A DNA stretch of 64,000 bases from contig NC_041004.1 in the NCBI RefSeq assembly GCF_004193775.1, forward strand, positions 38,774,411 through 38,838,410, given 5' to 3'. Positions within the stretch are counted from its first letter, which is position 1, and every line of letters starts with the position of its first letter. This document shows, one piece after another, positions 1 through 64,000 of the stretch. The DNA is from Glycine soja. Its lineage: Eukaryota; Streptophyta; Magnoliopsida; Fabales; Fabaceae. Position numbers and translations under genes: made by a program. The notes beneath the pieces were generated by a model. The model saw only the letters and a program-made list of their open reading frames with translations. It was not told the DNA's origin and searched no databases.

Positions 1-919
1 GCACGTTGATCTTACAAAGTTCATTCATTGCATTCATCTAACTCCTTCCGTCCTTCTCCTTTCCCACTCATACCATGCTCGACCCAATTAATTGCAAAGA
101 AGGAAAGTGTCAGAAAGGAAGGTAGTAATTTAGATGATTCGTGTTGAGTAAAGCTGTGTTCTTGGCCTTTTTCAATAATGGCTCGGCCTAAGGGTTTAGG
201 AACAACAAGATATTCAGAAGATGGCATATGTGTATAGATAGGTCTTTTAATGGAATTACCAACTCAGAATTCAGAAGATTCAATATTGGGGACATATTAA
301 CATGAGACTAGTATCCAGACATATAGTAGTTGTTAGTACAGTACCTTGTAGTACTATATGGTATGCTAGTCTCTCTTCAATCAAGAATATCGATCAATGC
401 CCTCAGCCACTAACATTCTTAGAATAATGAGCATCCATTTTCTTATTTTTATTTCTTAACAATTTTTTTTTCTTGTCTCTCTTTAATGGTTCCTGATTAA
501 TCACAGAGCATAGGCCAACAAAATAAAACTGCTCATCTTATTTCCGTATGACAAAACAAAACCTTGCCCTTTGTTCGATGGAAGAAATTAACTTCTTAAA
601 TGAATCTTAATACTTCAAGAGATTAGTCATTAGTTTTCCATAGAGGAATATCTTGATTCACACACCAAAAAAACCTTACCTTTTAATTAGGCAGTGAAGT
701 TTTACGGCATTTGAGTAATTAACTCTAAAAAATCATATTAATGATTATTATATAAAAGAATTCATGTTTGAATATGTTAAGTAAAAAGTAATTTGAAAAT
801 GGTTTATTCCATTTACAATAAAATTATGAGATTATGAAGTTATTTACAATATTTAATTATTTAAAATAATTAGTTATTAGGAATAAAAAAGAAGAAGGTT
901 CATATAAAAGATATAGAGA

Positions 920-1090
920 AATGTTAAGAACATATTTTTTATCACACTTTTTTAAATATTTTATTTTTTATTAGTTGAAATTTGTTAAAATAATAAAATT
1001 TGATCAATCTCAGATAAAAATAAATTTTAACCAATAAAAAAGTATATTTAAAAAAGTAGGATAAAAAGTGTGTAATGAATTGTTATATAC
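920..1090. repeat. Small fold-back (MITE-like) repeat
   Basis: The left arm at about 937-990 and the reverse complement of the right arm at about 1021-1072 share a common series of blocks (CACACTTTTT, TTAAATAT, TTTTTATT, GGTT/AGTTGAAATTT). This gives an imperfect terminal inverted repeat around a very short centre. I see no clear target duplication, so the family is unassigned. Confidence 0.4.
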
Positions 1091-1780
1091 TATTTTTACC
1101 ATCCTCAAGTAAAAATATATAATACCCCCTGTTACAACAGACCCGTCTTATACTGTCCACAACAAAAAAACTCTATCCACCCCATTTCAAAAGAGTGCCA
1201 AAACCAGCTCTGTTACCATACCAAATATGAAATTAGATATGATCCCCTGTTTTTTTTAAGTTTACATGGAAAATTTGACGAGGATTACAGTGTAAATGTG
1301 TGATTTACTTTTTATTATTTTTTCATTTTAATAATTTTTATCAAACTTATTATTTAAAAAACGTTTTAACATAATAAAAAATATCAGAAAAATAAATTTT
1401 CTAAACATACACTTAAAAGAAACAATGAAAAAGACAAAAGAAACAAACTTTCGAATCAAACCGTTATATTGTTCTACATAAGTGCAAAAATGGCATTCAA
1501 CTTTCTCACCACGTAATTAAATGTCCGGATTTTTTCACTGAGAAAGAAAATGCCCACTTCTTATCTCTTTCTCCCTAAGAAATAGTGTGTGACGCAGTCC
1601 ATAAGATTTTATTCTTTTCGAGCCTAGAAATAGATGCTTTTTTAACCTAAAACGTGGCTATGTAATTTGAAGCTGTTTGCACGCATGTCCAAATCGTTGT
1701 GATTCGGGACTCTGTTGGCATTATGTTGTATCTGCCTATCTGGTTCGCAGTATTCTAGAATTTTCTTATGGTATAGTCAT

Positions 1781-1844
1781 GTTGTGACGAAGGGCATTAT
1801 CAATTTTTATGAGAATTTTTTTTAATAATATCCTTCGTCACAAC
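1781..1844. repeat. Near-perfect 20-bp hairpin
   Basis: Bases 1781-1800 and 1825-1844 are inverted copies with 18 of 20 positions paired, including a perfect 13-bp GTTGTGACGAAGG stem end. They are separated by a 24-base AT-rich loop. It could be the footprint of a tiny MITE or a short RNA hairpin. Nothing nearby decides between these. Confidence 0.6.
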
Positions 1845-4199
1845 TTGGGCATTATTAATCAAACAGTCAAAAAACGTTAATGCTGCTTGGTAAGTAAGTT
1901 TGACTGGAAATGCATGGAGATTAATATATTCCTAAAAAAAGTACAACTTGGGTCTTAATCATAGGCAGATTCTAAGATGTTCATCTACATATTATTCCTT
2001 TCGTTTCATATCATCATAATTTATTGATTATTTATACTATATTTCAAAATTATTTTTTTTTCTTTATCCAGTTATATGTTTCCCATTAATATTTAGAAAA
2101 ATTAATTAATTAAGAGTATAGAAGAAAAAAATAATTAATATATCTAAAAAATTAAAAAATAATAATTTTTTTAAATCTAATAATTAGAGAGGAAAAAAAT
2201 ATCTCTTCACTCTCATGACTCTCTGCCTTTCATTTGGCATTTGGTGTCTTAATTATTTGTTAAAATACAGTTTTCATAAAATTTGTGGTCACAAGATAGC
2301 CCACCAATTACTTGAGCTATAAAGCTAGTAATTAATAAGCTTAATCTTATCCTCACATTGATTCTGAATCTCCTTATTGTAACCTTTTTCAATAATTATT
2401 GGTCCAAACTAAAATAAATAAAGAAACTAACTAATGCAATGGATGGACCAAACCAACCATTATTTAAAGATACACTACCCATTCTGTCGCACTAATTAAA
2501 TTATGGAGCCTCAATGTATTAAATGGTTCATTAATACCCAAACAATGGCTAGTTTTTCATTACAATATTTTAATGTAGTGAAAGACCCTATATTATTCTC
2601 ATCACTCGAGTTTGTCTTTAAAGCATATAGCACGGCTTTGGAATCTGCTTTACCAAAAGAATAAACAGCCCTTAAAATAAACATTGATGAAAAGCGATTA
2701 GGTACCAACTATATGCATTAAAAAAGATGTTGAGTAGCAAAACTTTTTAAGCTTACTCACAAACATTAGTTAAACATTGTCGTAATAAAGATGATACTGT
2801 AATTAACTATATATGGAGGTATTGAACTTGAAGCCTGAGTGTTTGATAGTAATTTAGGGCTTCTACTATGACACCGGCGATTTTTTGTTGTTCTTTTTCC
2901 AACATATTTTCAAAACATTGCACTCTTTTTTTCACTAATTTAATTAGAGAAAATAGTTGTACGTATTGATAATAAATAACAAATGTTATTTGTATATACG
3001 ATTTTTTACTTTAACTTATTATTTGAAAAGGTTAGGGAGCTCGATTTCTAATAAATGACAAATATTTTATTTCAATTCCTTAAATACTTTTGAAACATTA
3101 ATTTAAATGTTATAAAATTTGTCATCAATCTACCTTCTCAATTACGAAATAAGAAGAAGAAAATTGACTCACGTACATAGAATGCAATCAGACAGGAAAG
3201 ATCACCCCAAGATTTGATCCACTTTGCTATTTTGTCTGAGTTTAGCTCTTGTTTGTTTTTGAACACATTTGCCCTACCCCGCAACAACACTAAGCAGCCA
3301 ACTTTAAGCCGTCAAACTATGGGTCTGTTCCAAGTGGAATGATTTGGATTGTCTAGTAATATAATGAATCACCATTTTCAATTTGCGTTGATAAAAGAGT
3401 TTATATACATTTCTCAGTTTATAAATATTTCTCTCGAGGGGGGTTGTTATATTTAATATTTTATTATAATTCGAGTAAATTATATTATTATTACATGTGG
3501 GAAGGATCAAATGATCCTAGCTAATACAATTTACACCAACTATTATACCATTTTCACACAAAAAAATTACACTATTTAATAACTGTTAATTGAATAATTT
3601 TATCCAAAAACTGTTATATTAAAAGTTAATTTGATGTAGATCATATCTACTAAATTTTACATTAATAAAAAATTGTTTAATATATCATTCATAGATCAAA
3701 ATTAATGTTATATATTTTTCAAAACATACTAAAATGTGTATCATTATTTATATAAGGAATAAGTTAATTATTAGGAGTAAGTTTTGATAAAAATATTTCC
3801 TTTTATATTTTTATTTATAAATTTTCTTAATCTAATCATTAAATTAAAATTTTTAATTGAATAAATTAAGTCTATCTTTTTTTATTAAAAAATAATCTAA
3901 AATCATTTGGTATTTTGTTAAATAAATTTAATTTAGCATATAATATTTTTTAAAATATGAGTAAATGTTAATAAGATTACATAACTACAAATGTCCAACT
4001 TATCTAACATTTGGTGTGGATGATTACTGAATTATATTAAAGCATTCAATGATTAAATCAATAAAATTTAATTTATACATAACACTTTTTTTATTTCATA
4101 ATCTATTAAACACTCTTCTGAAAAATGTAATAACAAAAGGTAATTTATAAATCACTTTCAGAAATTTAAATTTAGAAGTGATTTGTTTTGACAATAAGC

Positions 4200-4202
<3 letters not shown>

Positions 4203-4250
<48 letters not shown>
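4203..4250. repeat. (AT)n microsatellite
   Basis: About 24 uninterrupted AT dinucleotides, followed by a short GTATATATAC continuation. Confidence 0.95.
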
Positions 4251-4259
<9 letters not shown>

Positions 4260-4422
4260 CTTCAAAATTAAATTTCTGAAAACGATATAAAAAATTAAGT
4301 TTGTGGGACTAAAAGATCGTGGTGTATAAAGTAATTTTGTGTGCGGAATGGGCAGATTGGCTAAATGATTGAACATTATATGGTTAAAGGTTGTTTAAGT
4401 AGGAGTTAGATCCATATACTAT

Positions 4423-4458
4423 ACGTAATGTTATGGTTGGACTACTATAACATTACGT
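4423..4458. repeat. Perfect 12-bp hairpin
   Basis: ACGTAATGTTAT at 4423-4434 is the exact inverse of 4447-4458, with a 12-base loop. No gene context is visible. Confidence 0.6.
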
Positions 4459-7400
4459 CTTAAAACGCAGTCCAATTGCCATTATTTTATCCAACATAAC
4501 TGTACTTTGTTAAAAGCCATAAGTGGCCTCCCCTACGACTAGGGCAAATCTCACTAAATTTCTCGGCTATGACTAACCAAATCTAGTTATGTCTTGTGCA
4601 CCTGCCTTAAATGCCCAATTCATGATTTTCATAAGCTAAATTCTTATTTTAATTTTGTCACTCTAGTGTCATCTCTGCTTGAAACATTTGCATGTGTTCT
4701 CACGTTTTTTTTTTCAAATATTTTACTAGATTCCACCAAAAAATATATATTTGACTAGAAATCCATTCTTTAAGCTATTGAAAGTAGATATTAGTGGTTA
4801 AATTAATATTGTTTGAGTATTTTTTAGACTTGTAGAAGATTATAATATCAGTCCGTCATGTTACCGCTGGAAATAGAAATCATCAGTTGTTTTCTAAACA
4901 CATATAATAATATCGTAATTGGTTGCTTTATATTTTTAATTTGAATAAATATATATCATTCATGTTATATTTAATCGGTCTTCAATTTATTTTTATATTC
5001 TTAATCCGCAAGAATCGATAAACACAACAAGAGGATGACTAAGAGAAAGCAAAAGGAAAAAAAAGACTTGAAATATGTCAGGAAAACATTTTAAGTTATT
5101 TTCTATTTCCTTTAATTATCTATATAAAAAAAGCTTTTTTGACAATATTGACAACAATTAGTAAATAAGTTTATTTTAATAACTTATATTTGTTTTGTGA
5201 GACATTACCTTGAGTAATGTTTTAATTTCTAACTTTTTGTATTTATTTATCTAGATATTTTTATATTACACGGTTTATTATTTAGATATTTTTATACGAC
5301 AGGGTTTATTAGAGTTTTAAAGTGTAATTCTTTTTACACAGAAAGTACATACAGTTATTAAACTTTATAAATTATATCTCGTCAATTTTAAGATTTGCAT
5401 AAAGGGGTAAGCACCGAAATTTGAACAATTATTCACACTTACATAAATGCGTAAATTCTCGTCATCAAAAGAGAGCATCCAATTGGGTAATCAATTAATT
5501 AAAAGATCTAAAGAATAAACTCTGTAATCCCTTTCAGTTTGGACTAAAACCGAAAAACACGAGCTGGAAATGGTTGTGGTCACCCCCTAAGGGCCCCTCC
5601 CTCCACAACCAATGAAACCCAAACTTTAATATCCTTCATTTAATCATTTTATTATTCAGATTATAAAGTCATAACGTGTGAAATGTGAAGATATTCTTGA
5701 GTGCACTCAAATGTAAGGTCATTCTATAACTTTTTTATTTTTTAATGAATATAATTAAATATGATTGTAGTCTTGTATTTATTTTGTATATATGATTGTC
5801 GTACGTTCTCATATAAAATGATAAAAACTGTTTTAAAATTTATTGTAACTCTAACTAATAAATTTGTAAATGTTCGCACCTTCTATAATATTCTTTTCCT
5901 AATATATGATTATACTATATTACTCTTCCAACCGAGCATATAAATAAGTCAACATATAATTGTTTCAGTTTAATCAATAATTTTAAACTTAAGTCATACA
6001 TATACAATTTCATCAAAACTCTCGAAAAAAATAATTTATTATTTGTAATAATTCTAAAAGATAAAAAAATACATGCGATCTAAGAGAGAAAAAAAAATAT
6101 TACACTTCTCTTAACTAATAAATTTAAGATTATTAAAAAAAAAACATGTATACTTTTGAGATCTCCATCAGATAGTTTCGTGAAGAGACGCTTTAGAAAC
6201 TAAAAAGGAAGAAAAAAGGACCTAAATCAAATCAAATAGGTTGACTAAATCATGCAGGGCTAGAACCCAATTAGTGTTAACAAAGCCGTGAATGTGTTTT
6301 GATTACCGGATGTAATCAAAGTAATGCTAATTTTACAGAATATTCTTTCAACACATTCTTTGTATATTATTACATGACTTCTCTTATTTTATATTTTGTT
6401 CTCCTCTTCTTTTTATATATTTCTCTCTTAAGTTTCAATTGTATATATTTTCATAAAAAAAAAATGTTGTGAGCCGTCACTTTGGGCCGAATAATTCATT
6501 CATGAAATACAAGGAGCAGAGCAGAGCATATATCATATGTGCTCTGCCACACAATGTTATAACATTTGTTGTAAAGTAACCTGCACTTAGAAAAAGGCAA
6601 TGAAAATAGAACACAAGGGAAAAAACGAAAAACCAACAAAGAAAGTGACATAAAGCAGCTGAAATTACAGGCTATTTAATGCCGTGGCATAAGAAACCGG
6701 TGGGTGATGCCAGCAATGAGAGCAGTGGGGAAGAAGTAGTACTACACTGCAATCACTAAACTCACCTACCAAAAGAAGGACCAAGATAATTCAGAGGAGC
6801 ATGCTATAAATGAAAGGCTGAAAAAGTTAAAATTAATGAAAGGAAAAGGTAATTTGCGTCATGTAAGCTTTTAATTTGTAAGAGAGCAATCAAATCACGG
6901 AGAAAAAAGACCCTTGTCTCTTATGATGAATTCATGATATCAGTTTGATGCAAATATGAGATTGCCCTCCATGACTACTCTCGTTGCTGCATTAAATTAT
7001 TGATATATTCTCCAAAGGTGTCTTTTTGAGGTGTGTCATAAATAACTTTTGTAAATTGTAATTTGTAAATGTTACTATACGCTACTACTTGTGATCAAAA
7101 TAGTTAATGAGTTAGATGTGTATTTTCTGATGTTATTTTAAAATTTAAATATAAATGAATATACTAGTTAAGGAGCTAGAGATGTTGTATTGTTGTCCCT
7201 TAGAACCATCAAAGTTTTTCACTTGTATCACCTTAACTATTTCTGGTGTCATATATTTATAATTAATTAGCATTTCGTTTCATTTACTATAATTTGATTT
7301 CATTTTTTTAAGAGCAAAAACAAATTCATTAAAAGCAATCAAAACTGTCACATAAGACATGCCCCAGAGATGACGAAACAAAATACAAACATTGCAAGAG

Positions 7401-8884
7401 CCAAAAAGTTTAGCTTGGATTTCATTTATCACTATCATTTCATTTCACTCCAATTTAGGTTTCCTTTCCTTATTCGTCCAATTCATTTCCACCATAAAAT
7501 TAACTAAAATGTTAGTAGAAATTTTTAAGTTAGTTTATTAAATTATAAATATTTGATAAAATTAATTAAAAATATAAAATGATAATAAAAAAATTAAATA
7601 AATATTTTAAGAATAAAAATTAAAAATTAACATTTTAAAAAATATTACTTTAAATAACATTTAAAAAAATATATTTAAAACTACTAAAAAATAAAAATAA
7701 AATAAAAATTTATTTATTGAACAATCAAATAAATCTTTCAACTAATTAAAATAGTTTATCAAACATAACCTTCATTTTATTCGAGTGTTCCTCTTTTTTT
7801 TTTCCTCCACCCTCTCACATAAGAATTCTTATTCTCATTTTTCTTTCTCAAAGTGTATGATTAGTAACGATGTTGTCATGCTTAATGCGCAGCAATGGTC
7901 GTGGTTGTTGCACGATAATCATGATTGTGCTATGAGAGGAGGCAAAGATCCCTGATGGTGATGCACTCTTTGCTCCTTCCCTTGGTTCTATTCCCTGACA
8001 CCATCTTCGGTTGGTTTAGGAGTCAGTGATTAGATTAGAGTTGTGTTCATCAAGAGAAGTTTCGATAAAAGGTCTTCATTGATTGTTGCTAGTTTTGATG
8101 ATCAAATTCTAGACTTGATTGTATCCATTGATTATTCATTCCTTTGTTATTAGGTTTGATTTTCTATTTATGAATTTGTTTCTCGTTGAACTGTTTTTGC
8201 TTGTTGATTTCATTCGGTTATTTCCCCTCTTTTCTATTATTATGAAAAACGTATTGTTTTAATGGTAAAAATCCTTTAAAAACCTTTCTTACACGTGGAT
8301 GGCAACTCAAAGCACTCCGATGATAGAACTTTACACGCACAGGTTCTTAAATTTTACAACTCTCGTAAAACCTCATTAGATACTCTAATGTATTGGAGTT
8401 AAGTGTGAAATAAAATTTTCACGTTAGATAACATATAAGTGAGAATTTCTTTCGGAAAAAAAAGTGAGAAAGATACACTTGTGTGATTTGGTAGTTGCAT
8501 TGGTGAGGATCTCATGTGTTTCATTTGATCCCCTCCTATTTTTTCACAAGGATAATTGTCTATGTAAGATGGTAATTGCCATCATATATTAATTAACAAC
8601 TCTACCTATAAATATCATATTTTTTACTTGATGATGTCAAATATCTTCGTGTTGTTTTCACTTACTTTAGTTCTATGAATTAAATTACTTAGTTAGAGGT
8701 GTGAGACCTACACTAAAATATAGATCGAAATTTAATTTATTTTTCCCAAAAAAAAATTATTTGAAATACTTTTTTAACAATTGGTTAGTGTCTAATTTTC
8801 CTATTATTTCTTATAAAACTAAAATTAGCAATAAATATTTATACATGTATATGTTGTTAGAATAATTTATGACAAATCAAAAAA

Positions 8885-9935
8885 ATTACTGGTTGAGTCA
8901 CGGACAATGTCATTTTTTTAAGACGTTTCGTGACATTGTCAAAAATTGTGCAAGCAGACTATCAGCCACAAAATCTCTAGGATAAAACAGCTCAAATCAT
9001 TGTATAAGATTTCCACTGCACTGAGAGAACCTTTCTAGAATTACACACTCTTGTATGAAGTCACTCTAAAGCCACCTGAAAATATAACTTGAAAAGTCAC
9101 TCTAATAGCCAACCGAAAATATGACTTGAAAAATCACTCTAATAACTAACCGAAAATTTAGTGCGACAGAAAGAAAGAGAAAGAAGTTTGCCGAAAATAC
9201 ATCGGTTGAGATTTGGGAGGGAGAAAGAAAAGTTGAGGAAATGTTTCTCAACTGGGACAAGAAAAAATGAAGAAAGGGGTTATCTATATATGGGGAGTAA
9301 AACACTATTCAAGTGTTTACTCTGAGCGATGTTGGACTTGAAGCTTTTTTTTTCTTTTTTTTTTCAAACTTTCACTCATTGTCTCATTTGTTCTAACAAT
9401 CCCCCACTTGAAATTTGAAAAAAAAAATTCGAGGATTTCATAAAATTAGAGTCAAGCCAAATCTTTTTTCGGTTTACCATAAATTAATGGCTGAGTCGCA
9501 GACAATGTTGTGCAAACAAACTATCAACCACGAAATCTCCAAGATAAAACAGCCTAAATCACTGTATAAGATTTTCAGTGCATTGAGGGAACCTTCTTAG
9601 GATTACACGTTTGACTTGAAAAGTCACTTTAAAGCCACCTGAAAATATGACTTGAAAAGTCACTCTAATAGTCAACCGAAAATTTAGTGCGACAGAAAGA
9701 GGAAAAAGTTTGCCGGAAATGCATCGGCTGAGATTTGGAAGGGAGAAAGAAAAGTTGAAGAAATACTTCTCAACTGGGACAAAAAAAAATGAAGAAAGTG
9801 ACTCTCTATATATAGAGAGTGAAATACTATTCAAGTGTTTACCCTGAGTGATGTGGGATTTGAAGTTTTTTTTTATTTTTTTTTTAACATTCACCCATTG
9901 TCTCCTTTGTTGTAACAGTATATGAATTGATACTT
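8885..9935. repeat. Two diverged tandem copies of a ~0.5-0.6 kb repeat
   Basis: The block starting near 8885 (GGTTGAGTCACGGACAATG) recurs near 9485 in diverged form. The shared series then continues in both copies: ATAAAACAGC, TATAAGATTT, a run of GACTTGAAAAGTCACT units, AAAATTTAGTGCGACAGAAAG, GAGATTTGG, TCAACTGGGACAA and a CTATATATA tract. The copies differ by indels. No protein domain is visible. The structure could be two LTR-like or intergenic repeat units arranged head to tail. Confidence 0.6.
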
Positions 9936-9942
9936 CATGCAA

Positions 9943-10502
9943 CAGTTAAGAACCATTTATGGCAATTTGGAGGTCTTGTACATGGAAGGGAAGCAAAGCT
10001 CATGTGGAGAAATAATGTGTGGTAGTTGTGATTTGGTATATATGGCTAGCCCGTATACGTAATGACATGACATTCAATGAAGCGAGATGCAAAATAGAAA
10101 ATATATGTGATATAGCTATGATTCGAGCATGGCAGTGGAACAAGGCCAAGATGAAATGTGCAGCAGGGTCCCTCTATGAGTGGACTAAACATATTAGGGT
10201 GATATTAAAACAATAATTAGCTTAATCCTCAAACTGTGGTAACGTGGCTTGATCTGCAGATTGAAGGGGGTTATACTGATAAAAGTAGGGAAGTATAGTA
10301 TGGTATCATGCTATTATGTTGGGTTGGTCTAGTCTGGTTGCTTTGGTTATTTCATATTTGTTCCTATGGTGATATAAATAAGGACCAACCATTGCAATAT
10401 GGGACTTGTATGTTTATTATATTGTTTTTTTTATTATTATATCAGTACTTGTACCGCTGCTAGTGCTGCTATTAATAATATTTATTTGGCCGATAAAAAA
10501 AA
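9943..10502 (+). mobile_element. 5'-truncated LINE (3' end of ORF2, 3' UTR and poly-A)
   Basis: Translation shows the C-terminal tail typical of plant LINE reverse-transcriptase polyproteins: a QFGGLVHGREAK segment, then after a one-base frameshift near 10019 the IWYIWLARIRNDMTFNEAR and RAWQWNKAK segments. The latter ends with a stop at 10214-10216. About 280 bases of untranslated sequence follow, ending in a run of A at about 10494-10502. The upstream reverse-transcriptase core is absent, as expected for a 5'-truncated insertion. The frameshift makes it non-functional. No target-site duplication was found. Confidence 0.65.
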
Positions 10503-11091
10503 ACTCTACAGCTTTTGCTTTTGGTATTCTATACTTCTACGATTAATTAAGTTTGTTTTATTTAATTTGGATAATTGCTTTTTAGAAAACTTTAAAAAGT
10601 GATAATAAAACCAAAAACATTATTTTTTAAAAATTTCAAACCTTTTAGCCTGGATTGCGTCGTAGTACTTTTAAATTTTTGTTCTTTAATAAGAGATTGA
10701 TCACGAGCCTAGTACTAGTGGAGGTTCCCCCAACCCCGCGAATCACGCAGCCATTTTAGGGACTTAACATTCACATGCAACCGTAATCACCATTTAGCTA
10801 AGCATGTCTCAGAAAAGAAACGGTAATTATCAAAGTCTAATCGTCGTGTCCCCATTTGGAAAAAATGTCTTAAGAAGTCAAAATCAGAGTCAAGGGAGCA
10901 AATCAAGAATCACGAGAAACTCTACCATGTGAGTTTTATTAACAGCTATTCACTCCGACAACAGATAAAATAAAAACTTGAGCACCTTTTTTCTTCTTTA
11001 ATTAATCACGGCCTAATCTAATCTAACCTTGGATACAAGTCACTACTGCGTCAAAAATATTAAAAATAAAGAAACGCCGTTAGCCAGAGGC
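10503..11091. other. Intergenic DNA downstream of the patatin-like gene
   Basis: There is no gene here. The right part is the 3' flank of the minus-strand patatin-like gene ending at 11092. Confidence 0.6.
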
Positions 11092-12407
11092 TTACGGCGG
11101 AAGCTTGCACGGACTAGGTGGAAGACTTGTCTTCCCAGTAGCAACAAGACGTTGCACGAAGCTCTCAATTCTGTTACCGTTTGTCTCCTGCAGTAACCGT
11201 TTTCCCCCAAACGGTAACGATTCAAGGACTCTCTCGTTCAGTACCTTCTCATCATCTTTTCCTTGATCTCCTAATCCGATAGCCTGCACAATCACACACA
11301 CCGTCAATTAACTCCGTCAAACACAAAACTAATAATTTTGTTACAATAGTGACTAGTGAGCAAGAAACGGAGTTCAATTTACTGAATCTAATTTCTTTTT
11401 TTTTTCGCATTTCTATTTTTTCTCCTCATTTCCTTGGGAACCAAACAGTTAGATTAATGACAGTTAGATTGATGAGGTACCTGAATCCTGACATAGTCGG
11501 TACGATTCCAACAGAAGGCGTTCCCTAGCATCTGGTCAACGGTCTCTGAAACACCGTCGAGCGCAATGTCAATCAGCATTGACGTAGAGCACTCGCCGGC
11601 ATTGTTCATTCTCTTCGCCGGAGCTCCGTTTCCGATGGAGAGAACAAGGAGATCCTCCACGCCGTTCACCGACGGGAAGTCGCGCTTGTTGTGGAGGACG
11701 TGCGTGACCGCCGCCGCGGCCGGATTGTTCATCACTAAGCCGCCGTCGACGGCGGCGCACGAGGTTTTTCCGTCGACGGAGGAGAAGTGAAAGGGCGCGA
11801 AAACGCCAGGAGTCGCTGACGTGGCGCGGCACGCCTTCCAAAGCTCGAAGTTGAAACTCGGTGACTCGGACGCGTCGGCTCGGGAGAACACGAACGGCGC
11901 AGAGCTCTTGAGGTCAAAGCAAGGGACAAGTAGCGGCTTACACGTGTCCTTCAGAGTCAACAACCGTTCTTCTCCCTCTTTTCTCTTGAAAACGCGCTTT
12001 AGCGTGTTTTCCATGCTCCTCGCGGAGAATCTACGGCGTCGGCGGAACACGCCGGCGCGTTTCGGCTTGTAGAGTTCGCGGTTGTTTTCGGCGAGGAAGT
12101 TGACGGCGTCTCTGACGGTGTACAGAGGCCGGCCGAAGCCGTCGTCGGCGGTGATCATGACGGCGAGGATGGCGCCAATGCCGGTGCCGGCGATGATGTC
12201 AAAGTAATCAGTGATTTGCGCGTGAGGATCGGAGGTTTGGGCGCGGATCTGGTCCTCGAGGTGGACGAGGGAAGCGCCGGCGACAATGGCGGTGGTTCCT
12301 CCGCCGTCAATGCTGAGAATGCGCGTTTTGGTTGATGCTTCGTAGTGCGAGAGCCATTGCTGCTCCAATTTTGAGAAGATCTCTAACGTCAATTTGCTAA
12401 GCTCCAT
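11092..12407 (-). CDS. Patatin-like phospholipase, pPLAIII type (2 exons)
   Basis: This predicted lipid acyl hydrolase has 372 residues. Exon 1 is 12407-11481 and exon 2 is 11283-11092. The donor CAG|GTACCT and acceptor TGTGCAG|GC join in phase 0. I chose the ATG at 12407 (MELSKL) over an upstream in-frame ATG at 12491 because the family starts there; the upstream 28 residues look like leader. Visible motifs are the oxyanion loop DGGG at residues 34-37, GTGIG at 74-78 where canonical patatins have GxSxG, and the catalytic-Asp box DGG at 221-223. A Gly in place of the nucleophilic Ser is the hallmark of plant group III patatin-related phospholipases, which act on phospho- and galactolipids and affect cell elongation. 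A basic RRRRR stretch lies at 122-126. The gene is much more GC-rich than its surroundings, and antisense open frames inside it are shadows. No truncation is seen. Confidence 0.93.
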
Positions 12408-12664
12408 TGTGTTAAGTTTAGAAGAGTGCGTTAGAAGCAGAGAAAGGAAGTGAAAGGTGTGTTTGGGAATGGGGTAGTTATAATGCTGCATACACGGTTC
12501 TTCTTAGTCCTTGTCGTTGATGTTTTTTTTTTTCCTTTTTTTATTAGTGCGTTTCATGGCTTTTGTTTTATTTAATTGATAGATTAATCCACTAACTACT
12601 GTGCCCCTGTTGCCACTTACATCAGAGCGTGGTTAGAGAGTGTTACGTGTTAGACGAGTGTTTG

Positions 12665-12676
12665 CACGTGCACGTG
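12665..12676. promoter_or_regulatory. Two abutting G-boxes upstream of the patatin-like gene
   Basis: CACGTG occurs twice back to back (12665-12670 and 12671-12676), about 260 bases upstream of the minus-strand start codon. A further ACGT core lies near 12644. G-boxes are bound by bZIP and bHLH factors in ABA and light responses. The sites are exact; that they regulate this gene is inferred from position. Confidence 0.6.
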
Positions 12677-12699
12677 TTGTTTTGCGGGAAAACACTAAA

Positions 12700-13660
12700 C
12701 TTGGTTAGTGTTAGTGTTAGTGTTGCTCTCTTGTTATTTATTTATTATTTGGGGTGAGTTCGTTCGTGTTACCTTTTAAAATTTAATCAATCCCCATGTT
12801 GTTTATTGCACAGTGCACAGTATTGAGATGAGGAAGATAAACTCAGAATCTTCACTCTACAGTGATGTGCTCCGGGAACGTGGAAAACAAGTGCACACCA
12901 TAAAGATAGGGTGAGTTCTACCCCAAAATTGCCGGTGTTGGTGCTATTTTGCCAGTTTATTTTTTTAGTTAAGCAATAATTATTTTACAGAGTTTGGTGA
13001 AAGCAAATCTTTTCCTTCTGAAATTAACTGTTTTCAGTAAAAAAAAATTATGAAACAAAAAGGCCGCTAAACTCTAAAACGATTACTATTCTTTCCATAT
13101 AAGGAAAAAGAAGTGCTCAAAAGAGAGAGTTTGATGTGTATTGCATGTAAGAATGGTTGAGCTCAAGTGTATGCATTCTAAGGGTTGAGTATTCGAATCC
13201 AGATAAATGTACCGGCCCGTTAAGCATGCAGATTAGTGTGGATTGGGCAGATAATGGTTTTTTTAATCTGTATAATTATATCAAGTTTATAAGTCTGAAT
13301 TTGTTAAATTTATCGATCTAACAAATTTTATTGGTAAATTAGTGAATTACCGTTTAATCTGCCTAAGTCCAATGTAAATGTATTTTTAATTTATTTTTAT
13401 GTTAAAATTTTGATCTTAAATTTAGATCGTTATTTTTAATTTATTATGTTAAAATATTGGTATATTTTTGTGTGATAAATTTTATCTTAAAAAATGTAGT
13501 CAATTTTTTTTTCTTTTAATTTTATACATTTTTCACTTTTTAAAAAATATTTTTCTAATAAAAGATACTTTTTCAATTAAATATTTGGATCTATGAACCG
13601 GTCTATTTATTTGTGGGCTGAACACCAAACTTAAAAAATAGTCCATTTATTTCGCGAACC
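12700..13660. other. Intergenic DNA upstream of the patatin-like gene
   Basis: This contains a short TTAGTG direct repeat near 12704-12724 and otherwise AT-rich sequence. No gene is recognised. Confidence 0.55.
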
Positions 13661-15165
13661 AAGCTTATTCGACTCTTCTAAAGATGGGGTTCGCTAACAA
13701 AATAAAACAAACTAATGTGTAATAAATAAAAGAATAAAGAATCAATGCCTAGAATATGAAAATAGCACAAATTGCCAAATACAAGAAACAAATCCTCGAA
13801 AAAGGTGCCAATTTGCTTGATGATAAATCCTTGACAAGTAACCAAAGTATCATGCAAATAGTATAAAATAATAAGTTCGAGTACCATATCCATAAGAACT
13901 TGTTTGTATCAAGCTATTTATACAGATTCAACAACTACACAAAGGATAATTTTGGTCTTGTATAAGATGATTAAAAAAATAACAAATAAAAGGTGGGCAA
14001 AAGGAGCCAAATGGAAATTAAATGAAGTGTTGAGGATTTTACTACACTAAACTAACAATCTCAGTAGTTATAAATGTTTTCTTTACCCAATGTTCACTCT
14101 AATGCAATCTTGATTTACTATAGTGCTCTAACAATGATTCCTCCTGTAAAAGAGCCTAAGTTGTTTAACTCAACTCCTAATTCCTTAGCAAGTCAAGCTA
14201 AACCATTTGGATTCAAAAACAAAGGTTTATCAAGACTAACAAATGTTATTTCATCCCTAGACATAATGCCCATCAGATACCATTTTTAAATTTTAGTCAA
14301 AAAACATTTCTCAATGACAGTTTAATTATGAAACATGTTCATATGATTGACCACTAATGATACTAACAAACATTCCTCCATCCTTAATTTTCAAAACTTA
14401 ATTTTCAAGCATTTCCTGATGACAATAAAAACAAAGAATTAAAGCTAAGATAATCAAATCATAAACACAAGTAAACTTCGTACACCAATTCCCCAACAAA
14501 GGATAAACTAGTTTCACATTGTCATGAGAGGAATCGAAATTACAAATTGGAAGCAAGAAAATGAAGAAAAATGAAAGATGAAGATAGATGGGAGCTTCAG
14601 TTGCCACACACACCCCATGGTTTATGCCCTTTTGGCAATCCCAAAAGAATGCCCTTTTATATCGGGCTCAAGATCTTTGTCTTGTCACTGCAAGGTACGG
14701 TTTACTCGCTAGGCAAGACATACCCACCAGGCGAGTTCTTTACGGATTCCAAAAGACACTTCAAATGTGATTTCGAAATTCTTTAACAATTGAAATTCTA
14801 AATTTATTTTTTCACTCAGTGACCTTTACTCACTGGACGAGTTCTTATGATGACTTGACACTTCTCCTTCTCTCTTGGGCTGTGATGTGACCTTGTTTGC
14901 ACGATTACTCTCACTGGATAAGCATAGCTCGTAGGCGAGCATCGTGAATGACATCTTCAATTGGTGATCCAAAGCCTTGAAAAAAAGTAAAAACTACGAG
15001 AAAAGGATTAAAATTTTATTTATGGCCTAGGATTCTATAAAACTTTATTTCCTAACTAAATCGAGGCTAAACTAAAGCAAAAATTTAGGAAAAGTAGATA
15101 ATTATTGTGTTATTTGTAATTCAAATGAACATATGCCTAATAATTATCATCGGACCTTAAATGGG
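13660..15165. repeat. Degenerate LTR-retrotransposon-like tract
   Basis: This stretch has intermediate GC and no intact frame. It contains GC-richer blocks with repeated CTCGCTAGGC / CACTGG / GGCGAG-type words (about 14700-14940), ending in a segment with ATAATTA and CATATGC (about 15085-15150). A tract of the same kind, with GCGCTAAGCG-like words followed by a similar tail, occurs at about 31000-31320. This suggests two decayed copies of one repeat family. No gag, pol or primer-binding site was seen, so the LTR assignment is tentative. Confidence 0.35.
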
Positions 15166-15959
15166 CCAAACTGGTTCGTATAGCCACCCCTAACGCATCT
15201 TTAGTTAGACTTGATAGCACAAGATTAAGAATTATAATCAAAATTAACAAGTCTTTTCGCATTGTATTTTTAAATTTGAATAAAATTTATAAGTAAAGAA
15301 AATATTTATCAAAATGTTGCATTGCAGTGTAACTGAGTTTCATTTGATACTTCACACCAATAACGTGATATTTCAAAAAAATAATAATATATAAAACATG
15401 AATAAATTATTTAAAGACCTTTAAAATTAAGAGAAATTATAAACAAAATTATTTAAATTAAGACACGTTACTAAAATGTTATTGATTCAAGTGAAACTGG
15501 ATGCTAATCACTTAAATAAGGTCTTGAATTCTAATTTTGTGAATGAAACCAGTTAAGTGTCACTTTACAAACTGATTTTCTTAACATTATTAATAGTTGT
15601 AGTGATATTACATCATCACTTAACTAATGACAAAAGACTTAAAGCATAATTTTTAATATTTTAAAGACTTAAAATAATAAAAATTAGAAACCCAAAATAA
15701 AATTCAATCATTTTTCATAGATATTAAACACATTTAAAACAATAATATTCTACGTCTATCTCAATACAAACCGAAACAAGGTTAGAAACCGGTAGCCCGT
15801 AGGTAATAATAAACAAGAGCATGGTTCAAATAGGGAAATATTAACAAGAGGATTGCTATTGAGAGTAGCCCAATTGCTAATGGCACTATCCACATGGGTA
15901 CCTTTTTTGCTTTGTCCCAAAATTGTTCCTTGAACGAAATACAACAGAATCATGTTTAG

Positions 15960-16090
15960 GGAGGGGTGCACAAGGGGAAGGAGAATCAGAGAAGGAGAGG
16001 GAAAAGAGAAAAAGAAGTTTGGGGGTGAGAAGAAGGAGTTTGAACGGACGGGAAGGGGAAGGGAAAGGGGTGGGGGTGGGGGTGGGGAAA
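15960..16090 (+). other. Purine-rich tract ending in a G-quadruplex motif
   Basis: About 130 bases of nearly uninterrupted G/A end in four G-runs of at least four Gs, separated by single T residues, at about 16066-16088. This matches the G-quadruplex consensus on the plus strand. Open frames here are low-complexity translations and are not supported as genes. It lies about 260 bases left of the MULE insertion. Confidence 0.6.
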
Positions 16091-16340
16091 ACTACCTTAG
16101 GGTCAGTTTGGTCTTTTCCTGCTACTTTTCAAAAAGTTATAGTGAAAATAGCAAATTGTGACAGCGGGAATAGTAGTTCCAATATATTAAATCCCATTCA
16201 ATTTCTTTTTATCCCGGATTATTCTTCTATGTCAAGCACAAAAGCAGGCTTTGGGCCCAAAAATAAAACATCAAAGCTGACATTTTTCCGGTCTTTATTT
16301 AACTGTGGGCTTGAACTTTCTTGGATCTGACTCATAGCTA

Positions 16341-16349
16341 GATTGAAAG
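16341..16349. repeat. Left 9-bp target-site duplication of the MULE
   Basis: GATTGAAAG directly abuts the left terminal inverted repeat and is identical to 25877-25885 at the right end. Nine base pairs is the usual Mutator-superfamily duplication. Confidence 0.95.
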
Positions 16350-16421
16350 GGGAGTTGCTACGTGCACCCAGCATTATTGCTGGGGCACCCAGCAAACAGT
16401 GAAGTGGCGAAACTGCCCTTC
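16350..16421 (+). repeat. Left terminal inverted repeat of the MULE
   Basis: About 72 bp. It aligns in inverse orientation with 25804-25876 through the blocks GGG, TGCTA, GTGCACCCAGCA, ATTGCTGG, GCACCCAGCAA, GAAACT and CCCTTC. It contains an imperfect inner palindrome centred near 16376. Confidence 0.92.
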
Positions 16422-16429
16422 AGCAATTA

Positions 16430-16640
16430 TTCTTCCGGAAGAAGGTTCTTCCGGAAAGTTTCCGGAAATAATTTTTCCGGAAAGTTTCCGGAAGAACCTT
16501 CTTCCGGAAGAATAATTTGTGTCTTCCGGAAAAACTCACAGACAATTTCCGGAAGAACGTCATCCGGAATGTTTCCGGAAGAAGCTTCTTCCGGAAGAAT
16601 TCCAGTGTCTTCCGGAAGAAGCTTCTTCCGGAAGTTATTT
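16430..16640. repeat. Subterminal TTCCGGAA palindrome array, left
   Basis: The 8-bp palindrome TTCCGGAA occurs 12 times, plus one near-match, in about 210 bp. Many copies are extended to CTTCTTCCGGAAGAAG, and they sit in both orientations, so neighbouring copies can pair. Open frames across this array are repeat artefacts. Confidence 0.95.
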
Positions 16641-16737
16641 TTTTTTTTAATGCGTATGTAATGACGATTTTGCCCTTGTGTAAATTTCTTTAAATTAACG
16701 TCTTCAGGCTGTGTTTTACTGCGCTTTCTTTCTTTCT

Positions 16738-16800
16738 TCTTCCGTTTGCTTTGTTTCGTCTTCCGTTTGCTTTGTTTCTTCTTCCGTTTGCTGTTGTTTC
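16738..16800 (+). repeat. Three short tandem copies of CTTCCGTTTGCTTTGTTTC
   Basis: A roughly 22-bp pyrimidine-rich unit is repeated three times in the leader between the left array and the transposase gene. It probably lies in the 5' untranslated region. Confidence 0.7.
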
Positions 16801-16976
16801 GGTGGTGGTCCCTTCAGCAGTCTGTTGGTGGTCCAGTGAAGTGAAGTATTTGAAGATTTGGTGGTCCCGTGTTCCGTATTTGAAGTTTTATTAGTGGCTG
16901 TTGTTCCTATTTTGTCAGAGGTACGCGTTTATTTCGTTTTCCGGTTAGCTTTTAGAGAAGAAAAACAGTAAAAAAT

Positions 16977-17232
16977 GTATCCGGAAGAAATTTTAGGCAC
17001 AGAAGGAGGAAGGTCCGGAATGACCACTTCCGGATGAAGGTCTTCCGGAAGTTACGAAAGCCAATTCCGGAAGAAGTGCTTCCGGAAATAACTATTTCCG
17101 GAAGACCTTCTTCCGGAATTGGGCTTCTTAACTTCCGGAAGAAGGTCTTCCGGAAGTTACGAAGCCCAATTCCGGAAGAAGTGCTTCCGGAATTGGCCTT
17201 CGTAACTTCCGGAAGAACTTCTTCCGGAATGT
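16977..17232. repeat. Second TTCCGGAA palindrome array, transposase leader
   Basis: Eleven exact TTCCGGAA copies and three near-matches lie in about 255 bp, spaced roughly 15-25 bp. They include a repeated module GGTCTTCCGGAAGTTACGAA. A plausible leader intron could run from a CAGAG|GTACGC donor near 16920 to an acceptor near 17640. That would remove this array from the mature message, but this is inference. Confidence 0.9.
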
Positions 17233-17713
17233 TAAATTATTACTAATTTATTAATTTCTGTTTTATAATTTTTTTAATTTCTGTTTTATATATATTTCTG
17301 TTAGTTAATAATGAATTATTGGTTTAATTAGGTATAATGATATATATTGTGGATTATAATTTTTTTTGTTTTATAATGGTATATATATTTCTGTTTTATA
17401 ATTTTTTTTTATTTCTGGTTTATATATGTTGTGGATTATTGATTTAATTAGGTATAATGGTATAATATTAAATGATTTAGGTAACTTAAATGTATAATGG
17501 TACAAAAATGTTTTATTAGTTGTTTATTATAGTGATAAGTTTAGTTTAAGTAAATAATGTAGTTATAAATTTAGAATATAGTGATAATTTTAATATAGTC
17601 GTGTATGATGCATATGTCCTATTAATATGTTTGTTATTTAAGGTGTAGTAAATTTTTGGATGTGGTTATATGATAATTTGAATGTACTTGTGTATGATGC
17701 ATATGTCCTTAAG

Positions 17714-20693
17714 ATGGACGAAGATCAATGGAGGTATGACTTTGCGATGTCACAAGAAGTTGATATGGATTATGATTATGATAATCAAGAAGAATGTGGA
17801 GTGAATGAACGACATGTCGATTGTTCAAATGCTTTTAATACATCTCAGGTAATCATAGATAATTTGAGTCATTGGTTGAATTGATGGTTTGTACGAAAAT
17901 TAATGTGTTAGGGTTGCGTTGTAGGTATTCGCTACTCGAGATGATGTTTTGCAATGGGCTCGAACAGTTGCCCATGAAAATGGATTTGTTGCAGTGATTA
18001 TGAGATCTGACACAGAGACCGGTAGCAGAGGAAGAAGTTCATTTGTGTTAATTGGGTGTGAAAGGAGTGGTACGTACAAGTGTAGAAATAAAGAATTCGT
18101 TAGAAAAGACACCGGGAGTAGGAAATGTGGTTGTCCCTTCAGGCTTCGTGGGAAACCAGTGCGTGGAGGGGAAGGTTGGATGGTGAAGTTGATCTGTGGG
18201 ATTCATAATCATGAATTGGCGAAGTCCTTAGTTGGACATCCATACGCCGGGCGATTGACTAAGGAAGAAAAGAAAATTATTGCTGATATGACAAAGTCGA
18301 TGGTGAAACCGAAAAACATCTTGCTAACGTTGAAGGAACACAATGCCGACAGTTACACCACGATAAAGCAAATTTACAATGCAAGAAGTGCATATCGTTC
18401 TTCAATAAGAGGAGCTGATACCGAAATGCAGCATCTGATGAAGCTTCTCGAACGTGATCAATACATTCATTGGCATAGATTGAAGGATGAAGTTGTGGTG
18501 CGTGATCTGTTTTGGTGTCACCCAGATGCAGTAAAGTTATGCAATGCATGTCATCTGGTGTTTTTTATAGACAGTACCTACAAAACAAACAGGTACAGAC
18601 TCCCACTACTTGACTTTGTTGGAGTGACACCAACGGCGATGACATTCTCTGCTGGGTTTGCATATCTGGAGGCTGAGCGTGTTAATAATATTGTATGGGC
18701 TTTGGAACGATTTCGAGGCCTATTTTTAAGACACGATCGCCTCCCTCTTGTTATTGTCACTGACAGAGACCTAGCACTGATGAATGCAGTGAAAACTGTG
18801 TTTCCCGAGTCTACTAATTTGTTGTGCAGGTTTCATATCGATAAGAATGTGAAGGCGAAGTGCAAATCTTTAATCGGGGAAAAAAATGCGTGGGACTATG
18901 TAATGGATAACTGGGGTACTTTGGTTGATTGTCCGTCCGAATACGAGTTCCATGAGTCATATCAGAAGTTTCAAGTTGCTTGTTCGCCTTGGCCGATGTT
19001 CGTTGACTATGTTAACGACACATGGATTATCCCCCACAAGGAAAAATTTATTACAGCATGGACGAATAAGGTCATGCACCTAGGCAACACAACAACAAAC
19101 AGGTATTAACAACTGATTTTATTTGTTAGTAACGATTAATATTAAATGGTATTTAATTGTTGTATATTTTCATGTTTGTTGTGTATTTTAAATGTAGGGT
19201 TGAATCAGCTCATTGGGCTCTCAAAAGAGTACTACAAAATAGCGTTGGAGACCTATGTAGTGTTTGGGATGCCATGAACAACATGATCACGCTGCAACAC
19301 GTCGAAATTAAAGCATCCTTTGAAACCAGTACGCATGTGGTTGGCCATGTATATAAAAAAACCTTATACAAGAGGCTTCTTGGGATGGTTTCGAGGGATG
19401 CTTTAAATCAGATTGCTTCTGAGATTGACCGTCTACGTTATCTCGGCAACAATCTCTCTTCTTGTGGTTGTGTGATGAGAAGCACGCACGGGCTTCCTTG
19501 TGCATGTGAGCTTTCTAGGTATACTGCTAGCAGCATCCCATTGGAGTCAGTCCATCTTTTTTGGAGGAGACTTTGCTTTTCAGACCAAGGGTTATGTGAG
19601 ACGGAAGTCACCATCAAGGAAGAAATAGAGGTCATATCTAAAAGGTTTGATGAACTTGATGTGGCTGGCAAAGTAAATCTGAAGAGTAAACTTCGAGAAA
19701 TCGCATACCCTGATCATAACTCTATGTGCCCTCCTCCATCAAAGGTGAACACTAAAGGTGCACCGAAGAAACCGATGAAAAGAAGTCAAACATCCACAAA
19801 GCGTGATCCGTCTTACTGGGAGTATGTTGATGCTTTTCATTCTGTTCAAAGCAGCAACTCTCCAGTGAAACGAAGTGCATCATGTTCTCAACCGCGTCAG
19901 CCAACAAGGATCATCCCGATGTTGGATCAATTTGCGTCATTCTTTCAAGGTTTCATTCGTGACGTTGTGGATGTGAAAGCGGACGGTAACTGTGGATATC
20001 GGTCCATTGGCGCTTTATTAGGTATGGGGGAAGATTCGTGGCCGTTAGTGCGTAATGAATTGCTTAAAGAACTTGGCAGGTGGTCGCATGAGTACATGAA
20101 CCTCTTCGGTGGCACAGAGAGATTTGAACAATTAAAGTTGTCCCTACTTGTTGATGGATTTTCAAAGGTATGTTTTTAGGTTAATTTTTTTTAATAACAA
20201 TGTTTAAATTACTTACATGTGTATGTTTGGTTCATTCAGGTTAGTGTGGACAAGTGGATGGATATAACAGACATGGGATATGTGATTGCTTCACGGTATA
20301 ACGTAATCCTTGTATCGTTGTCCCAACAACAAAGCATGACATTTTTCCCTCTTAGAAGTCAACCACCACCTGACTCTTCTGGCCACCGCATCATATGTGT
20401 CGGTCACGTGTTTGGAAATCATTTTGTTCAGGTACATTGAATATAGTTAGTGTAACAATTATGCAATGACTTCGCTTGTTCGTTTGGCACGGTCAGCGCA
20501 TGATATAATGTTTGTTCATGTACAACAGGTTTATTTGAAAGACCATTGTCCGTTGCCGCCCCCATCGCTGTTGTGGTCAACCAATTGTTATTCTCAGGCA
20601 AAGCAATGGGCAATTCCATATATTAGTAGAATGCAGGAATACACAAGCTTGATGTCATTCAAAACACACTATGTAGACCTAAATGAAGACTAA
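17714..20693 (+). CDS. MULE transposase fused to a C-terminal OTU cysteine-protease domain (5 exons)
   Basis: The gene is intact, 879 residues. Exons are 17714-17848, 17925-19102, 19198-20167, 20240-20431 and 20529-20693; all introns are GT-AG and phases agree. The start at 17714 (MDEDQW) has a good AAG-ATG-G context; an in-frame ATG at 17660 is the alternative. Domains in order: an acidic N-terminus; a FAR1/MuDR-type zinc-binding domain with C90, C98, C113, C115, H139, H141; an RNase-H-fold transposase core with candidate DDE residues D261 (FIDSTYKTNRYRLPLL), D325 (IVTDRDLALMNAV) and E440 (RVESAHWALKR); and a SWIM-like finger with C527, C529, C539, C541, ending CxC rather than the usual CxH. 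The OTU domain follows, with D696/D700, catalytic C703 in DGNCGYR and candidate H822 in NHFVQV. The OTU part would cleave ubiquitin or ubiquitin-like conjugates; its target is unknown. Confidence 0.93.
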
Positions 20694-22100
20694 ACATTCA
20701 TTGTTTATTTATTTGTATTCATTATGCGATATAATTCGTTGTAACCCGTCACTAACCAATTAATATTATCAACTACTCGTTTGGTTAAGCAAGGAAATTG
20801 TTGGTCCAACAAAAATCATTTACGCGTACAGCATACATCATTGTCATAATTGACAACACATAATGACATTCATAGTTTACCTGTAAGAAAATTGGCACGT
20901 AAATGGAAATGGTTCTTCATCTATTTCGTAGAAAGAGCTCCAACCCATAAGTGGCTGAGACTCCATGATCATGCTCCAGACACGAAGATATATAAAGACG
21001 TTGAAGTATTGAAGAAGGATTATAAGTCCCTTCCTTGCTGAAACAGTAGTAGAACGTGGGGAATATGAAAGGAAGTTGGCAATTTATATGAATACGAAAT
21101 AGGAATATACGATGATGAGAGTGAATCATATGTAACTTAAGGTGGCTATTAATTGCTTGGAGAATGTGCGCGCCGCCTTCTATGCGTGAATGCGTTTTAA
21201 TGGTGACGATGAGTATGCTTGCGAGAGTTACAAGAATACAAGGGGAATAAGAATATTCCAAGTTTGAACTTTAATGAACTCTCTTGCTTCTTTAATGAAT
21301 AGGTTTTGAAGATTGTGATCGTGGAGCTTCTGTGCATTTGGAAGATTTGATCTTTTTTAGGATCCTTTAATTAATCCGTTTATCACATTGTAAACAAGCA
21401 AGATGATTAGGTCTAATATGCTGTTATGTAGCCTATAATGGAACTGTGCATGCTAGCTCTGCTTGCTTTAGGCCAATCATGAATTCGGTTATTACAGTAA
21501 TTATTTACTTGAACATGGAAAAAGGGTTCATTTCCTATTTTTTTCGATTTTGAGGCTTTGTTTTGACGTGTTAGTTGACGGAACTGGGGAACGGGACTAT
21601 TTTTTTTGGATTCTTTGACGTCCAAACATGAGAAATGGCCGCCCTCCATTGTCTCAGGGCACAGGCACACCCACGCAAAAAATTCCCAAACATGGGTACT
21701 TGAACATGGAAAAAGGGTTCATTTCCTATTTTTTTCGATTTTGAGGCTTTGTTTTGACGTGTTAGTTGACGGAACTGGGGAACGGGACTATTTTTTTTGG
21801 ATTCTTTGACGTCCAAACATGAGAACTGGGGAACGGGACTATTTCCTGATTTATTAATTATTTTAAAAACTTTTATTTTTTATGTAATTCTTACAAACAA
21901 AACTCATGATTCTAGGTTCCTTTTTTTTAAAAATAAATTTAAAACAACCGTAAACTTCGCTTAAGGACCACAAACAATCGGAATAACAAACTATATTATA
22001 AAATAATAAACTGTGCAAAACACGCCAACTATATTAAACAAAAACTGTAATAATCACAAATATTCATGTCAACTACAACACAACAATATAAATACAATGA
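20694..22100. other. Spacer between the convergent MULE genes
   Basis: This is mainly the 3' flanks of the transposase (plus) and PMD gene (minus). It includes a tandem duplication at 21506-21824. Open frames in the duplicated part, and at 20850-21041, show no recognisable domain. Confidence 0.6.
21506..21824. repeat. Tandem duplication, 191-bp period
   Basis: Bases 21506-21633 recur at 21697-21824 with virtually no differences. A short third start of the unit (AACTGGGGAACGGGACTATTT) follows at about 21824. Near-identity implies a recent duplication. Confidence 0.88.
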
Positions 22101-24150
22101 TCAATGGTCCGTGCGGCGTCTCTGACGAGCCCTGACCGTCCCATCAGCACTGGGTCCCCCTCTCGCGATCGTCAGGCAGTCCTGCATAATGTCATATAAC
22201 TCTGTGCCTGCAGTGACTATCCTAAGGTTGAGCACACGCTCCAACCTCTGTGCAATCGCCTCATATCCCTCGTAATCATCCTGTCAAAGTCAGTAAAAAC
22301 ATTTATTATGAAATTCAAAATAAACAACAACTCATAAAACATTAAACGCGCAAATAATCTTACCACATATGGAGGGGGGTCAAATGCCACTGGAACCTGG
22401 GGGCTGGGCGGCTGTATGTAGTCCTCAGGGTCTGCAGCTGGTGCATCCCTCTGCTGGTCAGCTGCCTGGGTCGGTGTCATGAAAGGGTGAGATATGCGGA
22501 AAAATCACTCAATGTAATCCGCAGATACCTGCCCAGGCACTAAACAAGGCTGACCCGCAGGTAGTAAGTGATCCGCAAACTCCATCCACCTGTCATCTAT
22601 CTGCTCCTGTGACAATCGTGCACTAACAGGCGGCGGAGGGATGCTCTGGATGTAACCGAACTGGCGTACCACCCTCTCCGGTCGAACTGCGACGATCATA
22701 GGACCCCATCTGAGCTGACCCTGGAACGATGAAATCTCCTGAAACGCCCTAACACCCCGATGCTCCGTGTACGGCAACCAGGACACATCTGTGACGGTCA
22801 AACCATCACAACGTGCCCTGTAGGGTGCTCCTGTGATGCCCTTCATGTGCGCCTTCGACGTCAACCACCGGGAAGCACGTGGGGACGTCTCCTGGTATGT
22901 GTCGTCAGTCACGCACTGATGCACACTAGGGAAGTGCTCATAGATCCAGCACTACACAATAATTGAGGTTAACATAACATAAAAACATGTTTAAATCATA
23001 ATCGAACCTAACATATTAATAAACACAAAATTTACCTGAAATAGCGTCAAGTACCCCGCAAGCTGTCTGGTGGTGGTCCTACAAGCCTCATCTAACTGGT
23101 CGTACATATGAACCAGCGCGGCAACCCCCCAAGCGTAACCACCACTATGAGCGAGGTCCCGGAAAGCGTCAAGGTGGACCACATGCACGTATGTTGCACT
23201 CTTATTAGCAAAAAGAGTGCAACCGACAAGGTGCAGCAAATAAGCGCGAGCTGCGACAATCCACCGCCGGGCCTGACATCTGGTCTCATAAATGTCACGA
23301 ACCCATCCTAATCGTACATATGCTCCACGTGTGAGCGCTGTCTCGGCTCTGGCCTCCTCCGCAGACACTTCCAGCAACTCCGTGAGCAAGAATCTGGCCT
23401 CCTCCGTAGAAAGAGCGTGGAAACTGTGCAAGGCGCCAGTGATGGGCAAATGTAGAATGGACGACACATCATCCAATGTGATCGTCAGCTCTCCTACTGG
23501 AAGGTGGAAGGTGCTAGTCTCACTGTGCCACCTCTCCACAAATGCGGATATAAGTCCAGGATCGCCAGTAATAACTGAACAATCTATCAGTGGACTTAAT
23601 CCTGTGGCAGCCACCAGGCCTTCAATCTCAGGCACTAGCCTCCCAATCAGTGTCAGCTTCCTCCCATGTGACACTAACTTCAAATCAGGACGTTCCTGAT
23701 TTGAAGTACAAATTATACAATTATTAAAAAAAAATTAATCATAAACAAATAAATAAACAATGACAAATAATTAACAAATTAAAATACCTGTCCACTCCAC
23801 ACGGCATGTGCAACATGCTCGGCAAATGATGTGAGCACTGACGGGTCACGTGGACCACCAGGGAATTCCTCTGCAGCATCATCACCATCTGACCCCTCAC
23901 CACTATCAGCACCCTGTGCGTCCGCACGCATCTCAGGTGCCTCCGTAGGCTGCTCAGGGACATCATCAGTCATGTCAGCGACGTCCTCAGCCATATCACG
24001 TCCCTCCGTAGTCATCTGATGAACGCGTAGCCTACGGGCTGAGGCAGTAGGCCTACGCCTCTCGGGAACATCGCCAGCATCCTCGTCAGCAGCTCTATCT
24101 CTGCCTACAAATCTACCTATGGCACGACCTAAACCTCGTGTTCTGGCCAT
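22101..24150 (-). pseudogene. Plant mobile domain (MAIN-like) gene with one internal stop (4 exons)
   Basis: The exons are 24150-23788, 23695-23036, 22951-22364 and 22280-22101. They join in phase 0 throughout, for 596 codons plus stop. The N-terminus (about residues 1-120) is an acidic, low-complexity Asp/Glu/Ala/Pro-rich tail. The plant mobile domain (aminotransferase-like PMD, as in MAIN/MAIL1) spans roughly residues 125-480, with family features GLSPLIDCS, VGELTITLDDVSSILHLPI, AYLLHLVGCTLF and GGYAWGVAALVHMYDQL. Codon 490 is TGA at 22507-22505, in the context DYIE*FFRISHPF where the family has Trp. The frame is open again afterwards to a normal C-terminus. So this is a single TGG-to-TGA change, and the stopped product would be 489 residues containing most of the PMD. 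MAIN-type PMD proteins act in the nucleus in gene regulation and TE silencing. TE-borne PMDs are known, but this protein's role is unknown. Confidence 0.88.
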
Positions 24151-24289
24151 GATCTGTAAATCATGTCGAACACGTTTTTTTTTCGGTCAAAATATACACA
24201 ATTTTCTTTATAAAAAATCAACTTTATTTATAAACAAATAAGACTAACTTAAATCAAATCATTTTCACACATACACGACCTAATTTTAA

Positions 24290-24790
24290 AAAAAAAATTA
24301 AACAACTTCATTTATATAAAAAAAACAACTAATGTAAAATAAAATTATTAATAAACATGCACAACTTAATTTTTTAAAAAAAAATTTAAACAACTTCATT
24401 TATATAAAAAAAAACAACTAATGTAAAATAAAATTATTAATAAACATGCACAACTTAATTTTTTTTAAAAAAAATTAAACAACTTCATTTATAAAAAAAA
24501 AAAACACAACTAATATAAAAAAAATTAATTAGTAAACATCCACAACTTAATTTTTAAAAAAAAATAAACAACTTCATTTATAAAAAAAAACACAACTAAA
24601 TTACTTAGTAAACATCAACAAGTTAATTTTTTTTAAAAAAAATAAACAACTTCATTTATAAAAACAAAACACAACTAATATAAAAATAATTCATTACTAA
24701 ACATCCACAACTTAATTTTTAAAAAAAATTAAACAACTAATGTAAAAAAAAAATTATTTAGTAAACATCCACAATTTTTTTAGTAAATAA
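24290..24790. repeat. AT-rich minisatellite, ~78-89 bp period
   Basis: The word AACAACTTCATTTATA recurs at about 24301, 24389, 24478, 24567 and 24645, each followed by an ACAACTAAT / TAATAAACAT / CACAACTTAATTTT series. Later copies are shorter and decayed. Similar AT-rich words continue to about 25160 without a clear period. This lies in the upstream region of the PMD gene. Confidence 0.8.
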
Positions 24791-25164
24791 AATACTTCAT
24801 TTATAATAAAATAAACTAATTAATTATAAAAAATTAGTATTTTTATAAAACTTCCAAAACACACAACTTTAATTATAAAAATAGCCAACTTCATTTTTAA
24901 AGAAAAAACACTAATTTAAAAAAAAACAATAAACAAAAACAAACACAACTACTTTTATAAAAAAAAATTAATTTACAAATTAATATTTAGTAAAAATACA
25001 CAATTTAAATTATAAAAAAAATATGACATCAAAAACCCAAACTTCATTTTTCATAAAATCTAAAAAACAAAATAACCAAAATAAATAAAATAATTCATTT
25101 AAAAAAAAACAAAACAATTTCTGTTTAAAAAAAATTTAAAAAAAAAACACAAAAAAAAAAACCC

Positions 25165-25455
25165 ACTTCCGGAAGAAGTGGTTCTTCCGGAAACACTCCG
25201 GAAGAAGGGTTCTTCCGGAAAGGTCTTCCGGAAGTTTGAAACTTCTTCCGGAAGTGGGCGTCTTCCGGAATTCTTCCGGATGAACCACTTCTTCCGGAAA
25301 GTTCCCGGAAGACGTTTTCCGGAAGTCTTCCGGAAGAAGTGTTCTTCCGGAAGACGTTTGGTTACTTCCGGAAGAACACTTCTTCCGGAAACTTTCCGGA
25401 AAACGTTCTTCCGGAACTTCCGGAAGAACCCCTAACGGGTCTTCCGGAAGACTCC
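25165..25455. repeat. Subterminal TTCCGGAA palindrome array, right
   Basis: Sixteen exact TTCCGGAA copies and at least three near-matches lie in about 290 bp, mirroring the left arrays. It sits about 420 bp inside the right end and upstream of the PMD gene's start. Confidence 0.94.
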
Positions 25456-25803
25456 GTCGTCAGCCATTTCCCCATTTTTTCCGGCGTCTCCTGCTCTCGT
25501 CTTCTACCCTACGGTTCCGCTAACCTAAGGTTCTTCTAACCTACCCTAAATGCTACAACTACAGTGCATAATAAAAGCAAAGGGAAGATTAGGGACACCT
25601 ACCTCGAACGGAAATGGCGTCCAACCGAAGCAGCAGCTGGGCTCGCGGTGAAGGAGAAGGCTCGCGGAAGAGGTATGCAAAGGAAGAACGAGAAGGCTCG
25701 CGGAAGAAGGCTCGCGGAAGGAAGAAAAGCAGAAGCAAGAAGAAGGCTTAGTGATTCCGAGAGAGGAGAAGAAAACTATTTCAATATTTTAAACTTTTTT
25801 AAT
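25456..25803. other. MULE right leader region
   Basis: This includes about three GAAGGCTCGCGGAAG direct repeats at about 25655-25720. The open frame at 25564-25812 is Arg/Lys-rich translation of these repeats and lies antisense to the likely PMD-gene leader. I do not support it as a gene. Confidence 0.5.
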
Positions 25804-25876
25804 GAAGGGTAAAATGGTAGTTTCAATAAATTGCTGGGTGCACCAGCAATATTGCTGGGTGCACCTAGCATATCCC
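25804..25876 (-). repeat. Right terminal inverted repeat of the MULE
   Basis: It is the inverse partner of 16350-16421. It contains a near-perfect 29-nt palindrome at 25837-25865 centred on AATATT, so the TIR tip can itself form a hairpin. Confidence 0.92.
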
Positions 25877-25885
25877 GATTGAAAG
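25877..25885. repeat. Right 9-bp target-site duplication of the MULE
   Basis: GATTGAAAG, identical to 16341-16349. Confidence 0.95.
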
Positions 25886-28783
25886 TCTCCAACAGGCCAA
25901 TCTTTGAAATGTACTTTGGAATTGGACCTTCTAATTTCAAGTGTTTAGTTTTGTTTGATGTTAAACCTTCTAATTGGACATTCTAATATCAAAGCTGGTT
26001 TTTGGATTATCATGTTATAGATAACGAATTACCGCCAAAAACCTTATTGTCTATTGACCAACTTTACTAAATTCTTGAAAGTTTCAAATTAATAGACTGT
26101 TTTCTTGGTTAAACAACTGGGTCTCAAGTCTCAACCCCGCATACAAGAAGTTGCTCTTTTCTCATTGAGATGTCCATGGAACATTTTTCATTCTTACTCT
26201 CATGGATGAGTTGGATACCTTGCAATTAAGTAACACTACAGTAAATACATGCATTTTCAACATATATTTATACAACTGTCGCAAATTAATGAGTTACTGA
26301 CGACTTAGACCATCAGAAATATGGGTTTTTGAAGAATCCATCAAATAGGCACATTGGTGGCCACCCTCACTTCTCTTTTCTAAAACCTACTCCTTCTACT
26401 CTAAGTCCTTCCATTTCACCGGCAGGCAGGACAAGTTCTCTGCATTTTTGTTTTACTTCTTGAATTATTGGTATATATGTTCTCTATTATTCTTACTTCT
26501 TCAATGATTGATATGTGTTCTCTGTTTAGTGTTTTATGTTGTTGTTCCCCGGCAATGAATTTATGTATATTCTGTTCTCAATTTGAGATGAAATATTGGA
26601 CTGATATTTTAGTGCCTAGGGTTTATGCGAGGTTGAATAAATAAAATATTTAGCTAATTTTAATATTAAATTAAAAATTAGGACTTAATAAATACTTACA
26701 TAAAATGTGGAATGAATAGATTCAACAGAATACCAATTTTTAAATAAATAAAATATTTAGCTAAATTTATTTTAATTAAAAATAGGACTTAATAAATATT
26801 TAAACAAATTATTTAATGAAGAAAATACCAACTTTTAATTAAACACAGTATTTAAATAGTTTTAATAGTTAATTAAAAATTAAGACTTATATATTATTAA
26901 ATTAAATGTTTAATGAATAGAATATAAATTTTAAAATAAATAAAATGATGTGGAATTATCATTAAACTTACATCAATAAGATTAGTTATAAAAGTGCAAG
27001 TTTCCACACTATGCAGATGTGTTTTTCTCTTATTTTCTTGCCTCTTTTCTCTCTCCGGCACAATATAATCTCCCTCTTATTTATAGAAAAGTGGAAACAC
27101 ACAAATATAAGATTGAGTTTTCTTCTTCTATCAGTAAAATTTTAGAAGAGTTCTATCGAGTTCAACCAATCAAGTTAGATGGTGTTGATATGTTCAAGGG
27201 ATTTTTACATGAATTCATTTCCAGTGATCTCTAGCGATTGTCTGCGGTTGAAAAGAGTTATAAGACATAGGAATTTGTTATACATCATGACAAAGATGTG
27301 GATATCAAAGATATAGAAAAAGTATAACTTAGGTCTACAAGCTACTTTAACATTACGTTTTTTCTTATTTATAAGAATAAAATAATTAAATTTAAATCAT
27401 ATAATTATATTTAAAAGATTAAAATTTAATATATAAAATATACAATTTTTAAAAATAATCACATAACTTTTTAAACAGTCAGATGAGTATTCTCATATAT
27501 TGTGTTTAAAATTTATTGCCCTACATTTAGCCTGGAAAAGAAAGAATCCCCATGACCAATCTTATAAAGCGGAAATTATGAGGGACTGCGAAACTCTTAC
27601 TCGCATCGCTTCTGTTCATCCAAAGAAAAGGAAACAAGTTAGCTCATTTAGTTTTTAACTTTCATGAGATGTACTGGGTTCAGGATGCTCCCACCCAGAT
27701 TTTGACTCTTATTGAGTTCAACGTAATTGTCTTGTCAAACTTAATAAAAGGGGATTCGAACTTAATAAAAAAAAAACAAGCATATGAAGATTTTCTCAAA
27801 AAAAAAAAAAAAAGCAGGAAGAATGTCCAAAGCAAGCACAAATTTATTCGTGACAGTTTCTGTACTTTTTTTTATTCGTGACAGTTGGTCCCAACGCCCA
27901 ATTTTTCTACCGAAACCAAATTGATTTGCAAAAATAAATGCCTCAGTAACTCAAGAAAGAGGTGAATTAAGTTTAGCTATGTTGAGTAGTTGCACCACAC
28001 CTAGTAGGTGTTTTCTTTTTGAGAGACGCACACCAAATAGTTATCCATTGAATCAAAGTATTACAGTGTCATTCACAATTATCATGACTACAGATAAGCG
28101 AGCACAACATATTTTATTCGTGTCATTATAATTATTGTCTTAAATTATTTAAAAAAATAAAAAGTTAATAAATCAATTTTTATAAAATTAATCTTATTAT
28201 CATTAATTTATTTATTTTTATCTCATGTCATTAATATTATGATGAATATAAGTGAGAAAAATTATTAATATTATATTAAAAATCAATATAATAATTATTT
28301 TGAAATGAATTTTTTCTTCTGATGATAATTATTATGAAACGGAAAAAAAATACATATCCATCTTTAATTATATTTTCTTTTAGCTAATTCATATCCGTTA
28401 GAAATAATAGTTATCACATTAAAAAAATAATTATTGCATTAAATTATCAATTATTTATAATATTATTTTAAAATCATCATTTTTTGTCTTTATTCAGTTA
28501 CTTATTTCTTATTAATGTTTTGATAAGGAATAATTAAATAAAAATATATGTGAAAAATAATAATTAATATATTTAAAAATTAGAAAATAATTTTATAAAA
28601 AAGGGTAATCAAAATTTTAAAAATAATGTTTATAATTAGAGACGAAAGGGGAATATATATATCATAATAGAACAAATTCATTTATTGTAAACTAACATGA
28701 GAGGGGTACAATAATAATGTTGTCTCGAAATCATTAAGATGTAATTGGGAGACAAATTAAGAAGATGTCTGTTCATCTCTAAC
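25886..28783. other. AT-rich intergenic DNA
   Basis: There is no supported gene. The 27019-27234 open frame (begins MFFSYFLASF) has no recognisable domain. A retroelement RNase H relic lies at 27590-27725 (separate entry). The rest is AT-rich, with several ATTAAAAATTA-type repeated words at 26640-26950. Confidence 0.55.
27590..27725 (+). pseudogene. Relic of a retroelement RNase H-like domain (C-terminal piece)
   Basis: In one frame the translation reads FIQRKGNKLAHLVFNF followed by YWVQDAPTQILTLIE. This resembles the end of plant RVT_3/RNase H-like domains (R..N..AH.LA…W.E..P..I). Only this tail is visible and upstream sequence is broken. The match is by pattern memory and could be wrong. 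Confidence 0.4.
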
Positions 28784-29153
28784 TCATGTTTTTCTCAATG
28801 GCGGGCTGCCGCAGTTCGGAATTCGTTGACAACAGCATGAAGATCCATTGTCACATATAGCATAACCTGGACAGTAGTCATTTTTCAATTTCAATTTGCA
28901 AGGTGCAAAACAGTCATGGTTCGTTCCACAGTTTGCTTTAATAAAGACACATGTGGCGGTTTTCTGACCAAATACTGCACAAAAGTTGGAAAATTCAAGA
29001 GAAAAAGGTTCAAAGATCGACTAATTAAGTAAATTGCATTGAGCATATAGATAATTAGTAAAACAACGTTTGACCGTTCCAACCTGCGCTTGGGGTGAAA
29101 GTAATAGCCACCAAAACGAAAAACATGCAGAGCTGAGACCTTGTTGCTGCCAT
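28784..29153 (-). CDS. Secreted cysteine-rich (defensin-like) peptide, 2 exons
   Basis: This is a small gene hidden by its intron. Exon 1 is 29153-29084, with donor GCAG|GTTGG (phase 1); exon 2 is 28974-28784, with acceptor TTTTGTGCAG|TA. The product is 86 residues. Residues 1-23 form a signal peptide (MAATRSQLCMFFVLVAITF... with hydrophobic core and a small-residue end). The first intron falls at the signal/mature border, as is usual for plant DEFL genes. The mature part has 10 cysteines spaced C-x6-C-x5-C-x3-C-x8-C-x5-C-x5-C-C-C-x5-C. The C-x5-C-x3-C core and the clustered cysteines near the end resemble defensin-like/LCR peptides, but I cannot place it in a named subgroup. It has more cysteines than legume nodule NCR peptides. 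A TATAT-rich stretch lies just upstream (about 29213-29221). The function, antimicrobial or signalling, is inferred only from fold type. Confidence 0.78.
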
Positions 29154-31322
29154 CTTGTTTCCAGGGGTATGTTACTAGAAATTATATGGCATGTGAAAGT
29201 GCATGTGCCTTTAATTATATAATGGTGACGCTGAGAAAAAAAAGAATATTTAAATTGATGTGATTATTATTATTTGTATGTCAGTATTAATTTGAGCATT
29301 TATTTAAGGAAGTATTTGTTGACCAAATAATTGATAAGTTGCTGTTATGTCAAAGTAACTAAAAAAAAATTGATTTTTTTCCCCCAAAAGTTTTAATGTT
29401 GGTTATTAATTAATGTACTCCAATTAAAAAATAGGTGAAAGTAATGTAATGCTCGACATTAAAAAAAGGAGATAGATTAAATTATATTTTACTTTTAAAT
29501 AAAATGAAATTTAGGGTTTGATAAATTAATCCGATGAAAATTTAATAATATTTTGGTTCAATAAAAATTTACTTACATTTTGGTCTAATCTATTCAACAG
29601 ATATGTTAAAAATCATTTTTGTCCTTTTATGTCATGTAAATTCTTTCATTAACCCTAACGAACATAAGTTAACAAATGAATGAATTTGTCGTACTTCTTT
29701 CATTTTCGGAAACTAAAATTTAAATTTTAATTTTGCGGAAACAAATTTGTCAGTGCTTTACACATCGATGAAAATGATTATTTACTCTTATTATAATTAA
29801 TGTATTTTATTTTTAATAATTATTTAATGTATTTTTAAAATATTACTATTGTTTTGTAACGTCGTACATTTTATTATTTAATGGGTCCTTCATTAATGTA
29901 ATAAATGCTCTGTAAAAACAATTAATGTAATTAAACGCATTCTAACTTTATTTAATGCCAATAAACATCAGCATTGAGAAGTTTTCAAAAGTGAAATGCT
30001 AAATGTTAAATAAATAACAAATTATAATAAATAAAATAAAATACGTTGTATCTTTTATTTAAGTTGTGTACGTTCTTTCATATCATAAAATTCATCAATG
30101 ATAGAATATGTATCAAACTTTTCAACAATCTTTCTCTCAATGTAGGTAATTAAACAATAAGCTAGATATATAAATTAATGATAACAATTCAAATTAAAGA
30201 TATGTAAATACTTGCCAGGCCTCGAAAGCAAAAATGATGTATGCGCAAATGAAAAATAGGTGTAAATAGATGTTTTTATTTTATTTCAAACAAGTAGTGT
30301 AAATAGGTGAGAATAAATTCTTTTTTTATGTTTTCTCTTTTTGGGCTAGGATTGGAACCAGGTCAGGGCAACCTGGTCCAACCTGCAATTATGCAATATG
30401 GTTGAAAAAATTCTAATCACCTAACCCCAAAACGACACGAGAAAGGAGGTCGCTACCACAAAGGATGGCACACCTCAGTGGCATCACTGGTGCAGGGCCT
30501 GACGGCGCGAAAGCGATGATGGCAACATAGTGGCATAATGGTAGTGCGACGACACAACTAAAGACAACAAAATGCCATGAGGAAGGTGATGAGGAATGCG
30601 CGAATAACCAAAACAAAACACAATAACAAACTATACATCACAGTCCAATCCACATGAACCTTGTCGGCGACCAAGGTGCCCCCGATGAGATAGAATGAAA
30701 TGAAGTAACAGATTGCAAAAAAGAAAAGAAAGGAGAAAGAATGGGGAGAGGAAGAAAGGAGAGGAAAACATAAGAGAGTGAGGGAATGAGGGGTTACCTG
30801 GTGACCCCCCTCTCTTCTTTGACGGCGTTGTCAAATGACGTGATGTAATTGGACCGATTTTTGTCCTCAGGATCCATGCCACCCTATCTATGCATTAATG
30901 CACAATCCTCCTTTCCTCTTTTATGTATTGTGCTCCTTCCTCTCGATTTAATGACTTTCCTTAAGAGCCCAATATGTCACACAATCTAAGCCGCCAGATG
31001 CATGCTACTGTTGACCTCCAGGTTGGCTTCTTGCGCTAAGCGGACTTCTTGGGCTGAGCGGTCCCAATGCACTAAGTGAGGATGTCACGCTGAGTGTGAC
31101 ATTTCAGTTCTTCAATCCTCTTCCATACCTTTGTTATATCTTTACAAAAAATACAACCAAAATTACTACAAAATCATTAAGTTTAACATCTTCTGGATAA
31201 AAACTCATAAGAAACTAAGTTTCAGTTATTTTAACACAAAAAAATCAATAAAAGAAAAGATAATTAGATAATTACTATGTGATTTCAATATACAAATGAC
31301 ATATGCATAACACTTATCATTA
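29154..31322. other. Intergenic DNA with a degraded repeat tract
   Basis: 29154-30340 is AT-rich with nothing recognisable. 30350-31320 is GC-richer, with broken frames and words such as GCGCTAAGCGG, GGGCTGAGCGG and CACGCTGAGTG near 31030-31100. It then has a tail like the one at 15085-15150. This probably represents a decayed retroelement LTR-type repeat. Open frames at 30413-30882 have no domain. Confidence 0.45.
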
Positions 31323-31640
31323 ATCCCTAAAATTTTAAATAGTTTTTTTTCCCAAATTTTGGTAAATTGTTCTTTTTTATTTTTGACATAACAAATTGAT
31401 ATTTTGTAATGGTTTTTATTTGTTATAAATTAATTTTTATTTTTAACCTCTTGAATTTGCATTTTAAAATTATCATAAAGTGTTAAAAAATCATCACAAA
31501 GTGTTAAAATGACCATAACATATCAATTCATTATGTCAAGGACTAAAAAAAACAATTTATCAAAATTTAGGGACTAAAAAAAATTTTAAATTTGAGGGAC
31601 TAAAAGTACCCACAAATTCATGGACTAAAACATCAATTAA
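31323..31640. repeat. Fold-back (MITE-like) element
   Basis: The left arm at about 31323-31411 pairs imperfectly with the reverse complement of about 31505-31600, sharing CCCTAAAATTTT, AAATTTTGGTAAATTGTT, TTGACATAA and AATTGATAT. The right side carries GGGACTAAAA words typical of plant MITEs. The centre is short. I could not fix a target duplication. Confidence 0.6.
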
Positions 31641-33640
31641 ACTCAAATTATGATGAATGTTAAAAAGTTAACCAGCTTCTAACATTCTAAAATAATTAAG
31701 ATAATAATTATTATTAAAAACTAATTATTAAAAAGTTAAATGTTAATTACAACTAGAATAAAATTTTGAGGAAACAAATCTTATTTGTTGATGTGATACT
31801 TGATGGTCGTATCAGATTAAAGGACACTATGTATAAATTGGTTCTCTTTATCTACAAAAGACATGTTCATTCTGCAAGTTTAAAAAAATAATTTTTCATC
31901 TTACCTGTGTCTTGGAAGAAGGGAGAGAAACCAATTTAATCTGTTAGTTGTTGTGCTAAAAATTGAGGACTATGGCTTGTTCATCGAATCCGGGTATGTG
32001 AGAGTCATAATTTTCAAGGTTTTTATGTTAATGAATGTTTATGTAAAAAAGTTTTATATAATTGTTTAAGTTTTACATGTGATATTAACATAAATGTTTG
32101 TGTAAAAAAGTTTTATATAATTGTTTAAGTTTTACATGTGATATTAAATTCAGATTATAAAGAGAATGATAAATTTGGAGATCAAGTCAAATACTCAAGA
32201 GATCCAATTTTTTTTTTTTACCCTGGATGAGGACTGTGCATTTCTTTATCTTATTATCCAATTCCTTTTTAAAGGATCTAACAAGTTCACCAATTGTTAA
32301 TTTTTACATGAGTTAAGAAAATATGTATAAAAATTTAGAATGATTTTTAATTATGTTCATTTATATCAGTAAAATAAATTATGTTAATTTATATTGTTTA
32401 AACGAATCATGTACTTGCATAAAAAAGTGAATCATGTAAGGATATTTTTTTACATCGTTCAAATAAAAAGATTTAATTGAGTTATTAACTTAAAAGGGAA
32501 ACTTGAAATCAATATTTAATTAAATATCAATCATATATTAATATAATCATATATTCGATTTAGTTTTAAATAAGCTTTATATCTTTCAATTTAAATCAGG
32601 GAAATATTTATTTTTTTTCACTTAATTTAAGTCAACAAAAAATTAGCAAACGTTATATATTTTTTTTAAGAATTCACCTGCTTTTTGTCATTTTTCAAAG
32701 GATACAAAATTAGTGCTTTACAATAAATTTAATTATCAATAATATTTTAATCCGATTTCAATCCCTATTTCCTAGGAATAATTCTATTATGATTTTATAT
32801 ATTTCAAATATTTCCTTAGTAAACATTATTTAATTATTTGTTCCATTAAATAAAATAAATACATTTAAGAATTTTTTTCCATCAATTTGATACCAAAAAA
32901 ATCAAATAAAAGATATCATATTTTTTGTTAGACGTCTATGCCAATTTTTACTGTTAAATTGAAAAACAAATAAGTACACTCAATTTTTTTGTTTATCCCG
33001 TCGGGTCAAAATTCTAGTTAATAATAATAATAGAAACAACAAATTAAACTTATAGTATGTAGTTTCTTAACTATTTTTAATGTTGTTCTCCTGTATTATT
33101 CATGCCACATATATATCTTTGAGAATGACCATGTCTTCTCGATATAAATAAAATGGAAATAATTCCTACGGATAGCCTCCTTTAAAAAATAACTTCTAAA
33201 CATATCAAATAAAGTGAGATCTAACACAAGCGGCTAGTCAACCACAATCCTGATAAATTAAGATTTGAATTTCTATTGAAAAGTTATCTATAGAATTGCC
33301 TTTGCAGGACGATAGTTGTGGGAAACAAAAAAAAACTCCCAAAAAAAGCCTTTAATGAAAAATAGTTGCAAAAAGTGCTTTAATTTATTAGGAGATTTTG
33401 TCAAGTAAGTTTATTATCACATGTTAATTATTAATTTGTTAATTTTTTATTAATGAAAAACTTCGAACCCACAATCTATTACTTTCTCCTTTTATCTTTT
33501 ATTAAGACAACCTTATATCTCCGTAATTAAAAATAATAAGTGTTCTTTTAATAAAAAAGTAAATATTTGTGCATTTTAAAATTTAATATTTTATATATCT
33601 TTTATTAATTAATTTTTTTCTTAAAAAAATGCTCCTTCTT
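31641..33640. other. AT-rich intergenic DNA
   Basis: There is no gene. A direct repeat of about 55 bp (TTATATAATTGTTTAAGTTT...) occurs at about 32046-32085 and 32104-32145. Confidence 0.55.
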
Positions 33641-33654
33641 AGTCAGTTTTTTTT

Positions 33655-34365
33655 ATAGGATATTTGTTATCAAACAGTATTAAAATGCATTTATCGCGTG
33701 GTAGGTAAAGCATCAATTATGGAAAATTGGTCAAATTAAGAATGATCCTGATTAAGGTCCCAACACGGCAAGACAGTTCTATGTATTTGGAAAAGAAGTG
33801 AGATATGAACCAAAGAGGTGAGATGTACACGATCAAAATAGTTCAAAATTTTACCAAACTCGAAAAGATAGTCACGGTTTTACACTGCGGGAAAATACAC
33901 GAACCAAAATGAAAGTGAGGTAGATCCTAAAGGATTTTCATGTCACTTGGTTTGGTTTTCATTAGTAATAATATACATTGTAATGATTCTTGATTTACTG
34001 AGCCATATAGTCCACTCCATAATAATATCAAATGCATTCCTAAGAACCATGGCTTATGTTTTTCTTTTAATCTTGTTTAGTTGTTTAAGTCCATATTATA
34101 ATTTGATTTTCTTTGTTTCCAATCGTTTTCTTAATAATTCTCTATTGATATTATATAGCCTGTAAACCTGATGGCCCCTAATGGTCCACCTAATTATCTA
34201 TGCGGAAGTCAAGCTTTTTATGATGTGAAATGCGTCAAACTAGACTTTATACTATATATATGCATCACGAAAAGGAATTAATATGCTACTAATTCACTCT
34301 TTTTGACTAATTGTGTTTGAGTCAAGATAATCGGATACCTAAAATTTGGTGCATTATGCTGGAAA
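33655..34365 (+). pseudogene. Relic copy of the ent-CPS promoter and 5' region
   Basis: This aligns with about 37095-38040 across the region upstream of and around exon 1 of the intact ent-CPS gene. Shared stretches include GGTAGGTAAAGCATCAATTAT, ACAGTTCTATGTATTT, TTACACTGCGGGAAAATACA, GATTTTCAT.TCACTTGGTTTG, and downstream CAAGCTTTTTATGATGTGAA. The TATAAATA box and coding exon 1 (including its ATG) are missing or altered. The first 100-bp-scale part is nearly intact, so it is a partial duplication rather than a gene. Confidence 0.75.
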
Positions 34366-34494
34366 GAGGAAGAGACACAAGAAGAAAAGAGAAGTAGACA
34401 AGAAAATACTACATCTAATAAGTGATTGGATAGGAAAAGAAAGTGAGATAAGAAGAAAATGAGGGGAGAAAAATATAGGGAAAAGTGGATGAAT

Positions 34495-34537
<43 letters not shown>

Positions 34538-35100
34538 CCTTTTCTTTTATCGCTAAATTAAAGTATTTATAATCTTTAAGAGTATGTTTGGATAGAAAAT
34601 TTTAACTAAAGAAAATAATTTATTAGAGAATTTAAATTTCTTTAATTTAAAATTCAATGTTTGGATATTCTTTCTATGAAGAATTTAAATTTTTAAAATA
34701 AAATTTTAAACAACTAAAAATATGAAATTTTAATTTCTTTTTAAAAGGTGAGAAATTGAAATTCTTTTTTAAATTGAAGAACCTTTTAAAATGTTCGTGT
34801 GCTTTCTTTATCATCTTCATCCTTTCTTCCATGTATAAGTTCTTAAAATTATGTTTTCGAATTCACGACTCTTCCTTTAAGCTGATGATGCTATTCTTCG
34901 AACCGTAGTGTCCATACTTAATCATTAAAAGAACATAATGTAAATAACCCTTCAAATACTTAGTGGTTAGAAAAGAATAAGTGAGAGGTTGGTTCCTTAA
35001 TTAGATTATAAGTAACAAACCCGGTCCATATTGAGTTCTTCCTGCGTGCTGAACAAGTGGCAGGTTAGTGCCCGGACGCATTCAACCAATAGCCATATAT
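34366..35100. other. AT-rich intergenic DNA with (AT)n tract
   Basis: There is an AT microsatellite at 34499-34534. No gene is seen. Confidence 0.6.
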
Positions 35101-35580
35101 TGAGCAATGGAGGCTACCACCATCGGGATTTTTCAAATGCAATGTAGATGCAGGTTTTTTCCAGCAGCAGAACAATAGAACCGGAACAGGTCTTTATATC
35201 ATGATTCATGACGAGGGAGATTAGTTCTGGCTAGGACTTCTCGGAGGGAGCCTTGTTTGCGTGTGGAATCTTTGGGGCTGCAAACGTTATATTTGCGATT
35301 GATAGTAAGTGTGTGGCGGCGGATAAAGTTAGGACACCATCATATGATGATATTTTGGAGCTGAGTTCCTTAGTTGAGGAATGCACTTAGGAGTATTATT
35401 GTTTCCCATAATCAAACTTTTGCCATAGATTTTGTCAAGAGACAAATCAACGGAATTGCTCATGAATTCGTAAGAGTGATACCATCTTTTTTAGTCTTTA
35501 TACCTTCAATTATGTAATTCTTTGTATTGAACACTTTATTTATAATGAAATAATGAGTATGATTCAGTTAAAAAAATAAA
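35100..35580 (+). pseudogene. Retroelement RNase H-like (RVT_3) domain relic
   Basis: Translation from 35108 gives WRLPPSGFFKCNVDAGFF, the typical start of plant RVT_3 domains (W..P..G..K.N.D..). After a stop and frameshifts, the downstream blocks FAIDSKCVA, YDDILELSSLVEEC and IDFVKRQINGIAHEFVR match the middle and end of the same domain, with a terminal NEIMS tail. Several stops show it is dead. It is probably a LINE-derived fragment. Confidence 0.65.
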
Positions 35581-36461
35581 TCCAACCCTTTTTCTTTTAA
35601 CACTAACTAACAATCTTTCATTTTCTAATTATTATTCCTAACACTCTCCCTTAAAAACACACAATTACATGTATAAACATGATTAACCTTGTATCATAAT
35701 TGGTTAGTAGCTGATTGCTACACGTGATTAACTACATAAATGTATGTATGATTAACTTTCCTTCACAAGTGATTAAACAGTAAATCAACCAATTGTATCA
35801 ATTATTGATTATTGATATGTGATTAATATAATGGCATTTAGTTATTGAAGTTTATAATAGTTTAGCTTTACCTCAGAACTGGTTAATAATATTATAAAAT
35901 TATTAACAATATGTGAAACAAAATTAATCACGTTTATATATGTAATTAATTATAAAATAATGATATATAAATATCCCTTTAATATAAACACTATATTAAT
36001 ACTTTTTGTTTCTTTCTTTCTTGCTAGCTAGATATTAGATAACATATTGATTATTTAATGTCCATCAAACATTTTAATTTCTTTATCTATATTTACAGGA
36101 GGATGGATACCGGGCGAACATTTCTGGATGTACGAATATAACTACTCCAACAAAAAGTAACTGATTTTAATTATCAAACAAAAAAAAAAAAGTCCTCCGG
36201 ATTACAATATGTTCCAAAGGACTTGGATTTTGCTGACAGTCACAAACTGAGTTTTTTTTTAATCTTTTTTCTTCTATTACACCAGATAAGTTCTGAAAAT
36301 GTTTAATTTCCATTTAAAATAAATAAGCAAATTCATGCAGAAAAAATAACATTATATATAATAAAATGGAAAATTTCAACTAGAGAAAGTGTCAAAATAT
36401 TTTTGTTTCGGTAGAATGAACTTTGAGAGTAAATTTTCATTTAAAACAATTCAAACTTGGA

Positions 36462-36526
<65 letters not shown>

Positions 36527-37090
36527 AAACTTAAAACTACAAAAACAACAATAATGTAAATAACATAATATATAAAATTATAAATATATGCACAGACAAT
36601 TGTCAATCGATAAAATATGATTTTTGATATAACTTTCCAGTGTAATTATAATAAAAACCAATAAATTAGATAAAAAATTATAATAGAAACGATTTATTTA
36701 ATAAAAATATTAATATATTTTATATTATTATTTAATCATAAATTAATTTGACTCATAAGTTTATTAATTTTTATAATATTTACTGTTAAAAGTTATATAT
36801 TGAAGATAATTTTTATTGGTTTGCTGGGTAAAAACTTTCTCATAGTGTATGTCTATTAAACTCAAACACAATTTATGAAATTTTATCAATTCTTAATACG
36901 AATACCATAATTAACAAAATATTTTTTTAATAAAAAATAAATATTTTATGCATTTTAAAATTTAGAGCATTTACTTTTTATTTTTATTAATGAAAAGTAT
37001 TTTCTTAAAATTACCGAGTGCTCCTTATTCAATATTTTTATTAGGACTTCAGTCAAAGAAAAAAATCTTTTTATTAGGACATTTGATATC
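35581..37090. other. AT-rich intergenic DNA with (AT)n tract
   Basis: A 58-bp AT microsatellite runs 36465-36522. No gene is seen. The right edge enters the duplicated promoter region of the ent-CPS gene. Confidence 0.6.
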
Positions 37091-37393
37091 AAACAGTATA
37101 TATAAAAATATATTTATCGTGGTAGTCTGGTAGGTAAAGCATCAATTATGAAAATTGGTCAAATTATGAATGATACTGATTAAGGTACCAACACGACAAC
37201 ACAGTTCTATGTATTTAGAAATGAAGTGAAATATGCTCCAAAGAGGTGGGATGTACACGAACAAAATAGTTCCAAATTTTACCAAATTGAAAAAGAGAGT
37301 CACAATTTTACACTGCGGGAAAATACACGAACCAAAATGTAAGTGAGATGGATCGAAAAGGATTTTCATATCACTTGGTTTGGGTTCGATGGG

Positions 37394-37401
37394 TATAAAT
37401 A
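37394..37401 (+). promoter_or_regulatory. TATA box of the ent-CPS gene
   Basis: TATAAATA lies 44 bases before the ATG at 37445. This would put transcription start near 37425 with a very short leader. The upstream duplicate at 33.6-34.4 kb lacks this exact box. Confidence 0.65.
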
Positions 37402-37444
37402 TACATTTTAATACTTGTTGATTTATTGAACCTGTACGTGCACC

Positions 37445-40400
37445 ATGGCGTCTCAGTTGTCATTCATTCTCAGTCACAGGCTTCCTCCTTCATGTGCGAG
37501 ACCTGCAGCAAAATCCTGTGTCACTCTCAATTTTTCCACTCCATCACCTTATAATATTTTCGGGGGTACGTGTACACTGTATCTATATGTTTTTCTTTTA
37601 ATTTTGTTTTGTTGTTTAATTTTGTCAACTTTTCCATTCGACCACCTTATAATATTTTAGGGGGTACGTCTGTATCTATATATGTTTTTCTTTTAATTTT
37701 GTTTTGTTGTATAAATTCACATTATAACTTGATTTTCGTCGTTTCCATTTGTTTTCTTAATATTTAAAGCTTAACGGGTATAGCTCCAAAACGATTTTAA
37801 CATTATTTTTTTAATATTCTCTATTAGAGATCCTGTCCCATTTTCCAATGCATCATGGAGAAAGACATATAGACCACCTAAATATCTTTTCGGAGTCAAG
37901 CTTTTTATGATGTGAAATGCGTCAAAGTAGACTTCATACTACATGCATCATGAAAAGGAACTAATATGCTACTAATTAACTCTTTGACTAATTGGGTTTT
38001 ATTCAAGATAATCAACATCCTAAAATTAGGCTAGAAAGAGAAAGAGAAAATGTACACAAGAAAACAATAATAGATGAGGGGGGCTAAAAGAGAAACGACA
38101 ACGACGTGAATTTTATAGTTTTATTTATTATTTTTTACAATTTTTTATTAAATGAGTTTTTTTTTAATTTTATTAAATAATATAATTAGTGATACTACAT
38201 CATTTAGTAATTTTTTTAAAAAATCATTAAAATAAAGTCCTATAGAAAATAGATATTACCGGCATTTTCAAACACCCCTTAAATTCAAATAATACTGATA
38301 GAATGTCACTTCAAATTTCAAATAGGTCTTTGTCCCCTCCGATTCACAGAAAGCAAACATCTCAAGATTTGTGGATTTCAGCCAATATGCTCTCGGTCTC
38401 AAGGTTATGCTAATTTCAGTTTATTATAGGAGATCCGTATGCATATATTATTAGTATTATCATTTAATTTAAGAAAGGTCACTTAGTAATTATCATTTTC
38501 TATATAGCATTAAAATTAATAAAGTTACTCTATTTAGCAGCATGTGTTGCTGAGGTGCCTCAGGATAATATTTTGAAGGATGATATTATAGACGAGGGAG
38601 CTGTTAACCAGGTACATGTTTCTCATTTGATTTTTAGTTAGATAACTATCACATAATTAAGCATCTTGGCATCTGATATTTGATTTGTAACCGTAATTTG
38701 GAAGGTTTTGGTTACAAACCAGATACGGAAAAAAATAAATGTGATCAAATTGATGTTGTATTCCAAAGAAGATGGAGAAATATCAATATCAGCTTATGAC
38801 ACGGCATGGGTTGCCCTAGTGAAAAATGTTGATCTGGGTGGAAATTCACCTCAATTCCCGTCCTGTCTTGAATGGATTGCAAATAATCAGCTACCTGATG
38901 GCTCCTGGGGAGACTCTGAAATATTCTTAGCCCATGATCGTATGCTTAACACGTTAGCTTGTGTTATTGCATTAAGATCATGGAACATGCACCCTGAAAA
39001 GTGCGAGAAGGGTAATTTTACATTCAAGAATTTCATTATTGCTGTCTAAGAATTCCTTGCCGACTTTGATATTGTCATACTCTTTTTTTTTAACCCAGAT
39101 ATTTTCATACTCTTAATCATTTCTTTTCTACAATACTTTCACACCTCTATTCCATAGTAAAAGAAGAGGACCGAGAAATAGTAAAGTATTATAACTTTTG
39201 TTATTTTTTTATCAGCACTTTTATGTTAATTTAATGTTTCTATTGTGTATATATGCATTCATATGTAACAGGAATGACATTTTTTAAGGAGAATTTGTAC
39301 AAGCTTCAGGATGAAAATGCAGAGCATATGCCTATCGGGTTTGAAGTTGCTTTCCCCTCTCTTCTCGATCTTGCAAGAAGTTTGAATATTGAAGTGCCAG
39401 ATGAGTCTCGTATCTTGAAAAACATCTTTGCAATGAGGGACCTCAAGCTTAAGAAGTATGTATAAATTCTTTTGAAACTAACCTTGGATACAATATTGAT
39501 GTTTACTTAGGCATTTTTAACTACTTTTTAGTTGAAGATATAGTAATATAAGACATAATTCATTTTGCTATTAGAATATTCATTTCATAGAAGAGTTATT
39601 CTCTTTTCTCATCTTTCATTCTTTTTAATCCAACAGTTCTAACAAATAACTAATTTTTGACTTTTATATTAAAATAAAATGAAAGATGAGGACGAAGAAT
39701 CACTCTTCCAATATTTACTTAACTCTAATAATTTTTCTTTCATGTGTCGCGTGCGAGTAGAATACCAAGAGAAGTTCTGCACAAGGTGCCTACAACACTG
39801 CTCCATAGTTTGGAGGGAATGCCAAACTTAGATTGGAAGCAGCTTCTAAAGTTGCAGTCCCAAGACGGATCGTTCTTGTTCTCTCCATCCTCTACAGCTT
39901 ATGCTCTCATGCAAACTAAGGATGGAAATGCTCACAAATACCTTGAAAAGACGGTCCAGAGGTTCAATGGGGGAGGTGAAATTTTCTTGATTAATATGCT
40001 TATTTTATTACTATTTATAAATTTTGTCAGTCAAAATTATGAAATGAATATTCTAATAAAAGAAAAGTTTCATTTTGTTCAATTTACAGTTAATTTCTCT
40101 TTTAAATCCAATTATATTTTCAATTGAATTGGTGACTTAAAACTAACTCAATTAACATTTGAGACAAATAAATGATTTATGTTAAGAGTCATCTATTGAA
40201 TAAAATAAATTATTTAATGTAATATTTAAGATTTAAGATTCTCTCACCTAATCGACTAGTCTTTTGAATTGAATTTTTTTCTTGTGCTTAAATCTTAATA
40301 ATTTATTATAACCTTAAAGAAGAGAAAGTTAACTAATTTGAATCTAATATTTCTGTGACATATTATTTATTTATTTGTCCAGTTCCAAATGTTTACCCAG

Positions 40401-43400
40401 TGGATTTGTTTGAACGCATATGGGTTTTCGATAGACTTGATCGTCTTGGAATTTCAAGATATTTTCAGTCAGAGATCAAAGATTATGTGGCTTATGTTTC
40501 AAGGTACCTGAGATGTTATTGAGTGCTGGTATATACTTATCAAATATTTAAAGATAAGTAGTATTTTTAAAATTTTAATATATTGAATATTATATTCTAA
40601 TTAAATACTTTTTATTATTTTAACAAAAAAAAAAGTATAAACGTGAGATAAAAAAAGACTGGCACTGCCTTCTGGGTAATTAATCACCGTACAAATATAA
40701 CATCAAAATTTTCAGATATTGGACTGAGAAGGGTATTTGCTGGGCAAGGAATTCGGAGGTTCAAGATATAGATGACACAGCAATGGGATTTAGACTACTA
40801 AGGTTGCATGGGCATCAAGTTTCGCCCAGTAAGTTATTTCTATTATGTCTCAGTTCCTTTAATCTTTTATATTGCTTAGAGAGAGAGAGAATATATAATT
40901 TTCACAAATACTGACGAATTTGGTAGGTGTGTTTGAGCAATTTAAGAAAAATGGCGAATTCTTCTGCTTTTCTGGGCAGTCAAACCAAGCTGTGACAGGA
41001 ATGTTTAATCTTTATCGAGCATCTCAAGTGCTATTTCAAGGAGAGAAGATTCTTGAGGATGCCAAGAACTTCTCTGCCAAATTTTTAACTGAGAAACGTG
41101 CAGCAAACGGGCTCCTAGATAAATGGATCATAACCAAAGATTTACCTGGCGAGGTTCGTTCCAATACCATTACAACTTATCTATAATTATTTTAAAACAA
41201 ATTAAATACAAACTAGCTACGTACTTTATGTGCATGTAGGATATATATAGGAAAAAATCGATAATTTTATGAGGTTAGACCTATTTATTTTATTTTCTCT
41301 CCGGTTAGCATTTTTACTTTAGCTCATACTATAACATTGTTAAACTACTCTCCAGGTGAGTTATGCATTGGATGTGCCATGGTATGCCAGCTTACCCAGA
41401 CTGGAGACAAGATTTTACCTTGAACAATATGGTGGTAGCAGTGACGTTTGGATTGGCAAGACCCTTTACAGGTACCAATCTTTTAATCCCACAATACTAA
41501 TAAAATCAAATATAATATGAAATATTGATAAAATAAAATATAACTATCAGGTTTGTCACATAGCGGTCAAATTACCATGGTCAAATGATTACAGAGAAAA
41601 GTATTTCCTTTAGGTACTCATTCGTCAATTGTCAAACACAGTCATACTATCACTTTCAACAAATATAATCATACATTAAATTAATGTTAACATAAAACCA
41701 CTCCTATATCTTTAGTGAAGTATCATATATATAAAACAATTTTATACAATATTCTTTTTTATTATCTCTCTATTACATTATTTTTCATTCCTTTTCTTTA
41801 TATCTCTTATTTATAAAAAAATGGTTATATATTTTTTGCTTCATTTTTAGTTTATATAAATGAGTTTTTTTTTTCAATTTTAACTCATAAAATACAAATT
41901 TATAAGGAATAAAAATGAAACATGAAAACTTACAGATACCAAAGTAAAAAAGAAAAGTTATAGGAATTAAATTCCTTTTTAAGGCTTTTTTTTTTTTTTT
42001 TATAAATATCACAGCTACTTTCTTTTCTAACTCTTAGATCAATTTGTTCTTGCAGAAGTTGGTAAGCAAATTTCACCATGAAAATTTTTGAGCTGTCTTC
42101 TTTCCATATCCAATCATCCTTCCCTTCTTTAGATAGATTAAATCATTATTCTTCTTTAACAGGATGCCTTACGTGAACAATGATGTTTATCTCGAGCTTG
42201 CAAAATTGGATTACAACAACTGTCAAGCAGTGCATTGTGCGGAATGGGAAAAAATTCAAAGGTGAGTGTAACCCCCCAGAAAACACTCCATAAGTATATG
42301 CTACTAATTTGACAAAAGAAAAAGTCAATTAATTTGCAATGGCATGTATTTTAGGTGGTACTCTGAAGCAGGACTAGAGGAGTTTGGGTTGAGCAAAGAA
42401 AGTCTCCTATCTGCTTACTTTATAGCAGCAGCCAGCATATTTGAGCCTGAGAGATCTCCAGAGCGACTTGCATGGGCTAAAACCGCAGCATTGCTCGAGA
42501 CACTGAGATCCTTCATAAAGGATGAAGAAACTAAGAGTGCTTTTGTAGATTTGTTCAACAACAGCATTAACGGACCAGACCACTCAAACAAGTAAACATG
42601 CCATATTCATTGTTTGTCCTGTCACACATTTATTTTGCATGCCTAATTAATTTCGAGTTCCTTAAAGTTGCGCAAAAAATTTTTTGTATCTTGTTAGAAA
42701 TATTAGTATATACATGGTAAAATAATATAACGGTACGTGTGATGCAACAAAATCCTGTTGAATGTTTGTTGCAGGCAGTTGAACAAGAGAGAGAAGGAAC
42801 TCTTGGAGATTTTGCTGAGAAACCTTGATTACCTTGGGTTCGAAATGTTTCGGTGTCATGGTCAGGAATTTTCTCATTATTTGAATCAAGCAGTGAGTGG
42901 AAACCCTTATGAGCTTTATAAATTTCTATGCCCGCACTTCTAACAAACACATTCAAAACAGTTTCATTATACCAAATATGAAAAATGCTTAAATATATTT
43001 TTTTCTTTCATAAATTAACAAATTTTGTTTTAGATTCTTAATAAAAAAAATTTAGGTTGAGTCTCTCTAATAAAATAAAAAAAATATTTTATGATTTTGT
43101 TATTTTTTTTTTAATCCTAATGTCAAAAACAAATTTATAAAAAAATTACATTTGATTGTATTGTTAAACTCGTTGATGACTAAAAAATTATTGAATTGTC
43201 AATGTTATTATTAGACGAGTTATCGACTAATGTTATTACTTGAAAGCAACGACTAAAAGGGTGATTGAGAAAAAGTTTAAGAATTATGATTGGTCAAAAT
43301 TTAGACTAGGACTAAAAATAGAAATCTAAAAAAGTTTAAGAACAAAAAATAATAAATCTTTTTCTTAAATGTTCAGTGGCATGGTTGGCTATCAAGTTGG

Positions 43401-44488
43401 AAAAATGAAGGAACCTGCTTTGGAAGAGAAGCTGAGCTGATTGTGCAAATCATAAATGTAATTGCTGGCTATTGGTCAGGAGAACTATATCTCAATCCAC
43501 AGTACCAGAGGTTGCTGGAGGTCACTAACAGAGTCTGTCACGAGCTCCGTAATTATCAACGCAACAAGGTCAATTATAGAGACTAGAATGTGGTATTGAT
43601 TAAAGGTTTATTTTATAAAGTTTACATAGTTATAAAAAAGTTGCAAGTCATTTTTATATATTTAACTAAGATGTGCGGTGTTCATGAGGAGAAAGATTCT
43701 ATAGCGACTCGTATGGTGGTTCGTGGTGGTCCATGGTGAATGACTCCGATAACGGCACGTGCATAAATTCTGACGGTGAAGCTAGTGAGCATGTGGGCTT
43801 AGAGAGTGAGAATAAGAAAAGTTTCGTGTATTTGCAAGATCTCCTTGCATATAAAGACATTATTGGTGGAAAAAGTCGTTAGGTTCTTTAAGTGCCATGT
43901 GGAGGCCGTATAGGTAGATGCGTATGGAGGCTAGTTCGCTTAATTTCATTATTTACTTCTGATCCAATAAATCTGGAATAAGGGTAGGTGTCGATATATT
44001 TTAGCTATTAAGGCTTAGTACTCATAGGGCCACAGTTGTATGAGTACTTTGATTTGAGATAAATAGGAAAAGTTAAGTTAGTGTAACTCTCTTGACAGTT
44101 TCTCAAGTCAGTATTGACTTAATTAATTTAACAACGTTGACTTAAGAGATAAAACGAATACTATCTCTATAACAAAAACACTTTCTAATATGTGATGCCT
44201 AGATAAGTTCCAGATCCTGATTTTTTTTAAAAATATTTTTGTAATTATTGTTAGGCACATGATAGTGGCAACGACAACCTGAGTAGAACCAGCATCACTA
44301 CTCCTCAAATAGAATCAGATATGCAAGAACTTGTGCAATTGGTGCTCCAAAATTCCTCAGATGGCGTGCACACCAATGTGAAGAATTCATTCCTCACAGT
44401 GGCCAAGGGCTTTTACTATGGCTCATATTGTGACCCAGAGACCATAAACTCTCATATTGAGAAAGTGCTCTTTCAAAAAGTCATGTAA
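37445..44488 (+). CDS. CPS: ent-Copalyl diphosphate synthase, class II diterpene cyclase (15 exons)
   Basis: This enzyme cyclises geranylgeranyl diphosphate to ent-copalyl diphosphate in plastids, the first committed step to gibberellins and related diterpenoids. Exons: 37445-37565, 38350-38403, 38541-38611, 38705-39011, 39272-39455, 39761-39975, 40383-40503, 40716-40828, 40927-41153, 41356-41471, 42163-42261, 42355-42591, 42775-42892, 43377-43568 and 44255-44488. Every border is GT-AG and phases close to 802 residues, the usual ent-CPS length. Residues 1 to about 60 form a Ser/Pro-rich plastid transit peptide. Motifs are SAYDTAW (111-117), QLPDGSWGD (144-152), the LLHSLEG His (H261) and VPNVYP Asn (N320) that match the known catalytic His-Asn dyad of Arabidopsis CPS, and the DIDD acid motif (375-378). 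No class I DDxxD motif is present, so it is a monofunctional class II enzyme. Exons 1-3 are the least certain. A tandem pseudogene lies downstream. Confidence 0.93.
42973..43373. repeat. Fold-back element in ent-CPS intron 13
   Basis: The left end (AATGCTTAAATATA...TTTTAGATTCTTAATAA) and the reverse complement of the right end (AACATTTAAGAAAAAG...TTTTTTAGATTTCTAT) are imperfect inverted copies. This element explains the unusually long intron 13 (42893-43376). The right end finishes just before the exon-14 acceptor. Confidence 0.45.
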
Positions 44489-47044
44489 ATCTGGAAAAAT
44501 GTTTAGAACAAGCATCGCCATTCATAATGTTATTTTCCCTTTTAGTCCCGTTGGGATAGCTAGGTGCCAAATCGGCAATGATCTTGTTTCTATTACTGAG
44601 AATGCAATAAAATCAAATGGTACGTAAGAGAATCTAGCGTGACAAATTTTATCAGGTGAAGAAATTTCTTTTTTTATTTTGATGAGCTCGTTCCATTTCT
44701 TCGAGTATAATATGTTTTTCAAAGTCGTATACTTGTCCCTTCATCTCCAAGAATCTCCCTACTAACTAAGGGTCAGTTTGATATGCGTTAAGGTACAACA
44801 CATGGAGACATCACAGGACAAGCATTTTAAGTTACATAAAAAAAGATAATTATTCTGGACACAACAAGATCGGTATATATCTTAACACTAATATAACATG
44901 TTTAATGAATTATACATAAAAGGAGGTTCAAGTCCGAAATTCCCATTCAATTGGAGAAATGGTGAAAGAAATATGAGAGCAAAGTTTCGTTGAACATACA
45001 TAGGAAAGCAGAAATGCCTTAAACCAAACACAAACTATGTAGTTATGGGGTTTAATTATACGGGTACACAGTTCATCCATCCCTTCTCGTACATAATTTT
45101 CTTTGAATCTTCTCGCAAAATGGAAAAAATGGTACGTGACATGCAGAGTTGCAGAGATAATGCAGTAAATATAAGCAAGACCACACTACTAAAAAAAACA
45201 GCTTTCTACATCGCCCAATTAACATCGATTATAGTTAAAATCGATGTTAACGAAAGCGTAGTGACATTTTTGTAAATAAGTAAACTTAGTTAACATTGGT
45301 TTTTCCAAAACATCGATTTTAGAAAAATCGATGTTAGTATGCCGTTGTTAACATCAATTTTATAAAAATCGATGTTATCGAGTCGATGTTAACATCGGTT
45401 TTATTATAACTGATGTTACGTAGTTGATGTTAACATTGATTATTTTAAAAAAATCGATGTTGTTATTATTATAAATTAAATTTTTGAAATTGCACAACCC
45501 GTGTGCTTGAACCTTATCGTTCTGATATTTTTTATGTACTCAAAATAACACACCCTAGATATTTCACGTATAATAATTAGTACGAGTTCAAAAATTTTCC
45601 TCTTTCACAAGTGAGATTAGAAGCCTCCAGAAACTAAGATGTGCGGGTTTTGGTATATAATCCGAATAGGAAATTAAATAGGGCATATAAGCCTCCTCTA
45701 TAGAGTAATTTAAGTCCTCCTGACATCGGATCCCTAGATGTTACATTCATCGTACTCGTGAAAAGGGGAAAACTACAAATGAATCACAACACAACCAATA
45801 GTCGATACTTAAAAAAGAAATGACAGTAGGATAGTTATTAGAAATATAACTATATTCATATTGCAATCTTGAAGTCAAGGTATACACCAACAATTTAAAT
45901 TAATAATAACGAGAAAGCAAACAAAAATTACTAAGACAACACGGAATTGACAAGGAATAGAATTCCGGTTAATTATGTTTTTTACTTTTTCGAATTTTCA
46001 CTTTTACCTCCAATAAAAAATTGACTAATCATAATTCTTAATATTTTGTTGGTTAATATTTTTAGTTATTGCTATCAAATCTGATTTTTAAGTAATGATA
46101 TGATATTAATTTCATTATTATTTAATTACATTTTTTTATTTTCAGTTTTGTTTTTTATCTTTTAAAAAGTTTATTTTTTTTATTATAATTTTTAGAAAAA
46201 TCATAAAAGAATAAATTAAACTTTTTAAGAGATAAAGAAGAGAACTAAATATAATTAAAATCATAAAGGACTAAAAGAATATTTTAGTCTTTAATTTTTA
46301 ATACATCCCTAAACCCTAACTTAAACTTAAAAAAAAGATACCAATTTATATTTTTTAATAATTTGTTTTAATGGGTCCAAAAAATGATAAATTAATAAAA
46401 ATAAGATGAATTAATAAAAATAGATAGAAAGTTTTAAAATTTATTTTTAAGAATTAGCTTATAATAATAAAATATATATTTTTTAAATTGAAAAATAGTC
46501 AAATCTTCTTTGAAACATGACAGAAATGCCCCTGGTTGACTGTAAACGCTGGACTAAAAACATTTTAGCCCAAACAAATTACAGGAAAATATCAATATGA
46601 TAATTTTCACTAAAAAATTTATTTAAAACAATTTTTTTAAGAAATTTCAAAAATTAATACTTATTTGGATTAAAAGCAATTTATTTCTTATTTTTAGTTA
46701 AACATAATATATATATATATAATTAACTATTATTTATAAAAAAAATCATATTTTATGATAAATTGATTGGTCCGGGCGTGTGCATCCAGGCCAAAACTCA
46801 TTGTTTCTTCTTAAAATCAAAATTTTAATAAATCGTATCATTTCGCATTAATTTTTTTAATATTAGTTGTTAATTTTATTAATTTTTATTAGCAAAAGAT
46901 TCGAATAATGGCCTATTATTTCCTTCTTTTACCTTTTATCACCAAACAGATCTTATATTTTTCATTTTGCAATAAATTTAATTATACAAAATCATTAATA
47001 TAAACATAATTATTTAAATAAAAAAATATTTTTTTTTCATTCAG
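44489..47044. other. Region between ent-CPS gene and its pseudogene
   Basis: 44489-44560 is 3' flank, also conserved after the pseudogene. 45184-45463 holds a CACTA-type fragment. 45830-45975 is homologous to the 3' flank of the pseudogene at 56985-57320. 45976-47040 is AT-rich with no gene; a short TA tract lies near 46707-46720. Confidence 0.55.
45184..45463. mobile_element. CACTA-type transposon end fragment
   Basis: It begins CACTACTAAAAAAAACAG and then carries at least four pairs of AACATCG.TT..AA.CGATGTT inverted subterminal repeats, the pattern of legume CACTA ends. A GTAGTG motif occurs at about 45260, but no matching TTTTAGTAGTG end closes the whole segment. I therefore read it as an isolated end or a small deletion derivative. 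Confidence 0.5.
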
Positions 47045-49180
47045 CAAACATCTAAGACTTGTGGACTATTTCAGCCAATATGCTCTCGGGTTCAAGGTGA
47101 AGTTAATTTTAGTTAGTTTATTATAGGATATCCGTAAGCATATACATTATTAGAATTAATATAATTACTCTATATATTTAGCAGAATGTCTCTGGATAAT
47201 ATTGGGAAGGATGATAATATAGACGAAGAAGCTCTTAACCAGGTACTTGTTTCTCCCTTTTGACTTGTAACTATCACATAAGAATTTTGACATCTTTTTT
47301 GTAACCATAATTTTGAAGGTTTTGGTAAGAAACCAGATACGAAAGAAAATAAATGACATCAAATTGATTTTGCATTCCAAAGAAGATGGAGAAATAACAA
47401 TATCAGCTTATGACACGGCATGGGTTGCCCTAGTGAAAATTGTTGGGGGGTTCAAATTCACCCCAATTGCACTCCTGTCTTGAATGGATTGTGAATAATC
47501 AACTACCTGATGGCTCCTGTGAGACGCTAAATTATTCGTAGCCCATGATCGTATTCTTAACACGTTATTAGCTTGTGTTATTGCATTAAGATCATGGAAC
47601 ATGCACCCTGACAAGTGTAAGAAGGGTAACTTTATATTCAAGAATTTCATTCTTGCTTTTAAAAAATTCCTTGTGCAGACTTTGATATTGTTTCTTTTCT
47701 ACAATACTTTAAATTCACGCCTCTATTTCATAGTAAAAGAAGAGGAGCGAGAAAAATTTCTCCTTTTTTCCATCGAAAAAAAAGTGAGAATTTAAAAAAA
47801 AAAATAAAGATCGATGTGAGAGAAATGGTATAGTATTCTAATTGCGACATTAATTCAATATGATTCTATTATGCGTATACATTCATATGTAACAACGGAT
47901 CACAAAAGCATTCATATGTAACAGGAATGACATTTTTTAAGGAGAATTTGTACAAGCTTCAGGATGAAAATGCAGAACATATGCCTATCGGGTTTGAAGT
48001 TGCTTTCCCCTCTCTTCTCGATCTAGCAATTAAGAAGTTCTAATATTGAAGTGCCAGAAGACTCTCCTATCTTGAAAAACATCTTTGCAATGAGGGACCT
48101 CAAGCTTAAGAAGTATAAATTCTTGTGACACTAACCTTAGACATTTTAAACTAGTTTTTAAAAGAGTTATTCTCTTTTCTCATCTTTCATTTTTTTTTAA
48201 TCCAACAGTTCTAACAAATAACTAATTTTTGACTTTTATATTAAAATAAAATGAAAGATGAGGACGAAGAATTTCTCTTCCAATATTTACTTAACTCTAA
48301 TAATTTTTCTTCCATGTGTCACGTGCGAATAGAATACCAAGAGAGGTTCTGCACAAGGTGCTTATAACACTGCTCCATAGTTTGGAGTGATTGCCAAACA
48401 TAGATTGGAAGCAGCTTCTAAAGTTGCAGTCCCGAGACGGATCATTCTTGTTCTCTCCATCCTCTACAGCTTATGCCCTCATGCAAACTAAGGATGAAAA
48501 TGCTCACAAATACCCTGAAAAGACGGTCCAGACGTTCAATGGGGGAGGTAAAATTTTCTTGATTAATATGCTTATTTTATTACTATTTATAAATTTTGTG
48601 AGTCAAAATTATGAAAGGAATATTCTAATAAAAGAAATGTTTCATTTTGTTTAACATTCTATCTCTTTACAAATGTCTACCCGGTGGATTTGTTTGAACA
48701 CATATGGGTTTTCGATAGACTTGATCGTCTTTGAATTTTAAGATATTTTCAGCCAGAGATCAAAGATTGTGCGAGTTATGTTTCAAGGTATGTGAGGTGT
48801 TATCGAGTGCTGGTATAGTGGTATATACTTATCAAGGATTTAAAAATAAGTAGCATTTTAAAAAATTTAATTTATTTATTCTAATTAAATAATTTCTACT
48901 ATTATTTTGACAAAATGTATAAATGTGACAAAAAAGACTGGCATTGTCTTCTGGTTAATTAATCCATAACCCGATAAAATGCAACATAAAATATTTCAGA
49001 TATTGGACTGAGAAGGGTATTTGCTGGGCAAGGAATTCAGAGGTTCAAGATATAGATGACACAGCAATGGGATTTAGACTACTAAGGTTGCATGGGAATC
49101 AAGTTTCACCCGGTAAGTTATTTCTATACTACAGAAGCTAAAATATCTCTCAGTTCCTTTGATCTTTTATATTGTTTGGA

Positions 49181-49183
<3 letters not shown>

Positions 49184-49215
<32 letters not shown>
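49184..49215. repeat. (AT)n tract in pseudogene intron
   Basis: A TA dinucleotide run immediately upstream of the exon 9-equivalent; the intact gene has a short GA run here instead. Confidence 0.85.
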
Positions 49216-49218
<3 letters not shown>

Positions 49219-49691
49219 TTTTGCACGTGTCGAATAGGTTGGTTTTAGCACTTAAAGAAAAATGGCGAATTCTTCTGCTTTTCTGGACAGTCAAACCAAG
49301 CTGTGACAGGAATGTTTAATCTATATCGAGCATTTCAAGTGCTACTTCAAGGAGAGAAGATTCTTGAGTATGCCAAGAACTTCTATGCCAAATTTTTAAC
49401 TGAGAAATGTGAAGCAAATGAGCTCCTAAACAAATGGATCATGACCAAAGATTTACCTGGAGAGGTTCTTTCCGACACCCTTAGAACTTACCTAAAGTTT
49501 AAAACCAAATGCAAACCTGCATACTTTATGCGCACGTAGGTATACATGTACTGAAAAAAAAACAATAAAAATTAAAAAATGGATTATTTTATGTGGTTAG
49601 AGCTATTTATTTTATTTTCCCTCCAGTTCGCGTTTTTACTTTTGCTCATTAACATTTGTAAAACTACTCTCCAGATGGGTTATGCATTGGA

Positions 49692-51408
49692 GGCCACCCG
49701 TGCATTTGCTCGGATACCCGGTTGTGACACGTTAGAGATACATCTGTTCATAAAATTAGATATTTTTGTTGAAATAAACATAATTAATTAATAAAGCTCT
49801 CCAAAATGAATTTATTTTAATAATAACCACACATAAATTTATAATTTTATTTAAAATTTTTTATTTTTTTATCCATAGAAAGATAATGTCAAAAGATTTA
49901 TAATAAGTTATGTATCCAATTTAATTAACTGAGCTTAAAAATTTATAAAATTACATGAGAAAATTATTAAGTACACAAATTTGAAAGGGATTTAACTTTG
50001 ATTAAATTTATATATTTTAAATTTTAAACTATGAAATAATAAAATATTCTAATTATTTTACAGTTATCTTATAAATAAATTAATTAATTAAATTTATAAC
50101 GTTAAATTGATAAAAAAATTACATTTTAAATACTGTAAGTTCATTATCTTTTAAAATAATTATCTTAAAGTAATTCAAATAATAATTTATGATAAGATAA
50201 TAGTGTAAAATTATTTTATACCGTCAATAGTTTTTCTCCAATAATTTTTCATCAAATTTTTATTAAGGAATAATAATGATATTATATGTCATAAGTATAT
50301 TAAAAATTACAACATAAAATAAAGCTAATTTCAAAATAAAAAAATTTCGTATATAAAATTATTAAACACAGAATCAAAATATTATTTAGTAATAATATAT
50401 TAATTAACTAAATTTAAATTATTTTTTAGATAAAATAAAGTAAATGTTATTCAACACAAAGTTATTTATGAAATTGTATTAAAATTATTTTATATGATTT
50501 TTAAGTAAAATGTCTTTATCGGTGAATTGATGTGTGGTCTCTATTATAAAAGTATGAGATTATTGATGAATTAATTTAAAATTATTTTATAATAAAATAT
50601 ATTTAATAGATAAATATTAAAATATTTATTATAAATTTATGTAAAAGAAATTAACATATTATATAAATGTTAATGAAAAATATTGTATGTGAAATTATTA
50701 AACATAAAATTAAAATATTAATTTATAATAGATATATTATTAATTAATTAGTTTTAAATTAATAATTTATATAAATTTTTTAACTTCATAATATAAATAG
50801 TATTTAAATTAATTTATAAAATTATTTTATACCATTTCTTAATAAAAGTAAATTTAATAAGATTTATTGATCATGAATAAAACATGATTGTGTCTCGTGA
50901 ATCATACTTGTGATATTTTTCATTAAATAAACTAAAACTAATTTAATTATTAGTATGTTACTAATAAATTAATTTAAAACTATATGCAACAAAAATATTT
51001 TTAATAAACTAATTTTAATACTTTTTTATTTGATATTGATATAAAAAATGCATTTTTATATAAATATTAATCAACCAAATTTTAGTATAAAAAGTTATTA
51101 AACATAGAAACAAACTAAAATATAATTATATATTTTTTTATGATTGTATATGCAATACAAATTATAGAATATAAAAAAAAGTAAAAAAGAAAAGAGAAAA
51201 CGACATATAAAATAAAATAAAAAATAAAGTGAGAGAGGGTAGAAGTGGGAGGACGGAAGAGAGAGAAAAAAGAGGGAGTGAAAGTAAAAAAAAAAACGAG
51301 AGAGAAAACAAAATGACAAAAAAATCACAAAATATCAAACATGTTAATTTTTTTAGCTGATCTAATTTGTAAAATCAACTGCCTATTTTTCGATTATAGT
51401 AACAGTAG
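49692..51408. mobile_element. 1.7-kb AT-rich insertion splitting pseudogene exon 10
   Basis: CPS homology stops after GTTATGCATTGGA at 49691 and resumes near 51409 (ATATGGTGATAGCAG). The insert begins with a GC-richer patch (GGCCACCCGTGCATTTGCTC). It then continues as roughly 1.6 kb of very AT-rich non-coding DNA with a purine-rich stretch at 51230-51310. The ends do not form an obvious inverted repeat. A Helitron-like element is one possibility, because of the CCGTGCATTTGCTCGG hairpin at one edge, but this is weak. Confidence 0.5.
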
Positions 51409-53725
51409 ATATGGTGATAGCAGTGATGTTTGGATTTGCAGGACCCTTTACAAGTACCAATCTTTTAATCCCATAATAATAATAAAATCAAATATAATAT
51501 GAAAAATTTATAAAATGTTTGTAACATAATGGTCAAATGACCATGTTCAAATTATTACAAGAAAAGTTTTTGCTTAGGTACTCAATAGTACTCATTCGCT
51601 CATTCGTCATTGGAGTTTTTTTTTTTTTTTTTGAAAAGTAATGTTGGAGATGTTAACATAATTAACCACTCCTATAATATCTTTAGTCAAATATCATATT
51701 TATTTAATATTCTTTTTTATTATTTCTCTATTACATTATTTTTCCTCAATCTTTTTATCTTTTTCTCTCTCTATATTTCCTAGTTAAAAAAATGGTTATA
51801 TAATTTCGGTAATGAAAAATATATTCTTAATTAGTTAATAACACAAGCTTTTAATATATATAGATAGTACTTTATACGTTATTTATGATTCTAACTTTCG
51901 TATGTTATTATTACAACTAAAAAAGGTAAAGAAGTATATTAATTTCTTCATACTCGTGTTTCAAGTTAAAGTATTCATATATTTTCAGCAAATCATTTAA
52001 AGCATCTTTAATAAGATTGCTTAGATGAGTTGTTTAAAGTAACAATATTGTTTAACCTTTTTTTATCATTGAGCCAGAGGACATGCGGTACTTAATAAAT
52101 TTATAATATAAATAGAATATTTTTCAAGTACGGTAGAACTTGTAAAATTAAGTTAACTACTTACTTCAACAACCTTAACATACATTAAAGTGAATTTATG
52201 TAAATATTTATATCTATATGAAAATGTAAGGTCTCACAAAATTATAGTAAATAATTCATCTAAATAACTATGTATTATAGATATTCTAAATGTAATTAAA
52301 TATAAACACTCATTCCTAAATGGTACTCTTTCCTTCTAATTATAAAGTTATTTTAATTAATTTATGTCTCTTAAAAAATAATTAATTTAATTAATCACAT
52401 CAAATTTATCAATTATTTATGTTATTAATTGTTTTTTATTAATGTTTAAAAAGAAAATAATTAAATAATGTCATGTTAAAAAAATAATTAATACATCTAA
52501 AAATTTTAAAAAAAATCTTATAAAAAAGGCGAATAAATTTCTGAAAAAAAAACTTAAAAAAAAAACGATAAAGTATATTTTTTATTTATAAGTGTAATTG
52601 TATAAGAACACTCGTTTCTAACTATGTCAAACACTCATTGTCTATTATTTTATTCTTCTTATTACATGACATCATTTATTATACTTTTACTTCTCTATTT
52701 TATCCAAGTGTTAATCACATTTGTCGTGACCACAAATCATTTTTCTAACTAAAATTGCTCAGACGGTTGAGTCATAAAAATCTAATTATTATTCTTCAGG
52801 ATGCCCTACGTGAACAATGATGTTTATCTCCAGCTTGCAAAATTGGATTACAGCAACTGTCAAGCAGTGCATTGTGTGGAATGGGAAAAAAATCCAAAGG
52901 TGAGTGTATGACCACCCAGGAAACGCTAATTTATATGCTACTTTGATGAAAGCAACAGCCAAATAAACATCCAATATTTGCAACGGCATGTGTATATTAG
53001 GTGGTACACGGAAGCAAGACTAGAGGGTTTGGGTTGAGCAACGAAAGTCTCCTATTTTCTTACTTTATAGCAGCAGCTAGCCAGCATATTTGAGCCTAAG
53101 AAGTTTCTAGAGCGATTTGCATGGGCTAAAACTGCTGCATTGCTTCAAACACTCAGGTTCCACATAAAGGATGAAGAAACTAAGAGTGTTTTTCTAAATT
53201 TGTTCAGCAACAGCATTAACGGACGAGACCACTCAAACAAGTAACTAATTAAACATGCCATTCATAGCTTTGTCCTATCACACGTGTTTTGTACTTGCAT
53301 GCCTAATTAATTACGAGTTCCTTATAGTTGCTAAATAATTCATACTAGCTTTGTTAGAAGATAATAGTCTGAAATAGAATTTTTATAATATAAAGTTTTA
53401 GATTTAATATTATTCAAGATAATATATATGGCAAAATAATAATGGTGATATGCAACAAAGTCCTGCTGAATGTGTGTGGCAGGCACTTGAACAAGAAAAG
53501 AGAGAGGAGGAACTCCTGGAGATTTTGCTGACAAATCTTGACTACCTTGGGTTCCAAATGTTTCGGAGTCATGGTCAGGAATTTTCCCATTATTTGAATC
53601 AAGCTGTGAGTAGAAACCCTTCTAAGCTCTAAAAATTTCTATATATGAACTTTCAACAAACACATTCAAAATAGCTTCAGTTATACCAAATAGGTGAAAA
53701 TACGATTTTGTTATTTTTGTTGTTT

Positions 53726-54489
53726 GGCTTTTTTACCTGCATAGTGTATTTAGAAACGAAATTTACCCAACTTTTAAGTGTAAAAGTAACTATCATACTA
53801 GCATAAACCGACAACAGGATTGTCAAAATTGTAAGACAATATACAATGGCAAAACCGATTTATAAAAGCACTTTTTTTTTTTAATTTGGGGAAATCTACT
53901 ATGACAGTGTCAATTTATTCCTTTTTAATTTGGGGAAATTATAAGAAAATCTGCAATCTCATTGTTTACTTTGTTTTTAATTTATATTTTTAAAATTTTG
54001 AAGTAGACAATTTCATTGCCTACTTACACTGATACAAAAATAACTGGTTTTCGTCTATTTATAGTAGTAATTTAATATATAAATTCACCTAAAAGGATAA
54101 ATTTGTGAGATCCAAATAATTAAAAAAAAGTAGAAATAAAAATAATATAAAGAAAAAAAAAGTAGATGATGAGATTGTTGAGTTCTAATTTCCAATTAAA
54201 AATAAAAAAAAGGAATTAGTAGACACTATAAAAGAAAAAAAAAATATTATACTTTACATTCGCGAGCGCGTGCACACACATATTGTCTACTTTCATGTAA
54301 AGAAGAAAAATGGATTTCCCAAAATTAAAAAGAAGAAAATCTACTTTAGTCAATTGATTTTTGGCATTGTCGATTTTCTTACAATTTTGACATTCTGGTT
54401 GTTGATTTAGGCTAGTTTGGTAATTACATTTTCGCGTATACCATATAGGTAAATTTCATTTTAGATACACTACGCGGGTAAAAAAAACC
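53726..54489. mobile_element. Non-autonomous TIR element in pseudogene intron 13
   Basis: The ends GGCTTTTTTACCTGCATAG and, on the opposite strand, GGTTTTTTTTACCCGCGTAG start imperfect inverted arms of about 120-150 bp. The arms also share GTGTAT, AAATTTACC, CTAGC.TAAA, CAACA and GTCAAAATTGTAAGA. The 764-bp element has no coding frame. A second pair of inverted words occurs internally. No target duplication was identified. Confidence 0.65.
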
Positions 54490-54644
54490 TTACTTTTTTA
54501 AAACAAGTCTTTGAAAATTAAAGAAAAAACAAAAAATTATATTTGTATAATTATTTGTAAAAGTAAAGCATAAACACAGAGAAATACTTTCTTAAATTAA
54601 CGTATACTTTATAAAATTTCACTAACACTTTACATTTTATTTGA

Positions 54645-55080
54645 AAGAATTAAATCTATTTTTGTTCTGCATAGTTTTACCATTATGCAATTTTGTTCCC
54701 TCAAAAAATTTATTATATATACATTGACTCTCAATTTTTTAAAAATTTAATAATTTTGATTTACTATTAATTTTTTGAAACTTTTTCAATAAAAATTAAT
54801 AAGATAAGATTTAAATGATAACATAATACTAACTCTAATATATCAATATTATGTGAACATAATATAGATCATCAAACTTTTTATCATGTAAGAAGGTCAA
54901 TATCATATCATTATTTTGATGTCACATCATCAATTTGTGTTAAATAATTGATGACTAGATTAATGATAGATTAAAATTGTTAAATTTAAAAAGATAGAAG
55001 ATCAAATGTGATAAAAAAAAATTCAAAACTAAAATTATACAATCATAAAATTAGAAAGATCAAAAATAAATTTAAACCTG
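54645..55080. repeat. Fold-back element in pseudogene intron 13
   Basis: The left end TTAAATCTATTTTTGTTCTG and the reverse complement of the right end TTAAATTTATTTTTGATCTT begin imperfect inverted arms of about 60 bp or more. It lies immediately upstream of the exon 14-equivalent. Confidence 0.5.
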
Positions 55081-55714
55081 TTTGAAAACGATAGTCGCAA
55101 GACTAGCTGTCAAGTTGGCAAAACAAAGGGAACAAGTTTGGAAGAGAAGCTGAGCTGATTGTCCAAATGATAAATGTAATGGCTGGCTATTGGGAACTAC
55201 ATCTCAATCCACATTACCAGAGTTTGCTAGAAGTCACTAACGAAGTCTGTCATGCGCTCCGTAGTTATCAAAGCAACAAGGTCAATAACAGATACTAAAG
55301 TGTGGTATTAATTTTGCGTTTATTTAATAAAGTTTATTTCATTTAAAAAATGTTAAAAGTCTTTTTTATATATTTAAATAAGATGTGTAAAAGCTCTTCT
55401 AAATCCCTTCAAATATGAAGCCTAGATTAAGTTACAGACTTACAGATCCAGATTTTTTATAGTTCTGCAATTATTGTTAGGCTCAAGATAGTGGCAACGG
55501 CAGCCTCAGTCCAACCAGCATCACTACCTCTCACGTTGAATCAGACATACAAGAACTTGTGCAATTGGTGCTCCAAAATTCCTCTGATGGCATGCACTCC
55601 AATGTCAAGAATTGATTCCTCTCAGTGGTCAAGGGCTTTTACAATGGAGCATATTGTGACCCAGAGACCATAAACTCTTATATTGAGAAAGTTCTCCTTC
55701 AAAAAGTCATATAA

Positions 55715-57045
55715 AAATGTTTAGAACAAGCGTCACCGTTCATATGTTATTTTCCCTTTTAGTATCGAAATGCAATAAAATCAAATGGAAAAAGAATTCT
55801 GAGTGACAAACTATATGCTGAAAGTAAAGTTACTATACTAGTAGGACACATGGGTATTTTTGGATGAGTAAAGTTACACAATCCAATTGAGTCTATGTTT
55901 GGATTAAAATTTACAAATATAAATTTGATTCAAAAATATGTTCTAAACTTAAGTTTGGTAAAAATAAATTTATTATAACATGATTTATATTTAGATATTT
56001 TTTGTTCAAAAGTACAGTGATAAAATGAAATTTGTTTGAAAATGCATATCAAAAATATTTTTACTTCATTTTTCTATATTGTAAATATACAAATAAAAAA
56101 TACTTATACTTTAAAAGCATCAAATTTGTTGTTTCTAATCCAAATCCGAGTTTGCTCCAAAGGTAAGTTGCAAAAGTAGTTTTTGGAAAACCCAAACATC
56201 ATATCAAATTGAGTTTGAAACTCTATCAAGTATGCTTGAGATACCCAAACGGATATTCAAACACCCTGAAATTCCCATTCAATTGGATAAACTATAATTA
56301 CAGTGTGTTTTTGTATAATCACTATCACATTTTGTAGCCTAATTCGTGCAATGTTACTATACTAGTAGGACACATGGGTTGGCAGGTTTCAAACTTTACC
56401 TAGTCACATATCCCTATGGCTAATTACTTACTAGATATATAAGTTTCGATGATGACTTGATCCAGTTAGAGACCTCTAGTAAATTTGTCACGAGAATTGA
56501 GTAAAAACTTAGTAGATCTTGTTAACTATAATGTGACAGTGATTAGGATTATTACAATTTAAGATCCACTAATGTGTATAGATCTTTTAAGTGACTACGC
56601 CTGAGTAATATAACATCAGCTGTGCTATACAACTTGCTTTAATTGAGATTTAAGAGAATTAATATAACATCTAAACCGAATAATAGGTTGAATTAAGTAA
56701 TTTATTTATTTATTTACTTCGAGTTTAGAAATAGGACTAAATTCATATTTACTTAATTCATATTGCAATAGGACTAAATTCATATTGCAATCTTGAATCT
56801 CAATTATTTATTTAACGTAATATAGTCCTATTTAATAAATATGACTAAATTCAGCCTGAGTAAATATGACTAAATTCATATTGCAATATGAATTAAGTAA
56901 ATAATAGGTTCAACATCTCAATTCATATTTACTTATTAAATATGACTAAATTCAGCCTGAGTAATATAACGTCAGAGTAAGATACTAATTAGAAATAGGA
57001 CTAAATTCATATTGCAATCTTGAACCTCAAGGTATACATCAACAT
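55715..57045. other. 3' flank of the pseudogene with scrambled short repeats
   Basis: 55715-55780 matches the intact gene's 3' flank. 56690-57010 contains several copies of GACTAAATTCATATTGCAAT and of AAATTCAGCCTGAGTAA in partly inverted and direct order, indicating local rearrangement. No gene is seen. Confidence 0.55.
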
Positions 57046-57067
57046 ATTTAAATTAATAATAATGAGT
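57046..57067. repeat. Left target-site duplication of the SINE
   Basis: These 22 bases are identical to 57243-57264 on the other side of the SINE. Confidence 0.9.
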
Positions 57068-57242
57068 AAAAAAAAAACTTCGTACCCCATTATCCAGAGG
57101 CTCTTCGCTATGCGAAGGTATGGGGGAGGGATAATGTACGCAGTCTTACCCTTGCATATGCAAAGAGACTGTTTCCGGATTCGAACCCATGACCAACAAG
57201 TCACCAAGGCACAACTTTACCGCTGCACCAGGGCTCGCCCTC
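57068..57242 (-). mobile_element. tRNA-derived SINE (Au-SINE-like)
   Basis: This is a 175-bp insertion between perfect 22-bp direct repeats. On the minus strand it starts GAGGGCGAGCCCTGGTGCAG and has a pol III A-box (TGGTGCAGCGG) and B-box (GGTTCGAATCC). It ends in a T-run, as Au SINEs do. It is non-coding. It looks like a tRNA promoter but lacks a tRNA fold and anticodon arm. Insertion occurred in the 3' flank of the duplicated CPS copy, whose counterpart at 45.9 kb lacks it. Confidence 0.9.
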
Positions 57243-57264
57243 ATTTAAATTAATAATAATGAGT
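57243..57264. repeat. Right target-site duplication of the SINE
   Basis: Identical to 57046-57067. Confidence 0.9.
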
Positions 57265-57352
57265 CAGCAAACCAAAATTACTCGAAGCACGAAATTGACA
57301 AGGGTATAGAATTCATGTCTTAAAGAAGATTTCTTAATTTAACATTATAACT

Positions 57353-60186
57353 CTACAGGTAAGAAGCCATGTTGAGCTCAATTTCTTCTTTGGCCTGATT
57401 GTCAAATGGTTCCTCACCAAAATATAAATCTAGAATTGACTTACATAGGAGTTTACTCTGGATGCTTCCCACTTCCTGTCCATCAACTACAAGAAATAAG
57501 ATAAATTAATGTCAAAAAATCTTGTTGCAATGTAACATGGCAAAAATATAAAAGCATACGCATTAATAATATAAAGTTACTTAAACACCTAATGCTAGGT
57601 GCTAAAGATTTGCATTGTTTAAAGAACATTTATACAGCACACTGCTGTACCAGTTTCACTTTGAAAGGCCCCTCCAAGTTAAACGCATAAGAATGGTCTC
57701 CAAAGAATACAACCGTAACACCAAGGTGGCAAGGTGTAATTGCATAGGGTAACATACTAGATACTTCAAACAAAAAATTCAAACCTTTATTTGAGCTATT
57801 TATGCTAACTATTTTTAGTATGGGTAAAAGTGCCCTTGATAGGTCAACTACTATCAGACCCCAAAGCTAATTTCTCAAAAAGTTTAGTGCAAACTATAAA
57901 AAGAGAAAACACATCCATGTTTCAACAGTACCTGAATTCTGAGACAACTCTTTCTCGTTATCAAATTGTTAATTGAAGAATATAAAACAGTAGTAGCGGT
58001 TTCATTCCACCCATTTCCTTGTGATAGGAAAGGTATCAATAAAATATGATCATGGATTTGTCTTTCTGTTTAATACATAAGCTTCATGTAGCCAGTTTGG
58101 ACTATGGTGTATGAGGGGACACCCCTTAAGTTAGACTCAGTTCTAATTGAAGAAAAAAGTAGAGAGAATAAACATATTCATGAGTTCTCAATTGAATCTT
58201 CTGAATTACTATTAAGACCTGATTTTTCCGTATATATAACAAAACACAAAGAAGGAAAAATATCTTGTACTGTATTATAAATTCTGAAACTTGAGATGGA
58301 AATGTAGACATGGAGAAAGATGACTTACTTGATGTGCGAAGAACATGGCCCTTGTCTCTTGAGAGATGAATTACAGATCCACGAGGAATTTTGAATTCAT
58401 CTTTAAATTGTGAAGTGAACCTACATCACAGCATGCCAGTAAAGTAAAATCATAATATGCACCAGAAAATTCTCACCCATTCAGATGGAAAAAGTTGCAT
58501 CTCATGAACAGATACTAGGAATATTTACCAGATTCAGTATCAATTATAAAATGCTTTTACGTTAAAAGCTTGTTAGACATATCTTTGAGTTGCATAGTAA
58601 TTGGTTGGATGGAAATAGAGCAGAAGAGAGGGATTATCTTAAAACTAGCTTATTTTGTTCAAATATTAGGTGGGGAGGTGACGGGGCCAAATTTCTCCTT
58701 TCATTTTTTCATGGTTTCACCTCCCCTCCAATATTGACAGGATTTGGAGGGAAGAGATGGTACTTAAAACTTTAAGGTTATGCTTATTAAATTATCTTTA
58801 TCTTGAACATTTGAGTGTAACAGCTTTATTTATCTACAGTATGGGTATAATCGTAATTGCTTTGTTTTTCCTCCTCTCCCTTTTCAAACCAAACAAGGTG
58901 CCCTTTCCCTCCATTAAAATCCCTTCCTTCCTTTGAACCAAATAGTGCATTAGAGCTAAATAAGAAAATGGAAAGAGAAAAGAAAAAGCTTCAAATTTGA
59001 TACCCTTCAAAAGCCAACCTCTCCAATGCTAAAAAGGAAACTAAAAGGGAGTTCTGAAGTGTTACAATGATATGCATATATATACTTATTGTTTGACAGA
59101 CACTTTTGCAAGTGTCTCTGAAAAAAATGAGGGTTCAATAGCAAGTCTGCAACTTCATGACAAGTTCTAAACAAGTAAACATAATGATGTAATGACTAAT
59201 TCTTAACATATGAAAAATGAGAATACAAATTGAAGGAACTATTCACCTTTGAAGCAATTCCTTATTGTCCGATCCCCCAAACTTTTGCAGCTTACTTCCT
59301 ACAGACACTTCAAATGCACTACGTACAGAACGAATGCTCAATCTCCCATAGACAACTTGAAGTCTAATTGTCATGGATATATCACTTTCCATAAGATCTT
59401 CAGTAAACTCCTTATTGCCCTGCAATTCAGACGCAGACAACTTCCCATATTTCTCAGAAAGATGTCTCTTTATGTCCTCATCAGTAGCGTAAACACCTAC
59501 AACAAATGACTCAAATTTTGTCAATACCATAAAAGTTTAGTTTGTCCCCTAATCATTATTTGATATACATTCCAAACAAACAATTTAGTTTCCCAAATTA
59601 GCAAACTTTACACAAAACTTAAGTTACAGTAAAACCATAATCAGATACTGGCATACTATATCCAAAAGGCAAAAGGGAATCTACCCAGATTTTTTTTATG
59701 TGAGTTGTTTCCACTTGGTAAAGCCAAAGTTAAAAGATCCTAAATTATTCTTTAATTGGAAAGTGAGATGCTAAATTGGGAAAAAATCATTTTTTTTTGT
59801 AATTATTTTTACATTTAAATTTAAACTAGTGAGGGTTGAGGAAAATAAAATGTCATACCAAAAGCGTATACATCAATGTTCTTCAATCCCAAAACGTTTT
59901 TTTTCCGCAGCCCAATTCCGCAGAGTTTCTGAGAACTGTCTAAAATCGAAGGGAACGAAGTTCCGGTTTTTGCCTCAACCACGCAAACCCCACTGTCGGC
60001 TAAACTCAGAGAACCCAAGAGAGGCATTGATGGGTTAACAGAGAAGAAGGAATTCAGAGCATTCCGGAGAAAGGAGCGGTCGGAGGAGGATACGGCGGCG
60101 GCTGCGGCGAATGCAGTGAATGGGCGAGGGAATTGAGGCCGTTGGGGCTGAAGAAACGAGAAGGGGAAGCGCAGCATGGACGACAT
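57353..60186 (-). CDS. FAP1: FAP1-like plastid fatty-acid-binding protein, chalcone-isomerase fold (4 exons)
   Basis: The exons are 60186-59859, 59496-59247, 58420-58329 and 57486-57353. Junctions are GT-AG with phases 1, 2 and 1, giving 267 residues and a TAG stop at 57355-57353. The N-terminal ~50 residues are rich in Ser, Ala, Pro and Phe with few acidic residues, a plastid transit peptide. The rest follows the FAP/type III chalcone-isomerase-like family: VEAKTGTSFPSIL, LCGIGLRKKNVLGLKNIDVYAFG, VYATDEDIKRHLSEKYG, SIRSVRSAFEVSVGS, FKIPRGSVIHL and the ILDLYFGEEPFD C-terminal helix. Family knowledge: FAP1 (Arabidopsis At3g63170 type) sits in the plastid stroma, binds fatty acids and lacks chalcone-isomerase activity. 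Assignment to FAP1 rather than FAP3 rests on remembered motif wording. Intron 2 (58421-59246) contains a GC-richer patch at about 58580-58960 that may be a MITE. Confidence 0.88.
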
Positions 60187-60305
60187 CTTTGCTTCGTTAG
60201 TTTCACTGATTCAGAAGACATCGCAAGAAGGTAAAAGTTAAACTATTTGAAAGAGGATAAAAAAATTAGCAATATTTTGTAAAATTTACATTTTTACTCT
60301 TAATT

Positions 60306-60319
60306 TTAATTTTATTCTA
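60306..60319. repeat. Left flanking direct repeat of a TIR element
   Basis: TTAATTTTATTCTA, identical to 61248-61261. Confidence 0.75.
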
Positions 60320-61247
60320 GGGTAAATGACTAATTTAATCATTATAGTATACATTCACGGACAATTTTGTCCATGTCCTATGAAAATTAATTATTTAGTC
60401 TAAAATGTCATGACAATTTGATCCAAGTGTTAAAATCGTTTTGTTTCTTCTAAAAGTAGTAACTTATGTGGTTCATATTGTTTTATGTGACAAAGTAAAT
60501 ATATAATATGCATGAATTAAATTGTTATTAAAATTAAAGTGTGAAACCCCACAAAAATCCATTTTTTGGACATTTTCTTCTCTGAAAGTCAACCTCACCA
60601 ACCAAATCATACCTCGTTCCTCTCTCTTTATTGTTGCGACGCACACCATTCCCACCGTCGATTGCGCTTCCCCTAGTAGCCACTTGCAAAAATGCAGAGG
60701 TTTATCACGCGACCAGAAAATGACACCATTCTCACCACCCAAGACCCAAAACTCGAACGTGACACACATCCTTCTTGGTGTCGATAGCGCTTCCATATGG
60801 TGGGCGCTTGCGAGAACAGGGTTAAAAGCGACTTGACAAGAACGCGATAAGTGGAAATATACGTTTTCGTGGACTAATTTTTTACTTAGTAGTATTTGTT
60901 AGGGATCAATTTGCCACTAAGTATATATGTTTTAGTGGGAAATTTTTAGAAGGAGAGTTCATCTATATGTGATCATTATGTTTGTTGCTTCAAAAATCAA
61001 TACATTACAAAAAAAAGTGACAATTTAGTCTAAAATGATTTGGAAAGCCATCGTACACACATGTACTTATTACATGAATGAGTATGAACCACATATGCTA
61101 TATTCGGTAATGAAAATAAATGAATTTTAACTATTAGACCAAATTGTGATGACATTTAACATTTGTGGACTAAATAAATAATTTTAATCGTACAAAAACA
61201 AATTATAAACAAATATAAATTATAAGGACTAAATTCATTATTTACCC
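60320..61247. mobile_element. Non-autonomous MULE-like TIR element with GC-richer cargo
   Basis: This 928-bp segment starts GGGTAAATGACTAATTTA and ends, on the opposite strand, GGGTAAATAATGAATTTA. The arms match imperfectly for about 100 bp or more, including AATTATTTAGTC and TGTCATGACAATTTG / TGTGATGACATTTAAC blocks. It is flanked by 14-bp identical repeats, longer than the usual 9, perhaps because the site was already repetitive. The centre (about 60555-60850) is clearly richer in GC and open in more than one frame without a recognisable domain. It may be a captured gene fragment. Confidence 0.7.
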
Positions 61248-61261
61248 TTAATTTTATTCTA

Positions 61262-61715
61262 TTCGACCATATGCTAAATAGAGGTGATAAAATAGTAAGT
61301 ACCACATATTTTTCTCCCTCAAAAGTAAAAATATTCTACAGTAGAATGTTAGACCGTGAGTTTTCTTTTTTCTATAAAAACTTAATAAAATTCTAATTTC
61401 TACCTTTTGTTCATAACGAAGAACTAAAATCACATCATTTTAGTAAATATAAATATAAGGATTAATAACATAGTAGTATTAAAATTTTATAAAAATTAAA
61501 ATCAACATTTCAAATATTTAAAAAAAACAAAAAAAAATACTTTATTCTAAAATAAAAGTATAAAATAATTATAAAATAAAAGTAAAAGAATATTATAAAA
61601 AAATATCAGATGTTGAAAATCGTGTTAAGTTAATAAATTTGTTTAAAAAAAGATAATAATCTCTTAAATATTGAAAAATAAAAAATATTAGCAATATATT
61701 TTCTACACATTCTTT

Positions 61716-61754
<39 letters not shown>

Positions 61755-64000
61755 TTGGTTAAATGTGTAAATTCATCATTTTTTTAAATACTGAAAAGTA
61801 GAAAAAATTATTAATATATTTTCTAACACGTCCTTTCTAATATATACGTAATTGGTTGAAAAATGTTTTTTTTACTGCAAAATACTCATCATTTAATTTA
61901 GAATAAGTGTTGAATACGTGGTAAAATATTATCCACAATGTGGAGACTAGGAAATAAAGAAGATGCTCTAGCAAGGTGATGAGAATTACTCCATTAGCTT
62001 CTCCTAATAAAAACAACTTGATAGGTTGGGTTCTCTACTTCTCTTCTAAAATGACTCTTCCTAGCTCGGAATTAGCGACAGCCACAGATACTACTCTCTC
62101 TCAGCAATTGTCTCCAAAATGACGTTTTGAAGACCTAAGGATTGCAGGAATTGTAGTGCCGAAAGGAGGCTCCAAGCTTCGCCTAGCTTCAGTGACTGTC
62201 AAACAAGGGTGTCTTCTAATGATTTTCACTCACACCAATCTCCCTCTGTCATCACGATTACAAATGCCAGCTGCTGTTGTATTTTGTGCTTGGAAAAATT
62301 ATAAACACCATCCACATTACATTTCATGCGAATTTGGATAAGCTTTGTTGCCCCACACTTTATCATTCCTCCGCCTCCAAAGCAACATAGCCACTTGTTG
62401 TAGGTTGAAAATTGTTAGAAATCATAAAAATGTGTGAATTCATCCTTATGTAACTAGTCATGAGTTTGTAATATTTTAATAAATTTTAATTAAGAAAAGA
62501 AAATATGTTAGAAAAATAAGATTAATTCTTAAAGGAAATAATTCTTTGTTAGACCCTACCTATCTTTTAATCGAATTTTGGATTAATCAAGATTTTTTTT
62601 CTTGATGAATCGATGGATTAACAAAATAAAATATGTTATTAACCCTTCTTATTTTTGTCTATTAACTTTCAAATTTAACTCTTTTTGGTTGATGTATATT
62701 GGAATTTGATATGTCTTGCATAATTCTTTTATAATATAAAGTGAGAAATTTTTTGTGCACTTTTTTCCGCTTAAAATAAGAGAGTATCCTAGACAATTAA
62801 TATTTTATACTTTTGTTTTCATTTACTTAATAAATCATATTACTTAGTGAAATATTTAATAGAAAGTAAATTTTAAATAAACATTTATCATTAAGTATTA
62901 GTAAAGGATTATTAAGAGGGCTATGTTATTGAGTGCTTAATCACAATGGGAGCATTCTCCCTTCTTCAGTGGCTTTATGCTTTGTGAAATGAATGTTAAC
63001 AAAAAATTATGGTGTGATAACAGGTTTTATTAATGATGTTATCAATGAGAATTTAAATTCATGCATCTATTAATAAGATATTATACATTTATTTATTATA
63101 TTTATGAATTATATTTTTTAAGAAAATATTAAACTTGAAAATAAAATGAAAATAAATAATGATACAAATTCTAGTATGAATCGATCAAATACATGTGTAT
63201 GGATGATTACAGTGATTTGTCAATGTTCAAGAAGTTTATTTTTATATATTATGAAATTGTCAAGAAGTTAGGCCTTGAATTAAGTAAGTATTTTTACTCT
63301 TACTTTTTATTAAATAAGTTATTACAATTTATATAAATTTAATATTTTTTTATCATTTTGTAGAGAGCACCTGAGTAAGATAAGAAATGAAAATAATAAG
63401 AATAAAGACAAGAGGCACATATATCAATTTGATAAATGGATTGAAAATAAGGTAAGATTGATGTTTAACGTATTATAGGATTACTAATAGTAATTAAATT
63501 ATGGAAACCATAGTATGGTAAATATTTAATCCTCCCCTCTCTTACTAAGACTACAGAAGAATCAGAATGTTCTTGTAAAATTTAAATAATATTTAAATTT
63601 GTCCATAAACCTCGTAATTCTCTAATGTTCTTCAATGGTAAAAAAACATCGAAGCGAACCAAAACCTCCACAACCATTGTAAAGAGCATAGTCGAGCCTT
63701 TCTCAATGTGCCCAATCGTGGTTTTGGAGAAGAAAAAGGACATGGGGAGTGCATAAGTATTAGAGGGAAATGTAAATAACAACTACCTTCATTAGACCTC
63801 TTGGACTCCAAACAACTACAACTCCAGCATCTTGAGCTCATCCTAAATGGGCTAGCATGTTCTTGGGTTAATTCAACCCAAAAAGTTAGGCCTTTATTTC
63901 ATGGACTTCAACTCTTGCTAAATGCACCCCCTAAAATTTTAATATGCTCCAACTACCCTTCTTGATTATAGCTTACTCTCTCAAATTCTTCCGTTTTCCT
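61262..64000. other. AT-rich intergenic DNA, no gene recognised
   Basis: An AT microsatellite lies at 61718-61752. Less AT-rich patches at about 62030-62390 and 63590-63850 contain short open frames, but I recognise no domain or splice structure in them. They may be decayed repeats or the edge of a gene outside the window. Confidence 0.5.

Follow-up and report, generated by a model that had tools for sequence, protein, structure and literature searches.

A two-gene Mutator-like element and its copies

The window analysed here, the whole 64,000-nucleotide stretch of NC_041004.1 from Glycine soja, contains a Mutator-like element (MULE) at positions 16350-25876 with a 9-bp target-site duplication (TSD). 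The location given in the initial annotation was recovered with its borders, its terminal inverted repeats (TIRs) and the identical flanking 9-mers GATTGAAAG (Table 1). The TIRs are imperfect, and the inverted-repeat pair I6 (16343-16395 and 25831-25883, TSD bases included) has 53-nt arms with 85% complementarity. Besides the 9-bp TSD and the TIRs, the MULE transposase domain places the element among the MULEs.

Table 1. Features of the element in the window
Feature	Position	Strand	Remark
Left TSD GATTGAAAG	16341..16349		same 9-mer on either side of the element
Left TIR	16350..16395		arm of pair I6
Left subterminal array A	16433..16633		12 copies of TTCCGGAA (consensus TCTTCCGGAAGA)
Left subterminal array B	17043..17229		11 copies of TTCCGGAA; upstream of transposase gene
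Transposase gene	17714..20693	+	hand-built spliced model, GT/AG borders
OTU-like domain	19919..20690	+	transposase C-terminus, parts of exons 3-5; DGNC (C703) ... GNHFV (H822)
Intergenic repeat	21506..21829		between 3' ends of the two genes; overlapping blastn segments
PMD gene (MAIN-like)	22101..24150	-	PF10536 match; hand-built model
Right subterminal array	25167..25449		16 copies of TTCCGGAA; upstream of PMD gene
Right TIR	25831..25876		partner arm of I6
Right TSD GATTGAAAG	25877..25885		identical to left 9-mer

The models of the transposase gene and the plant mobile domain (PMD) gene were built by hand from the sequence alone. The five predicted exons of the transposase gene (17714-17848, 17925-19102, 19198-20167, 20240-20431, and 20529-20693) would encode 879 residues, and internal stops were absent. 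The MULE domain PF10551 was matched with an E value of 3.3e-21 (76 bits against a cut-off of 27.6), PF08731 (AFT) also scored above its cut-off, and PF03101 (FAR1) remained under it (E 0.0025). The PMD gene, convergent to the transposase gene, has four predicted exons (24150-23788, 23695-23036, 22951-22364, and 22280-22101) and matched PF10536 with an E value of 2.6e-55 (188.4 bits against a cut-off of 34.9). A nonsense codon is present at residue 490 of 596, so the window copy is probably not PMD-competent. This codon was common to 1 of the 20 fetched copies, although the site is not covered by every one of them. At the intergenic repeat, overlapping matching blocks differ in number among copies, with several overlapping blastn segments in L009, L016, L019, L022, L024, and L027.

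The TCTTCCGGAAGA arrays in the noncoding ends are new in the present analysis. The window holds 39 TTCCGGAA sites inside the element and 0 elsewhere; likewise, 493 sites were counted in 12 delimited copies (86,379 bp) and 0 in their flanks (30,494 bp). The arrays were present in all 20 fetched copies, including L013 and L017, which are deletion derivatives of approximately 2.8 kb that retain the ends, the arrays, and the TSDs and have lost both genes, save that transposase exon 1 is still found in L017.

The first 75 bp of the element occur with 100% identity at 40 places in the genome, the window's own counted. Perfect 9-bp TSDs were seen in 12 of the 20 fetched copies, and all 12 differ. A transposase core of 394 residues was identical in at least 16 copies (the window included), and the median nearest-neighbour divergence of the transposase coding sequence was 0.25% (16 rows), suggesting a recent burst. 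Both coding frames were open in 4 of the 20 fetched copies, as judged on the coding frames alone with splice sites set aside. The element belongs to a young two-gene Mutator-like family that is present in high copy number in wild soybean.

The family's public Glycine proteins are named in the manner of host genes, as 'MAIN-LIKE 1' and 'FAR1-RELATED SEQUENCE', and two of their clusters represent 222 and 322 sequences. This bears on annotation, while the available part of PMC7156037 states that eudicots mainly contain genic PMD-C.

The C-terminal domain of the transposase

The C-terminal domain of the transposase has the OTU-type order DGNC ... GNHFV. In an alignment of 34 rows, from which L098 was left out as too gapped, C703 was conserved in 34 rows and H822 in 33, and the Cys of DGNC was retained in 97 of 120 homologues among the matches listed. 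Relatives of the domain occur in Glycine, Phaseolus, Vigna, and Sesbania, and Glycine protein records with about 59-75% identity in this part exist. The initial annotation had called the OTU domain complete-looking, which was not supported: the motif order is present, but the Pfam profiles stay below cut-off and the structural models are of low confidence. When the whole transposase was compared with Pfam, no OTU-type model was matched at E<=1, and the trimmed domain matched Peptidase_C65 at E 0.27, short of the cut-off. With 91 domain sequences, the OTU-type matches were all sub-threshold, namely Peptidase_C65 (17 members, best 0.037), OTU (2), and Peptidase_C33 (1), three models that we take to be OTU-related. 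The two AlphaFold models were both poor (mean pLDDT 38.6 and 55.8), and the fold search run with them gave no significant match.

The domain may alternatively be no OTU protease at all, but a degenerate or unrelated one in which DGNC arose by chance, and we regard this as unlikely. The sub-threshold Pfam scores and the fold search would agree with it, as would the PDB sequences, among which nothing was matched below E 0.4. Many OTUs have D or N at the second residue after the His, whereas V stands there in the present domain, and one nonsense change in the OTU-like part lies on an internal branch. Against this stand the conserved Cys among the listed homologues and the presence of C65 (17 of 91), OTU, and C33 among the weak Pfam matches, which comprise 24 families in all, unrelated ones included. 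Moreover, the top PDB phmmer match (E 0.84, not significant) covers exactly the DGNC stretch; this entry is named 'RNA-dependent RNA polymerase' and is presumably a viral OTU. The label OTU-like is a fair one for the predicted domain. It may have protease activity of the deubiquitinase type, although we lean somewhat against this.

Pairing of the PMD with the transposase and selection on the PMD

The PMD was reportedly first described by Babu et al. in 2006. Among the matches listed, a convergent PMD lay within 12 kb of 92 of the 105 scored transposase copies, against a chance mean of 0.24; the other 13 had no PMD in reach and may represent deletions or misses. The PMD coding sequence was also held by 17 of the 20 fetched TIR copies. 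The initial annotation had reasoned that the pairing would be an accident of this copy if other copies lacked the PMD gene or if it evolved neutrally; the gene is present in most of them, and its internal-branch dN/dS (below) speaks against neutrality.

Since the family is young, this co-occurrence alone could be descent from one founder copy, the PMD being a neutral passenger captured from the host, and MULEs often capture host gene fragments according to the available part of PMC6431247. The substitutions in PMD exon 2 were divided between internal and terminal branches of 57 rows, of which 40 had been added by selection of the analyst and were all stop-free. The dN/dS was 0.11-0.16 on internal branches and 0.61-0.85 on tips, with 11 nonsynonymous and 34 synonymous internal changes against 168 and 97 terminal ones (Fisher p 1.2e-6). 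The changes at codon positions 1/2/3 were 11/5/29 internally and 88/77/101 at the tips, and the internal changes were distributed across 32 internal branches. Of the five other frames used as controls, two had no internal-terminal contrast (p 0.38 and 0.36), two gave the reverse contrast (p 0.0085 and 0.041), and one antisense frame went in the same direction as the PMD but more weakly (p 0.0024). Accordingly, the PMD has been under purifying selection in transposing lineages and near-neutral after insertion.

A simpler test of shared versus single variants on 20 long loci and the window was not significant for the PMD (p 0.13), and gave p 0.38 for the transposase. An earlier PMD value of p 0.03 on the long loci was discarded, as L025 and L026 overlap and have one PMD copy in common; p was 0.13 without L025. 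In the branch test, the internal-terminal contrast had p 0.33 for the OTU-like part (34 rows) and p 0.74 for the core, transposase exon 2 (16 rows). Purifying selection, which the initial annotation had proposed to check in both genes, holds for the PMD, while the OTU-like part and the core gave no significant contrast.

PMD exon 2 has just 37% identity to the sampled host-like pair on C8/C18 and 34-35% to the pair L035/L036 (about 200 residues each). Identity to repeat-like PMDs was 30-34%, and L030/L031 gave 40% over an alignment of about 60 residues only. The element PMD has its own diverged relatives in Glycine records (58-73% identity). The PMD tree, built without an Arabidopsis reference, carries a warning of long branches; of the 13 PMD places sampled, L032 yielded no match with tblastn and was left out. 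L029 was considered as a second MULE family and rejected, as its locus had no relative of the element's transposase and no TTCCGGAA; its tail presumably resembles the PMD of Gypsy elements, and it served solely as outgroup. The internal dN/dS with its codon-position and frame controls rejects neutral passenger capture, and the low identity to the host-like pairs and the diverged Glycine relatives also argue against it, so that we hold it to be very improbable. The element is almost certainly a selected two-gene element.

Possible roles of the PMD and comparison with known systems

Selection shows that the PMD mattered, which is distinct from showing its action. Our tentative explanation combines a selected two-gene element with a counter-silencing PMD and an OTU-assisted transposase, and we give this combination slightly less than an even chance. 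It draws on the pairing (92 of 105 listed copies), the PMD selection, the recent burst, and the arrays in gene-less copies. Since the PMD was kept under selection during the spread, we infer that its protein would serve the element's own spread, and it is probably part of the element's survival in the host. The PMD may act on element expression, either as a decoy for the host MAIN/MAIL1-PP7L module or as a variant partner in it, and may lower silencing at element copies. The transposase, aided by the OTU-like protease domain, would have the TCTTCCGGAAGA arrays and the TIRs as its binding sites and would move autonomous as well as deleted copies. According to the available parts of PMC7156037 and PMC5418596, the host proteins MAIN and MAIL1 take part in TE silencing together with their partner PP7L. 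That the PMD acts on expression or silencing, and not in the cut-and-paste reaction, we consider about evenly balanced. The anti-silencing role proposed in the initial annotation was not supported as stated; a transposon PMD directed against host silencing has so far been speculation in print in the available parts of PMC5418596 and PMC8616336, and what we infer for the present element is that it may act so.

As for the arrays, we rather favour that they are no more than subterminal binding repeats for the transposase, or satellite-like repeats that have drifted, and have no expression role. In plant DNA transposons the transposase commonly binds subterminal repeats, and the gene-less derivatives that moved retain the arrays. 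Array B, however, lies on the transposase-gene side at a depth of approximately 0.7-0.9 kb within the element, and the array layout resembles the VANC targets in the available part of PMC5735166. The PMD, perhaps with the OTU-like tail, could be directed to the TCTTCCGGAAGA arrays upstream of both genes and relieve MAIN/MAIL1-PP7L-dependent or methylation-based silencing; we judge such a counter-silencing kit, made from a protein of the silencing type, improbable.

The PMD could instead be a transposition accessory, as is supposed for mudrB of maize MuDR; it would then assist the transposase during integration or in assembling the complex and would be unrelated to silencing. It would fit the PMD selection equally well, and MuDR also has two genes, the second apparently required for integration in the available part of PMC6446971. 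However, PMD-less deletion derivatives have spread, although supply in trans accounts for that, and the studied PMD proteins work in gene expression and silencing as far as PMC7156037 is available; we find this alternative somewhat unlikely. The PMD might also have been selected for copy number or tissue timing of the element, for example by repressing its own family, and not against the host. This is compatible with the selection result, and host MAIN/MAIL1/PP7L are needed both for TE silencing and for the expression of some genes (PMC7156037, available part), but self-repression would be less expected in a recently bursting family, and we think it decidedly unlikely.

The family was amplified recently and has many copies, some of them open in both frames; the gene-less derivatives provide internal controls, and selection on the PMD is clear. 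The question of PMD versus silencing is thereby open to direct tests in soybean.

Like maize MuDR with its convergent mudrA and mudrB, the present element is one MULE with two genes; mudrB is given as a protein of unknown function and is not described as a PMD protein in the available part of PMC6446971. A convergent PMD is not new by itself, having already been tabulated as antisense to the transposase in plant MULE groups 42 and 47-50 (Dupeyron et al. 2019, PMC6446971), namely MULE-Solanaceae_1, MULE-Monocots, MDR, MUDRAVI2, and MUDR in Table 1 of that paper, and the MUDR hosts listed there include soybean. This MUDR-type trait is present here, and the element shares with these groups the MULE transposase, the antisense PMD gene, and the 9-bp TSD. 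Their table rows give SWIM/CCHC fingers and no OTU domain, and the groups tabulated with FAR1, 35 and 36, lack an entry for PMD. By table description, the present element differs in bearing a FAR1/AFT-like N-terminus, an OTU-like C-terminus, and a PMD together.

A cysteine-protease domain on or beside the transposase is also known from Ginger1 (PMC2836005), from the ULP1 MULEs cited there, and from hydra MuDR-6_HM, whose table row gives an 'Ovarian Tumour Gene' with the transposase (PMC6446971); unlike here, no PMD partner is mentioned for them in the available parts of these sources. OTU paired with PMD in a plant element was not found in a literature search covering largely titles and abstracts. 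Ikeda et al. 2017 (PMC5418596, available part) likewise dealt with MULE-borne PMDs and speculated on counter-silencing, but there PMD-C and transposase form one fusion, seen in grasses and Amborella, whereas the legume element here encodes its PMD in a convergent gene of its own.

The element also resembles VANDAL21 with VANC21 (PMC5735166, available part), a MULE with an extra gene and variable short-motif arrays in noncoding regions, and the latter trait is present here. Half of the VANDAL members are noted with PMD and/or DUF in the available part of PMC6446971. In a Pfam comparison, the present element's two genes matched MULE/FAR1-type and PMD models, and no other family exceeded its cut-off. 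Binding and demethylation were shown for VANC (PMC5735166, available part), while the present element is known from its sequence. If the counter-silencing kit were true, the family would have arrived, independently of VANC in VANDAL elements, at a second answer to the same problem.

Structure of the element and its OTU-like tail

The element was flanked on both sides by the 9-bp target-site duplication (TSD) GATTGAAAG, and its termini were imperfect inverted repeats (TIRs). The transposase gene on the plus strand consisted of five exons, which gave an 879-aa open frame with the domain of MULE transposases; its N-terminus resembled the FAR1/AFT type weakly. The convergent plant mobile domain (PMD) gene on the minus strand had four exons (PF10536, E 2.6e-55). 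In the window its frame ended early at residue 490, at a nonsense codon that was shared by one of 20 sampled family copies (L022), the site being covered by only part of the 20. A repeat block was present between the 3' ends of both genes, and the number of its overlapping matches differed among the copies.

Coordinates of the element and its features in the window
Feature	Position	Strand	Length
Whole element	16350-25876		9,527 bp
PMD gene	22101-24150	minus	
Intergenic repeat block	21506-21829		
TTCCGGAA cluster 1	16433-16633		
TTCCGGAA cluster 2	17043-17229		
TTCCGGAA cluster 3	25167-25449		

The initial annotation had assigned a complete-looking OTU protease domain to the transposase C-terminus. 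The last 220 residues contained the motifs DGNC (C703) and GNHFV (H822), spaced by 119 residues, and in the alignment of family copies C703 was retained in 34 of 34 rows and H822 in 33 of 34. Relatives of this domain were found in Glycine, Phaseolus vulgaris, Vigna unguiculata, and Sesbania; the Cys was retained in 97 of the 120 listed homologues, and the His in nearly all of the 40 commonest His contexts listed among them. However, none of the OTU-type Pfam models attained the cut-off against the tail, and no confirmation of an OTU fold was obtained. The observation of the two-gene element thus holds up with a weakened OTU label, and we refer to the tail as OTU-like, its protease activity being putative.

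Pairing of the two genes among family copies

The 1.01-Gb assembly (1,119 contigs, window included) was searched for relatives of the element. Its first 75 bp occurred at 100% identity in at least 40 places, including the window, and at 97% in one more. Twenty of the other 39 places with the identical end were sampled, and all 20 matched the element. Exact TSDs at both ends were present within the stretch in 12 copies; a TSD pair was not found in the other 8, several of which extended past the stretch end. PMD coding sequence was present in 17 of the 20 copies and full-length transposase exon 2 in 15, 14 of which also carried the PMD. Both frames were open in four of the 20, as judged on coding frames rather than splice sites, and one or two exon-end bases were unaligned in two of these four. 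L013 and L017 were deletion derivatives of approximately 2.8 kb with perfect TSDs; they retained the TIRs and the arrays described below and lacked both genes, except that transposase exon 1 was still present in L017. The family copies L025 and L026 (G000:C10:10115660-10132009) faced one another at a distance of approximately 16 kb at most.

The co-occurrence of the two genes in independent copies had been proposed as a test in the initial annotation. The best 105 of 3,271 candidates for the transposase core were scored (97-100% identity), among which the 394-aa core was identical to that of the window in at least 16 copies, the window counted; for PMD exon 2, the best 150 of 3,618 candidates were scored (95-100% identity). 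A convergent PMD match lay within 12 kb of 92 of the 105 scored transposase matches, with a median gap of 4.7 kb, whereas shuffling the PMD positions 200 times produced 0.24 pairings on average and never more than 2. Among the matches listed, a convergent PMD within 12 kb was absent for 13 of the 105. The proposed pairing was therefore borne out.

Selection on and origin of the PMD gene

Selection was first assessed on the 20 long loci and the window, with 20 rows for the transposase and 17 for the PMD (L025 was left out of the latter because it overlaps L026). The pN/pS of variants common to copies versus singletons was 0.33 versus 0.61 for the PMD (p 0.13) and 0.42 versus 0.66 for the transposase (p 0.38), neither of which was significant. 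The PMD set was then enlarged to 57 rows with exon 2 from 40 more of the 150 matches, which were hand-picked for identity spread and all stop-free in the match listing. In this set, the internal branches carried 11 nonsynonymous and 34 synonymous changes (dN/dS 0.11-0.16, kappa 1-7), in contrast to 168 and 97 on the terminal branches (dN/dS 0.61-0.85; Fisher p 1.2e-6). Changes at codon positions 1/2/3 were 11/5/29 on internal and 88/77/101 on terminal branches, and the internal changes were scattered across 32 internal branches. Among the five other frames of the PMD, the contrast was missing in two, opposite in two, and the same but weaker in one antisense frame (p 0.0024). Nonsynonymous/synonymous changes, too few of them internal to separate the branch classes, were 8/5 on internal and 54/18 on terminal branches for the OTU-like region (34 rows, p 0.33), and 7/5 and 36/19 for transposase exon 2 (16 rows, p 0.74). 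Nonsense changes in the OTU-like region fell once on an internal branch and four times on tips. Purifying selection on the PMD, also proposed as a test in the initial annotation, was thus found, and the branch contrast fits a gene that would be required during movement of the element and would decay afterwards.

The PMD model gave at least 185 matches in the same genome, from 117 scored candidates; the other PF10536 matches occurred in equal-score sets, as expected of near-identical repeats. The comparison sample comprised 13 places and one longer locus, L029, inside whose 9 kb no relative of the element's transposase was found; L032, one of the 13, was dropped as it gave no match. Over approximately 200 aa, the window PMD was 37% identical to a pair on contigs C8 and C18 (L033 and L034), 34-35% to a second pair (L035 and L036), and 30-34% to seven repeat-like PMDs, while L030 and L031 reached 40% in an alignment of only about 60 aa. 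The window PMD and its Glycine relatives formed a separate group with a support of 91/100, in a tree with a long-branch warning. Because of this warning, we conclude only that the window PMD is not a fresh copy of any sampled PMD gene.

In the Glycine protein records P0001-P0240, proteins of this element carried host-gene names (MAIN-LIKE 1, FAR1-RELATED SEQUENCE, and PKS-NRPS hybrid synthetase), and some records apparently joined such a protein to an adjoining host gene (for example P0126, named protein phosphatase 2C, and P0177, named aquaporin).

Noncoding arrays and known systems

The element contained 39 copies of TTCCGGAA, compared to an expectation of 0.2, grouped into three clusters at its noncoding ends, and the remainder of the 64-kb window contained none. 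The array consensus was the palindrome TCTTCCGGAAGA. Twelve delimited copies contained 493 TTCCGGAA sites in 86,379 bp, whereas their flanks (30,494 bp) were free of the motif, and the site numbers and spacing varied among copies. The arrays, which L013 and L017 kept, thus probably belong to the cis-acting equipment of the element.

Dupeyron et al. (2019; PMC6446971) list several plant MULE groups with a PMD antisense to the transposase, among them MUDR, whose hosts include soybean, and one hydra MULE with an 'Ovarian Tumour Gene'. Ginger1 transposases carry OTU or Ulp1 tails (PMC2836005). No description of an OTU-like tail and a convergent PMD in one element was found in the open-licence full texts that were searched. 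The convergent PMD itself is already known in plant MULEs, and the anatomy appears to be new as a combination. Ikeda et al. (2017; PMC5418596) reported that PMD-C was captured twice by MULEs, as fusions, and speculated on anti-silencing, an idea repeated in a 2021 review (PMC8616336). Counter-silencing is a sensible candidate reading of the PMD role; its full version, in which the PMD would be directed to the arrays, is a candidate that we consider unlikely. The arrays may be transposase sites, targets of an element protein, or both. In VANDAL21, a MULE with short-motif arrays, an element protein targets the arrays (PMC5735166), which makes this system a candidate parallel for the TTCCGGAA arrays.
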